Below are positions 1 to 64,000 of a stretch of 64,000 nt of DNA, one piece after another (within the stretch, counting starts at the first letter, position 1; every line of letters starts with the position of its first letter). The notes beneath the pieces are model-generated. The model searched no databases. It had not been told where the DNA came from and saw nothing but the letters and a program-made list of their open reading frames with translations. The stretch comes from Dactylellina haptotyla (Eukaryota > Ascomycota > Orbiliomycetes > Orbiliales > Orbiliaceae): positions 992,001-1,056,000 of the forward strand of contig CM062384.1 in assembly GCA_031310005.1 (NCBI GenBank), written 5' to 3'. A program made the translations under genes and the position numbers.

Positions 1-446
1 AGTCTTCATTACCTAAGACAGTTGCTCTCGATATTTAACAAAACGATAAGAAGCTCTCCCAGCGGAAGCAGAGTCTGGTCTTGCGTCTTTCACGTATCCT
101 TTCTCTTTCGTTTCCCTCTTGTTCTCGCATTCCCGGTGCCGCGTTTGGTTCATTCGAATTCCTGTGCTAGGTTGTTGGGAACGTTTGAACTGTTGGACAC
201 AACCAATAATCTACGATCTGCGCCGTTCCGTTGAGGGTCCTTCGTATAATAATCACTAAAATATCCACGAACTCGAATTTCTCAGGGCGGACCTCTTTCT
301 CACAGATCTCCCTTCTCGAATTCTCGGGAGCGAAATTTTGAAATTTCACGACTGCGAACCTCCGCTTTTCGAACCTGCAAGCCCCAACCGACGTCATTTG
401 ACCGGGGTTATTCGCTTCACCTTCTCTCTCACTCACATAACCGAAA
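1..446. other. Upstream region of the MFS gene
   Basis: No gene recognised. This stretch is the 5' flank and probable leader of the plus-strand transporter starting at 447. Small ORFs on both strands show no recognisable domain. Confidence 0.5.
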
Positions 447-2989
447 ATGGCGTCCACAACACATGACAGGGACCCGTCACCTGGTGATATTGACCGGAAA
501 CCGAGTGTCACAGATGAAACGGCACGATCGATAATTGCTACGAATTTCGATCATGCGGAGGACGATGGTGTTCTGGAAGAGGGGTCGTTGGACCCCAGAT
601 ATCGAGCCAAGGCTACGATTTTGAATGCTGCGATGCAGGTACGGCTCTCTCCGTTTACGTAATATTTCCGATCAAGCAAAATGGGCGGACTTAGGACTCA
701 CATTTTTTCCTGTTCGATTTTAGGATATGGGATTTGGAGCGTATCAGAAGTATGTTTAACTTTTGGAGACTTATGAGAGCCAGTTACGGACAGCTGACTT
801 GGAATATTTTGGCAGATTCCTATTCTGCGTGTGTGGTAGGTGCCAAATCGGGTAAATTGTCTAATTGGAAGCCGTGCTAACAATTGTGTTGGTTAGGGTT
901 CGGGTGGTTTATTGATAATGTGAGCGCTTGAGATTACCAATCTACCCGGTTGTGACGAGCCTGTGAATGAGTGGCTAATATTATCATCTAATGTGTAGAT
1001 GTGGCCGCAAGTTACGGCAATGTACGTTTTCCACTGATACCCCGTGAAGTTATGTGACAAAGTACTGATCGATCTAGTATCCTATCATCGGTACAACGAG
1101 AATTCAAATTTCACCCGCCTTCGCTTCTTGCGCTTTCGCAGAATATCGGTCTGCTCGCCGGGGCTGGTATGTTGGGTGGCCAGCCTATCGTCTTGAGGGA
1201 GAAACACTAAGAATTTTGTAGCTGTCTGGGGTCTTGCGTCTGATATCATTGGCCGAAGGGTAAGCTTTATCGAACTCTTATTCAGCGGCCTATAAGCTAA
1301 CTAATAGGACAGTGGGCATTTAACTTGACATTGTTGGTTTGCGGTGTTTTCGGTCTCGTTGCTGGCGCATCACCAAGTTTTGAAGTACTGGGTGTCTTCG
1401 CTGCATTATGGTCCTTCGGCGTTGGTGGCTCGCTTCCGGTTGGTACGTTAAAATGCTTGAGGATTTGATAAAAGGATTTGGGCTAATCAATAGGGATAGA
1501 CTCCGCTATCTTTCTCGAGTTTATCAACGGGAAATCCCAATGGACCCTTACTCTTCTCAGTGTATGTTGCGACAATAAAATCAATAACCGATATAAACAA
1601 GAACATTGCTAATCGGGGTTCATAGATCTGGTGGGCCGGCGGTCAAATCGTCGCTAGTCTCGTCGCTTGGCCATGTAAATCTCCTATATTCTTCCATCTG
1701 AGTTGCTCGATTGTCTAATTTACCTTCATAGTGATCGGAAACTACGGATGTCCTGACGCCGACACTTGTACCAAGGACAACAACTGGGGATGGAGATACT
1801 TCGTTTTCGCGTATGCCGATTGATTCCCAGTTCCGAGTAGACCTTTGCTAACCAACTGTACTGACAGGATGGGTGGCCTTACCCTAATTCTCTTCGTGAT
1901 CCGATTTTTCATATTTAACATGTATGAGGTAAGGTATCGACCCAGGACTCTTCTATGGCGTTCCGATTGCTGATGAATCAAACTATACAGTCACCGAAAT
2001 ACCTTATGGGCAAGGCCCGTGATGCGGATGCTGTCGAAGTTGTCCACAAAGTTGCCGAATACAACAAATTCGAATCATCTCTGTCTCTTGACCATCTCGA
2101 AGCCGTCGATCGTCAGTATCGCTCTAGCGAATCCGATACCAGTGAACACCCTACCCGCGCTGAAGACTATACCACCACATCTGCTGCCATCAAGCGCAAC
2201 TTGGAGAAATTCAAAGGAGAACATATCCGTGCCCTATTCAGAACTAGACAACTAGCATACTCAACAAGCTTAATCATCTTCCTCTGGGGCATCATCGGCC
2301 TTGCATTCCCATTGTACAACGCCTTCCTACCATTCTTGCTTACGAACCGAGGAGCGGAGTTGGGACAGGACTCGTTAAGCACTACGTATAGGAACTATGT
2401 TATCATCGGGTACGCTATACCTCGCGCAAATTTTTATTCATCATATCGATTGCTGACTTTTTGTCAATATATTAATAGAGTCTGTGGTATTCCTGGATCC
2501 CTACTCGCAACCGCGGCCGTCGAGCTTCCTAGGCTCGGCCGGAAGGGCGCTATGTGCGTTGCGACTGTTCTCACTGGCGTCTTCCTCTTCTTGAGCACCA
2601 CTTCGAAGACGAGTAACGCGCTTCTTGGATGGAACTGCGCCTACAGCGTTACGTCTAACGCTATGTACGGAATGTTAGTATAACCTCTATCCTTTTTAGC
2701 AGTTATTTTAGCAGTTATTTTAGCAGTTATTTTAGCAGTCATGTTAACTTTACCCCTATATAGCCTATATGCCTATACCCCCGAAATCTTCCCCACTTCT
2801 TCCCGAGGAACTGGAAATGCGCTCGCCGCATGTGCCAACCGTGTATTCGGGATCATGGCGCCTATTATCGCTGGTTACGCCGACTTGACGACTTCCGTTC
2901 CTGTTTATGTGTCCGGTGCCCTATTTATTCTCGCAGGATTGGTAATGTTGTTGTTGCCATATGAACCTAGAGGTAAAGCTAGCATGTAG
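447..2989 (+). CDS. MFS transporter, SVOP/sugar-porter-like
   Basis: Predicted 12-helix major facilitator superfamily permease of the plasma or an internal membrane; substrate unknown. I built 15 exons (447-638, 724-749, 816-835, 897-919, 999-1021, 1078-1166, 1222-1259, 1313-1442, 1494-1561, 1626-1674, 1732-1810, 1868-1928, 1991-2409, 2479-2673, 2764-2989), giving 545 aa in a continuous frame. Supporting segments in order: CGFGWFIDN in the first helix, NIGLLAGA then WGLASDIIGRR (the MFS loop 2-3 G-x-x-x-D-x-x-G-R-[KR] motif), the acidic IFLEFINGKSQW segment, a cytosolic middle loop after YESPKYLMGK, and the C-terminal TPEIFPTSSRGTGNA signature of SVOP-like fungal carriers. Start chosen at the first ATG followed by an uninterrupted hydrophilic N-terminus. 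Family level is secure; the substrate is not. Confidence 0.85.
2698..2742 (+). repeat. 12-bp tandem repeat inside the last MFS intron
   Basis: Three perfect copies of agcagttatttt (from 2698, 2710 and 2722) plus a partial fourth lie inside intron 14 (2674-2763). Each unit junction creates a ttttag acceptor-like string upstream of the acceptor used in the model, tatag at 2759-2763. Confidence 0.85.
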
Positions 2990-3451
2990 ACGGATTTTTA
3001 GAGCCATAGAATTGGTGGGTGGGTTATCGTTATTTGGGGTATTCATGTTTGTTTTTTAAGTAGTTACGGGTCCCGGTATACACAATAAAGGGAAAGCAAC
3101 TTTTTGACAAAGAGTTCATTAAAACAGCGGTTAGTTTATTGGAGGTTGTCTCTTTTGTTCGTTTAATTGCGGGTGTGCATTTATCTTAGTGGTTTTGAGC
3201 AAATGGTTTACAAACCCTTATGTGGGATTCATGGGATTTATATTTTCGTTTTCAGTACAAGTGTCTCGTTGCTATGAGCGTTTGTAGTGACCGAAACGCC
3301 TGGCAGACGTGTAGTTCTAATCATTAATACAAAGTATAAAACCGAGCAACCAAAGACATCTACTACTCCTATATAATACAGCCCGTAAACCTCAAAATGT
3401 CAATTTCAATATGTACATATGAACCGCTGTCATCATCGGACATTTATACAA
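2990..3451. other. Convergent 3' region
   Basis: Shared downstream region of the plus-strand MFS gene and the minus-strand aldo-keto reductase gene. It is AT-rich and I see no gene in it. Confidence 0.5.
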
Positions 3452-5061
3452 TCACTTCCACTCTTTCTCAGGAGAATCACCAGGCACCCGGTATTTCTGC
3501 AGTTTTTCTCGTGGTTTTTGCGCAACATGTTTCTCACTCAAAGTTCGCGTCCAAGGCAGCACATAGCCTAGGACGCTGCGTGTTCCAAATCTTTCCTCGG
3601 GGCTTATTCCCTTTTCTGCTTCCAACTTGAGAATCCTCTGTTGTCTCGGGACTGGAGTAGGCCTAGGTGGTAGAAGAGGCACTAATTCTTCGGCGGTGTT
3701 GCCCTCAAGATCCGCGAACGCTACATAACCATGACTGTAAACGAAGTGGGAATATTAGTATCCGGTTGACAATGTGAATTTTGGAACGGAATTGCGCTGT
3801 CGATTGGGAGAGAGGATGGCACATACCTGCTGGGGAAGGTCAACCGCTGCTTTTTGTCAAGCATTGCGATTTCTTCCATATCAGACTCATCGAGGCGTAT
3901 GTTATCACCCTTCAGGTTTGAGTTCCACTCTTGGGATTCCTCGACTGGAGGTATAGCTACCACCCCGCGGGTTATATTCCACGCTGGCGTGAAAAGAAAG
4001 AAGGGAGCTTTATTAGTTGTCAGTCGGTCTATTTGGGTAGGAGGAGAGTACCTATGATGAGTTGAGGGACAGTCAGGTTATATTTTTCAGCCATATTCAC
4101 CAGTACCGGGTCTTCGTGCATTTCTCGGATCAAATGGCCTTTATCAGTATTCGTTGATGAGATGATATGGAAACTTGCAACGGCTAGTTTTTAAGAATAC
4201 GTTAGTTTAGCCCTTCATCGTGTACCCCCGAGGAGGTGTTTATCGGTACAGTGGATATTTACTGACTTATTCCTTTGCTTTGGTTCCATTTGACGAAATC
4301 TTTCTGCTGTAGGTATGGTGTTATCTCCATTTGGTGGACTTGTGGAGGGTACTTGGCGTGCTTTAATAGCCTTTCGACCTCCGCCTTGGAAAAGTTTGCG
4401 ATTCCGAGAGCCTTAACTTTCCCTGCTTCATACTGTTTCTCCATCTGCTTCCAAGCGTAGACATAGTCGATCAAGTTCCCTTTTTTATCATACCAGTCTA
4501 CCGCGGCAGTCTTAGTTTTGGGATTCGCCCAAGTGATCGGCCATTTCATGACCCAGAGGTCAAGATAGCCCGTCCGAAGTCCGCGCAGGTGGTGAAGCAG
4601 GGATATGTGCGGGTCATGGTGCATGTGGCTTTCGAGCTTGCCGGTTACGAAGAGCTCATCGCGACCAACTTGGACGGCCAGACTCCAGAGAGAATTGTCT
4701 AGGTAGTTTTTATCGTGGAATCCAGAATGCATATCGATCTGTAGGTGTAAAGAGAGTCAGCTTTACTCGAGGCGCAGATACTTGTGAGAGCGCAGTAAAG
4801 GCTGTGACTTACATGGCGATACCCTCCGTATATTCGATTTTTCCAAGTTTTGGGTTTCACGTCCCGGTGCATGGCTGCTTGGTAGCCTAGGGCTGGGATT
4901 TTTGTCCCATTATTGAGTTCGAAGTACGTTCTCTCGAGTTCAACAGGATTGGAATGCGGTCGAGCCGCGGATGTGTTGAATGTTGCATGCTTGATTTTGG
5001 TGGCTTGCGATGCGAGAGGTTTGCGAGCAATTGAGGGCACTCGGGCTACGGACCTAAACAT
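3452..5061 (-). CDS. Mitochondrial-targeted aldo-keto reductase-like protein, altered active site
   Basis: Five exons (5061-4813, 4738-4267, 4183-4052, 3983-3827, 3734-3452) give 430 aa. The N-terminus is rich in Arg/Ser/Ala without acidic residues, a likely mitochondrial presequence. The AKR barrel follows: NNGTKIPALG, YRHID, RDELFVTGKL, YLDLWVMKWP, KALGIANFS, PPQVHQMEITPYLQ and VVAIPP. In the family the catalytic tetrad is Asp, Tyr, Lys, His. Here Asp (in HID) and Lys (in VTGKL) are kept, the Tyr five residues after Asp reads Phe (DMHSGF), and the His in the usual LIHWP reads Lys (VMKWP). A basic C-terminal extension of about 90 aa, including PPRPTPVPRQQR, follows the barrel. The fold assignment is strong; reductase activity is doubtful. 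Confidence 0.85.
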
Positions 5062-5942
5062 GGTTGGAATAGAACAGTGATGGGAAAGACCGGCTAGGGC
5101 GGCAGCATCGGCCAGCTATTCATCTAGGGGCTTATGGCGTATCCTGTTGAAGTCTCTGTCTATAGAATTCTGAGCCTTGGAGACTTGGTGCACGATGTTT
5201 CGAGGTGGAAAAAATTTAGTGTTGTGGCGACGTCAAGCTAAGACATCCTCCGCGCGAGCTGTCGCTCAGGGAGATCCCGCCAACCCACGCCTTCCCTCTG
5301 CAATCATCCCCGTGCGCCTGGTCCCATCGTGAGCCCGAAATATAATAAGATATAATTATAATTCGCATGCATATGATCCCCACTCCATATCTTGACACGA
5401 CCGCGAGTGTTATCAGGGTCTGGTCGGTCCTGAACGGTCAATCGGCTAGGAATTCGCCGCGTCGGCCTTGTCGGTTGGCATTTGCGGGCGAAACAGACAA
5501 GCATTAAGCTACCCGATTTGGTTAAACCGGCTGCAATCGGCGCGGGAGTTCTGGCGAAATTTCTTTCTTCCTTGGGCGCCCCAACTCGCAGATAGCAGTT
5601 AACAGGTTATGGCCCGGTGAAACTGTTCCAGAAAAAATTATTTCCGTATGGCACCCTCGCCGGTTGAAACTGGGTTTGCGTGCTGGCTCTCGCAACGAGG
5701 CCTTCTTTAAAATTTGTAATCTGCACTTCGCATTGGCCTTAGCTCTAAGCGGCTGTCCTATTTTTCCTTGTCCTTTCGCTTTTCAAGGCGTTCGAGGCTC
5801 GATTACCTTCGGCCTCCCATTAACTTTTGCAAACCCGCATTTCTTCATTCCTTTCCTTCGCGCTCTTATATTGTTGTTGGTCTAGTCTGGGTAGCTGTTC
5901 GAGTATCCGCAGAGTATATATAAACGGAATGAGCCGGTAGAG
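5062..5942. promoter_or_regulatory. Divergent intergenic region, AKR / carrier
   Basis: Shared upstream region of the minus-strand AKR gene and the plus-strand mitochondrial carrier. An AT-rich tract lies near 5338-5360. No protein or RNA gene is recognised. Confidence 0.4.
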
Positions 5943-7420
5943 ATGGGGGAACAAAAGAAAAAAGGGACTCGGTATCCCTTCTGGTACGGGAACATGCCGT
6001 CATTTTGACATATTTTTTCCCCTTCGCTTATCTCCAAATGCGAGGTCATGCTAACGCCGAACATCGCTTCACTACAGGTTCGGAGGCGCAAGCTCCATGT
6101 GTAAGCCAATTGTCCTCGATACATAGCCGAATGTTTTTAGATTGCGCGATATCGCGAATATGCATTGTTAACACTGTCTGTATTTGGTGGAACAGGGGCG
6201 GCGGTCTTCACCCATCCGTTAGATCTCAATAAAGTGCGGCTGCAGACTGCCAAGAAAGTTGGAAATGGGCCGAAACCGGGAATGATGGATACCTTCAAGA
6301 TGATATTCAGAAATGAGGGTAAGGATGACCTTATAGCCAATTGACCAAGGCACCCGGATGCAAATCGGATAAAGAGGTAGCTAATATTCGGCATAGGTTT
6401 CTTGGGGCTCTATAGCGGGGTAAGGTGGATCGGATAGCTCGGAATATGTAGGATAGAATGCTGACTGACATTCGATATTTATGGTAGTTGACGGCGTCGT
6501 TGTTACGGCAAGGTAATGGCTTCGATTTGAACTGCTCGAATGATTGTAACAGCACACTAACGGGGGGTTGGAATCTTGTAGCAACTTATTCGACTACGCG
6601 TTTCGGTATCTACGAAGAATTAAAGAGCATCGTCAAGAAACCGAACAAAGAACTCCCGTTGCCAACATTAATCGCTCTATCGAGCACCTCCGGCTTGTAT
6701 GCATACTATAAATCTTAAGGATGTCAGAACCAAGCAAGAAGCTAACACCCAGGCTAGCATTGGCTCCATTGCTGGAAACCCGGCCGACATTATCAATGTG
6801 CGAATGCAGCAGGATGGCGCGTTGTCACCTGAGAAACGAAGAAACTACAAAAATGCGATCGATGGTCTTATTAAGATGGTTCGGCAGGAGGGGTTTACCT
6901 CCCTGTTCCGGGGCGTTGGCCCAAATAGCGGAAGAGGCGCTTTAATGACTGCTAGTCAACTTGCTAGCTATGACGAGTTTAAAATGCTACTGCTACGATC
7001 AGGAATGTTTGATGATAATTTAACGACACATTTTATCGTAAGAAACCACATCTCTAAAGAATAACTTGGAAATATATTTTAACAACAAAACAGGCAAGTA
7101 CGATGGCTGGAGGAGTAGCCACTCTCATCTGCTCTCCCGTCGATGTTATCAAAACCAAGATAATGTCCTCGCAGGACCCGGCCGGTATCGTGCATCTTCT
7201 ACAAGAAACAACTAGACGTGAGGGGATGACATGGGCCTTTAAGGGCCTTCTACCCTCGTTTATCCGGTTAGGTGTGTATCTCTTGAATAAACCTGTGATT
7301 ATGGACTAGAACTAATGCGCTCTTATAGGCCCGCACACCGTCCTGACATTTATCTTCCTCGAGCAGCATAAAAAGATATGGAGAGCTATATATAGCTCAG
7401 ACGACGAGGTGAAGTTGTGA
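5943..7420 (+). CDS. DIC1: Mitochondrial carrier, dicarboxylate-carrier type
   Basis: Inner-membrane solute carrier, closest by motif to the dicarboxylate (malate/phosphate) exchanger Dic1. Nine exons (5943-5983, 6078-6100, 6196-6318, 6397-6419, 6488-6512, 6582-6696, 6758-7037, 7094-7271, 7329-7420) give exactly 299 aa, the normal length of the family. All three SLC25 repeats are visible with their signatures: HPLDLNKVRLQ in repeat 1, NPADIINVRMQ in repeat 2, SPVDVIKTKIM in repeat 3. The start is fixed by a tiny first exon ending in YPF, which splices to WFGGASSM, the conserved entry to helix 1; no long ORF covers it. The specific substrate is inferred from motif resemblance only. Confidence 0.88.
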
Positions 7421-7749
7421 AATTCCCTCTTCGCAGTATATATTTGCATATACATACTATTACCATTTAGACTTGCTTTTTGTTATTCCCTTGGATTTCA
7501 CCATTAGTTGGCATGGCGTTCTACGGCATCATATTGTTTTGCGATATCTGAAATTGGGAGACAGGGAAATATAAAGAAGATATAGACTAGATTATGACAT
7601 TAGATATGCATTCAGACGGCTGGCATCCATAAAAAAGGTTCTTGCTTCAAAATAGAATAATATGGGGGAAAATTAAGTGGCACCTTATTTTATGCAGCGG
7701 TTAAACGTAGCCTCCAAGACTGATATAGGTATCAACATTATAAGACAGC
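7421..7749. other. Convergent 3' region, carrier / NLR
   Basis: AT-rich downstream region shared by the carrier (plus) and the NLR gene (minus). No gene seen. Confidence 0.5.
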
Positions 7750-10700
7750 CTAGCGTCCCAAAGCATCAATGGATTCGAACGCCCGGTCAAATATGAAAGG
7801 CCTTTGACCAAAATTTACCTTCAGCCGACAGTTTTGATCCAGAGTGACAGCAGGGAAATACTTAGTGTTTGTCAGAACTCTCGTGGCTACCCCCAAATAC
7901 TCTCCATTTAATGTGAAGAAGAGATACCCTTTCCGAGTGTCAAATCCGCAGCCAACAGTATCCACTTTCCCTTTGGTTCCGAAAGATCGATCCGGAGTAC
8001 CGTAGTTCGTCCGACGGTAAGATAAGACTTTTCCGGAAGCCACCACGTCTCCGAAGTAACTGTATAACGTGCTGCCAAATAAGCTGACCTTGTCAATGTT
8101 GTACTTACTAGTGCGCGACGTTTGGATTCCGATGGAACATTTTCTGTAAAAAGGCTATGGATCAGAAATCGAGTATCCCCTAATCTAGCTTTGGCAGACT
8201 CACGCTTCCTCCTTCAATTTCCTTTTATCCACAGTTATTTCAAAATAATATCTCTCGTCCTCTGCTGGAATTGGAAAATCTGCCAGAATCAATTGATCCT
8301 CTTTTCCAGCACTAGATGCTCTCCACTCATTTGTATTGGTGTTATGTGTTGTCTCGTCGACTAGATACCTTCCTGAGCCTGCAAAGGGTTATACGGTTAG
8401 AGTATAAGACAATAAATGGGTCCAAACTATTCACGTAGCCTTACCCCGGTGCCGCACTTCCAATCCGTCTTCAGTAGTCTCGCACAATGATCCCTTTCTC
8501 GTTCTAGAGAAGCGTGAGGGGCGGCAAGTTGGAGGTAGAGAAAAATATATCTTATCATGTGGGTGATCCGGAAATGATGTTCGCAAGAATGCAATCGCAT
8601 CGGCTTGGAGAGCAATATGGTATGCTGTCCACCCATCTTCGTCAGGTAGACCCAAGTCAGGGCTACCAAGTCGTGATGCAAGTTCTAAAAGCCCCGCCGA
8701 TTTGCATCTTATAGCAGTGTGCAAAACTGTCTGAGGATCAAGTTTAGACTCAACCCCGCCCGTGATAAGTTTAATTAGACACAATTCCTGCCTTTCCAAC
8801 TTTGAAGGGTCGCTTTCGCGAATTGTGCATAATGCGGATATTCGATGGATAGCAATATCTTCCGCTCTATCCCCTTGGTTTGTCCTTATTGCGGGGTCTA
8901 ACTTCAAATCGAGTAAAAATTCGACCATCTCAATGTTACCAAACTTCGTAGCCACGTGCAAAGGATTGAAACCCTTATCGCTATCAGTTTGATTCATAAA
9001 ATGATTCGTCTCCTCTGCATCGAGTTTCCGGATTAGCATATTCGCAATTTCCACTCCTCCTTTCGGATTTGCGGCGCAACGATATAGGAGATTTCTCGAA
9101 TGATTATCGACATCTCGAGCAATGTAGCCATGGTCAGATGGATATTTTCTCTCGTAGATATCCAATAGGTATTTAACCAAATTTGTATCCTGACGTTTTA
9201 TCGCTACTGCAAGGGCTGTACTCCCAACCTTGTTTTTGCGGGTTATATCAAGTCCTGCTTCTATTAAAATTCGAGCGATATCTGTAGAGTCCATGGCATT
9301 GAATCTAGTGCCAGTCTGAGACGATATATTGTGGAGATACGTATTTCCCAGTTTGTCATCATCGTGTACGTCTGCTCCATTTTCTAGAAGCCACCTGATT
9401 CCCGCAGCATCTCTGTTCCTTACTGCATAGTGAAGTGGGGCCGCACTATGCATGTCCTGGGCATTCACGTTGGCACCAGCTAGGAGTAAAATGTCGAATA
9501 TTTCTCGGCCTCGTTTTACGTATTCTTTGAGTTCTTCGTTCGTAAGTCCATCCTCTGGCTGCGCAAGATCGTACCTTGCTGCGAAGAGATGATGCAAGGC
9601 TGTTAATTCCATTTTGTCTGAAGCATTTATCTCTTCTTTGGGCACCTTAGAATAGATGGTCTTAAAGAGCTCAATGTTTCTAATCCCAGAAGCCATTTGT
9701 ATATAGTATCGGGCTACTCCGGAATTGGCCCTGCGGGTGCTCAAATCAAGACCAGCCCGAACAATAGCAGTAATAGACTCAATGGTTTGTTCTTGTAGGT
9801 AAAGCTCAGGTTCTCCCCCAACCAGCGCGCCTAAATCCTGGGTCAAGTAAAAGAAGTACTGATAGTCTAAACAAGGATCACACGGGTTCGGTGAGGCTCC
9901 ATGGTTGAGAAGAGCCTTTGTGAAATTCGAATTATGCGGACAACAAATAAATAACGGAAACTTGTCGTTACCTTCGAACCCTTCTTCGATCCATACGGAG
10001 TCTAGATCAGTTTGATTAGCGATGCCATTTTGGACAAGGTAATCGAGAATGAACACCCAGCCTTCTAATGCGGCATATTCCAACGGCGTCATAAAGTATG
10101 TATAGCAATCAAGATAGTTTTCGCTCATGGAAACTTGTGCTGGATTTATACTGATCCATAGCCTCCAAGTTTGTGGTTGAATAAACAACGTAAACTGTTC
10201 CCAGAAATCGTCCCATAGTTTCCCTTTCCGTTCTTCAGGCTCCCAGTCTCGCTGGAGGAGACCGAAGTAATAGATCCAGCTCCACACTTCATATCTTAAC
10301 CTATTTCGTACGCCGGTTTCTTCAGTGAACCTTCGTTTCTTTCGGAAGAGGTTATATACAGAAGATGTGCCGTCTCTATTATCACTGTTTTCAATCGAGA
10401 ATTCCGGGGTTTCAAGACTTCCCGATGAAGCTGTCTGTGCCGTGACTTCGGATTCTGATTCGGGATCTTGTGCTGGTATTAGGTTATTTGCTTCATCGCC
10501 CATAGAGCCCCCAGCTTCAGGCCTTGAATTTCGATACTCGGAAGGTACGGATTCTTCTTCCAGTACCTTTGGATCTCTCTCCTTTTGAGAACTAGTGGCA
10601 CCTGCTTTAAAATTTTTATTCCAAAGAATATTCCATTTTCTATCGTAAAGTTCCTCAAGGTCGTTAGGTGGGTTCCACGGCCTGTAGCGAGCTTGAAAGT

Positions 10701-13238
10701 CCTTGTTGTTCAGAAAAGATACTTGTCGTGTCATCAAGTCAGAACATTCGATGATTCATCTTGAAGGTTTTGGGATATATTCAAATTCTTACATATACTT
10801 GTCGTGATTGATAAATTTGCTTCTCGTTTATTTCTGAGGTCCCCCAAGCTTTGGCCACTGTTCGTAATGTTATCTATGTTCTCGTTAACAATGGTTGTTT
10901 AACAAGAAGTTCCAGGAGCGGGGGTGTACCAGGAACTACCACCGATAAAGTCCATTGGCCTTGTTCGTTTTTTATAAAGGGTGGAGTTAAATGCTTTGTT
11001 TCTAAATCTTTCGCTTGCTTAGCCTCGTTCTCTATCCACTCCCGAACAGATAAATGAACGCTAATAGAGTCAGCAGCATTATCAAATTGGAAAAAATCGC
11101 GGCCTGCATTATATAGATGATATTTAGTATCATCAATCTCAGGGTCAGATGAAGGATGATAAAACGTGTGAGGCTTCTGATTTGCTTTTGGACCCTGCGG
11201 TATTCCCAGCGAGGATACTATCTTCGTATCGTAGACACGTTTGTAGTGTTGAATAATCTCTAAGATAGAAGCTGACCCATGGCCCCAAATAACCCACTTT
11301 AGAACGAATGTGACTAATTCTCGTTCATCAGGGGTTAATACTTCCATGCTTCTTTTATACATTCCTTCCATTGCGGGTGGTAGCTCTGATAGTTTTTTCT
11401 CCAGCGTATCTCGCGTGGGCTGCAAAAGATTGGCTACGGCCATGCCAGCATATATGAAGTTGCCATTTGCTTTTAATTCAATGATGGACACTATCCTTTG
11501 TAGTTCTTCATCAAAACCTCCATAATCTCTACCGAGACGACGGATAACTAGAGGTTCCACCCTGCTCGAAAGAAACATCCTGATTTCTTTGGAGTTATGG
11601 CTCTCATCCAGTAAGATGGATCTGATATCTGCAGGGAGCGGTTGAGTATTGATATTCGGTATTTTATCTTTAAATTCCGGGGTAGGATGGTCGACGAGCA
11701 AAGTTTCGATATTGACGTTGTCTCGCACTGAACACATGACTTTAACCGACCCAGTTTCAGACCTACACAGTTGTTTCAAACAACTTACAAGTCCCGCCCG
11801 TACTCTGTCTTCGCATTCATCCACCCCGTCGATAATTATGTAAACCGGACGCTTTAAAACAGATATCAGAGCGCTCAAGATTCTCGTCAGGCCTTCTGGA
11901 GTATCACCACCAGGGCGATTTGAGTCGTTTGTCTCGAAATTCTGTTCAATGATTTCGATCGCTTGTTCCATAATATCGAAATCCTCATGGAAAAGTCTCT
12001 GCTCAAGTACTTGTGATACAAGGCTTTCAAGTGCTTTTCGAGTACTCTCAGTAGCATCGTCTCCTTTTTTAAAATAGAAAAAAAGAACGATTGCGTCTGT
12101 CTGTTCCGCCATAAGTCGCTTGATGACGACGGTCATTTTGACAGATTTGCCGAAACCGCGTGGCCCCTTCATACAAAGCAGCAAAGCATCTTTGTTCACA
12201 TGGTCCACCCAGTCCCGATAATCCGGGTGATCGAAGAGCCAAAGTAACATGTCACGATACTCACGACGAATAGCCTCAAAAATTGATACGAAAATTCGGC
12301 TATGGACCTCGGAGGGATATTGAAAATGACGACAAAGTACGACGAACCGAGTGCGAAGATCCTCGTTTTGGAAATGTTCGGTTATTTTGTCGTCAATGCT
12401 GACCAGCTTAATTGAAAGATCCTCAATGGCTGGAAATAGGCTCGCGCTGAGCGCCTTGAGATTGCTATTTAGGTTCGTGAGAGACGACAGTTGTTGCATG
12501 ACTGTTTCTTGGAAGGTGTCTTGCGCCAAAGACCTCAGCTTTGTATATTCCAGGGTGATATTTTCAATCTTGCCTTGCAAGGTATTGGAAAAACATTCTT
12601 TAAATGAACGTAGTAGCTTGTTTTTATCCAGATGGTGATTCGTGTGCCACGAAAAGTCGAGGACCAGGTACAAGAGATTTGGGATCGCCGCCATTATTTT
12701 TTGTTCCATCTCTTGGAGTGTTTCTTCCGAACCCGCATGGATTAATCCATAACGATTCTCATAGAGACGGCAATTGAGAATTATTGTAACTATATTCTCA
12801 CAACAACCAGATATCATTTCACATTTGTCAATATCATCCGTACCAACCTATATAGAAAATCGTTAGAGTTAGCACCAAATAAAGGAGCTAGGAAGCAGCA
12901 GTAATTAAATATACTTTAATTAAGATACTAATCGCGCTCCAGGCCATCGATACGCTTTCCGGAGCCAAGGTCAAAAAAGAATCTCCAACTTCTTGCACTG
13001 TTCGCAGAATATTCAAGAGCTTTGAGGCAAATTGGCCTCGTTTGCCGCTATACGCTTGGTCTGCTCTTGTTTTCATGCCCTCACACAAGTCGATGACTCT
13101 ATCGATTCGGCACCTATTACCAAGGAAATCGACGACTGCAGATTCTGAGAAGCGGCGAGACCTTCGAATCTCAGCCAAAAAGAGTGCCTGAGCCTCGTTC
13201 CAACATGGGGAAGCGGTTTTTACTGTATTTGAATCCAT
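7750..13238 (-). CDS. NLR-type STAND protein: NACHT, ankyrin repeats, SPRY
   Basis: Predicted cytosolic signalling NTPase of the fungal NLR class, a group that includes non-self recognition and cell-death regulators. Six exons (13238-12915, 12847-10930, 10873-10793, 10721-8445, 8378-8204, 8143-7750) sum to 5,169 nt, exactly 1,722 codons plus stop. The N-terminal helical region (about 1-200) has the PESVSMAWSAI and CEMISGCCENIV pattern common before fungal NACHT domains. NACHT: Walker A GPRGFGKS near residue 335, Walker B VYIIIDGVDECED near 443. Ankyrin repeats run from about 820 to 1510, for example APLHYAVRNRDAAGIRWLLE and NPLHVATKFGNIEMVEFLL. A SPRY domain occupies about 1533-1722 with VGCGFDTRKGYLFFTLNG. 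A gene finder could split it at the TAG at 10874; introns 10929-10874 and 10792-10722 bridge that point in frame. If they are not used, there are two genes (10874-13238 and 7750-10734). Confidence 0.8.
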
Positions 13239-13977
13239 TATTGGCTTTGCTGATGACAGCAGGCAGACTCGCCTAAATGAGGGGTAATGGTGTCTTCAGA
13301 TCTAAGCTAGGTAAGATCAATATCAATTTTGAGGGTTCAGATAGTTCCATCAATTTATAGGAGCGAAAAATAAAAGTTGAAAGTGAACTGGCTTTTTCTG
13401 ATATTCTGAATGCCCAGCTTTCGAAGCTTTCTCTCTCAATCATATAAAAGCATTTTAGCGGTAGGTGAAAGTAGGCGTTGAGCAGACGCAGGAGCACGAA
13501 CGATGCATCTCGCCAAGACATTTTTGCAAATTTTGCATGGGTTATTGACATTATCCCATATCAATTTCAGCCCCAAAAATGGATTTTATTGGCTGGTGTG
13601 TTCAATTTATGCATCGGAAAAACGTTTAAACGACTGAACACTTGCGAACCTACTTTGATGCCGATTAATATTAATATTTGGAATAACATTTGGAAGAAGA
13701 CTACAATATATCTGGATTCAATTCAACCCCGCACGCGCACACGACCGGAGATAATTACTCGATAATTGATAGCATAAAAAATGAGATGTATTTAATTCTA
13801 AGGATATGCTATTATCTACTCCTTATTCGGCTTTACGTTTAGAAATGGGCGCAGAGGTATAAAAATACTCCTGCCTCACGAGGATTTCGATTTAGAAGTA
13901 ATAACTGTCAATAGCGTTTTTGCCGTTGAAGGCATTGTTGCTCTAGTAGTGTCCCAATACGTCTTTATAGTCTCGGT
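13239..13977. promoter_or_regulatory. Upstream region of the NLR gene
   Basis: AT-rich 740-bp stretch between the NLR start and the stop of the subtilase-like gene, both on the minus strand. A 92-codon minus-strand ORF at 13273-13551 has no recognisable domain and was not called. Confidence 0.4.
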
Positions 13978-16510
13978 CTAAGTCTTCAATCGCGATGTTT
14001 CCGCATTTACAGAAGTCGATCCTAAGGATCCGGATGACTGGATTGAAATCGATGAAGTATGATTCCTTGGAGATTCTGTTTTTAAAGAGGTCAAAATAGC
14101 GGTAGGCCGAAAAATAGTAGGATTCTTTGCTGTTGTGCCCGCCGCACTTGCAGTAATGGTACTTGCTAATGAAGTTTTTATCTGAGTGCTATTTTCTGGC
14201 GTTATGATCGAATATACAACGACAGTTTTCACGCCATTACTTTTCACTTCAGGATTGGGCTTCATGAATGCCGCTTTCGCAGCGCCAGCGCCCGCCGTAG
14301 GGTTACTGGGATCGATCCCTATAACCATTGTAGTCGTTGTATAATAAGTCGGGCGAGGGATAGTGGGAGACGCGGGTGCTGGAGGGAAAACATTAAAAGT
14401 TGGCTGGTCGTAGACGTATCTTATGCTAGCCTCGGTGCCATTCGTGCCATTTTTCCCCGGTACCGTTTCGGTAATGATATCGATCCGTTGACACGATACT
14501 TCTTCACCCGGATCATAGGCAAATGGATCGTCCTCGCGGCGCACAAGCATGCGTTTCGGCGGAGCGCCATCGCCCGATGCTTTTTTACCGGTGAGAGGAC
14601 AGGTACCAATACGGAGGCCATTCCATGCTACGGAATATCCGCGATACATGCGGGGATATGCGTTCGCTTCGAGACGCCATCTTGCGTTAAGACCATTGTC
14701 TCCGTATTTGGACATGAAAAATGCGAGCATGCCGGATACAGATCCTACGGCTATTTGTATTTTAGCAGTTATTAGTTAGGTACTCAAATCAGGTTATAGC
14801 CGAAACAAACTACTATACCTAAGCGTATTGAATAATCTACTGTAATGTAATCGGTATCATCTCCATTTTTGATCTCTGGTACTCTTATCGATGAGGCTGG
14901 CGCGTAAACCCTTACGTATCCTGGAGCCTGCATAATCTTTTTACCACTCTGATCGACGCCGCCTACTAATATGAGGTTAGTGACATTACTAGTAGCCCGC
15001 CGAGTAGGCCAACCGTATATAGGGTCGACCCAAGGATTTTCCTATATATCGGTGTGGTCAGTTATACAACTTTATCCTCTTGTATCGATTGCAATTAGGG
15101 GGAGCATACAGTCTTCAGTCCGGTCGCGCGAGTCACCATGACTACACTATCCTGATGGGCTAGATCTACCAATATTTCATCAAGAACACCGGTTACGGCA
15201 TCAATGAAATTCTTTAGAGTCGTAGGAACACTCTTAAACTCCGGCCAGTTGTACATTTCGTTCAATCTAGCCAATAAAAGTTGTCTGTGTGTGAACGCAA
15301 CTACAACCTTTTTCTTGTTTTCTTTGTCTCCTGTGCTAGTTTTTATCTGGTTGTGCATTTTTAAAAGAGCATCAAGGTATGTTATAATGTTCATATTGCC
15401 CTTTGCGTCATTTGGAACCACCATATATAGGAAGGATTTCCGCGCGAAGCCGCTGGTCCGACCTACAACCTTAGCGGCCACGGCGCTCCCAGTCACACCG
15501 TCTTTAGTGTAGTCCTTAAGGTCCTTTGGTGGATCCGGCCCAGCCATGACCCAGCCGATACTCTTACTGCCACCTTTATGATGAAACTCCTTGGGAAAAT
15601 TAGCATTAGCCGCATAAGCCATAACTTATTGTTATAACATACCGAATGCTTAGTCTGTAAGCCGGTGTCTACAAGGTACACAAATGTGCCATCGCCGTCC
15701 TTTTCATCAAACATATAATCCTCAGTCAGGCCAATTCCTGGAGGAGCGGCAGATAGGACTCCCATATCCTGTGAACAGATAGTGCACCGTCTTAGCCCTT
15801 TATTTGGATCTTCCGGTGCAGGGTCCGCACGTTTCCGTAGTTTAGATTTCTTAAAATGATCTTTCGTTATCCTATTGAGCCAAGCAGTTGCCCGCGTTTG
15901 CAAATTTTGATGTGGTGTGTCGCGCCGTATCTGCTTCTTTACGTATGGTATCAATGAACGATCACTCCTCCTTTTTATCTTCTTCATTGGCGCTTGACTA
16001 CCATCAGAACGAGAAAATTCCGCATCGTATTTGTCGTCGTCGCGAATAGCTGGTAGTCTCTTGTCTCCATTTAGAAGTTTATTATAGTCCCCATAACCTT
16101 GAAGCTAGAGTATATCCAGTAGTCAATGTAAGCGCCTGCGTTGTTGAGGATATCCGGATAAACACAGAGTCAACACTTACACCACCTCCTTGTGTCTTAA
16201 CCAGCTCTAGAAACTGCCCATACTTGATCCCAAAACAATCGAAAACTCTTCCAAATTGTGACGTCGAAGATGTGTACTCATATAGGCTCTCTTTCTCCTT
16301 CAAATTCGATTTCGCCTTGTCGAATCCGTCCAGCCAGCCTTTGTCGTTTCGTTTTTCTTTTTTAAACATTACGCAAGCTGGAAAAATATCATTTTCGGTA
16401 TATCCAAAATCCACTTTCTTATTTAATTCGCTGTCAAATGCTTCTGTCAGTGTATACTGGTAGAATGCAATACAGCAATAATATATAGATAGTTTGAGTA
16501 GGCGTGTCAT
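13978..16510 (-). CDS. Secreted subtilase-fold (S8) protein lacking the catalytic triad
   Basis: Five exons (16510-16181, 16104-15643, 15589-15110, 15041-14819, 14750-13978) give 755 aa in one continuous frame. The start is the ATG at 16510, followed by a hydrophobic signal sequence (LLKLSIYYCCIAFYQYTLTEA). A propeptide-like region of about 180 aa with dibasic sites precedes the S8 domain. Family landmarks: TFVYLVDTGLQTKH keeps the Asp box; DYTKDGVTGSAVAAKVVG aligns with the His box (DGHGT) but has no His; NLILVGGVD and YVRVYAPA match later strands; and YSIRLAVGSVSGMLAFFMS aligns with the Ser box (GTSxA...VSG), where the GTS triplet reads SIR. The last 170 residues are rich in Pro, Thr and Ser. 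The fold is likely, but hydrolysis is not expected. It lies 740 bp upstream of the NLR on the same strand. Confidence 0.75.
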
Positions 16511-17115
16511 TCTTGGAGAGATCGGTAGTCGATACAATCATGGAAGTTGTTCCCTATAGTCTACTATTCGGCCGACCTAAAAAGATTGAGAAGGTTTTCG
16601 GTCTTGACTTTAGGTCTGCCATAGAAAAGATGAATTAATGAGCAACAGATATTTTAATTAGCTGGGTATTCAAATGCATAGGATCACATAATTGCTGCTA
16701 TAAACATAGGTTCTCACGAGTGCAGCTCGCGCTCGAACGATCCCGAGTAAGTTGGATAAACCCTGGTGAAACGCAGCAACGCCACTATTTTTGCGCAGTA
16801 AATTACACGAGTCTTAATAAAGGCAATGAGATTCTCATATTCTAAGATTGATGGCAACAGGATTCCATGCTTTGCATTGCCAACATATCCTTTCTCTGGA
16901 GCTGTTGGCGGAATAGGTACCCGTTTCGCAAGATGTTGTATTTTGAGCTGTTGTGCGTTGTCGGCGCCTTGCCCGATTTGTCGCGCCGCCAAAGCTCCAA
17001 AAATTTAAATTTGGTTTCACAAAAAAAATAAAAATTTCAGTCGTCAAAAAGACTTCAAACTCTTCCTGTCACAAAACTGCGCAACAGCACAGCGAACGAC
17101 AACAGCACCAACAAG
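16511..17115. promoter_or_regulatory. Divergent intergenic region, S8-like / RRP12
   Basis: Shared upstream region between the minus-strand subtilase-like gene and RRP12. An A/T-rich run lies at about 17002-17040, shortly before the RRP12 start. No gene recognised. Confidence 0.4.
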
Positions 17116-20100
17116 ATGGCCTCCTTAGAGGAAAAGTTGGATCGCATCCGGACTCCAAACCTTCAGAACCAGGCACAGGTACCAATTTCCCTCAAACTGC
17201 GGTTGTTCACGGCCTCAATTCCATTCCATCGCATGTCATCGGGCCGGCTAACATGTACCTCATTCAAATCATTGTAGACGGCGATAGTGCTCAATGCTCT
17301 GGAGACTTCGCTGCGCGATGACTACCCAGAAGGGCCATTGCCTCCTACGGCCTACTTCTCTGCCTTATTGTCGGTCCTTAATGAGTACATCTCCACCGAA
17401 GCCATCCTAAACCAGTCTCTTGCCACGGCCGTTGTATACCTCCTCGACCTCGTTACACCGTTCGCACCAGAAGCTCTTCTCCGTGCGAAATTCTCACAGA
17501 TACTGGCTTACCTCGCCCCGGCGATCACCCATCAAGATGCGGCAGCTCCACTTCTAAAATCGAGCATTGGCTGTCTCGAGACCCTCTTGATAGCTCAAGA
17601 CGCCGCAGCCTGGTCCGTTCCACAAATCCAAATCGGCCCTAAAAGAGCCATCTCGGGCCTCTTAAACCTCGGCCTTGACCCCCGCCCAAAAGTCCGCAAG
17701 AGGGCCCTTGAAGCGATAAAACACATTCTCGAAAACCCTCCTCCAACTCCTTCCCTCGACCACCCCGCCACTGAACTCTGTGCCGAAAAATCTCTAACAA
17801 CCTTGGTTGAGTTTGCGAAGCAAGCCCCGCGGCACGGCCAACATGATCCGAAAACCATCCACGCCCTCCAACTTGTCCGCGCCGTAGCCACAGCCTCCGG
17901 CTGGCCCTCGAAGCGTATCGAACCCCTCGTCGAGGTCCTACTTACTATCGCCCGCTCCAGCAACGAATTGATGACAATCTCCTCGCTGGACGTCTTCGAA
18001 GTTATCTTCTCCAGCCTAAAGGATGAGATGGTCTCCGCCAAGCTACCACAGTTACTTAGCGCTATCTCTGACCTACGCCCATCAGCAAATGATAGCCAGC
18101 TGCTGCCCCCGTGGTTGACTGTCATCGCACAAGGATACGGTGTATCAGCTGAAATCTCCCCAGATGAAACGTTCGCCCAGTTGCCCGAGTTATTTGTTAC
18201 CATCTCGGCGTTCTTGGAGTCGTCAGCGCATAACATCCGCGCCTCGTCATCGCAGTGTTTGATTGCGCTGACTGCCACCTGTATTCCTTCGGATATTCTA
18301 TTCAAGATCACGAAGAAGCAGGACGCGGCGCTGCGACAGATCGCTGGTACGGTCACGGGGTTGCTTAATATACGTTACCAGGGCGCTTGGCGGGAGGTGT
18401 TCGATGTCTACAAAGCACTATTTGAAAAGCTGCGATGGAAAGCATCATTGTATCTTACCGATGTTGTCAAGGCTGTCGGTGAGCTTCGTGCGAATGAAGG
18501 GTTTATGGGAAAGAAGGAGGCAGATGATGTTCTCATCGCTGCGGTTAGGGCTATGGGTCCAGAGGATGTGCTTAAAGTACTTCCATTGAACCTGCTCAAT
18601 TCTTCGCCATCGAATCCAGGTCGAGCATGGCTTCTTCCGATCTTGAGAGACGGAGTACAGAACACCAACCTGGCCCACTTTAAGACAGAGTTTGTGCCGT
18701 TGTTCAAGTCACTTTTCGATAGGATACAGTCTCTTTCTTCCGGTCAAAAGGAAAAGACTATGGAAGTTAAGATATTCGAAACAGTCCTCAGCCAGATTTG
18801 GAGTATCTTCCCAGGATACTGCGACCTACCATTGGATCTCGAGGAAGGATTCGATATGGGTATGGCAGAAGTATTGGCGAATGTGCTCTACTCGCATGTC
18901 GAATTGAGAGTGAGCATTTGCCAAGGATTGCAGAACTTGGTGGAGAGCAATCTCGCTATTGTTCACTTGACCAATGATAAGAGCGAGGATGACAGCGAGG
19001 AAGAAAGCGACGAGGAAGAGGATATTCTCCTACAATCGCGAGTCACAAAGGCAGAGGCACAGAGGAATTTGGAACACCTGTCCGGATTCGCGACAAATAT
19101 GCTGTTGGTGTTGTTCAATATTTACAACGAAACACTGCCACAATACAGAGGATATATTCTCAACTGCGCGGATGCGTGGTTGAGCATCACCAAGGAGGCA
19201 GAAGTTGAAGGAACATTCGACAAGGTCACAACTGCCTTGCACCAGGCGCTCGTTGAGGAGTCCCAGCAGCAGCAGAATGGAGAGAAAGGACAGCAGAAGG
19301 CTAAGACTGGTGGGTTGCCAGCCATGAGCCATAATCTGATGGATTTGGTTGTTACAATATCGCCCTATCTACAGGTAAAGAACCTGCCAGTCTTGTTTTC
19401 GGTTGTCACGAGTTGTGTTGGAAGGAAAGAAGACGCACAGCTACAGAAAAAGGCGTATAAAGTTATCCCGAGAATCTGTGAGAGCGAAGTTGGCAAGAAA
19501 GTGTTAGAAGCCCAGATTGTTGAAGTTCAAGCTCTTTTGAAAGGATGCAAAGATGCTACGGGAAGTTCAGCACGAAGAGACCGCTTGGTCGCTCTGGGCA
19601 AGGTCATTGAAATGCTGCCCAAGGAGGATATGACCTTTATTTTTGAGTGCATGGACGAAGTTATTCAGTGCGCCAAGGAGGTCAATGAGAAAGCTAGAGC
19701 AACAGCGTTTGAGTTACTCGTAGTTATGGGGGAGAAGATGAAGTCTGGAGGTGTTATCAAGAGAGGCAGATTGGGAGTTGCTGAGGAAGAGGAGGCAGGG
19801 GACGTCGAGGCGAGTCTGGAGGATTTCGTGCTCATGGTTTGTGCTGGTTTGGCGAGTCCCGAGGCGCATATGATCAGCGCGACCGTTACAGCTGTCACCA
19901 GAATATTGTGGCAGTTTAAAGGTGGGCTTTTACTTCACATTCGATTTTGAGATTACGATGCTAACTTTCATGAACACATAGACGATCTGAAACCGGAGAC
20001 GATCTCCGAGCTGGTCACAACAATGGACGCCTTCTTGACAAGCAACAATCGAGAGATTGTTCGCTCGGTTCTGGGCTTTGTTAAAGTGTCGGTTACATCA

Positions 20101-21096
20101 CTACCTAAAGAGCTTATTATCCCTCGGCTGGGCACGTTGATACCAAACCTTATGACATGGTCGCACGAGCACAAGGCACACTTCAAGGCCAAGGTCAAGC
20201 ATATTATCGAGCGGATGATTAGACGATTCGGTTACGATCTTGTCGAGAAGAGTGTGCCCGAGGAGGATAAGAAGCTTGTCATCAACATCAGAAAAACGAG
20301 GGATAGGAAGAAGAGGAGAAAGCAGGAGGCCGGCGAAGCTGGTGAGGACGAGGAGCAAACCGGCCCTGCGAGGAGGAAGGGCAAATTCGAGAGCGAGTTT
20401 GAAGAGGCAATATATGGCAGCGAGAGCGATGATAGCGAGGGTGATGATGAGGGCGATGTGAATATGGACAGAGGTGGTGATAAGAAGCGAAAGAAGGGTC
20501 ACCAGCAATTCATTGTCGAGGATGAGGATGAGCCGCTCGACTTGCTCAATAAGAACGCCCTTGCGAGCATCAGCTCGACGAAGCCACAAGGAAAGGGCAA
20601 AAAGGCGATCAAGTCGGATATCAAAACCAACAGAGCGGGCAAGTTTGTGATTGGTCGTGACGGCGAGGACGTTGCCGGGGACGACGATGACGACGTTGAG
20701 ACTGATGAGCCACACCTGAGCATCAACGACAAGACGATCGCAAGCGGGGAAGTGAGGGATGGTATTTCGGCATATATCCAAGCTCTGAAGGGCAAGGACG
20801 CGGTTCAGAGGGGCCAGAAGGGTCGGTTAAAGTTCAGCAACAGGAGGAGGAAGGACGAAGTCGACGATGACGATATGGAGATGGACGATGCGGAAGCCGG
20901 CCAAGGAAAACATCATCAGCAATCGTCGGCAGGAAGAAGGGGAGGCAGGGGAGGCAGACAGCACGAGCGAAAGGCGTCATTTGGGAGGAAAAGCGACAAC
21001 GGGCGGGTGCAGAAGCCACCAAAGAGCCCATCGCAGCCATCGTCGTCGTTCAGAATGCGAGGAGGTGGGACCGCGAGTATTGGGAGGAGGAAGTAA
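17116..21096 (+). CDS. RRP12: Ribosomal RNA-processing protein Rrp12
   Basis: HEAT-repeat karyopherin-like factor that in yeast works in maturation and nuclear export of both ribosomal subunits. Three exons (17116-17178, 17278-19921, 19982-21096) give 1,273 aa, normal for the family. The short first exon encodes MASLEEKLDRIRTPNLQNQAQ, typical of Rrp12 N-termini, and fixes the start. Long alpha-solenoid repeats follow, with the NUC173-type region near LLNLGLDPRPKVRKRALEAI. An acidic patch (about residues 590-610, rich in DDSEEESDEEED) interrupts the solenoid. The C-terminal 270 residues are highly charged, with mixed acidic and Arg/Lys/Gly stretches ending in a basic tail with MRGGGTASIGRRK, as expected for a nucleolar protein. 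High confidence. Confidence 0.93.
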
Positions 21097-22626
21097 AGTG
21101 AGAGGTAGAGTGACGCTGAGTGTTTTATCATTTTATCGGCTCCTTGCTTGTGGAGTGTCACAGAATCTCGTGACGATAAGTGCCTGGGAAGACCCTTTGG
21201 CTCATTTTATCGTTGGTGGGCGGGCGGAAGCGAAATTAAATGAACGACTGACGACTCCACCAGGGACAAGCATCAAACATCCGCGCTGTCTGATTGGCGA
21301 CTTGGGCCTCTCGTCCTTATCCCGTCCGCGATCTGATCTGAGCATCACAAACAAGAAAACAAAAAACAAAAAGTTGGTTTGGTTTGGGTTTGCTTGCAAG
21401 GGCGGCGTCTCTTTCGATAGAATTATCTCCTTTTCCTTCTTTCATCTCTTTCTCTTTTTTCTTGTTTTTAAATTTTTAAAAGCTTTCTTTTCTTTCGAGT
21501 GTACAGTATATATCCAATCAGAGTTATTTCTTGCATGTACGATAGAGGCACGACGAGGCCGCAGGAGGTCCTTTCAACTGGCAATCTTCATCTCGAGTTT
21601 CTCTTAGCGTTCACTCCTTGCCCCCTCATCGCGAACTTCGAACGTCCCTCAATTCAATTCAATCACACGTAGTGTTCTAGCCCGACATCGGTAAGACCCT
21701 CCCCAGTTTCTCGTCTGAGAAAGCAGCTGGTCGCTAAAACCCGGGTCAAAGAAGAAACGTGAACCTACCTGCCAGCTCCCCTGAAAAAAGCGGACCGGCC
21801 ACCGCGAACAGGTGGACCGATATTCAGCTAACCACCTAACCACAACGACAACCTCTCCTTCCCATCCGCCCAACCGCTCCTTTCCCCGTCTCCACCAGCC
21901 CGCCAAATAAGAAGAAGAATTCGTCTCATCTCGCCCTGTTGCCAGCCAGTTACCGGTGCCGACATACGCGCAACATACGTGCGCCCATTCCAACAAGCGG
22001 CGGCGGCTCTTCTTTTGTGCTGAAAATTTGGTGGCTTCCCTTTGCTCGGTTACCAGGTCAGCAGGGGAACAAAAATAATCCGCGCCGAAATTCCAACCTC
22101 TCGGTTTATTCTGATTTTCAGATAAAATACACTTCGATAGAATAAAATAAGACGAATACCTCGATTGGCTGGTCCCGGACGAGAACAGCAGCCGCAGCCA
22201 CTCCGGCCAGATCAGATTCTCCGGTTCTTCGAGGAGGCTGCCCTCTTGATGTCGGCTCCCGTGCCTGCTTCCAAGTAGACGTCCTTCAAAACCACCCCGT
22301 CCGCCGCACTTGCACCCAAGCAGAAGGACCATCCGCCCTAGCCCTCCTCTCTCCAGGCTATACCCTGCTGAGCTTATCAGAACGACAGACCAGACTCGAC
22401 GCCAAATGGATATCTTCACGCTGGCGTCTTGAGCATTTCTGCAACTTCGAATTCGGTGCTGCTACTGCTGCTGAGGAGGGAACCCGAACGACGCTCCCAA
22501 ACTCTGACCTCGTGCCTTCTTCGTGCAATCCATTCGAACATCGATCGACCCTGTCCTTCTTGTACAAACGCCTCTCGGACGAGAGAGATCTCTGCCAGTA
22601 CGATAATCTCGACCTGACCGCCCGTC
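21097..22626. other. Long intergenic/leader region before the WD40 gene
   Basis: 1.5 kb between RRP12 and the WD40 gene. Pyrimidine-rich tracts occur at about 21425-21500 and again around 21830-21910 and 22250-22350, and the downstream part is probably the 5' leader of the WD40 gene. A 256-codon minus-strand ORF at 21649-22419 has biased low-complexity composition and no domain, so it is not called. Confidence 0.4.
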
Positions 22627-25600
22627 ATGGCGGCCATCTATACCCCAAACTCGAAGGCAGCCCCTGCCCACCTCAAACTCACCCCCAACCCTCAGGCCGC
22701 ATCTTCGACAACATCCCTCATCCGTTCCGCCCATGCCCCCAAATCACCCCTCAAACGATCCCTCACCGATCCCCGTGAGACTCTCGGCCTCAACCTCAAG
22801 CGTATGATCGGAACCACAACTTCGTCGCCCTCCGGTCTCGCTTCTCACGCCCCCAGTGGGTCAATTGCCTTCTGCACGGGTGCTGCCGTCTGTGTAGTCA
22901 AGGTCGATGAAAATCTCCACATCAAATCCCGATACTTTCTCCGCGCACGCCCCTCGGCCGGTGCCACAGCTGTGACGGGAACATCGAACAGCGTACCCAG
23001 TACCCCGGAAGGCCCTTCAGGCAGGAGCATCCGCACATCAATTGCAGCCCGCGAATCTTCAATCGGGTTCAGTCCGGTTCGCGACTTCGAGTCTCCTGGA
23101 AGAGGGGAGGATGGAAAAACCTGGTCCGTCCGAGATCGAGTTAAGGCTGCCACAACCGTCAGTTTTTCGCCCGATGGACGTTATATTGCTGTTGGTGAGA
23201 CGGGTCATAATCCGAGGGTTCTCATATACAACATCTCGGGTGGCGCAGACACCAGTGGGAACGATTTGATTCCCTTCGCGATATTAACGGAACATACATT
23301 CGGTGTTAAGAGTGTAGCGTTTAGCCCTTGCTCGCAATATCTGGCGAGTTTAGGCGCGATTAATGATGGATGCTTGTACATTTGGAGTATGCCAACGACG
23401 AAGGGAGGCGTGGTTAAGTTACATTCGAGCAATCGATGCACAAACCTCGTACAAGACATGGCATGGATGGGGAAGGGACTTATTACGTGAGTTTTCTAAA
23501 ATACATATCAATCACCACGTGGATAGCATAATCATAATGAATATAGGGTCGGCCTTCGTCATGTCAAGATCTGGAAGATGGAAGAGGAACCGGCTGCACC
23601 TTCGCCACAAGCCAACCCGAAGTCTCTACATTCAATATTCGAGAAGTTTTCACATGGAAAAACGAAACAGCCGATAAGATCTCAGGGCCCCAATGTTTTG
23701 AACGGACGAAATGCATTACTCGGTCCTCTTTTAGAGGAAGTTTTCATCTCAGTAACAGCTGTCTCTGACGACAGAGCGATCATCGCAACCGAGAAGGGAG
23801 ATATCTGTGTCATCGATGAAGGATTGCAAAGGGTTTCAAAGGTCGCGAGCGCGGATCCCGGTGTTACATGCATTGCAGTTGACTCCGAAAGGAAGCACGC
23901 TTGGGTGGCCGGAAAGCAAGGCAGCATAAGGTAGACTAATTGCGCCAAATTTTCTACAGAATGAAAAGAACTAATCAAGATAATAGGACACTTAAACTGC
24001 AGGATATCTCTAATCCATTAACACCGCCCGAATCGCCATCCTCACGCTCGGGATCTCCCATATTACCCATGGGATGCAAACCGGCCAACGTAATCGCAAT
24101 GGCGAGCATGGGACAAAATCTATTCTTGATCGACTCGAACAGATCTATCAAAGTAGTTGGCTTGAAGTACCGCGAAGGTCTTCCGACACCCGAAAGCGTT
24201 GCATATGAATTTCCAGCACATAAGAGCGCCGTCCACGGGGTTCGGTTGATGCCCCCCTCCGCGCACATACAAGCCGACTTTTTCACCTGGTCAGCATGTG
24301 GAGCGATATTATTTTGGGACAGCGATGGAAATCACCAGGCCGAAGTCACTGTGGAGTTGGAACAACCCAAGGAAATTGACGACGATGTTCGGAACGAGCT
24401 CAAAGTTGTGGAAATTTCTGACAATGGAGAGATCATTGTCACAGGTGATCGGTTTGGAGTTTTAAGGTATGACAATTTCTGATTGCTGGTGGAAGCTATG
24501 CGATTTGTGGAATGTGGAGGACAATATATATACTAACGATATTTTCTACCGACAGAGTTATCAAAGCGTCCGACAGAACCTGCTGTTACGCAGTCAAAGC
24601 CCACGGAGCTGAAATCATGTCGATAGCCATTCACGAAGGCGAAAAGGCAACTATGGTTACTTCCTGCGCCAGAGATCGCACGGTCCAACTATTCACGAAA
24701 ATCAACAAACCGCCATCGAAGTGGTCCCACACCCAAACTTTAGACGACCACACCGCTAGTGTCACTAACGTCATGTTTATGGACAGCGGTAATAAATTAC
24801 TCTCCTCGAGTGCCGACCGAACAATTGTGATTAGAGATATCGTGGTGAAGGAAGACGGTAACGGAAATGTGGAGAAACTTGCCTTTTTGCCGGTGAGAAC
24901 GATCAATCTAAAAGCCACGCCGCTGCATATGGCGTGTTTCTCGAGTTCTTTGCCATATATTTTGGCGAGTACCACCGGCAGACTGGTCTACAGGTTCGAC
25001 ATTACAACAGGGAAGGAGCTCTCCAGCTTCAAGTCCGTGGATGAGACCGGAGAGAGCGTTATTCTAGATTCTATCACCGTTGGGAGGGAAGTTGGATACA
25101 GCAAGGGAAGGCTACTAGCTGGTATCTCGAGCACCGATAAAAGCATTAGAATTTACGACATGCAGGGAAATATTGTAGAAAGAGAGTGGGGACACACGGA
25201 GGGAGTAACAGATATCGCCATGTTTGAAACTCCGGGTTCTGGGGATGAAGGCGGGAGGATGACCTTGATTAGCACGGGGACAGATGGTACGGTGATGATC
25301 TGGACGTACAATGCCAAGCTCTCGAGTGACGCCGAGAGCATCAACGACGGAGCTTCGATGATCTCGGATGTTACAGCCAGCCGAGCGCCTATAAGGAAGG
25401 TTTTGAGCAAGGCGGAAATTATGGAGTTAACGACTCGAGTTAAAGATTCGGATACGAGCTCTATAGCAAGCGGGAAGAAGGATCACAAAGAAAATCGGAA
25501 AGATGGACTTTTGACATCCGATTGGAATAGCGCCTCGGATGCGGAGACTGCCAGCTTAAAGAAAGTGGAAAGTCATCCAGCGCCTGCTGTGGCCGAGAGA

Positions 25601-26476
25601 CCGCACACCGCTATTGCCCCCGCACCGCGATCACGACTTAGCGAGAGACCGAAGAGCGCGATCATTAACGTCAGCCCGCCGAAGCATACGAAAGCGAGTC
25701 AACGAAATTCGGTAGCTTATATACCGAGATCCGGAACAACCACCACCAATCTTTCTACGAAGGAGTCAACAACTGCAGCTTCCCGGGCGCCATCCAGAGC
25801 CGCTTCAAGAGCCAATTCGTCTAGGGCTATGTCGCGCACGGATACCCATAGCCATACCGACACAGAGACGGCCAGCAGTTCCGCGGGGACGGTCAAGAGG
25901 AAACTCAGACTCCCCACGCGTTCGCGAGATCCCTCGCCCTCGACTAATTCGACTAATAATCCGAAACAGTCGAGTGGTTTGCTGACTTCGCGACGCGGGT
26001 CTATGTCCTCTCGAGCTTCGTCACTTCGAAACGTCAACGCCACAAACAGCAGTAGGGAAGCCAGCGATGCTGCCAACGCGAATGCCCTGGCTGAGCAGAT
26101 GACCCGTAGTTTGGGTGTGTTTAGGCGGCGCGTGGAAGCCAGTCAATATGCCATGAAGGCTGAAGTGAGGAAAGACTTGGAGAAGGAGTTGTTGGCTACG
26201 TTGCGGTGTATTGGTTGTGCGCCGCTGCCGCCTGCGCCGTCCTCCGTTACTCCAACGGTTAGTGTTAGTGGCGACGAAGGTGACACCACGAGTCCCAGAA
26301 CTTTGCAGCCCGGGTATAACCCTGGTGATGGATTGGGCATCCGGTTGGACGATCAGATGATGCAACTGGTGGCGACATATTCGGAGCGGTTGTTGAGTGT
26401 CGTGGAGAATCGGTTGCCAGATCTTGCGACGAGTCCGAGACCTAGTTTCAGTGGGCCGAGCAGCGGGGAGCGGTAA
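22627..26476 (+). CDS. WD40-repeat scaffold, MABP1/WDR62-like
   Basis: Four exons (22627-23486, 23547-23930, 23987-24466, 24556-26476) give 1,214 aa. The N-terminus carries KRMIGTTTSSPSGLASHAPSG, which opens the double WD40 propeller of the MAPK-binding protein 1 / WDR62 family. WD units include FSPDGRYIAVGE, VKSVAFSPCSQYLASLG, VGLRHVKIWK, FFTWSACGAILFWDSDG, MVTSCARDRTVQLF, LLSSSADRTIVIRDI and LISTGTDGTVMIWTY. The final third is a Ser/Thr/Arg-rich disordered tail followed by a predicted helical segment with FRRRVEASQYAMKAEVRKDL near the C-terminus. Animal relatives scaffold JNK signalling and spindle-pole functions; the role in fungi is not known to me. Family assignment is good. Confidence 0.85.
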
Positions 26477-27246
26477 ATGTTGGAACATTGAGCATTTAGC
26501 TGTTTCTTTTTTTAATTGGCAATGCGAGGTTTAAAAAGCATTTGGTTTTTAAGTTTCATTTGTTGGGGATATGGCGTAGATGTGGCAGGGCAAAACATAA
26601 AGTTGCGCTCTCGTCAGTTGGGTTAGTTTTCCTTGGTTCGACATTCACAGCAACTCTTATACCTCTTATATATCACTTTCCCTTATATTCCCGTTGGGGT
26701 TTAAATTTACGTTTTTCTGGGAGGCACTGGAAACCCTTTTCGGTTTCCTTCGTTGGTTTTTTCATCAATCGTTTTTCTTTTGTTGACTGGCGTTCCTGTA
26801 TATCCTTTTTTTCCTTTTGCCTACTTCTTACATTCTACTGACTCCTGATGGCGAGCGGTTTCTCATTTTGTTTGATGCTGCTGAGCAACTTGTATCTTTT
26901 ACTCTCGTTGTTGATATCCTCTGTTAAGTTAGGTTGCTGTACAGGAAGGATTCTATGGAAGGCGTATATATAATATACTAGGTCACCCCCCGCCTTGGTT
27001 CTTATTGTCTACATATTTATACCTGATCTTATATATATTCGTAAGGGTTCAGACTTTTGGGAAAGTATGGTTCTAGACCCGTCTGTCGTTGGCAGGCTTT
27101 GATACTATATACTAAGGAAATCCTCGATCTTAAAGTTTAAATAGCTCTAAATATAATTCAAACGCCCTACAACACCACAGAAACCACAGAAACACGCAGG
27201 AAGTATGTTGGAGGCTTTATTGTACAAGGATAGCTTCCGATGCTCT
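26477..27246. other. Convergent 3' region
   Basis: Downstream of the WD40 gene (plus) and the DUF7029/7223-like gene (minus). T-rich on the plus strand. No gene recognised. Confidence 0.5.
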
Positions 27247-29499
27247 CTAGTCCTCACCGGTGTCGAACATTTGTAGTACCTTACCCCTGAATGTTAACAT
27301 TTCAGGCTTCATCTGCCCTTTAGTTTTCTTAGGCTCAGTATATGTCTCTGCATGTTTCTTCTCAACTTTTCCCTTCAAGTGCAGCGCATCCAACATTAGT
27401 TTTGGCAGCGGCATAATTGTCCTTTGTATGGCATCTGAGCTATCCCAAGGAGTTGAGAAGCAAAGCCCCGCAACTTCCATTTTGTTTTCAGCCACCGTGA
27501 AACTTACCTTTGCCTTGCCCACCGAAACTCCAGCGGCCACCGAAATTTCATAGAATGGGCTGAGACTGACCTTGCCTCCTACAGTTTTGGCTTCTTTCGG
27601 CTCTATCCCGTAGAGCTTCTTGGCTTTCTCTTGTTCCAGAACTCTACTCACGCCAGTGATACCACCGCGAATCTCGGGTGGACATTCTCCTTTATCCAGA
27701 GCCCCGACCTTGAAGGTACCTTTCATCCCTGCTTTGAAATCCGCCCAAACCCCCAGAGTCGTCCCTGTACCCCACTCTAAGCCAACCGCGAGCCGAGCCT
27801 TGATGTAGTAACTAGCTTCGGCCTGGATATTGAGTTCTTCAATATCAATCGACGGGTTGTACTTAAATCCGTTTCCAAACCCAGTCAATTGACTCTTCCC
27901 AGGAGCAGTTGGATGAAAATTCAACTTTCCATCTGGGATTGTGTAATCTACCCTCGTGGTGAGTGTTCCAGCAGCCTTTAACTTACCCTCGATGCCTCCA
28001 CCCACCAAAACCATTGGTCCAATTGACACAGCACCGATTGTAAATGGTGTGATGCCCGGTACTGGGACCAACTCCTCCATAACCTCAATCGTCTTGATCT
28101 CAACTGATATTTTGTGCTTTATAGGAAGGCTCCCAGTAATTCCTTTGGTTTCAACATCGATTAAGGGATCCAGGAGTGAACCATTATTCATAATCCATGT
28201 CGCTCTTAAGGTCAATGATCCCTTGGTATGGCAGCCGTCGCACTGACTACTAAACTCAACCTTGTCAATTGCGACAGCCGGATAAAGTTCCATAGTTCTG
28301 TTCTCGGGCGTGGAAGCAAAGTTGAAAGTGAGCGGCTGACCTATCAAAAACTTCGAAAAGGCCTCTTCAATTACTGCAATCTTTGCAACAACATAAACCG
28401 CAGTTTTGGCGCCGCCCACGACCTTGGATCTGATCTTCTCATATATTTCTTCTTCGACCGAGACGAGAAACCCAGAAGCCAACTCGAGGTTATAAGACGC
28501 GGCACGTCCTACGTCACCAGGAATTCGAATCAAGCCTTCGACGAGGATCACCCCGGCCCCACGAAGTTGGTTAGGGATCTCCTTCATCTTTACTGCACTT
28601 TTTATAAAGTCACCAGTGGCAATCTTGAAGCTATCTCTGCCATTTTCCACAGCGGCTCGCCATGAATCTCCGAGGCGTTCCAAGATCGGACGCGCGTTAG
28701 GATTCATGTTGCCGCAGCCAAAATTAAACATCTTCGACAAAAAGGGGCATTCCTCCTTCTTCTCTTTCGTAGCGCGACGTGCTAGGGCCACCTGTGCCGG
28801 AGCATCATATCTAGGACTTAGCCGGGCGTAGTTACTCGTGCCAATCGACATCTTATGGTTCGGGGTTACCTCCTCCCAATTGACATTCTGGGTCGTAAAT
28901 TCAGTAGTCAAAGTGTTATTGTCGTGTTTAACTGCGACAACCTTGTACGGATGTCTCATCGCATCAGGTCCGCAGCCATCGTGGTTAGCGATCAGATAGA
29001 AGTAGTCCGTATGGGCACGATTGATCCAACTCCACGCTTGCTCAGCACGGTGGATGGATTCTTTGCTTCGAAATTTCAACGTTATTTTCGGCTCGTGGCA
29101 TACGATACTCTCGGTGAACGTATCGAGTTCCTCGAGGACGAGGAGAGGATGTTTTTGATCAGGCTTTTGAATATCCATATCAAAAATTACCTTTTCATTA
29201 TCTATTAGCAGGAGGTCAGTCAGTCGCGTTCGTCATCGTTTCCATTCTCAGGATATTTTGAAGAGAAGATACTTACGGTTACCATGGGCCCATAGCAGTT
29301 TGACTTCATCTTGAAGATGAAATCTTGACCAATCTTCGTCCCTCTTTCTCAAATGCGGGTACAACTCTCCCACGCGAATAGGTGGGACATTTATAGGGTC
29401 TTTCAGAGCATGCGAAGGTGCTTCTCCAATGAATGCCAGTACCTGGGACCCCGTCAACCCTAAACTCAAAGCAAACAACTGATAATTTAGTGAGCGCAT
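27247..29499 (-). CDS. Secreted beta-rich protein, DUF7029/DUF7223-like
   Basis: Two exons (29499-29277 and 29201-27247) join in phase to give 725 aa. The first exon encodes a signal peptide (LNYQLFALSLGLTGSQVLAF) followed by a dibasic site. The first domain contains FRSKESIHRAEQAWSWIN and FYLIANHDGCG...RHPYKVVAV, which I recognise as the DUF7029-type pattern of secreted fungal proteins. The second contains the CDGCHTKGSLTL box and long beta-rich stretches with the Gly-rich LEWGTGTTLGVWADFKAG, resembling DUF7223. No enzyme motif is visible. Function unknown; the protein is expected at the cell surface or outside. The domain names are from memory of the pattern and need a profile search. Confidence 0.72.
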
Positions 29500-30620
29500 G
29501 GATTTTAAGAATACCGACTAGGTAGTAATATATTATAATAGATCAAAGCAAAATAATATGAGGTTTAAAATTGAACAAAGATATGAGCTGAAATAAAGTT
29601 AAAAAAATCAAAAATAAGAATATAAAAATAAATAGAACGAATAGAACGTGGTCTGCGATCAACGCCTCTCTGCCTGCAGAGTTGAATTTTAGTTGTATGA
29701 TGCTTTGTTGTATTTTGAATTCAAGAAACATGAGGTGGAGCCGCCTATTTATAAATCAAAGCGACTGTACCTGTAGTGCTTGAGCTTTCAGTTGTTATTG
29801 TCTCGCAAGCCAGATGGCGAGTTATTAGCGATAAATCTATAAATCAAAGCACTATATATTGTATCAAGCTAGTCCATACGAACATAGGTTGCCGCTTTCG
29901 AGCTTCGACCTACTCACCTAGTTTACGGAACGAAGTTATTAGCGACAAATCCGTAAAACAAAGCGTTGTAGTTTCATCAAGCTAGTCCATGCGAACATAG
30001 GTTGCCGCCTTCGAAACGTAATACCCACAGGGGCCATGCCTCTGAGTGCCACGCATAAATGTGGCGCATATGAGACGTTCCAAAAAGCTTTGACCATGCT
30101 TGCATTACACAGTTTTTAGTCGTCTTAGGGTGGTTTATCCTGTTTTGTGGTATCAAAAGAGCCGAAATCTCTGGACTTCCGTCCTTGCCCGGAATAAGTC
30201 GATTCGCTATTACATATTTTTAGTTCTAAATGATGTAACGTTGAAGCATAACCTGAAATAAGTTATATGATAACGACACCCGCGAAACTGACCTAATACG
30301 AAACCAGTCGTGAATTTCATGGTAATTGGTTATTCTGCAACACTGGGGTTAAGTCAATCCCTAATCGATCTAAGCCCTCGGGCTCGCCAGCTTAAGCATA
30401 ACCACCAATATATATATTAATACTACTCCACCGCCAGGGAGCCAGCAGAACCCCAACGTCCACCTCGTACGTTCACATTTCCATATCAACCCGTCACCAT
30501 TTATAAAGCTTTTGCTTCCTTTTCGAATAAATTATTTTACAAGGCTGGCCTTGTCATCCGAATTAAACTTTCCAAGTCAAATATTCTACCTCAAAATAAA
30601 TTAGCAACAAAGCCTTGACA
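29500..30620. promoter_or_regulatory. Divergent intergenic region with repeats
   Basis: Upstream of a secreted-protein gene on each side. It contains the direct repeats listed separately and a TATA-like run near 30407-30421, about 200 bp before the small secreted protein start. No gene seen. Confidence 0.4.
29821..30016 (+). repeat. Imperfect direct repeat, two copies of about 85 bp
   Basis: Copies at 29821-29905 and 29935-30016 share gttattagcga, caagctagtcca and gcgaacataggttgccgc-type blocks. Most differences between the copies are transitions. A short third fragment (ataaatcaaagcgactgta) lies just upstream, near 29750-29770. Confidence 0.75.
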
Positions 30621-30968
30621 ATGCAGCCGCAAAAATATCTCATCCCAGCTCTTCTCTTCTTTGGGACCTCGTTAGCTGCCCCGCAAGATGCCAGCCAGCT
30701 TCCAGCACTTTCAGAAGGCGCTTTTAAAGACATTCTGATTAAGCAGCTCTCTAACTCTCTTGTAAATGCTACACAACAACAACCTTTGATTGAGTTTCTG
30801 AACCATTGTTCGTCAGAGTTTTTCGACAGGTTATACAAAAAAGAAGGGAAAGAATTGGCAGATGACATAGATCATATTTTGATTGGATCAGGATTAAAAA
30901 GTTTCCCGAAGTCAGTCGGAAGGGTTCCACCAGCTCATGGGTCGCATAAAGCTTACTGTCAGAATTAA
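30621..30968 (+). CDS. Small secreted protein
   Basis: Single-exon ORF of 115 aa. The start is the ATG at 30621; an in-frame TTG two codons upstream is unlikely to be used. MQPQKYLIPALLFFGTSLAA is a clear signal peptide with an Ala-x-Ala-like cleavage region. The mature part is about 95 aa, helical in appearance, with two cysteines (NHCSSEFF and AYCQN at the very end) and one N-glycosylation sequon (NAT). I recognise no domain. The pattern fits a small secreted or effector-like protein, but size and signal peptide are the only evidence. Confidence 0.6.
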   Translation: MQPQKYLIPALLFFGTSLAAPQDASQLPALSEGAFKDILIKQLSNSLVNATQQQPLIEFLNHCSSEFFDRLYKKEGKELADDIDHILIGSGLKSFPKSVGRVPPAHGSHKAYCQN

Positions 30969-32566
30969 TAGCCTGCCTCGTAAATCAGATGCTATCGGGA
31001 TCTGGCTTGCGAGACAAATCAATAGCCTGCTTGTTTGAATTTAGTATTTTCGTTTCCATAGAAGTCTTTTTTGAAAATTTGCCCTATTAGCCATCCTAGT
31101 AACATTAAACCGAAAACGTGTAGAAGAGAGCTATCAATCCCTGTCGGTAATTCAGTTAGCAAAGTTAACAAAGAATAAACTTTGGATAACTATCTGATCA
31201 TAGGTGTGATAATCATAACAAAATTTAAAATTTCAACGGCATAGCGAATTCAAGGCAGAAATATAATCGGCTCGTAGATGATCATATAATAGTCGGAGAA
31301 ACTAGCATCGTACTGTAGTTAGAAGAAAGCCATAGGTATAGCGGTCGAGTCTCTACGACACGTTTTTCTTAAAAAATTTTAGCAAAAGATTTCCATGTAA
31401 AAAAGCTTTTAGTGTTGCGTCTGGCCAATTTCCCGTGTTAAAATACAATCAGCGGGCGAGCAGGCAAGTTGTAATTATGGTACCGTACATCTCTTCATTC
31501 TTTCACAAGTTTCCCTCACGGGCCTTACAAATTTCGCACCAGGCTACTCATTATGTACACACAAATTCCAAGTGCGAAATCCCAACATATAGGCATTAGC
31601 AATTCCGCATTATCTTTTACTCTTTCGGAAGTGAATAAGTAGTTATAAATTATGTCAAGCTCGTAGGGAGTTGGATAGAGCCAAATACTGTATATACAAC
31701 TGTGTAGCCATGCTATAAAACGCGTAAAATATGACATAAGCAGGTTAATTCATAAGAAAGGGAAAATATTCTGTCGTTCAAATAGTTGCGTCAGCGGAGG
31801 GCTATAAAAAAATGCTGTTGGCTGCGCTAATGGTGACTAGGGAGCTCTTTCCCAATTGCGTTGTAATGATAAATAACGAAATCGAACGTTCTGAAAGAAA
31901 CGAAAAGAAAAAAAGAAAAAAAAAAGAAATGAATCCTGACTCCGTCTGAATATCGAAATGCTGGGGAAAACTGAAAAATTGAGATGAAGAAAGTTCGTCC
32001 GGGACTTAACATAGGTCGGGTTTCGAGACAATCAATCAATCGCAGAATGGTAGTGCCATGTATTTAATAAGAGAATGAGTATTGAAGGAAAGAGGGAAGA
32101 TATGAAATCCGAATGATCATATAAAGGGTAAGTTATTAAGAAAATTTGACAGGATATTTCCTGCGTTCTCAGACATGACTTATCAACCCTATACCCTAAC
32201 CGCTTAGGTGAGTAATCAACGGTGCTGATTCGGGGAGAGAGAAAAGCTCATGCAAGCAAAATAAGACGGTTTATAGGGAAACAAAAGTATATCAATGTCA
32301 AAATAAACAAAGTGGGCAGGTACCCACGACCAAATCCACATTAAATACGAGAATCTGTAAGACCGAGTCCAGGGAATCCTAGTCCAAGATATAGGTTATA
32401 GTCCATAGGTCCATAGCGGAGTTTTATGAAGTTCCAGTTAGTTTCAATTGTCGAATAAGCGTTGGCTAGCTCCGGCTAAAATTTCCGGAATAGACATGAG
32501 ATCATGAGAACCATGGCGCAACAGGAACGGGAACGGGAACGGGAACGGGTACAGGGACGATGCATC
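30969..32566. other. AT-rich convergent intergenic region
   Basis: 1.6 kb with no recognisable gene, tRNA or transposon fragment. It contains an A/G-rich tract at about 31893-31930 and a hexanucleotide repeat listed separately. Confidence 0.5.
32523..32558 (+). repeat. AACGGG hexanucleotide microsatellite
   Basis: About four perfect units of gaacgg followed by a diverged unit, ending just downstream of the stop codon of the minus-strand zinc-finger gene, so probably in its 3' UTR. Confidence 0.8.
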
Positions 32567-33577
32567 TCAAACTGAGACCCTTTCTTCTCTCCGCCGATTT
32601 CTGTGTTCCTGTCTTAGCCTTTTACATTGTTCTTCCCATACCTTACGGTCGCTGATGGCATCTTCGAGGTCATCTTCAAGTTTAGTTTTTACCCGGTTTA
32701 GCCGCTTTATTTCCTTTTCGAAAGAAGCCAACTTGAGCAGCAGTGAAGATATTGCTGAGGTTGGAGCTGGTGAGGTACCGCCGGCGAGTATTTGCTTGCA
32801 CTTGGCAGCAGCGTGCTCTTCGCCATGTGAGATGTCCTCTGAATGTACGGCAAGAGTGGAGCTTGATGTTTTTGTTGTGGGGACCTGCAACACTTTCATG
32901 AAAACTCGTTTGATCTTCTTGTCTGTGTCGCTTTGGCTTTCTGGAGAGCCCGACGAGCCTTGATCACGTTTCTTGCAACGACTTTTGTGATATTTCAAGT
33001 TGTCGTGTCTCGTAGTGCGCCATCCGCAATCACTACAGGAGAAGTATCTGATCCTGTGGACCTCCCACATGTGTTTACCGTACGCTCGTTTGTTAGATGT
33101 GTGGATGCTGTGTTCCTCGCAGTTGTAGTTATTGGCAGGCTTTTGGGGATTATTGGCAGGGGCATCTTGTTCGTCCGTAGTGGGCATGTCGGTAACCATT
33201 GACTGTGCTGATAAAAGCGGCGGTTTTATACTGGTTCCTTCCTGCGTATTCGAAATTGAAATCAGTAACCCATCAGGAGAGGTGCCGGTACTTGACGATC
33301 CATGGCCAGAAATGTTCCCAGTTCCCGCTCCAATGCTGAAGTCTGGCGATCCATCCGCTGAGTTTCCAGTCAGTTTGGTGCCATTGGCGATTTCCAGGTT
33401 AACCAGGTTAGAAATGGCACTGCCATGTGATGAATTAGGATCCGGATTCTCTTTGGAGTGGTCAAAATGGTTCCAGTCCTCAGTCCAGAGGCTTGTCAAC
33501 CTTTCAGAGTCGGCACCCCACACATGGTTGAGAAACATAGCACCAGGCGAAACATCACAACCATGTAATAGGTCCAT
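32567..33577 (-). CDS. C2H2-type zinc-finger protein with coiled coil
   Basis: Intronless ORF of 336 aa. The first half is Ser/Gly/Asp-rich and probably disordered, with an acidic Trp-containing N-terminal segment (LWTEDWNHFD) that could be an activation region. Two finger-like units follow: a degenerate one (CEEHSIHTSNKRAYGKHMWEVH) and a better one, FSCSDCGWRTTRHDNLKYHKSRC, a C2HC pattern spaced like a C2H2 finger. A basic stretch comes next. The C-terminal 70 residues form a heptad-like coiled coil (LLLKLASFEKEIKRLNRVKTKLEDDL), suggesting dimerisation. Probably a nuclear DNA-binding regulator; targets unknown. Confidence 0.7.
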   Translation of the reverse strand: MDLLHGCDVSPGAMFLNHVWGADSERLTSLWTEDWNHFDHSKENPDPNSSHGSAISNLVNLEIANGTKLTGNSADGSPDFSIGAGTGNISGHGSSSTGTSPDGLLISISNTQEGTSIKPPLLSAQSMVTDMPTTDEQDAPANNPQKPANNYNCEEHSIHTSNKRAYGKHMWEVHRIRYFSCSDCGWRTTRHDNLKYHKSRCKKRDQGSSGSPESQSDTDKKIKRVFMKVLQVPTTKTSSSTLAVHSEDISHGEEHAAAKCKQILAGGTSPAPTSAISSLLLKLASFEKEIKRLNRVKTKLEDDLEDAISDRKVWEEQCKRLRQEHRNRRREERVSV

Positions 33578-34904
33578 CTGATTGAGAAATCAACACATAC
33601 AAAGTAGTGAATGTGGTCCAGGTTATTTTTTCGGAATGTTGTAAATTCGGTCGGATTAAACCGGTGAACGATGAGGTATTACGTTATAGGCCTTTTATTT
33701 CAGATTATATTTATCCTCAGCTAGATTAATTCCAGATCCAAGCCTACTACGATGATTTTCGAGGTTGTCGAATAGTCGTGTTAAAGGCGAAAGTTTGGAC
33801 ACAAGACCAGATTTAGCGACAATGTTGCATTCCAGGAGTGATAATAAAGTTGAAGATTTGGGTACGAGAAAGTAGTTATAGGCCAGCCCAGGATATATCA
33901 GCAATTCGACGTACACCTGTATACACGCTATACCAGTACTACTAAAAAATTCGAATTTTGCTGGTAAACTCGACGTTGTTAACTTGTAAGTATGCATTCG
34001 TGCGGGCCGTCATGACCGTGGTGTTTGTAGGGTACCTGGAGATATATCGGACGATTAATCGAAATACCAAAAAAATCGTTCTTTCAAAAACCTATACAGT
34101 AGATGTTTAGAAAAAGAGAAAGAGAAGAGAAATGGGGAGCGGGGAGGACGAAAAAAGATTGAAAGCGGGGAAAGGGGTAGATATTCAAAGATATGCAAAT
34201 ACATGCAGGTAACACTCCAGTTTGCAACAAGGCGGACGACTTTCGATGAAGGGACCCACAACCTAAACAGTTGACAATAGAGGATTTCCTAAAAATCTTT
34301 TATGGGGCCTTTCGCATATCCGTATTGTACCTTTCTGCAACCAATTAGCGACAGAGGTACCAAATCTTTGTGGGAAACCTAAGACTGACCTATCAGCCGC
34401 AATGCATGTAGTGGCTAGATTCTAAGGAAAAGCAACACAGGATTTAAGGAAGAGAAGTCAGCATGACGAAACCACCATGCAAGAACGAGCATCTATTACG
34501 CACTTCATGTATCTGCTAGCAGCGAGTTCGAATGATCATAGATTGTGCCGTTAAATATTTGTCATAGATTGCATGAGCGGAATTCGGTATCATCAGCGCT
34601 TAAGTCCATCAATTGCCCGAGTCAATCAATTCGCAAAACAGTCACGAAATTTGTATGCCTATGGAGGCTTCGCCTAACAAGTCCGGGGTTAACCAAGGTA
34701 CTCTGGGCATATTAGAGAGACGAACAACTCTAAAATGATGCAGATGAAGAATAGTGCTAATTATTGATATACATAGATAATAAATTTGTAGACCATTACA
34801 ATCTTAAATGGATACCCAGACCCAATCGTAACAAAAGTATATAGTATAGTATAAAACAAATCCAAGCGCACGAGCTCCCTGGACGCCGTCTATCCCGCGG
34901 AAAT
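33578..34904. promoter_or_regulatory. Upstream region of the zinc-finger gene
   Basis: 1.3 kb between two minus-strand genes. A purine-rich tract lies at 34108-34175. No gene or repeat recognised. Confidence 0.4.
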
Positions 34905-36343
34905 CTATCGACTACCCGATGGGAAATTTTTACTATAAAACCAAAAAAGATCATTTGTCAGCAACTTACTTCCCGAAAAAACAATGTATATAAGCAATGA
35001 AAATAAGGGACTCACATATTCAATAAAACACCCTTGACACTCCTAATCTCCGCCTTCACCTTCGAAAACTCATCTTCATCTTTCCCTGCACCGGCACCCG
35101 CATTGATGCTTACATACGGCGGCAGGTAGTTGTTCGCACTACCCACGCCGCCGTAAGTAGCTTTATAAGTAATAGTATTAAGGTACTCCGTGAGATCCTT
35201 AACGTTAACACCTAACTCCCCGCCTTCAGCGGCGACAACATCATCCGCTTCGTCTTTCAGAGATTTAAGCAACCGCTGGACACGGTCTAGCTTCTCATCC
35301 GGCGGCAGGGCGGTGTTATCATCTGCGCTGGCGACGGTGTGATGCGGTGATGTTTGAGTTTGAGCATCGACGTGGAAAACACGGGTTGGTAGTTCCGAGG
35401 AGGCGTAAGAGTAGATACTTTCTACATCTGACCCTGCGCCCTCTTCATCGTCTAGAGGGTCGTCCATTGTGCCGAGTGCTCGGGAGACTTTCATCGCAGG
35501 GTACTTGTGCTGGAGGACGCCAAATGGGGGGTTTGGATGCGTTTCTGAGGGGAGTGGCCGGTGGGCTAGTTCGGACAGCTTGTCGTTCATCTCGTCGAGT
35601 TTAGAGAGGGTGTGGCTGGAGAATTCGAGGCGGGCATCTGTTAAGTTATCGATCATGGGTTGGAAGTAGTATTTGGTAGCGGCGTAGATTGTGGCGGAGA
35701 CTCCGGCGAATAGGTAGGCGCCGGCTGTGAGTGTCTGGGTGTTGAAGATTGGTGGTGGGGGTGGAGGTGGGGGGAGATATTCGGGGAAAGTGACGATTGG
35801 TGCTCCTCCAGACGGGCGAGGAGGAAGATTCTGCATGATAGTCTGGAAATATAAGTTAGCTATATGCTTTTGGAAAAGAAATTTCGTAGAGATTCTTCAT
35901 ACTGTTCCTACGCTGGCGACCTCGACAGCTCTCTTCGCCGCAGCCCGGCTGGCAGCAGCACTGCTGCTCTCACTCGTCATTGGCATGAGGGACATTGGCG
36001 GCTCCGCCTGTACGACCTCCGACTTGCTCATGCCAGACTTTGCAAATTGCCAGGCGGGGACCCCCTTCTCGACCGGTAGCAGGCCATCGATCTCAGCTCT
36101 TGTCAGCCCCTTACTCTCCAGGAACGCTATCTTTCTCGTCCGTGTCGAGTTCTGAACGTCGGACTCGGCGAGGAAGCGGAGGGCTTGTTCTATTAACGCA
36201 GATCTGGAGAGAGGTTCTGGCTCCTGTGCGGGCTCTTCCGGGGTAGGAGCCGGCGCTGGGGGTATCGTTTTAGATTCGTCAGCGGGAGGCGGGCTCGACT
36301 GAGGCTCCGAGGGCTGGTCTTTCGGGCCTGTATCGTTAGCCAT
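34905..36343 (-). CDS. Peroxin Pex14/17 (Pex33)-like docking-complex protein
   Basis: Three exons (36343-35903, 35842-35016, 34932-34905) give 431 aa. The N-terminus is Pro/Glu-rich, followed by a Pex14 N-domain: SALIEQALRFLAESDVQNST and KIAFLESKGLTRAEIDGLL, the helix pair that binds Pex5/Pex19 in Pex14. The second half resembles Pex17: a Pro run (35750-35775), one hydrophobic segment (LTAGAYLFAGVSATIYAATK), then a coiled coil (LDEMNDKLSEL). This combination is the filamentous-fungal Pex14/17 (Pex33), part of the peroxisomal docking complex with Pex13 and Pex14. The last exon is only 28 nt and encodes IKNFPSGSR after a conserved GTGAGT donor; without it the frame stops directly at the donor. 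Plain Pex14 is the main alternative. Confidence 0.78.
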
Positions 36344-37412
36344 GACGGTAAATCCGGTATATAGTCTTTTGTAGTCGTAACAGAATCGTCTGCGACGCGC
36401 GATTGCCCCGGTAGAGGTGGTGAAGGCGAATTCTGGAGGTCCGAAGCCGGGACAGGAGGTTGGCGATGTTGATGTTATGTTGACATGCGACAACACGCGC
36501 CAAAGTTCGCCTGGGGTTCGACTGCCTCGGTTCAAATTTCCGAGGCAATGGGCCAACCAACCAGCGGTCCAGATCTTCGTACCGAAATATCAACCAGAAA
36601 CTCGGACAACAAGTATAGAAGTGATAGTGAATCAAGCTTAGAATGTGGTTACAAATCTCCTCTATACTCATTTTAGACTGTACAAGTATCTATTTCTAAG
36701 ATGTATAGCGGTACGGAAAACTACAGTCGTCGAAAGGCAATTTTCCGCTTTGGGAATCCCAGCGAATCGGGTTGCACAAACAGATTCCAACATCTTCAAC
36801 GCCGACGCCAGCTGCAAAGTGTGTTGTAATATAAGCCTGTAATTAGTGTAACGCGGATGCCTTGACTGTTAACATAGTGACACGATTGTGAAACATAAAA
36901 TTAAACTATTATTACCAATCTTTAGAGTCGAGTGATATCGATATGAAGCAAGAATATCATTCTGAGGAACTTAGGATAATCACAACCACAAATTCGGTCA
37001 GATATACTCTATGCTTTTACGACTTTTACTTGAGGAAAGCCCATATCGCACCAAACAAAAACTTTATTAATCTCGCTGCTAAGGGTGGGAAAGTACAACA
37101 AAAAACAAGAACAAAAAACCAATATATACATCAAGCGAAAATCGCCTATCTAGCTACTTTGCACCTAGCAGATGCCTCTGGCCATTGCCTGCTAGAATGC
37201 ATAGTAGCTAAACGAAACAAAAAACAATAAAAAAAACGTAAGAGCATAAGAACGAAAACATAACAAAAACAAAGAACGCAAAAAAAAAAAAAAAGAAAAG
37301 ACGAGCAGATAACCTCGCCATCAGACCGGTCAGCATCGCAACCGGGTCGTCCCTACCCTCACTGGACGATCAGTCAACGTGGATGAGAGACAAAAATGCC
37401 TCTCACCGACGT
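36344..37412. other. Intergenic region with 3' hairpin
   Basis: Between the Pex14/17 start and the 3' end of the large orphan gene, both minus strand. It carries the hairpin listed separately and a long A-rich stretch (about 37200-37300). No gene. Confidence 0.45.
37151..37210 (-). other. Imperfect inverted repeat (stem-loop) in a probable 3' UTR
   Basis: Arms 37151-37171 and 37189-37210 are complementary over about 18 of 22 positions, including TAGCTACT and CTAGCAG blocks, with a 17-nt loop. It lies 200 bp downstream of the stop of the minus-strand orphan gene. Confidence 0.6.
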
Positions 37413-39102
37413 TTAAACATAATCGTCAGCGTTAGGATTGGGACGACCAGCTGGCGGTGGCCCGTCCTGGCGGAACATCTCCTTCACATAGGGGGGCAAG
37501 GGGTGAAGCTCCCCGCCCTTGAGGAAAGGATTCTTCCCGAATCCGTCCAGCCCGGCCACAAAGGGGGGCGGAATTGGTCGTGTGGGTGGCGAGGGCACCA
37601 TCCCAGGAAGCCAGGAGACGGCCGGGTAATCCTGCCAAAGCAGACGCCAACCCTGCCGCTCCATGAACCTCGCGGTCTCCAGGTCGAGGAGGCCGCCGGG
37701 CGTGGTGTCATCCAACGCCCAGAACAGCTCTCCCTCCAACCACCACGGTCCAAACTCCGCTTGCAGCTGGTCCGCGACAGCTCGAACGCAGGACTCGAAG
37801 GTCTGGTCAGACCAGACCGACGGCGCCCTACGCTTGATCTGGCGCTTTACCCAGCGAAACATCAGCCGCGCCGCGCCGATGTGGCCATGATCGATCGCCA
37901 AGCGCGCGAGAAACCCGAACGCATTGGCCTCCCAGCCTGGAGCGAATCCAACCTGGTATGAATATTGGTACGAGGAACCCCCGTTACCTTCATCAACATT
38001 CATAAACAGGCTGTACGTGCCTGGGGAAACGGTGTGGGCTACCTGTTGCCGCCAAAGGTCGCTGTTCGTCGGAACAAGCCTTTGCTTCAGGGCCCTCAGC
38101 CGTTGGATGTCGCAGCGGGGCGCGAGGTTCCCGTTTAGCATCGCGCGCCCACCGCAGAGCTTGAAATGGGCAGTATCGCCCCACTGACAATCGAGACTGC
38201 AGTATCGTGTTGTGCTCTGGAACCCACACTTTGGACAGCCGAGTGTCAACTCTGCGGCTATCCGTCTCCCGCAAGCGAGGTTACAACACTGGTAGAATAT
38301 GTTGCTCAGGTCTACGGGAAACCTGGAACCTTGCGGTACAACAACTCTACAGTGAGGGTCTGAGCCATCTACCCTTAGAGGGGCGCCTGCCACGAATCGA
38401 GGATTCGTGACGAAAAATATCTTCCCCGGAGCTCTGTTGCATGTGGTATACAACCCCCCTCGGGTGACAAATGTCCCGTCGGGACTAAATTTATAATTCA
38501 CAAAACGTTAGGATATTACTCGTGGAATTTAAAAACGCATTTTCATTTCATTTTTATTAAAAAAAAAAAACAATTATATAAAAAAAATTAATGACTAGTA
38601 CTTACTTAGTCCCATACACACGCTCAAGGTCGGTCAATGGCTTGACCTTGAGCCTATTCGTGTATCCGCTCTCCTCTTGGGAGAGGAAGCGGTAGCGCCG
38701 GTCGTGGGGGCTTTTTATCTCGACGGCCTCGGCCGGAGCCCCCTGCTCCGCCGGCTTCTCCACATAATAGGAGAACACTCTCCTCTGTTTAACGTCCACA
38801 GGGACGACCACCTCTCCTCGCCTGCAGTCGAGGGGTGGAGGGGCACCTAACATAAAGGCGCGCTCATCCACGCCCCCGATGCCTCCGACCATATTGGACG
38901 GGTAAGAATGATACATGAGTTCGTCATGGACGAACTCCCCGTCTCGCCTCATGGGCGGATCATCAAACCTCCCCTCTAACCCGTAAGACGGGAAGAGATG
39001 GAAGTTGTCCGCGATCTTCCTGCGGACCCACCCTTCGGCCACCTGGCCCTCCTCGTTCAAAACAGGCTTTCTTGCCTCTGGCTTCTTCTTGCCAGCCGAG
39101 TG
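37413..39102 (-). CDS. In-frame continuation of the large orphan gene after a TAG; MYND-like zinc finger
   Basis: Directly after the TAG at 39103-39105 the same frame stays open for 165 codons (39102-38606). It then crosses a GTAAGT...TAACG...TTTAG intron in phase and continues through 38484-37413, for 522 more residues in all. No ATG at the beginning could serve as an obvious independent start. The first part is hydrophilic (EGWVRRKIADNFHLFPSYG). The second contains a MYND-like cysteine pattern: CNLAC, CPKC, RYCSLDC and HFKLC, plus Trp-rich helical segments (PWWLEGELFWALDD) and a Pro-rich C-terminus. MYND fingers bind Pro-rich peptides; the role here is unknown. The segment is GC-rich compared with its flanks. 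It may be the C-terminus of a readthrough product, the remnant of a nonsense-mutated gene, or follow a sequencing error. Confidence 0.6.
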
Positions 39103-42100
39103 CTACTCGGACTGGGGAGGCCTAGCCAGGCTTCCAAGCCCGGTCCCGTCCACAATAAGTGGCCTCAACGGAGACCTGCCTGCTCCCGATGGCTGTTGAA
39201 CAGCGGGCACATCGGTTGCGCCTTCTTCCTTCGTGACCACCTTGTCGTTACCATCCTTGGCTGGGTTGCCAGGGAGGCCCGAAGCCGAAGCTCCCTCTCT
39301 GACCTCCGCTGGTCCCGCCTTGGTGACTACTGGCTTTATATCTCCAGAGACCTGACATTGAGCGGAGCTTGCTTGAACAGCGAGCTGCTCGGCCTTCTTT
39401 GCTGCTTGTTGAGCACGACGTTCCTTCTTTGTCAATGACTTGAACTGAATCCTTTCTTCAAGGACGAGGACAGAACGCTTGTTGGTTATCTCGCTAGCAG
39501 GAGAAGATGTCTCTACTTTCGCAGGGGATGGTGTTTCTGGTTTCCCAGAAGATGGTGTTGCTGTTTTCGCTGGCGGTGGCGTTTTCGTTTTCATAAGAGA
39601 TGGTGCTTTCGCAACGACATGAGATGCCTTTGCTACCACTGGTTGTGGTTTTATAAGAGATGGCGCCTTCGCAACTGTAATCGAGGGTGCTTTTGCTTCA
39701 GTGGAGGACGACGTTTCCACTTTTGCCAACTGGACTGTACCAGTTCTTGCCGAGGGACTCGGGGGAACTTGACTGGCGACCACTGGCGCTTTAGCAACCT
39801 TAGGAGATGATGCACTTGCTACCACAACAGGTGGGGTTGTTGCAACAATGGGCACTGATGATTCTGTTTTCACAGGAGATGGTGTTCTCATAACCACGGC
39901 AGATGGTGCGTTTGCTTTGGTAGGAGAGGAAGGTTCGAGCTTTCTCGCTAGGGTTGTAGCAACCTTTTTCTCCTGAACCGAAGAACGTTGAGCAGTAACC
40001 GCTTGTTGATCTTGAGTAGCTTTAACTGCCCTTTGAGCTCGAGTCGGCGTGGTGAGCGGTCTCAGATTCTTCCTAGGTGTGACAATTGCATACTCCCTTT
40101 GATCTCGAACAGGAGTGATTGGTCTTTGAATCTTCTTCGGGGTGACGACTCCCTTCTCGTCCTTCTTCGGTGTGACAACCGGCTTCTGATCTGTCTTCTG
40201 AGGAGTGAGAATCACCTTCAGATCTGCAGCTGGTATTACAACAGCCCTTCTCTCCTTCTTAGGGGTGACCTTCTCTGCTTCGACGACTTCCTTCTCTGTA
40301 ACTTCCTTTCCTTCAGGCTTCTTCTCTTCAATCGTGTTCTCCATCTGTGCCTTCGTTGCCGGTACTTTGCTCGCATCAGCGATAGTCGGGTTTTCCCCAG
40401 CACAAGCGTTTTCAGACAAACCATCGCTTGGGGATGCCACCCGCGCAATCTCTCTGTTTGTTTGAGGCTCGGCGAACGGGGAGAACCCAAGCATCTCACC
40501 GATTAAAGCATCGTCACTGCATTCAACCTGAACGGTGGTGGGTTCAGTTGGTGTAGTCTCCAGAGGTGACTGCGCCTTCAGAAGCTTAGGAACCACCAAA
40601 ATGGGGAATTCCTCGACAGACTCGAACACTGGGATGGGTGGGGGTGGATTAACCTTCCTTTCTACCTTTGGCTTCACATTCTTTCCGGACGATTTCCTAT
40701 TATCTTTCCTTGGGCCAACCGGTCTTACTCCTGCGGTGGGCTTTTTACCGAGCTTTTGTCCGGGTCCAGTTTGCTGTTTATTCGAGGTAGCAGTCGGCTT
40801 GGGGGACGGCTTTCGCACAATCGGTGGTGAACTGTATTCGGGGAACACTGCATTATGGTTGCCATTGTGGATAACTGGGACACGGCGACGAATAGGACGC
40901 GATGACGTTGCCGATTTTGGTTTCTTATCTGAGACCAGGGTCCAAACGACTTGTTCTTGCTTTGATGCCTCAATTGCCTTACGCATTGCTTCCTCGTCAT
41001 CATAAAATTCCTCCTGGGACTGAGGAGACTCTTTGGAAGCTGATGAAGAAAGCGACGTCTGAGGAGAGTGACTGGCTTTCTTGGGTGTAGATGGAGATGA
41101 TCCAGCAGCAGCAGCCGCTGCGTCAGCTCGCTTCTTCGCCTTTCTACGGATACGACGCAACTCTGTTTGATGTATATCGTCAGTGACATGTTTCAAAGCT
41201 AGGGTAGATCTTGAAGAGTCGTAGGGAGACAAGTAAGCATGTCAGAATGATGTACTTACTCGTAGGTGTGAGAATTTCATCAGAATTCTCGTCTTTCTCC
41301 ATAGGAATCTGTTCTTCTGGGGTAGTAGGTCTCGTGACCGCTGGAGTTCCGTTACCTATTTGTACTAAATTAGTATTGAATCTATAAGGGTCGTACTGAA
41401 GAAGAGGAATGTCTTACCATTAGATCCGATTTCGACGTCAAGAGCAGCTGCGGCCTTTGCTTCTTGGAACATCTGGTCTTCAAGTTGCTGGAGTGCTAAC
41501 TCATTCGCAGCCCTTGCTTTGCGTCGTTCTTTCTTAGCTATTTATAGAGAAGGATGGTTAGATTCTGTTACTACCTGAGATATGATCATTTTGAGTTACA
41601 GCGAATCTTAAAAAGAGCTTACCTTTAGCTTTGGAGACTGGCCCTGATGAAGCAGACATTGGAATGACTTGTTTCTGCTTCTTTTCGACGCCAGCCTTAA
41701 GGTCTTCGACAGGGGATTGACTTGGCTTTGGTGTGACAATCATGGAAGTTTCAGGCTCTGCAGGGATAGTTGTGTCTTCAACGCTGGTGGCGACTTGAGC
41801 AACGTTAACTGCGTATTATCCGTATTAGCAAGAAGAACATGGATGATATGAGGATTAGAAAGATAAGCAACATACCCTTATTTTCGAGTTTCATATTAAG
41901 ACGTTCCTCTTTTCGTTTCTCAGACCTCCGCTTATTCTTCTTCTTGCATTTTCTACTGCCCGGGCTCACCTCGGTCTGAATGATTGTGCCGGATGAATGC
42001 TCACTCAGAGGGTTTGCATCGACCATCTCAACATCGTCAAGGGAAGAACACCTGGTGGGGGAAGAAGATTGAACGAGAGGAGCTTGCGGAGTAAGCTTCT

Positions 42101-43256
42101 CAGTGGCCAGCTTGTCGAGGAGCTTGCCTGCTTTCTTCATTCCTGTATGGCTCTCACGAGGGCAGCTTCCTCGAGCCATGGTCTGACGGAGACGCTCCAT
42201 GAGATTGGGATAGGTGGGAACCAAACCTTCGACAGTATTCGCGTGTCCGTTCAAGAGGCAATTGTCCCAGAGGGTGATTAAAGACTGAAAGAAGTATATG
42301 ACGACAAGGGATCGACAGAGAACCGCACGAGTGTAGAGAACTTCTCCGCTTTCATGGGTTTCGATAATCTTCCGGAAGTACTTCTCACCCAAGTCGTCGA
42401 GACATTGCATTGGGTGTTTCTTGGTGTGGGTGGCGTACTGAGAGTCGATGCGGAAAGAATCATTGTCAACAAACCTTGGGGACTTGGCCCAGTTCTCAAG
42501 CTGCTGGAGGAGAATCTCGACAGGACGACCATTCATGTAGTGCTCAACATTGACGTCGTAGGCGATTTGGTGATAGGATCGGAGGATGGGGCTCTTATCA
42601 ACGGCCGCCATCATGGCGTGAGAAATGAGTTTCTCCAATTGCCCCCCGCTGAGGAGACGGCCGAGGTGGAAGCGGATGAAATCCAAGCCAGTTCCGAGCT
42701 CATTGAGGAGTTCTTGGAGGATCTTGTGTTCTTCGATGACAAGTTTCTTGGCACGTTCTTCCCAGATAGGAGAGGCGGCTTCGAGACTTTCCAAGAAAGG
42801 ACGGCCGTAGTTGGTTGTGTCAGAGGGCTCTGCGTTAACCGACTTGGTGATACCTTTGGTGAAGATACCGTGCATGTGGGTGATGACATGACGATAGCCT
42901 TCGACTGCATCCTCATCATCGTCAAGAAGACGGTCGACGACGTGGATGTCTTCGAGGTGCTCGTAAGGAGGAGGAAGCTTGCGATAAGATGGGGGGATAG
43001 AATGGATGAGAGGGGATGCGGCACGAAGGCGAAGGAGCTCGAGAAGCTCTTCGGTTTTCTTGGAATCTTGGATGTAATAGACTGTCAATTCACCACCTGG
43101 TGGGACGAAGTCTGCGCTGAGGGTCATGACCTTGGAGTCATCGTATCCCTTTGGGAGGAGCATCAGGAACGTGTCTTCGCTGAGGTCCTTGATCTTGACT
43201 TGACTAGCACCGTCAAGAGTGGCGATGATGAGACGATAGCAACGTTTGTTTGGCAT
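39103..43256 (-). CDS. Large unrecognised protein, repetitive Ser/Thr/Pro/Lys-rich second half
   Basis: Five exons (43256-41876, 41808-41623, 41537-41418, 41364-41260, 41198-39103) join in phase to give 1,295 aa, ending at TAG 39103-39105. I do not recognise the family. Residues 1-400 look globular: IIATLDGASQVKIKDLSEDTFLMLLP, a mixed helical region, and GRPVEILLQQLENW. From about 430 the chain becomes Lys/Glu-rich (KCKKKNKRRSEKRKEERL), and residues 700-1,250 are low-complexity with many VTPKK, KAPS and SPxK-type units. A short basic coiled coil follows (LTKKERRAQQAAKKAEQL). The frame continues after the stop in the next feature. A different ATG upstream is possible (see 43410-43622). It is divergent from the KH gene. 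Confidence 0.75.
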
Positions 43257-44432
43257 TTTGATAGAGTCTTGCGGTTTCAGATAAGATATCTTGCGGGAGA
43301 GAGCTTTTTGATCGAAGATCTATACAACGAGTCAGGAAGCGATTCCCAGCAACGTTCAGACTAGTTCTACGAGAGGAGAAAACGAAGCCAGAGACGAGGG
43401 ACGGGTAAACTACAGATGGCACATACCTTCTTGATGCTTGAGAGCAGAGAGTTTGGCTTTTTGTGATAGAGCTTTTGAGCGTTGATGGAGCTTTTCGAAC
43501 GTGATGATGGCTTGCTTGGATTGAAGTTTTTTCGGAGGGAGAGAGGAGAGATGGAAGAAGGATGGTGGGGGGGCTTCTTTTATTGTTTCGAGGATGGCAC
43601 GCTCGACGACAGTTGCGAACATCGAGGGGAATTTTTATCCCCCGGTCGAAGCCACAACGCAGTCACACGATTGTAATAAAAAGCGGTCACATATACACAA
43701 TACCCTGATGCTTTCTGCTATCTGCAAGCAAAGCTGGATGGTGGTATAGACCCTTCCTCTGTCGTCTTCACTGCCTTCACGTTAACCAAGTTGTAATACC
43801 GGGGAAAGATAGCCACAATATATGAAAGCCATCCTAAACACTATCTATATTCTGGCAATGTAGCTTATTAATCTACTGTATAGCATACATCTCTCTGTAA
43901 AGCGTCTACGTGACGAGTAGTGATGATGGGCAGCGTGTACGCGATACACATATCGCGAACGTCGCGGCGTGGTGTTTGGAGGGAAATGTGTTGCGGATGT
44001 GTTGCGGGGTGTTGGAAGCGCCCGTTTGGGACTCGCGCGGGCGTGTTATTTCGCGCAGAAAAGCAGCCAGCCAGCCAAACCAGCCCGGCCAGCCAATCAG
44101 TTTTGGTGCGCCGGGTTGCGGCCAGCCAACCAGACCAGCCTCCGTCTGCCTGCCGTCCCTTCCCTCCTCATCCCTTCGCCTCACTATTACTACCACCACA
44201 CCACTACCACTGCGTCCGTTCAATCCACGACGCATCCTCTACTCGAACGCACTAACATCGCCATCATCCTTCGACGTCAGACGACGCACAGTCTTCTCTC
44301 ATCAATCGCGCCGGACACCTGCTGCGCCCAAGTCGCGGCCAGGATCGCTTCCTCAACTTCGAGTTCACCGTAGAAACCCATTTGTCCTCTCCGTGGTGGT
44401 GTGGATAAAAGCCATCTCGTCCTCACCCTGCC
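43257..44432. promoter_or_regulatory. Divergent intergenic region, orphan gene / KH gene
   Basis: Contains a possible upstream exon of the orphan gene (separate entry) and, at 44060-44150, a cluster of CCAGCC units with CCAAT, near the probable KH promoter. No other gene. Confidence 0.4.
43410..43622 (-). other. Possible upstream exon or upstream ORF of the orphan gene
   Basis: A 65-codon, protein-like segment (LHQRSKALSQKAKLSALKHQE) ends at a GTATGT donor. If it splices to the AAG at 43270-43272, it adds an N-terminal extension in frame with the orphan protein. If it splices to the better TATAG acceptor, it runs out of frame and stops after a further 30 codons. The sequence does not decide between a coding exon and a leader with an upstream ORF. 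Confidence 0.35.
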
Positions 44433-46746
44433 ATGGCTGACCCCAGCAACGTCGCCGCTCTCCTCGCCGCGCTGAGTACGTTCCATCATCATCATCATCG
44501 TCGTCGTCATCAGGATTACCACCACGTTGCCGTCCGTTGTCTTCAAATACTGATATCAACCTTCTGCAGCCAACCAACAGCAACAGCGAGGAGCCGGCGT
44601 CCAGACCCCCCAGAGCATCCTCGCTAACCTTCAACAGCAGCAGCAGCAGTCATCCGTCCAGCAACCCCCAAACGCGAACACTCTTGCCGCTCTGCAGAGT
44701 CTTCTGGCCAATGTCCAGCAACCCACGCCTCCTGGAGGTTCTGTGGCGCCCCCTCCGGGCAACTTTCCTCTCCCTCAGCCCACCGGCTCTGGTGCCCTAG
44801 ACCTTTCCAACATTCGGCCCACCGGCACCGGATCGGTATCCCTTCAAGATGCTATTGCGAAAGCCCGAAACTTCGCGTCCGAACGCGGAATCCAGCCCGG
44901 TGCCTATCCTCGTATGCCCTTCTCTTCATCTATTCCATACCACGAGACTCCACTGACTTTTTTTCTAATTGCTACAGCCTCCGGCAGCCCTCGAGACTTC
45001 GATAGAGGCGGCAACGGTGGCCGGGGATACGGCCCAGACGCCAGGTCTCGCTCAAGATCACCCAGTGGACGAAGCGGATCGTACGGTGGGGGTGGTGGAG
45101 GCGGTGGAGGCGGTGGCAGAGACGCCAACTTCAACCCAAATCCGTATCGTGAGGAACGACGTGGAAGAAACCAGTTCAATTCGCCTCGTCCCAGGGATCG
45201 ATCGTTCAGTCCGAATCGTAACCGTCGAAACTCACCGCGAAACTTTCGCGAGCGTTCACCGCAAGGCGAGGGAAATATCACAGACCATATGATGATAGAC
45301 GCGTCATTGGTTGGCTTGATTATTGGTCGCCGTGGGGAGACCCTCAAGAGAGTAGAGGAGATGAGTGGGGCTAGAGTACAGTTCGTTGCCGATAGCAGAG
45401 GCGAACCCGAGCGTGTTTGCAACATTACCGGACCCAGAGCGGCAGTGCAATCCGCGAGACAACAGATCCAAACCATCATTTCCGAGAACAGCGCCAGCAG
45501 CATCCGTGACGACCACCGGCGTAGCAACTATGGACATGGGCACGGGCATGGGAAGCATGGTGGTGGAGGCGGAGGTGGTGGCCATGGGGGTGGTGGCGGC
45601 GGCGGCGGTGGTGGTGGAGGAGGAGGAAGCAACAGCAGCGGAGGAGGAGGCGGAAACGCGGCGGCGGCCGCCGCTGCTGCTGGCCGTCAAGACCCTGCGC
45701 ACCACCCCGTTCTGAAAGAAGGTGGTAAGTTAATTCTCTTTTCGCTTCATCCTCTTATCTTTACTAACACCCACTTTAGAAAATAGTATGCAGATCATGG
45801 TGCCTGACAAGACAGTTGGGCTTATCATTGGACGTCGAGGTGAAACTATCCAAGATCTCCAAGATAGGTCTGGCTGCCACATCAACATCGTGGGCGAGAG
45901 CAAGTCCGTGAATGGTTTCCGGCCTGTCAATTTGATCGGTAGTACTGAAGCTGCTATGCGTGCCAAGGCTTTGATTATGGAAATAGTCGAATCCGATGTG
46001 AGACCCGGCCCCGGCGGCCCTCCCCCTGGACAGCAACAGGGCGGGGGTGGCGGAGGAGGCGGGGGTCGCCAGCAGCAAGGAGGTGGGTATGGTAACCAAG
46101 GTGGAGGAGGAGGAGATAAGAATGGTGAGACTATACGTGTGCCAATCGACGCCGTAGGCATGATTATCGGAAAAGGTACATTACTTCCACAATTGATACT
46201 ACCACAACCTCAGCTAACCCGCTATTAGGTGGTGAGACAATTAAAGAGATGCAAAACACTACTGGCTGCCGCATTAATGTGCTAAGTCAGCAGCAAACAT
46301 CGGATGGAGAACGTGAAATTTCGTTGTCAGGCCCTCCTGATGCAATTGCGCGAGCGAAAGCCGCCATCGATGAAAAAGTCGAGACTGCTGTATGTATTAT
46401 CAGACGTAAACCGTTTATAAGCAAGCCTCTAACCCATGATTTTCTGCTATAGCGACGGCAAGGCCAAGTGAAGGGATCCGATGGGAGCCCTCCCGGCGGC
46501 CAAGGCGGTGTTGACCCCCAGGCCTACCAGCAGGCTCTAAATGCGTATGCACAGGCCGCAGTCGCAGCTGGTGGTGCGCCCCAATCCGGATCTACTGACC
46601 AAGCGAATGACCCGTACCAGGCCTATGGTGGGTACCAAGCGTATGCCCAAACTTATGCACAGATGTACTATGCCGCCATCGCAGCCCAACAGCAACAGCA
46701 ACAGCAATCAGGCGGCCCCGGTGGATCTGGTGCCCCTGGAACATGA
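44433..46746 (+). CDS. Triple KH-domain RNA-binding protein, FUBP-like
   Basis: Six exons (44433-44475, 44570-44911, 44978-45724, 45780-46175, 46229-46389, 46453-46746) give 660 aa. Three KH domains carry intact GxxG loops: VGLIIGRRGETLK, VGLIIGRRGETIQ and VGMIIGKGGETIK, the last split by an intron inside the loop. The N-terminus is Gln-rich and has an RS/Gly-rich linker (SRSRSPSGRSGSYGG). Long poly-Gly runs separate KH1, KH2 and KH3. The C-terminus has Tyr-rich units (YQAYGGYQAYAQTYAQMYY) and a Gln run, like the tails of FUBP/KSRP proteins. Expected to bind single-stranded RNA or DNA and act in splicing or mRNA turnover; the targets in this organism are unknown. Confidence 0.88.
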
Positions 46747-49037
46747 GTCCCGCTCTCCTAGCTTCGTTATGCCACCATGAACGTACTCGCCATGATGAAA
46801 AATCGCATGCTAAAAAAGAAACCGTGAATCGCCATAAAATAAGAACAAAACTGCCGACCACCTTGAACCCTAAGTGGATAATCAGCCGATTTATGACGAC
46901 GACCTGACTTTATTGACTGCTTGAATCTGGTGCTGGATGATCATACGAGCACACCCTTCCTTGAACAATAAATGACCGGTGCATTCTTAGCCTTTTGCTG
47001 GTGATTTACCTTCGACTCCGACATACCCCATTCATTTCTTGGTTTGATTACGGCCATTGCTCGATTATGATCTTGCGATACATCTGCGATGAAACTTCTT
47101 TCTCTGACTTAGAATTCGCGCGCTAAGAACGGAAACTAAACTTCTAACCGATGAGCATGAACACGACAACTGAACAATAATGTGCTCGTACTTTTCTTCC
47201 TCTTCTTCTTCTCTCTTTCCATTACGACTATTCGGGATTATTATCGGGCTCTTTTTCTCTCTCTCGGCGTGATCTAAGACAGGATTTTGACGGCTTCTTT
47301 TTGTTTTTTACCCACCTTACCCCCATCCTTTCTTCCCTGCTCGACATCGTGCGAAGTGCTGATACTAAGTGCGAAAACCTCTTTTTTCCGTGATGTGATC
47401 TCTCGCAATCACAGCTAATCCGTTCACACGGTCCTTTTCTCTTCGAAGGCGGCATGCGCTATTTTATATGCGTGTGTATCTGTGTGGTATTGAAAAAATT
47501 CCAAAGTGAAAAGAGCATAAAAAGAAATAGTCTCCATACGACAAAGTTCTCTTGAAATTGTTTCCTTTTTAGCCCGATGCTGGTATACCCTCGCCGTCGT
47601 GTTCGGATCTATAACGTGCCAAAGCTTTTCGCTTTCACGGGACCTTGCATATGCACCGTCGTCATCCTCAAACTTTTGCCACGCATGTCATTGTTCTCTG
47701 TATCTTCTTTATTGTCCACCCACTTCATTTCCAACCCTTCCTTCGACTTGCAGTTGCAGTACACGCCTTTATTCTTTTTTTTTGTTTTTCCTTTTCTTTG
47801 TTCTTGTTCTGGGGTATTTTTGATTGCCGCTTTTTTTGTAACTGTAATTCTAGTGATAAATGTTATCGTGAAGTGCATTGTAAAAGTGATATCGATTTGC
47901 CGAAATATAGATAGCTGTAGAATGCGTATTTTAATCTGTTTATAATTTCCCAATATTTGGAATAGAATCAATACCGCGATTCCATGGTGCGATTGATACC
48001 ATGAATCCCATTTCACTGAATTCGTGAAGAATAACAGTTAACCTGACAGCACAATCAATACGCGTGCTATTCACATATATTGGCATCTCAATGCCCCCAT
48101 TACACTCCCATCCACCAAATTATACAAGGAAAATAGCACGGGATAATTTGTGGCGACATTTATCATACCCGCGATCCCTTAATATGAGATCATTCCTCAA
48201 GTCTTCGAAGGAACTTCTATGCCCTCAAATTTCCACTAAATTTAATGCTAAGAGAGTTGTATAAATTAAAAATGCAGCCTCTCAGTCTACAAGAGCTAGA
48301 AACTACTGGGGACGATCTGCATAGAAATCGAAGACCGGGAGAGAAGTGAAAATCCTCTGAAGGGACTGGCGTCAACAATTAATATTTTCTACCCTCCACT
48401 GGGGTTTCCATGTCAGTTGCCGGTTAGTTTATTTAGACGATGGGGTCACCTCTACGTCGAATGCGGCCTTTGATCTAATCGTCATCCTTACCGCTATGCA
48501 CTGAATAGCCGGACGATTGATCCAGCATCTCGACCTAGTATCCGGAATACAAGTACCCCTATTCAAAGTACTTTATTGCTTGGCTTCAGAGTAGGGGAAT
48601 GCGCTATACTTCCAAGACGAATACCATTGTTGGAGGGCCACGACATTTTGCATTCACGAGCCCGGGAATCGTAGGGGCGCTGGACTCCTCGGCAGGAGCT
48701 CCGGATAATAGGGCTACTTACACAGCAGATGTGAATTATCGAGCAATTTGATTGAAAATTTCTTTTCATAATCAAAGGTTACATATACTCCTAGGCTACT
48801 CGCTGCCTTTACAAGCCATTCTTGGTTGCGAGGAAACCAGAAAATGTAACAGAGTATTCCTTCAAAGCCATATATTGTAGCCACAACATCCAATATCAGA
48901 TAGGTAACCTATATATTTGTTTACTATGTTTAGCTTCTTCAGATTTCACTAATTAACAATTCCGACTTGGATGTAAGATACTGATGATTACAATTTTGTG
49001 AAATACTATTAAAAAGCTCTGCCTTACATCAATAACC
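46747..49037. other. Long intergenic region
   Basis: 2.3 kb between the KH gene and the tRNA. It probably begins with the KH 3' UTR. Pyrimidine-rich tracts occur near 47190-47220 and 47770-47815. Short ORFs lack domains. No RNA gene seen. Confidence 0.45.
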
Positions 49038-49169
49038 GGTCGCTTAGCTCAGTCGGTTAGAGCGTGGTGCTAATAACGCCAAGGTAAATACACCTCCAAA
49101 CAACTCACATCATCTCAATCAAATAACTAATAAGACCATAGGTCGCGAGTTCGACCCTCGTAGTGACCA
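49038..49169 (+). tRNA. tRNA-Ile (anticodon AAU) with 58-nt insertion in the variable loop
   Basis: With 49084-49141 removed, the remaining 74 nt fold as a perfect cloverleaf. Acceptor arm GGTCGCT pairs with AGTGACC; D-arm GCTC/GAGC; anticodon arm TGGTG/CGCCA around the loop CTAATAA (anticodon at 49072-49074, read AAU); variable loop AGGTC; T-arm GCGAG/CTCGT around TTCGACC. The anticodon-arm and variable-loop sequence matches the conserved eukaryotic tRNA-Ile(AAU) consensus. The insertion splits AG|GT of the variable loop, begins GTAAAT, has CTAAT near its end and finishes CATAG. A canonical-position reading (intron 49076-49132 at 37/38) is possible but leaves a G-G mismatch in the anticodon stem and a 6-nt variable loop. 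A and B boxes are recognisable. Confidence 0.85.
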
Positions 49170-49192
49170 TTCACGGGATTCGTCCCACAAAA

Positions 49193-49198
49193 TTTTTT
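49193..49198 (+). terminator. RNA polymerase III T-run terminator
   Basis: Six consecutive T residues, 24 nt after the tRNA discriminator base, as expected for Pol III termination. Confidence 0.75.
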
Positions 49199-49454
49199 AA
49201 TGCTTTTGCGCCTGAGCCCACGATAACCCTTCTCATCTCTGTTTGTAATTTTGATTCCATACGCCCAAGAACAACACGCGACGTCGGCTTGGTGGGGCAT
49301 TCTGCTGTTGTAATTATTTTCTCCAACACGCCTTCGAGAGTGCTGTGACCCCGCCAAAAACATCCAAAACAGAAAAACTCAAATATCATGCTTTTGTTAT
49401 AACATCCGATCCATTGACTCTCGAAATTAGGATCGCCGGAGTATTATCTTCGTG

Positions 49455-51078
49455 ATGCAGGCATCGCGCTACCTCCCCCGCCTCAGCCAGCACCTCACTC
49501 CGCGGCCGGCGTTAATATACGACTTCACCCCGCGCATATCATGTCTTCACACATCCCGTCATTTCAGCAGCACCCCGGCGGCACCGCAATCCTCCCAACG
49601 TACGTGAGTGGACTCCATATAGCTAAGAATACAATTTTACTCCCATTTATTATTTTCTACTTACTAATTTACTTGCATATTCTCATCAGCTGACCTCCCG
49701 AACACAATCACCCTCGCAAACATAACCTACAATACCGACAGTCATACCAACATCCCCACCTCCCTGATCCCCTACCTCCGCCGCAACCTGCACCTGCAAC
49801 CGCACCACCCGATCTCCAACACCAGACGAATAATCGAATCCCTCTTCCCCACAACTCAATTCGAAACATACAACTCCCTCCCGCCGATTGTCACCGTCGC
49901 GCAGAACTTCGACTGTCTCGGTTTCCCGCCGGACCACGTCGGCCGCAGCAGAAGCGATACGTACTATGTCAACCGCCATACCGTGTTACGCACGCACACG
50001 TCGGCGCATCAAGCTGAGAAGTTTAGGGTGCTCGAGGAAGTCGGAAAACCGGGGTACCTGATCTCCGCGGACGTGTACAGACGTGATGCGATAGATCGGA
50101 GTCATTACCCTGTTTTCCACCAGATGGAGGGCGCCATGGTGTTTTCTCGGAAGGATGAGAAATCTGTGGTGGAGCAGGTTACCGAGGGGTTAAACGCCAT
50201 GCCGGAGGCGGACGTGGAGATTGTTGAGAGCTGTAAGCTGCACGAGGAAGGGAATGGCGTGCAGGTTGAGAAGGGACATAGTGTCGACGAAGCCGAGGCT
50301 GTAGCGAGGCATTTACAACGGCAGCTGGAGTTGATGGTTTCCAAGGTGTTCAGTGAAGCTGCTAAAGCTGCTGGGGCTGCGGAGAAAGAAGAAAAAGTGA
50401 AAGTGAGGTGGGTGTCGGCGTATTTCCCGTTTACCTCGCCGTCGTATGAGTTGGAGGTTTGGTGGAACGGAGAGTGGTTGGAGGTGCTTGGGTGTGGAGT
50501 TATCCGCCAGGATTTGCTGGATTACGCGGGCCAGAAGGATAAGATTGGCTGGGCGTTCGGATTGGGAATTGAGAGAATTGCAATGTTGATGTATGGGATT
50601 CCGGATATCAGATTGTTTTGGAGTCAGGATGATAGGTTTGGTAAGCAGTTTAGAGAAGGAGCGGTGAAGCGGTTTGAGGCGTTTAGCAAGTATCCCGGTT
50701 GCTATAAGGATGTAGCGTTTTGGTTGCCCGTGGAGGAGGGTGCTAGTGCCGCCGGGGGGTTGAGTAAGGGTGGTGAGATTGGGGGTGAGAAGTTCCACGA
50801 GAATGATTTTATGGAGTTGGTGAGAGGAGTCGGTGGGGATTTGGTGGAGGACGTCAAGTTGGTAAGTAAAATCAGTAAAGTGCCCAATGGATATCGACTG
50901 AGCTAACCAATAGATGTAGATTGACGAGTTCACAAACAAGAAAACGGGCCGCAAATCGATGTGCTACCGTATCAACTACAGATCTCTCGAGAGAACCCTC
51001 ACCAACGACGAAGTTGACAAACTCCAAGAAAAGGTCCGGTCGACACTCACTGAGAAACTAGGCGTCGAGCTCCGATAA
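49455..51078 (+). CDS. MSF1: Mitochondrial phenylalanyl-tRNA synthetase
   Basis: Charges mitochondrial tRNA-Phe. Three exons (49455-49599, 49690-50861, 50920-51078) give 491 aa, the expected size of the monomeric mitochondrial enzyme. The N-terminal exon is a Ser/Arg-rich presequence. Class II synthetase motifs follow: PISNTRRIIESLF, the VLRTHTSAHQ segment, ISADVYRRDAIDRSHYPVFHQMEG, and motif 3, IGWAFGLGIERIAMLMYGIPDIR. The C-terminal FDX-ACB anticodon-binding domain starts near SKYPGCYKDVAFWLP and ends at the C-terminus (TLTEKLGVELR). An insertion around residues 245-320 contains an Ala/Glu/Lys-rich linker. High confidence. Confidence 0.94.
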
Positions 51079-51431
51079 TACGCCCAAGATAAAAGATATA
51101 AAAAGTCTCATTTTCTAGCTTTTATGTGTCTATAATACAGCAAGGTAGGTACGTGTACACCTTGAAAGATATGGATTCCAAAAGACGCCTGCAAAATACT
51201 TTTGGCCATGGAGAGGAGGAGGAGGAAAAAGAGGTAGGGCTTTGTTACCCCTAAAAGATCATTTCTTACTCCGGACAATAAAGCGAGTAAGAAACAGTCA
51301 GTGTAAATAATATGTACAATATAAAGATGTAAAATACGCAAAATATGTATAGAGAAGTGTGAGTCCAAGGATATATTTAGATCGTATATTTGTAGATAAT
51401 TTTATCGTCTTAGGTTAAAGCTCGAGTGAAA
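51079..51431. other. Convergent 3' region, PheRS / Mge1
   Basis: Shared downstream region, AT-rich. No gene. Confidence 0.5.
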
Positions 51432-52301
51432 TTAAGCGGACTTGACGACACCAACTCGGGCAGCCTGTAGAAAGATCATTAGATTGTGTCGGATTGAGAT
51501 ATCGTAGGTGATGAGAGAACATACCCTGAGGACTCTTCCGTTCAACGAGAATCCCTTGCTCTGGACGTGGAAGACGGTTCCGGCGTCCTTACCTTCCATT
51601 GGTGCCTCGAAAATGGCCTCGTGCATGTTGGGGTCGAACTTCTCGTTGATGGGGTCGAAACGTTCCAGTCCGTGTCTTTGAAGGGTATTCATGAGGACGG
51701 TTTCGGTCATCTTCAAACCGTCGTGTAGGTTCTGTAAGTCCTTTGCTGCATCTGTGGAAGCTTGTGGCTGGGCGGTGAGGGCTCGGTCGAGGTTATCGAT
51801 AGACTCTATGAGATCGCGGGCGAATTTCTGGATGGCAAAGTCCTTTGCAGCTTTGACATCACGAGCGGTGCGGTCCTGGAGATTTCGGAAGTCGGCGACT
51901 GAGCGAAGGTATTTATCCTATAAAAACCAGACTAAATACTTGTGTCATTATAAAATGATGGATATCCATGAGATAAAGCACACCTTCAGATCGGCAGCTT
52001 CTTTTGTTTTTGCCTCGAGATCCTGCTGGAGCTTAGCAGAATCCGCGGCCGGTGCTGCTGTCTCGGCCTTTGCGCTTCCGGCTGCTGGTTCGGCGGGCTT
52101 CTCAGTGGCGGCTTCTGTTGACGACCATCGGGACATGACTGTAGCATTTCGCCATTGTAGCGGTGTTGGAGACCTCTGCAGGAGCCTTGAGGATGTGGTA
52201 GAAGATGCCGATAACGATACGGAAGGAGAGCGGACAGCAGCCGTGGTAAGAGAGGAGAAGGACCTTATCCGGGCCTGAGAGAGAAGGCTGCGACGAAGCA
52301 T
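51432..52301 (-). CDS. MGE1: Mitochondrial GrpE-type nucleotide exchange factor
   Basis: Exchange factor for matrix Hsp70 in protein import and folding. Three exons (52301-51984, 51917-51525, 51464-51432) give 247 aa. A long Ser/Arg-rich presequence (about 60 aa) precedes an Ala/Glu-rich helix and the GrpE core: LRSVADFRNLQDRTARDVKAA, FARDLIESIDNLDRAL, FDPNMHEAIFEAP, and the C-terminal GRVLRAARVGVVKSA hairpin of the beta domain, with the last 10 residues on their own small exon. Length and motifs are normal for fungal Mge1. It is divergent from the permease gene. Confidence 0.94.
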
Positions 52302-53226
52302 GGCTGATAACGGGGAGTACGAGCTAAATTAGATTACAAGTCGATAGTAGCAAAGGAATAGTCCTCGAAGAGAATATCAGTCAAGTAGTCCCTTGAGTAT
52401 CTAGACGCAGAGCAGATTGCAAGTGGCAGGCAATTAGAGATGGGCGACACGGCCGGTGAAGTTGAAGATGGAGAGAAGTTGGATTGTGTCGTGTGTCTTG
52501 CGAATCGAACCGAATAGAAATCTTTCGTATAAAAAATTTCGGCTGCGAGCTCTCTGCCGGCTTCCCTGCGCCGGCCAAGCTGAAAGCGACACCCGGCGCC
52601 AAACGCGGCTAACAATGTTCAACACAACACCTGTTCCCTTTTGACTGACCACAAGATGCTTTCTCGAAACTCGGTATTGATAACATAGTAAATGTGGAGA
52701 AAGATGGTTATATTATGTGGATTGCATGTATAAACAACCAATCTTGTCTCCAGAATATTCGCAAAAATATGACATAAGGAATGGTTGGTTTCGCAGGTAT
52801 TCTGCTGTCACCTGGTCTGGCGCTGCACCTGCAGTGCAAACGAAGCAAGACTACCCGAACAGGTCAACTCCAGCCCTTCTGGAGCTTCACTTTCCGACTG
52901 GCTCCCGACACTCTTGAGTTTTCTGGCGAACCGCCTAAGAACATATCTATAGATGCGAAATGACCTTTCCACGAGCTAACGAGAAAAAAGAGGACAACGT
53001 CCCCGCTTTTTAGAACATCTTTAAATACTCCCCCAAGTTCGAAACATGCTACCAAGATGTTCTTTTGGCGCCTCAAAGTTTTATCGTTTCAATAATTTGG
53101 AGGAAATCCGGGCACAAATTCTCGATAAATAATCATGTATCCGACATAGTATTTTCGACATACTTTCAAGTCATCCAACACCTCGAAATTCAATATTTAT
53201 ACAGTCGAAACATTTAAGTCTTCAAA
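52302..53226. promoter_or_regulatory. Divergent intergenic region, Mge1 / permease
   Basis: Upstream of both genes; short ORFs without domains. No RNA gene recognised. Confidence 0.4.
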
Positions 53227-54810
53227 ATGGCATCGAGGCCGCATTCCCGCGAGCGGCTGGCAAAGCCCGACGATGTCTTCGCCCTCGCCAAGCTAGGGTA
53301 CCAACAGGAGCTCAAACGAAACTTCTCAAAATATGAAGTAATGAGTACCGCCTTTTCGATAATAGGTCTTCTACCGTCTATCGCCTCCAGCTTAATCTTC
53401 GCTCTACCCGCCGGACCGGTCGGTATGGTTTGGGGTTGGTTTATTGCCAGCATATTCACATTCCTAGTCAGCGTGGCCATGGCGGATTTGGGATCAGCGA
53501 TGCCGACGGCAGGTGGTCTCTATTGGTGGACACATTACTTCAGCGCACCCGCGTGGAAGAACCCGTTGGCCTTTCTTGTTGGTTATTCCAACACTCTAGG
53601 CGTCATCGGTGGGCTTTGTTCGACGGACTACGGATTCGCATTGATGTTTCTATCAATCGTGCATATGGCGGTTGGCGAGGGGACATTCGCACCGACCAAC
53701 GGCACTGTGTACCTGGTATTCGTGGTATGCATAATAACCCATGCTACTGTCGTTACCTTCGCCTCGAAAATCATGGCTAAGCTGCAAGTGATATTCATGG
53801 TTGCAAACTTGTTATTGATCGCTTTGACGATCATTATCCTCCCCATCGGAAGAAAACATACAAACGGCGCACACTTTGTGTTTTTAAAGTCAGAGAACCT
53901 CACTGGCTGGCCGCCTGTCTGGACCTTCTTCCTATCCTGGATGTGTCCCATCTGGAGTGTTGGCGGGTTTGAAGCTTGTGTCCATCTCTCCGAAGAAGCC
54001 AAAAATGCACCTACAGCTGTGCCCTGGGGGATCATGGCATCCTGCGGGTTGAGCTCATTCCTCGGGTTCATCGTTATGATGGTAATCGCGACATCCATGA
54101 CCACAGATATCAACAGCCTCATCAATACACCACTCGGTCAGCCATTCGCTCAGATATGCTTAGACGCACTAGGAATCAGAGGAGCGATATTCATGATGTC
54201 ACTACTAGCCGTTGCGCAGTGGCTAATGGGATTAAGTGTCCTCGTAGCGGGGAGTCGACAATCCTGGGCTTTCTCCCGTGACGGTGCCCTCCCGTTCTCA
54301 AAATTCTTCAGCGAGATCAACCAAACTTTCGGGTATATCCCTCTCCGCACGGTCTGGGGCTGTTCAGTTGTCGCCCTCATCCTCGGACTTCTCTCTTTAA
54401 TCGCGCCAGCTGCAGCATGGGCGTTATTCTCACTTGGTGTGGCCTCAAACCACCTCGCATGGTTCATGCCGATATTCGCGCGAGTAATCTGGGGAAGGGA
54501 TAAGTTTGTCCCCGGGCCGTTCTACACAGGCGCATGGAGCATTCCCATCGCTGTGATATCTTGCTTTTTCTTACTTTTCAGCATTGTTACTGCCATGCTT
54601 CCTGCGAACGGACCGAAAGTAACACCCGAGACGATGAATTATACTGTCGTTATCAATGGCGCGGTCTGGGGTGGCGCTCTTTTGTATTATTTCCTCGATG
54701 CGAGGAGGTGGTTTACCGGACCGCGGATTACGCTTGATGCCGCTCATTCTGGTCTTACCGAAGAACAGGAGGAAATGATTTCGAAGGAGGCGCTGGTTGA
54801 TATTAGATAG
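53227..54810 (+). CDS. APC-superfamily permease (GABA/choline/amino-acid type)
   Basis: Intronless 527-aa integral membrane protein of the amino acid/choline transporter branch (related to yeast Uga4, Hnm1 and Bio5). N-terminal cytosolic segment with LGYQQELKRNFSKYEVMSTAFSIIGLLPSI, the diagnostic first-helix region. Then ALPAGPVGMVWGW, SAMPTAGGLYWWTHYFS and ACVHLSEEAKNAPTAVPWGI (consensus amphipathic loop after helix 6), GSRQSWAFSRDGALPFS, and about 12 predicted transmembrane segments overall. The C-terminal tail is acidic and ends EALVDIR. Substrate is not deducible: GABA, choline or another amino compound. The lack of introns contrasts with the multi-intron neighbours. Confidence 0.88.
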   Translation: MASRPHSRERLAKPDDVFALAKLGYQQELKRNFSKYEVMSTAFSIIGLLPSIASSLIFALPAGPVGMVWGWFIASIFTFLVSVAMADLGSAMPTAGGLYWWTHYFSAPAWKNPLAFLVGYSNTLGVIGGLCSTDYGFALMFLSIVHMAVGEGTFAPTNGTVYLVFVVCIITHATVVTFASKIMAKLQVIFMVANLLLIALTIIILPIGRKHTNGAHFVFLKSENLTGWPPVWTFFLSWMCPIWSVGGFEACVHLSEEAKNAPTAVPWGIMASCGLSSFLGFIVMMVIATSMTTDINSLINTPLGQPFAQICLDALGIRGAIFMMSLLAVAQWLMGLSVLVAGSRQSWAFSRDGALPFSKFFSEINQTFGYIPLRTVWGCSVVALILGLLSLIAPAAAWALFSLGVASNHLAWFMPIFARVIWGRDKFVPGPFYTGAWSIPIAVISCFFLLFSIVTAMLPANGPKVTPETMNYTVVINGAVWGGALLYYFLDARRWFTGPRITLDAAHSGLTEEQEEMISKEALVDIR

Positions 54811-55401
54811 AGCTCCCGTGCGTGTGCGGGAATCTTGTAACATATTAAACATATTAAACATAGACTATAGAGTTATAAATATTTCTTTTTAAAGTTGCTT
54901 TCTAAGGAGCTTAAAGTTATGATAGGAAATTGAAACGAAAGATCGTGCTCGGCCTAATGGTATCACGTACGCGATAAGCAGTAATAACTTATAGTCCGGA
55001 GTTATGATACCGGCACTAGACTTCTGCGCTCACTAAGACCTTATTGATATTTCTATCATATCTATCGTCTTTTGGGTATATCTATCAAATCTCTCGCCAA
55101 GTCTGTCCGTCGCTGCTCATTGGTACAAGTCTCTGCGAATCGGGATATCTGGTTGGATTCAATTCCATCTCGCCTCAACAATGTGTTGTCCCGGCTAGCG
55201 AAAGCACGCTGGTAGAAAACGAACACCCACTTGTCCCAAATAACGAACATAGATGACGGACTGGAATTTCCAAGTTTAGGAATATCTTGGTTTCGGTATA
55301 AGGGCCTTCACCACGCTTCCAGACCAAGAAAGGAAACCCATGAAAGAATACCCAAGATAAGAACCAAAGTCCGCGACATTAACCGCGCCAACATCCGCGA
55401 A
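54811..55401. other. Intergenic region before the BLOC1S2-like gene
   Basis: Contains the 3' flank of the permease and the 5' flank of the next gene. The downstream frame is open upstream of its ATG from 55231, so an N-terminally longer protein is formally possible. Confidence 0.4.
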
Positions 55402-55903
55402 ATGGCACCTCCGACTCCCATCTTCCCTCTCCCCTCAGCATCGGCTGCCAACCCCGCCAACTCCGGGAACCACCCATCCTCAGCGGTCCAGACGGTGCTC
55501 TCTTCCCTTGAAAATCTTATCGAAGCTGATAGCTCTGCCATCCTGGGGGACTTGGATCTGCTCTATAAGATCAATGAAGCGGCACGTGAACGCTATAAAT
55601 CTATGACTGAGGCTACAATGGGACTAGAGACTGACGGCGAATACTTACGCGGGAAGTGTAAGTCACCTGATCCCTGTATCCATAATCAGCATAGATTTTC
55701 TATTCGAGTGTATAGACTAAAGAAGTAAGCTAATCGCGGGGCCCTATCTAAACCTAGCAGACGCGGAATTAAAGAAATATACAAAGCAAGTCGATGATAT
55801 TGACGAACGAGTTGGCGATCTTGAGAAGCTAGTGAAAGAGCTGGACGAGTGGTGTTCAGAGCTCGAAGTCAAAGTCAAGCGACTTGGGAGTCAGAAACGA
55901 TAA
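55402..55903 (+). CDS. BLOC-1 subunit 2-like protein
   Basis: Two exons (55402-55657, 55761-55903) give 132 aa. The N-terminal 35 residues are Pro/Ser/Ala-rich and disordered. The rest is helical: LYKINEAARERYKSMTEATMGLE, then KYAELKKYTKQVDDIDERV and LVKELDEWCSELEVKVKRL. This heptad arrangement and the K-Y-A-x-L break match BLOC1S2, a small coiled-coil subunit of the BLOC-1/BORC complexes in endosomal and lysosomal trafficking. An upstream in-frame ATG at 55231 would add 57 residues with no family resemblance, so the second start is preferred. Short coiled coils give weak similarity, so the assignment is moderate. Confidence 0.7.
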
Positions 55904-56112
55904 ACCTAGCGAATGAACTCTGGAATCAATGTAGAACTATTATAATTATTTGGTAATTTTTAATCTATTTCTGTAGTTAGCGGCTTTCGAATCTTAAACA
56001 ATGCGTTCAATTATTAATCGTATTCGAGCCGGTTTTACCTTCAAGGCCACAAGAAACAAGATACTAATTACAAAAATATCCAAGAAAACAAAGCGAACAA
56101 AGCCGCTAGATT

Positions 56113-59100
56113 CTATTTCTTCGCCCTACCCTTCCCTTTTGCTGGGGCCTTCCCTTTGCCCTTCCCCTTGCTTCCATAATCTTCCTCTTCGTCCTCGTCA
56201 TCATCCTCCTCTACGGCCGCCTTCTTGCCTTTCCCTTTACCCTTCGCGGCAGCCTTCCCCTTAGCTTTCGGCTTGGCCTGCTTGACGTATTTATCCTTCG
56301 TAATATCCATATCTTCCTCCTCTTGATCCCCCGCGCCTTCTGCCTCTTCAACCATTTCGAGCTCATCATCCTCTTCCTCAATTGCCTCTTCAAGATCTGG
56401 CTGCTCCTTCTTTGCGGCCTTTCCTTTCGGCGCGATGACGTTGCTGGCCTTCATGAAAGGCATTGGATGAGAGGCAGCGTTATACCTATACAATATTATT
56501 AGTCATGCTCTCTTGGACAAATTATTAACAGATACACTTACGCTCTAGTGAACGCTGACTTCGCGGCGGACGGAACTTTCAAGGTATCTTCACTTAACGG
56601 ACCCACACCAAGCTCGATAATTGCATCATAATCCTCCTTCGTTAAGAAATAATCGTCCATAAGTTCGATCATATCCTCCACCGCTTCCTTTCCTTCGGCC
56701 TCCAACCGCCTCGCTAATAACTGCCAAAACATCGGAACATAAAACTGTCGAACTTCGTGTCTATCTGCCGAACATCGTAGACGCATGTGCGATTGGATTT
56801 CCTTCACGAAGCGCATCAATTTGCCTTGCTTCGAGTTTTGTCCGAACCACGCAGAGAATTGCATGTGACCACCGCCGTAGCTGCCGGACATGAAACTCGA
56901 GGGGGCCACAGTGGAAAACACCGCGTGAACAGGCATCATACTCCAATGCTGCTGTGGGCCGTGAATCATTGCGTCGACTAGATCACCATCCGATATCGAC
57001 TCCGCAGCTTTGTCAGCCAGTTCCAGCAATTTTAGCGTCCGCTGTTTTCCTTGATAGTTTGCTGCTCGCAGAGGGTTCGGCTTGAGATAGTTATCCTGAA
57101 TCATCAGATACGAAAACTCGTGATCGTTGAAATACAGCTCAATCTTGTCATTCAGGGTCTTTTTGCTCGTAGCCGCAAACATCTGAGGTCCGAGCAGCTG
57201 TCCCGCGATATCCCAAGGTTTCAGTATGACGTGTTTCTGCCATGCTTGCGCCATGTTTTTGCTCTCATCGAAACTCATCTCCTTCCCACTAACACCAAAA
57301 GTTGACAACATGTTGATAATTTGTCGAATGTCGGAATGTGATCCTTCCGAGAGGGAATCTATCGCCTGTGGAGTGAGTTTCAGACCTTCGCGGTAACAAA
57401 TAGTCATCATTCGAGTTCTGATCTCAGCTGCTGTGGGGCGTCTGAACTGGAGATCGTAGGTAACATGGTCGAATGGCTTCATCTTCGGTAAGCGGCGGTC
57501 ATTGCAAATACAAATAATCGGTATCTGTGGAACGTTAGTAATCTTTTTACACTCGTTGTGGTTCACACTTCAACTCACTTGGGTTTTTCGACAAAGGGCT
57601 GCCATCTGGCCAACACCACCCCTATCACCAGCCGACATACCGTCCACTTCGTCCATGATGAGCACAATCTTCTGCTTCGAGGCATCGACTTTCTTGTCCC
57701 CTGTGTTGAAATAGCCCATCAAAGATCTATTATCCAACACTCCTTTCAATGTGGAGTCCAGCAGTTTTTTGCTTCGGGTGTCACTGGCGTTCGATTCGAG
57801 CACGTCATAACCTTCAAGCTTGGCTACCAAATGCGCCGCAGTGGTCTTTCCAACGCCCGGGGGTCCGTGTATCATAACCGCACGGTAAATACCACTCCCA
57901 TCAGGTCCAAGCATTTTAAAGTTCTTCTGCAGGTTTTTCGGCCAGTTCTGCAGCCACTTCTGGAGCTTATCGACTTGGCCTTTATTTCCGCAAATTTCCT
58001 TCATAGATCCAGGCGAGTATTTCACTGTCCACAGTTGCGAGCTAGGATCTTTAGCTTCCTTACCAGGTGCAACAGATGTATTCGGTTTGATTTCCTTTGC
58101 CATCTCTTGTATCTTCTTCTCTTCTTCCTTCGCCTTCTTTGCGGCCGCCATCGCAGCTGTACTGTCCCCACCGTGGGCGGGAAGTTTTGAAATCAAGGCG
58201 AAAAGGCCATCCTCGTCTATTGTTTTAAGCTTCAATGTTCGGACTTTTTCGAGTTTGCTCGGTCCGGCGTCGCTGCCAACTACAACATAGCTCGTTTTAC
58301 CGGATGGGCCACCCGTTACTTTTCTAAATTCAGGATTAGTATAGAATTCGCACACATTAGAAGATAGTGTCATGCTTACCCTCCGTATCGCTTGACTAGC
58401 TCGACTGCGTCTTCCCGGCTTATAGATTGTTGATTACCAGTGAAAACAAATGTTAGTCCAGCGAGACAGTTTTCAGCGCCGACGGGTATATCTTTGGTTC
58501 CAATTGGGGGCGGTGGGGCCGCTTTTTGTTTGTACGCATGGAAGTTAAACCTAGTCACATTTAGTGGTAATTCAAGTTAAATTGATTTCAAGGTGCCATA
58601 CTTCTTTGTCTCGTCCCTCGGTGGCGGAGTCGGCGCCTTCACGGTTGGTACAGTGCTCAAGATCTCCTTGATAGACTCCGATTCCTCAATCTCATCGACT
58701 TCCTTCTTCTTGGCCGGTGTCTTCCTCTTTGCTGCCGTAGTAGCTTTCTTCTTTGGCTTTGGTTGCTCATCTTCGTCTTCATCATCCTCAGGGGTTATCG
58801 ACTTTCTCTTCTTTCCCTTCGGCGCAGCACCATTCTTCTTCGGTGTGATCTTTACTATCGAGCTCTTTGCACCCCTACCCCTGGGTTTAATATCCTCATC
58901 ATCTTCATCTACGAAATCGTCCATATCTTCGTCCTCATCGCCGTCATCATTATCTTGATAGTCATCTAAATCCATGTCGTCCTTCTTTTTCTTTTTGCGC
59001 ACAGGCTCATCCTCCGTGACCTTTCCAAACTCGCTTTTGAAAATATCGTCACCGTAATCTTCGTCATCGTCATCCAGGTATTTCGAATCATCGTCGGATG

Positions 59101-59717
59101 GAAGTTTCTTCATCGTAATATTCTTCTTAACAGGCGGCGGTGCCGCGCGAACCGGGCCGGTTCGGGATATCTTGTTCTTGCCGGCATTGGAGAAGTATGC
59201 TGAGGCATCTTCGATTATCTCTTCCTTTTTACTGTATACCAGGGCTTGTCAATGCATGTCGCCGTATGTAATTTAATATGTAGCTAAGCGGGGCGCATAC
59301 GCTTTTGGTGAGGGCTTCGGTGCTTTCTTGACCCTATTATTTCGAGTTAGCCTATCAATTGAACCGAGAAGTAATAGTTACACATCAAAGACAACATACG
59401 GTGCCGGTTTCACTTCCTCTTCTTCCTCTTCATCCGATTCAACTATTAGAAAACCCTGATGTTAGTTCCCTGTCACATAACACGATATTGGCAGCTCAAG
59501 CTACAGCCGCATCTGGTGCAACTAACCAACTTTCCGTCCTCGTTTCGCCGGTTTCTAGAATATCAACCGTGCCCAGTTAGCAATTCGAGTACCTCAGACT
59601 ACCTCGGACCTTAATCGCGTGTCCAAAACTCACAGGAGGTGGAGCTGCCTTCTTTGGGGGTGGAGCTGCGCCAGCGCCGCCCTTCGGCGCAAAGAACGAC
59701 CGGATATCTGTCGGCAT
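56113..59717 (-). CDS. RFC1: Replication factor C subunit 1
   Basis: Large subunit of the PCNA clamp loader. Nine exons give about 1,029 aa, with several tiny exons at the 5' end (59717-59634, 59554-59527, 59442-59400, 59333-59301), then 59231-58602, 58550-58380, 58323-57579, 57524-56542 and 56485-56113. The protein begins [14 protein letters not shown], a PIP-box-like N-terminus as in other Rfc1 proteins. A long acidic/basic disordered region follows, then a BRCT domain ([23 protein letters not shown] ... [16 protein letters not shown]). The AAA+ module has Walker [13 protein letters not shown], Walker [11 protein letters not shown] and [11 protein letters not shown]. The C-terminal collar domain ends in a Lys/Gly-rich tail with repeated KGKGKG units. 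High confidence. Confidence 0.94.
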
Positions 59718-60457
59718 GCTCGAGCGTCAATAGGTACGATAAGGGCGAAGAATGAAGTGGAGTGATGAATGGCGCCCAAGATGCTCGTCTCTCAGAGAGT
59801 CTTCTCGTCGAGCTTAGTAATCGGAAGGCCGTGGATAACGTTGTTGTGTCTGCTGCGTCGGCGGCGCGTCATAGAAAAGGTCACCAAATTGATTGGAGCT
59901 CCACCGTCGCGTCTGTCAACGCATTTCCCAAACCCACTCTCACCTGACCTCGGTCTTGGCAACAATCGCCAGGATAGCCGCAAGGCGCACGAATATAATA
60001 CCATTCTATCACACTGTAACACACGCTATTATCGTCTAGTATCAGTCTTTTGAAAAATCAAACTACTTTTTGGTGGTTACACCCGGAATACCTATAAAAA
60101 TTCGGCACAGGGCGAGATTAGAGGCGAGCATGCGCATGCGCAAGGACGCTATGCCTCTATCGGATTTGTGCTATATAGATATGAGCAGGATATCGATTGA
60201 TGATGCCGCGGGTACCAAGGATGTCAACAAATGTGTACGCTACTATTCGTTTAATATTTTAACCTGGTAAACCTTTCCAGTGAATTCTACAATAAATACA
60301 GAAGAAGCTATAAGCAAATACTAAAAAGGGATCATATATACAAAAGGTACCCTGTTAAGATTAAGGGCTTCTCCCCAAGTTTAGCCTTAATATTAATACA
60401 GAAATCAGATTGAATACTATTAAGAAGTGTATAATGTTGTTGTGCGTTCTAGGGTTA
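59718..60457. promoter_or_regulatory. Upstream region of RFC1
   Basis: Between two minus-strand genes. Short ORFs without domains. No exact ACGCGT cell-cycle element noticed near the RFC1 start. Confidence 0.35.
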
Positions 60458-62264
60458 CTAGTGGTGATAGTTCGATAAGGTTGGTAGGCAGGAGCAAGCG
60501 CTGAGAATCTGAGATTTCTTGCTATTGCATGCCGATGCGATTCGCGACGGGGTTGAACACGGTTTACTTCCTTTCTTGAGCTGGGAGCACAACTTTACGG
60601 CCGTAGCCTTTTCTCGAGCCAGAGCATTGTAGCAGTTATTCTAGAATGATATTAGCCCTCTGTTCTCAACTCATTTATAATTTTGCGAAAACCTACCCGA
60701 TAGCATTTAGGAGCCGCCGTTGTGGCAGTCTTCTTGGTTGTCGTGGGTCTGGGAGTAGGCTTGACAGTGCACTTGGTAGTAGTTCTAGTTGTGGGTCTCG
60801 TGGTAATCCTCGTGGTAGTCCTCGTGGTAGTCCTCGTGGTAGATCTGGTGGTAGGTCTGGTGGTGGTTGTAGTGGTGGTTCTGGTGGTGGTTGTAGTGGT
60901 AGACTGAGTGGTAGACTGAGTGGTAGACTGAGTGGTAGTAGAAGTCACTGGATTCCCATCACAACCACCATTTGGCTGAGGTATACCATTGACTCCGGCC
61001 TCGATTTGCACGATGTTTTCTCTAGCGGCGTTGAACTTCGCCTGTGCTAGATAGATATTCTTGTTGTCAATATCGAAGACCGTATAAGCGCTACTTAGGA
61101 AAGTATCGCCGAGAATGGTGATAGAGGAGTCGCCGAAGACGCTGCCAGGTGAGATGCCAACAAGGCATAAATTGTTTTCGTCTGGGATCCCAACAACCTG
61201 GGTAATGGGAACGTTGATAGTGATCGCATCGAACTTGAAATTGAAACTGATGTCCTCCATCATGACGTTGCAAGAGACTTTGGGGAGAAGATCACCTGGC
61301 GTAAGTGTAGCGTTAATAAAAGTTAAAATCTGATTCGCCAGATCATCCGGGAGTATCGTGAGACTTGTGCCACTATCCAACAACGCGGGACCCAATGATG
61401 CAGCTCCAGCAGGAAAAACGACGGGTTTTCCGTCTCGGGTTCCAGAGACGCCTTGCAAATCAACATTATATTCCCTTATTCCGAAAAATGAAGCCACCAG
61501 TGGGACTTTCACCAGCGGTCCGCAGTACTTTTCCGTGTCAATTCCTCCAAAAATAATACTCCCTCCGGCGGATTGATCTTGTATATTATTTAAATAAATG
61601 CTGAACGCTGCCGATGGTATATATCCTGCGTCCACCAAGGCCAGGGGGAAATTTCGGTAGAATCGAGGGGGGTTGAGGTAGGCTCCAAATTCAAGGCTGT
61701 CGAATGAAACACCAAGGATACTGGTACTAACAGTCCCTTTATACATGATACCGAAGTAGTAATTCTCGAGAGTAGCACTACCAACTGTAACAGTGTCGTT
61801 GGCATAGTCTCCAGTGGCACGTTCACCACTTAAATAAGCAATAGATAGGTCGCTAGCGAAATATTCATAAGTAACGGAGGAGTTGGCGTTATCTGTAAGG
61901 AATATGGATTAGATATTATTCAAGGAACTTAGTGAATCGAGGGTTGGGTGAAGTTACAAGTGCCATAAAGGTTACACGCCGTGATGTTTGCCGTACAAAA
62001 ATCAGAAACATCCGTAAGAACAACTAAATCTGAGCTACCAGTATCAAGTTGCGCCTGGAGTCTCTGTGGTGGTGTTCCAATTTCCAAATCTACGACGAAG
62101 TAGGGGTACTTATTGAGAAGGGGGGACGAGACATGTCGCTTGTGAATCCGTCGAACTGCTTCAGATTGAAGTTCAACCTTGGTAATTGGTAGTGAAAAGA
62201 CTTGGAGAGCCTCGACATTTGCTACCAAAGAAATCACTGTAAGGTAGTATATTAGGGCCCACAT
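60458..62264 (-). CDS. Secreted pepsin-family aspartic protease, yapsin-like, with Thr-rich linker and Cys-rich tail
   Basis: Three exons (62264-61958, 61892-60697, 60640-60458) give 561 aa. MWALIYYLTVISLVANVEA is a signal peptide; a propeptide with a KR site near residue 43 follows. Both catalytic motifs are intact: LDTGSSDL (Asp near 74) and LLDSGTSLT (Asp near 275). FGGIDTEKYCGPL and ITILGDTFLSSAYTVFDIDN are typical of fungal yapsin/candidapepsin-like A1 enzymes. After the fold comes a Thr-rich repeat of about 65 residues (O-glycosylated-stalk type). The last exon then adds KCYRNNCYNALAREKA and further cysteines (LCSQLKKGSKPCS, ACSCLP). The second intron (GTAGGT...CTAAT...TCTAG) is the less certain part; unspliced, the protein would stop 15 residues after KCY. 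Confidence 0.85.
60781..60940 (-). repeat. Coding minisatellite of the protease Thr-rich stalk
   Basis: Tandem 12-bp units (plus strand: cctcgtggtagt at about 60808-60843, and agtggtagactg at about 60890-60935) encode TTTR, TTRT and TTQS units of the stalk. Confidence 0.85.
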
Positions 62265-63759
62265 TTTATCAATCCGTGGGTTGGTGAACGAAGTCGGTTG
62301 TACAAGGTTGAGTATCTGCTTCTGGCTATAGCACAGGCTTTTAAGTTTTTCAGAACATCAACGGCCAGAAGACTATTAATATAATTATTCATTCGAAGGT
62401 AAACATCCTTCAGGGGAATTCTAACATACCCATCATATTTTGGCGTTGGGTCCAGAATGCGATATTAAATCAAGCAATTTCATCTCCCTTAAATAAGATT
62501 CCGCCGATCCACGTGCCTTATTCCACCGTTCGGGCTTGGGGCTCTAATTTGCGGAAGCATACCTTTTGTTAATCGATTCTCGCACCTTTCTTATATTTTT
62601 CATGACTTAAAAAACGGAAGCAACCGACATTGGGGGTTTGTTTGTGCAAGCATCAAGTTGGTTCACTTCCCCTGGCATCTGATAATAAGCTACTTTCAAA
62701 TCCCAATCATTCGCCAAGTATCTCTCGATGTAAGTGAATTGGGTTGCAACCCTTGCATTATAAACAACCCAATCCAGCGAAGCCTCAGATGTAATCAGAT
62801 CGAAATCGAAAGGGATCCAGAAAAAATGGAATGCCATGGCTCCGATCGTGACTTTGATATTTCTGGAGTGAATAAAAACAAAACAAAAGTGACCTTTTCG
62901 GGGTTGATGACTGCGAGAAAAACAGCAACTGTCCGACAAGGGGCTTCAAAGGCCATGCTCCGTTACCTGAAGCGCCAGATGGAGATGTTGGCTCCCCGCA
63001 AGCAACGCATAGGCCCGCGTCCATCATTTGATTCTTGATCAATTTGGACTAGGACGCAGCTGTATGCATCCTGGCAATTAGCGTTTCCGAAAACGCAAGA
63101 AATGCTGCGGGTTGGGTTCGATAATTGTAACACAAACATTTTAGTTCCCTAGTTCTCCGGATATCATATGAACATCGAAAACCACGGCTGAGTCTTGCCT
63201 GAGTTAAGCATTGGATTTTCATAGTAAAGTAATCAAAACGTGTTGCTCTGTGTCCCGACCAAAGCTTCCGCCGACGGATTAAAATTAACGTAGAAACAAT
63301 AACGCGAATGCTACAAGAGTTTGCAACTGAAGCTACCCTCTGCCCCTGACCCTGCCAACAAATCTCATTAGCAATAGCGGCACCGTGCAGACACTCTCCC
63401 TAAATTATTCTTGAAGCGCGGAACAAATGGTCAGCTTCATTGGCGCATATCGCCAAGCTCAGCCGCAGAACTGCCTCGCTTCGAGGTGCAATTTCAGATC
63501 GCTAGGAGTGATCTCTTGGGATCTCGATCAAGCTTGGCAAATTTCAAGATACTGCAACAATGGAGTTTTGTCGCACAATAACAGCATTGTTCCTTCTCCC
63601 ATGTCCTCCTGATTCCTCAAACCCTGCCAAGCAATAGTAAGGCTGAAATCAATGGATGCTTTGAGATTCTGGTTCCGATTTGCTCAAGATATAAAATATT
63701 TAAGACCCGTTCCTCCCCATGTTTTTCTAACTCCCATGCAAATCCTACTATAACGAAAC
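62265..63759. promoter_or_regulatory. Divergent intergenic region, protease / small secreted protein
   Basis: 1.5 kb. ORFs at 62607-63042 on both strands have no recognisable domain. A TATA-like ataaaatattta run lies at 63691-63702, about 60 bp before the next start. No other feature. Confidence 0.4.
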
Positions 63760-64000
63760 ATGATGCGAGTAACACTTTTCATTGGGCTTGTGAGCCTATT
63801 TAGTATTGCTAAATCAGATTGCCAAGCGAATAACTGCCTGAGAGGTATATATAAACTTAACCGTGTACACTCGATATATTTGAATCGACGACCTCAAATT
63901 GACCAACTCGTGTATACTAGCTGTTCGGAACACTCAGAGACCTGGTTCCGCAGACTGCTCATCATTTCTTAGGAGCACATTTACACCCGCTGAAATGTGA
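63760..64000 (+). CDS. 5' part of a small secreted protein with a C..NNCLRAVR motif, cut by the window end
   Basis: Exon 1 (63760-63844) encodes a signal peptide, MRVTLFIGLVSLFSIAKS, then DCQANNCLR. A 76-nt intron (63845-63920, GTATAT...ATACTAG) splices in phase to RAVRNTQRPGSADCSSFLRS. The motif C-x3-NCLRAVR...P-x-x-x-DCSSFL is a recurrent cysteine module near the N-termini of secreted proteins in filamentous ascomycetes. The frame reaches gaaatgtga exactly at the window edge: either TGA ends a peptide of about 50 residues, or GTGA is the next splice donor, which I think likelier. Function unknown. If the exon were not spliced, the ORF would end at 63972 without the motif. Confidence 0.65.

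Follow-up and report, generated by a model that had tools for sequence, protein, structure and literature searches.

Probable spliceosomal introns in a tRNA-Ile(AAU) gene and other nuclear tRNA genes of the nematode-trapping fungus Dactylellina haptotyla

In the textbook view the introns of mRNAs are removed by the spliceosome, and those of nuclear tRNAs, which lie between positions 37 and 38, by an endonuclease and a ligase. Cyanidioschyzon merolae is said to depart from this scheme, with ectopic tRNA introns at other positions. The relevant section of a 2014 review places nuclear tRNA introns exclusively between positions 37 and 38, and it describes the nucleomorph of Guillardia theta as having tRNA introns elsewhere (PMC3978253). 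Like the cases presented below, the G. theta and C. merolae introns are thus eukaryotic tRNA introns outside 37/38; they differ in that the same section treats them in terms of a bulge-helix-bulge motif and the tRNA endonuclease, not the spliceosome, and it adds that many of the G. theta introns have no defined bulge-helix-bulge (PMC3978253). The canonical 37/38 introns share with the six insertions described here their location in nuclear tRNA genes, and in five of the six genes the two kinds coexist; they are distinguished by their position and by the GT-CTAAY-YAG signals found in the six.

Among short structured RNAs, the closest parallels are in the U6 and U3 genes of fungi. The U6 introns of Schizosaccharomyces pombe and others resemble the present cases in being introns of the mRNA type within a short, structured RNA made by Pol III, and the fungal U3 snoRNA introns in having pre-mRNA-type splice sites within a structured small RNA. 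There is, however, a difference of host: U6 is a component of the spliceosome and tRNA is not, so that insertion near the catalytic nucleotides of U6 cannot explain the tRNA cases. In 2017 U3 and U6 were named, in the portion of the article relevant here, as the sole small structured RNAs in which introns were so far known to be frequent, with tRNA unlisted (PMC5832005). The main text of the tRNAscan-SE 2.0 article describes noncanonical introns for archaea and does not contain the string "spliceosom", and the relevant portions of the Monacrosporium haptotylum genome article mention no such tRNA introns (PMC3828140). In the accessible portions of the open-licence literature we found no report of spliceosomal introns in tRNA, although such a report may exist elsewhere.

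The window considered here is a stretch of 64,000 nucleotides (C6:992001-1056000) from the 39.8 Mb, 11-contig assembly (C1 to C11) of D. haptotyla (= M. haptotylum). A cmscan search with the Rfam tRNA model at its gathering threshold reports a single tRNA in the window, 49038-49169 on the plus strand, scoring 47.4 bits (gathering score 29), and assigns its extra bases to the variable loop (Table 1). The initial annotation had proposed that removal of 58 nt from this locus restores a perfect tRNA-Ile, and this proves correct: excision of 49084-49141 leaves a 74-nt tRNA-Ile(AAU) in which all 21 cloverleaf pairs form and whose imposed-cloverleaf energy is -23.7 kcal/mol. The further proposal that the insertion occupies the variable loop rather than position 37/38 agrees with the placement by cmscan and with the better fit to the cloverleaf. 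By inspection, the gene has its internal promoter boxes as well as its cloverleaf and anticodon; we take the A-box region to be TAGCTCAGTCGG at 49045..49056 (+) and the B-box region GTTCGACCC at 49149..49157 (+).

Table 1. Features of the tRNA-Ile(AAU) gene, in window coordinates (a slash marks an exon-insertion junction)
Feature	Position	Strand	Basis
5' exon of tRNA-Ile(AAU), positions 1-45	49038..49083	+	cmscan; scripted split
Anticodon AAT in loop CTAATAA (49070-49076)	49072..49074	+	sequence; ARAGORN anticodon aat
58-nt insertion in variable loop (45/46), read as spliceosomal intron	49084..49141	+	cmscan; scripted split; folding
5' splice site GTAAAT (AAG/GTAAAT)	49084..49089	+	sequence
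Branch-site-like ACTAATA, candidate branch A 49130, then 11 nt to intron end	49126..49132	+	
3' splice site TAG (TAG/GTC)	49139..49141	+	sequence
3' exon, positions 46-73, end ...GTGACCA (last A = discriminator)	49142..49169	+	cmscan
T6 run, candidate Pol III terminator, starting 24 nt past last tRNA base	49193..49198	+	

All of the splice-like signals attributed to the insertion (AG/GT, GTAAAT, ACTAATA and TAG) are indeed in the sequence. The presence of AGGT at both of its ends allows five possible registers, one of which is GT-AG. The absence of a G at position +5 of GTAAAT counts against the intron reading. A length of 58 nt had been considered normal for the mRNA introns of the window, and it falls within the 54-92 nt of 11 mRNA-like introns, which have 10-20 nt after the branch A. 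These introns, 11 chosen from 20 rows in which alternatives had yet to be merged, were selected on open frame and motif and are unchecked against proteins, so only their lengths and spacings are informative and they are silent on how rare GTAAAT may be. One of them, at 56541 on the minus strand, has the same ACTAATA as the tRNA insertion. With introns allowed, ARAGORN also calls a tRNA-Ile(aat) here but gives it another intron, of 40 nt; under the bacterial code it finds no tRNA in the window. A search of the genome with the window insertion gave the self-match alone at E <= 10 (the search skips very common words), and for this insertion an introner-like element, which would be expected to have near-identical copies, was rejected on that basis.

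Just downstream of the tRNA gene is an open frame (49983-50906, +) which we take to resemble mitochondrial phenylalanyl-tRNA synthetase, presumably with an intron at about 49600-49689. Further on, an amino-acid permease (53227-54807) shares 98% identity with H072_1008 of D. haptotyla CBS 200.50 and 62-78% with proteins of other Orbiliomycetes.

We assembled 62 tRNA genes from contigs C1-C10, 50 as genome-scan rows and 12 from other searches; this set leaves out 12 rows on contig C11 and one truncated tRNA-Ile. It represents part of the tRNA genes of the genome and is skewed to high scorers, 63 of the 1538 scan candidates having been scored; 149 tRNA genes have been predicted for M. haptotylum (PMC3828140). 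Contig C11 (249,811 bp) is probably mitochondrial. Several of its tRNA matches recur about 140.7 kb apart (22761/163480 and 89180/229899), and it therefore seems to contain the circle about 1.8 times; the mitogenome published for D. haptotyla measures 146,101 bp (PMC7801010).

Insertions outside 37/38 are present in six of the 62 genes, two each for Ile, Phe and Leu(CAA). The remaining 56 comprise 22 uninterrupted genes and 34 with only an intron that fits 37/38, the criterion being at least four of the five anticodon-stem pairs (one of the 34, C1:6157411, by a shifted 4/5 fit). The scripted fit excludes the four inserted Phe and Leu genes; the one it gives for the window gene (4/5 pairs, 40 nt to the 3' end) is spurious, and this gene was counted as an exception, as was the inserted Ile gene of C5. 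Five of the six inserted genes also hold a 37/38 intron, the window gene being the only one that does not. Ordinary tRNA introns are very common in this genome (39 of the 62 genes, that is, the 34 and these five).

Comparing the tRNA-Ile(AAU) copies of the genome had been suggested as a check on the window gene; another interrupted copy was found, and so were two copies without the insertion. The latter are C7:2913810-2913883, which is uninterrupted, and C2:1683226-1683322, with an ordinary 37/38 intron; the window gene is consequently redundant. In addition, C1:5270301-5270354 (minus) is a truncated relative of the window copy, also a tRNA-Ile(AAU), whose similarity fades in the T arm; dead copies thus do arise in this family. 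The interrupted copy, C5:1075636-1075791, has an ordinary anticodon-loop intron and a second insertion of 68 nt in the T stem (52/53), GTCGTAG/GTAAGA...TTAACTAAC...CCCGCAG/GTTCGAG, with the signals GTAAGA...ACTAAC...CAG. Once both insertions are taken out, 20 of the 21 pairs form and one acceptor pair is T-T. The window and C7 copies differ at eight bases, six of which fall in three pairs where both partners have changed without loss of pairing. Between the C5 and window copies there are 17 differences; six pairs persist although both partners have changed, and of two pairs with a single changed partner one is kept and one broken. Four of the changed-and-kept pairs of the C5 gene are in the T stem, the very stem that its insertion splits.

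An A-box pattern search, which is blind to splice signals, located four tRNA-Phe(GAA) genes. Two of them (C2:1275203 and C2:1276326) have only the ordinary 37/38 intron; the two others, C2:2854349-2854498 (minus) and C6:817055-817200, have in addition an insertion at 30/31, of 60 nt in C2 and 56 nt in C6, which reads TCAG/GTCAGT...TACTAAC...TAG or CAG/ACTGAAG. The mature sequence of both inserted genes is that of the C2:1276326 copy (73/73 nt). The interiors of the two insertions have diverged and their splice signals have been retained. At the Rfam gathering threshold neither of the inserted Phe genes is reported, versus both of their sisters; this comparison leaves out the two Leu loci, whose sequence was cut off.

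Two tRNA-Leu(CAA) genes, on C7 from 305940 and on C1 from 3301053 (minus), are likewise interrupted at 30/31, by 64 nt and 78 nt respectively: TGTG/GTATGT...CTAACATA...TTTCAG or TTCTAG/ACTCAAG, with a branch-like CTAAC. Their 5' exons are identical (30/30), and again the interiors have diverged and the signals are conserved; the genes were read in part (3' exons incomplete), and identity refers to the sequence read, with the acceptor stems outside it. Past CTCAAG, both genes have a further stretch that on inspection looks like an ordinary 37/38 intron, and removal of both inserts gives an anticodon stem TGTGA/TCATG (here the two strands of the stem) with two G-U pairs. A search restricted to these exons found no insertion-free Leu(CAA) junction at <= 1 mismatch that we could accept: the single 1-mismatch match has a changed loop position 32 and was rejected, being within the reversed control's count of three. 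The Phe and Leu(CAA) insertions share one tRNA position, 30/31 (before ACT), in two isotypes, perhaps through a shared preference or a shared origin.

Of two U6 copies, the one with the higher score (C3:3497926 region, segment 1426-1611) has a 67-nt intron of the spliceosomal type, ...GGTCAATTTGAAA/GTAAGT...GTGCTAAC...TTACAG/CGATACAGAG..., with a branch-like GCTAAC, located just 5' of the ACAGAG box. The Rfam U6 match extends into the intron, and its 5' part is aligned to it. The intron contains a B-box-like GTTCGAATCC. The second U6-like copy, C1:6867785-6867885 (minus), has no intron and an unusual 5' half; perhaps it is a pseudogene. U6 introns of the same kind are known in fungi, according to the passages cited (PMC10484740; PMC5832005). 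Given such an intron in U6, the spliceosome of D. haptotyla very probably already has a Pol III transcript among its substrates.

All six tRNA insertions start with GT, contain a CTAAY whose branch A is followed by a further 11-18 nt, and end in YAG, and the GT...AG ends extend to the U6 intron. The window gene was the finding from which the analysis started; the other five were found by their tRNA sequence and not by a splice motif. In a relaxed GT/branch/YAG test, defined after the sequences had been seen, 400,000 segments of 50-80 nt drawn at random from the window gave 64 passes with five registers allowed and 14 in a single register. That four gene families independently have these signals is not chance. 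A pattern of branch site plus AG before a B box had seven matches versus 13 in the reversed control; six of the seven are distinct (the seventh repeats a C11 match), and only the C5 tRNA-Ile among them is a nuclear tRNA of the spliceosomal type. A further pattern gave four matches versus none in the control, one of them the window gene; the three others were not counted, as an uninterrupted tRNA with an anticodon loop CTAAY can also match. TTTT is absent from all seven Pol III inserts and present in five of the 11 mRNA-like introns; this would fit a need for Pol III to read through the inserts, though with such small numbers this is suggestive only.

For the window gene taken singly, it could be supposed that the intron is a canonical 37/38 one (49076-49132) and that the splice-like signals are fortuitous. 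This would restore the usual position, CTAATAA is found at both ends, and the unconstrained minimum energy is no worse (-25.6, compared with -25.4 for removal of 49084-49141); these two values do not discriminate, and both minimum-energy folds have a non-cloverleaf T arm. However, the product would be 75 nt long with a 6-nt variable loop and, as the initial annotation had pointed out, a G-G mismatch in the anticodon stem (20/21 pairs); its cloverleaf energy is -21.7 versus -23.7 kcal/mol, and cmscan sites the insertion in the variable loop. On the fit to the cloverleaf we have rejected this reading, which has hardly any probability left. The imperfect repeat CTAATAA(C/G)(G/A)CCA reported at both ends does exist. 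We take it for an accidental resemblance between the anticodon loop and the branch site, because by inspection the other five cases have no such pair; the 12-nt repeat was also considered as a mechanism and rejected. A broader alternative, modeled on C. merolae, is that all of the insertions are introns of the tRNA type at ectopic positions and that the tRNA splicing endonuclease cuts them. They are after all in tRNA genes, five of the six genes need the endonuclease in any case, and at the C5 Ile junction one register gives three of four inner and three of three outer bulge-helix-bulge pairs. The best inner-helix score is that same 3/4, reached in the two inserted Ile genes, and in the registers tested a complete bulge-helix-bulge is absent from all six junctions; this is a weak test, since of two canonical control introns one has 4/4 inner pairs and the other, with only 1-2, fails. 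Endonuclease cleavage leaves unexplained the GT, CTAAY and YAG of all six insertions and the conservation of these signals, and we regard it as very improbable.

A less remote alternative, albeit still an unlikely one, is that these are disabled copies: redundant tRNA genes into which spliceosomal-type introns or mRNA-intron DNA have come, and which are silent or give no mature tRNA. The existence of uninterrupted and canonical-intron tRNA-Ile(AAU) copies, of two Phe genes without the extra insertion and of the truncated Ile copy at C1:5270301 all speak for it, as does the T-T in the acceptor stem of the C5 gene. But there is little exon decay: the window gene retains 21/21 pairs, and both Phe genes equal an uninserted copy over 73 nt. 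Nor would dead genes be expected to keep their splice signals in two pairs whose insertions have otherwise diverged; no insertion-free Leu(CAA) with the same exons turned up at <= 1 mismatch; and T-runs suited to Pol III termination follow each of the four inserted copies whose 3' end was read. A dead copy is possible for the window gene alone; in view of the exon state and the conserved splice signals, it is hard to hold for all six.

Of the explanations weighed, we therefore favor, with considerable assurance, a nuclear tRNA-Ile(AAU) gene that is split by a spliceosomal intron of the U2 type (GT-AG) and belongs to a set of six or more such genes, from whose transcripts the spliceosome would remove the insertion. 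Among the three options first offered for the window gene, that of an intron gained in a Pol III gene is strongly favored by the five further tRNA genes and the intron-bearing U6. Somewhat less firmly, we think it likely that nuclear tRNA genes of this fungal lineage have repeatedly acquired spliceosomal introns (at least four families, three positions), that the spliceosome removes these introns and that some tRNAs pass through two splicing systems in series. Transcription of the window gene by Pol III would be directed by the A and B boxes within it, and the spliceosome would take out the insertion by the lariat pathway, joining AAG/GTC to give the normal 74-nt tRNA; here the spliceosomal step alone would suffice. 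That this copy is itself expressed and spliced we infer from its sequence. In the five other genes the spliceosomal intron would be lost first, in the nucleus, and the 37/38 intron then removed by the tRNA endonuclease and ligase. For Phe and Leu this order would be obligatory, since the spliceosomal intron splits the anticodon stem beside the loop, which is needed for recognition by the endonuclease. The introns could have originated through reverse splicing into a pre-tRNA that was then copied back, or through a gain at the level of the DNA.

As judged from gene sequence, then, the mRNA splicing machinery probably matures some of the tRNAs of D. haptotyla, which gives a familiar type of intron a new host, tRNA. 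Genes that combine the two kinds of intron would break the textbook division of labor set out at the beginning, would provide the spliceosome with a highly structured Pol III substrate besides U6, and would show that introns can be gained in genes without a reading frame. They also point to tRNA genes that present tools may miss, as the inserted Phe genes below the Rfam gathering threshold illustrate. If this interpretation is true, the supply of tRNA-Leu(CAA) in this fungus would be tied to the spliceosome, both of the copies found carrying such an intron.
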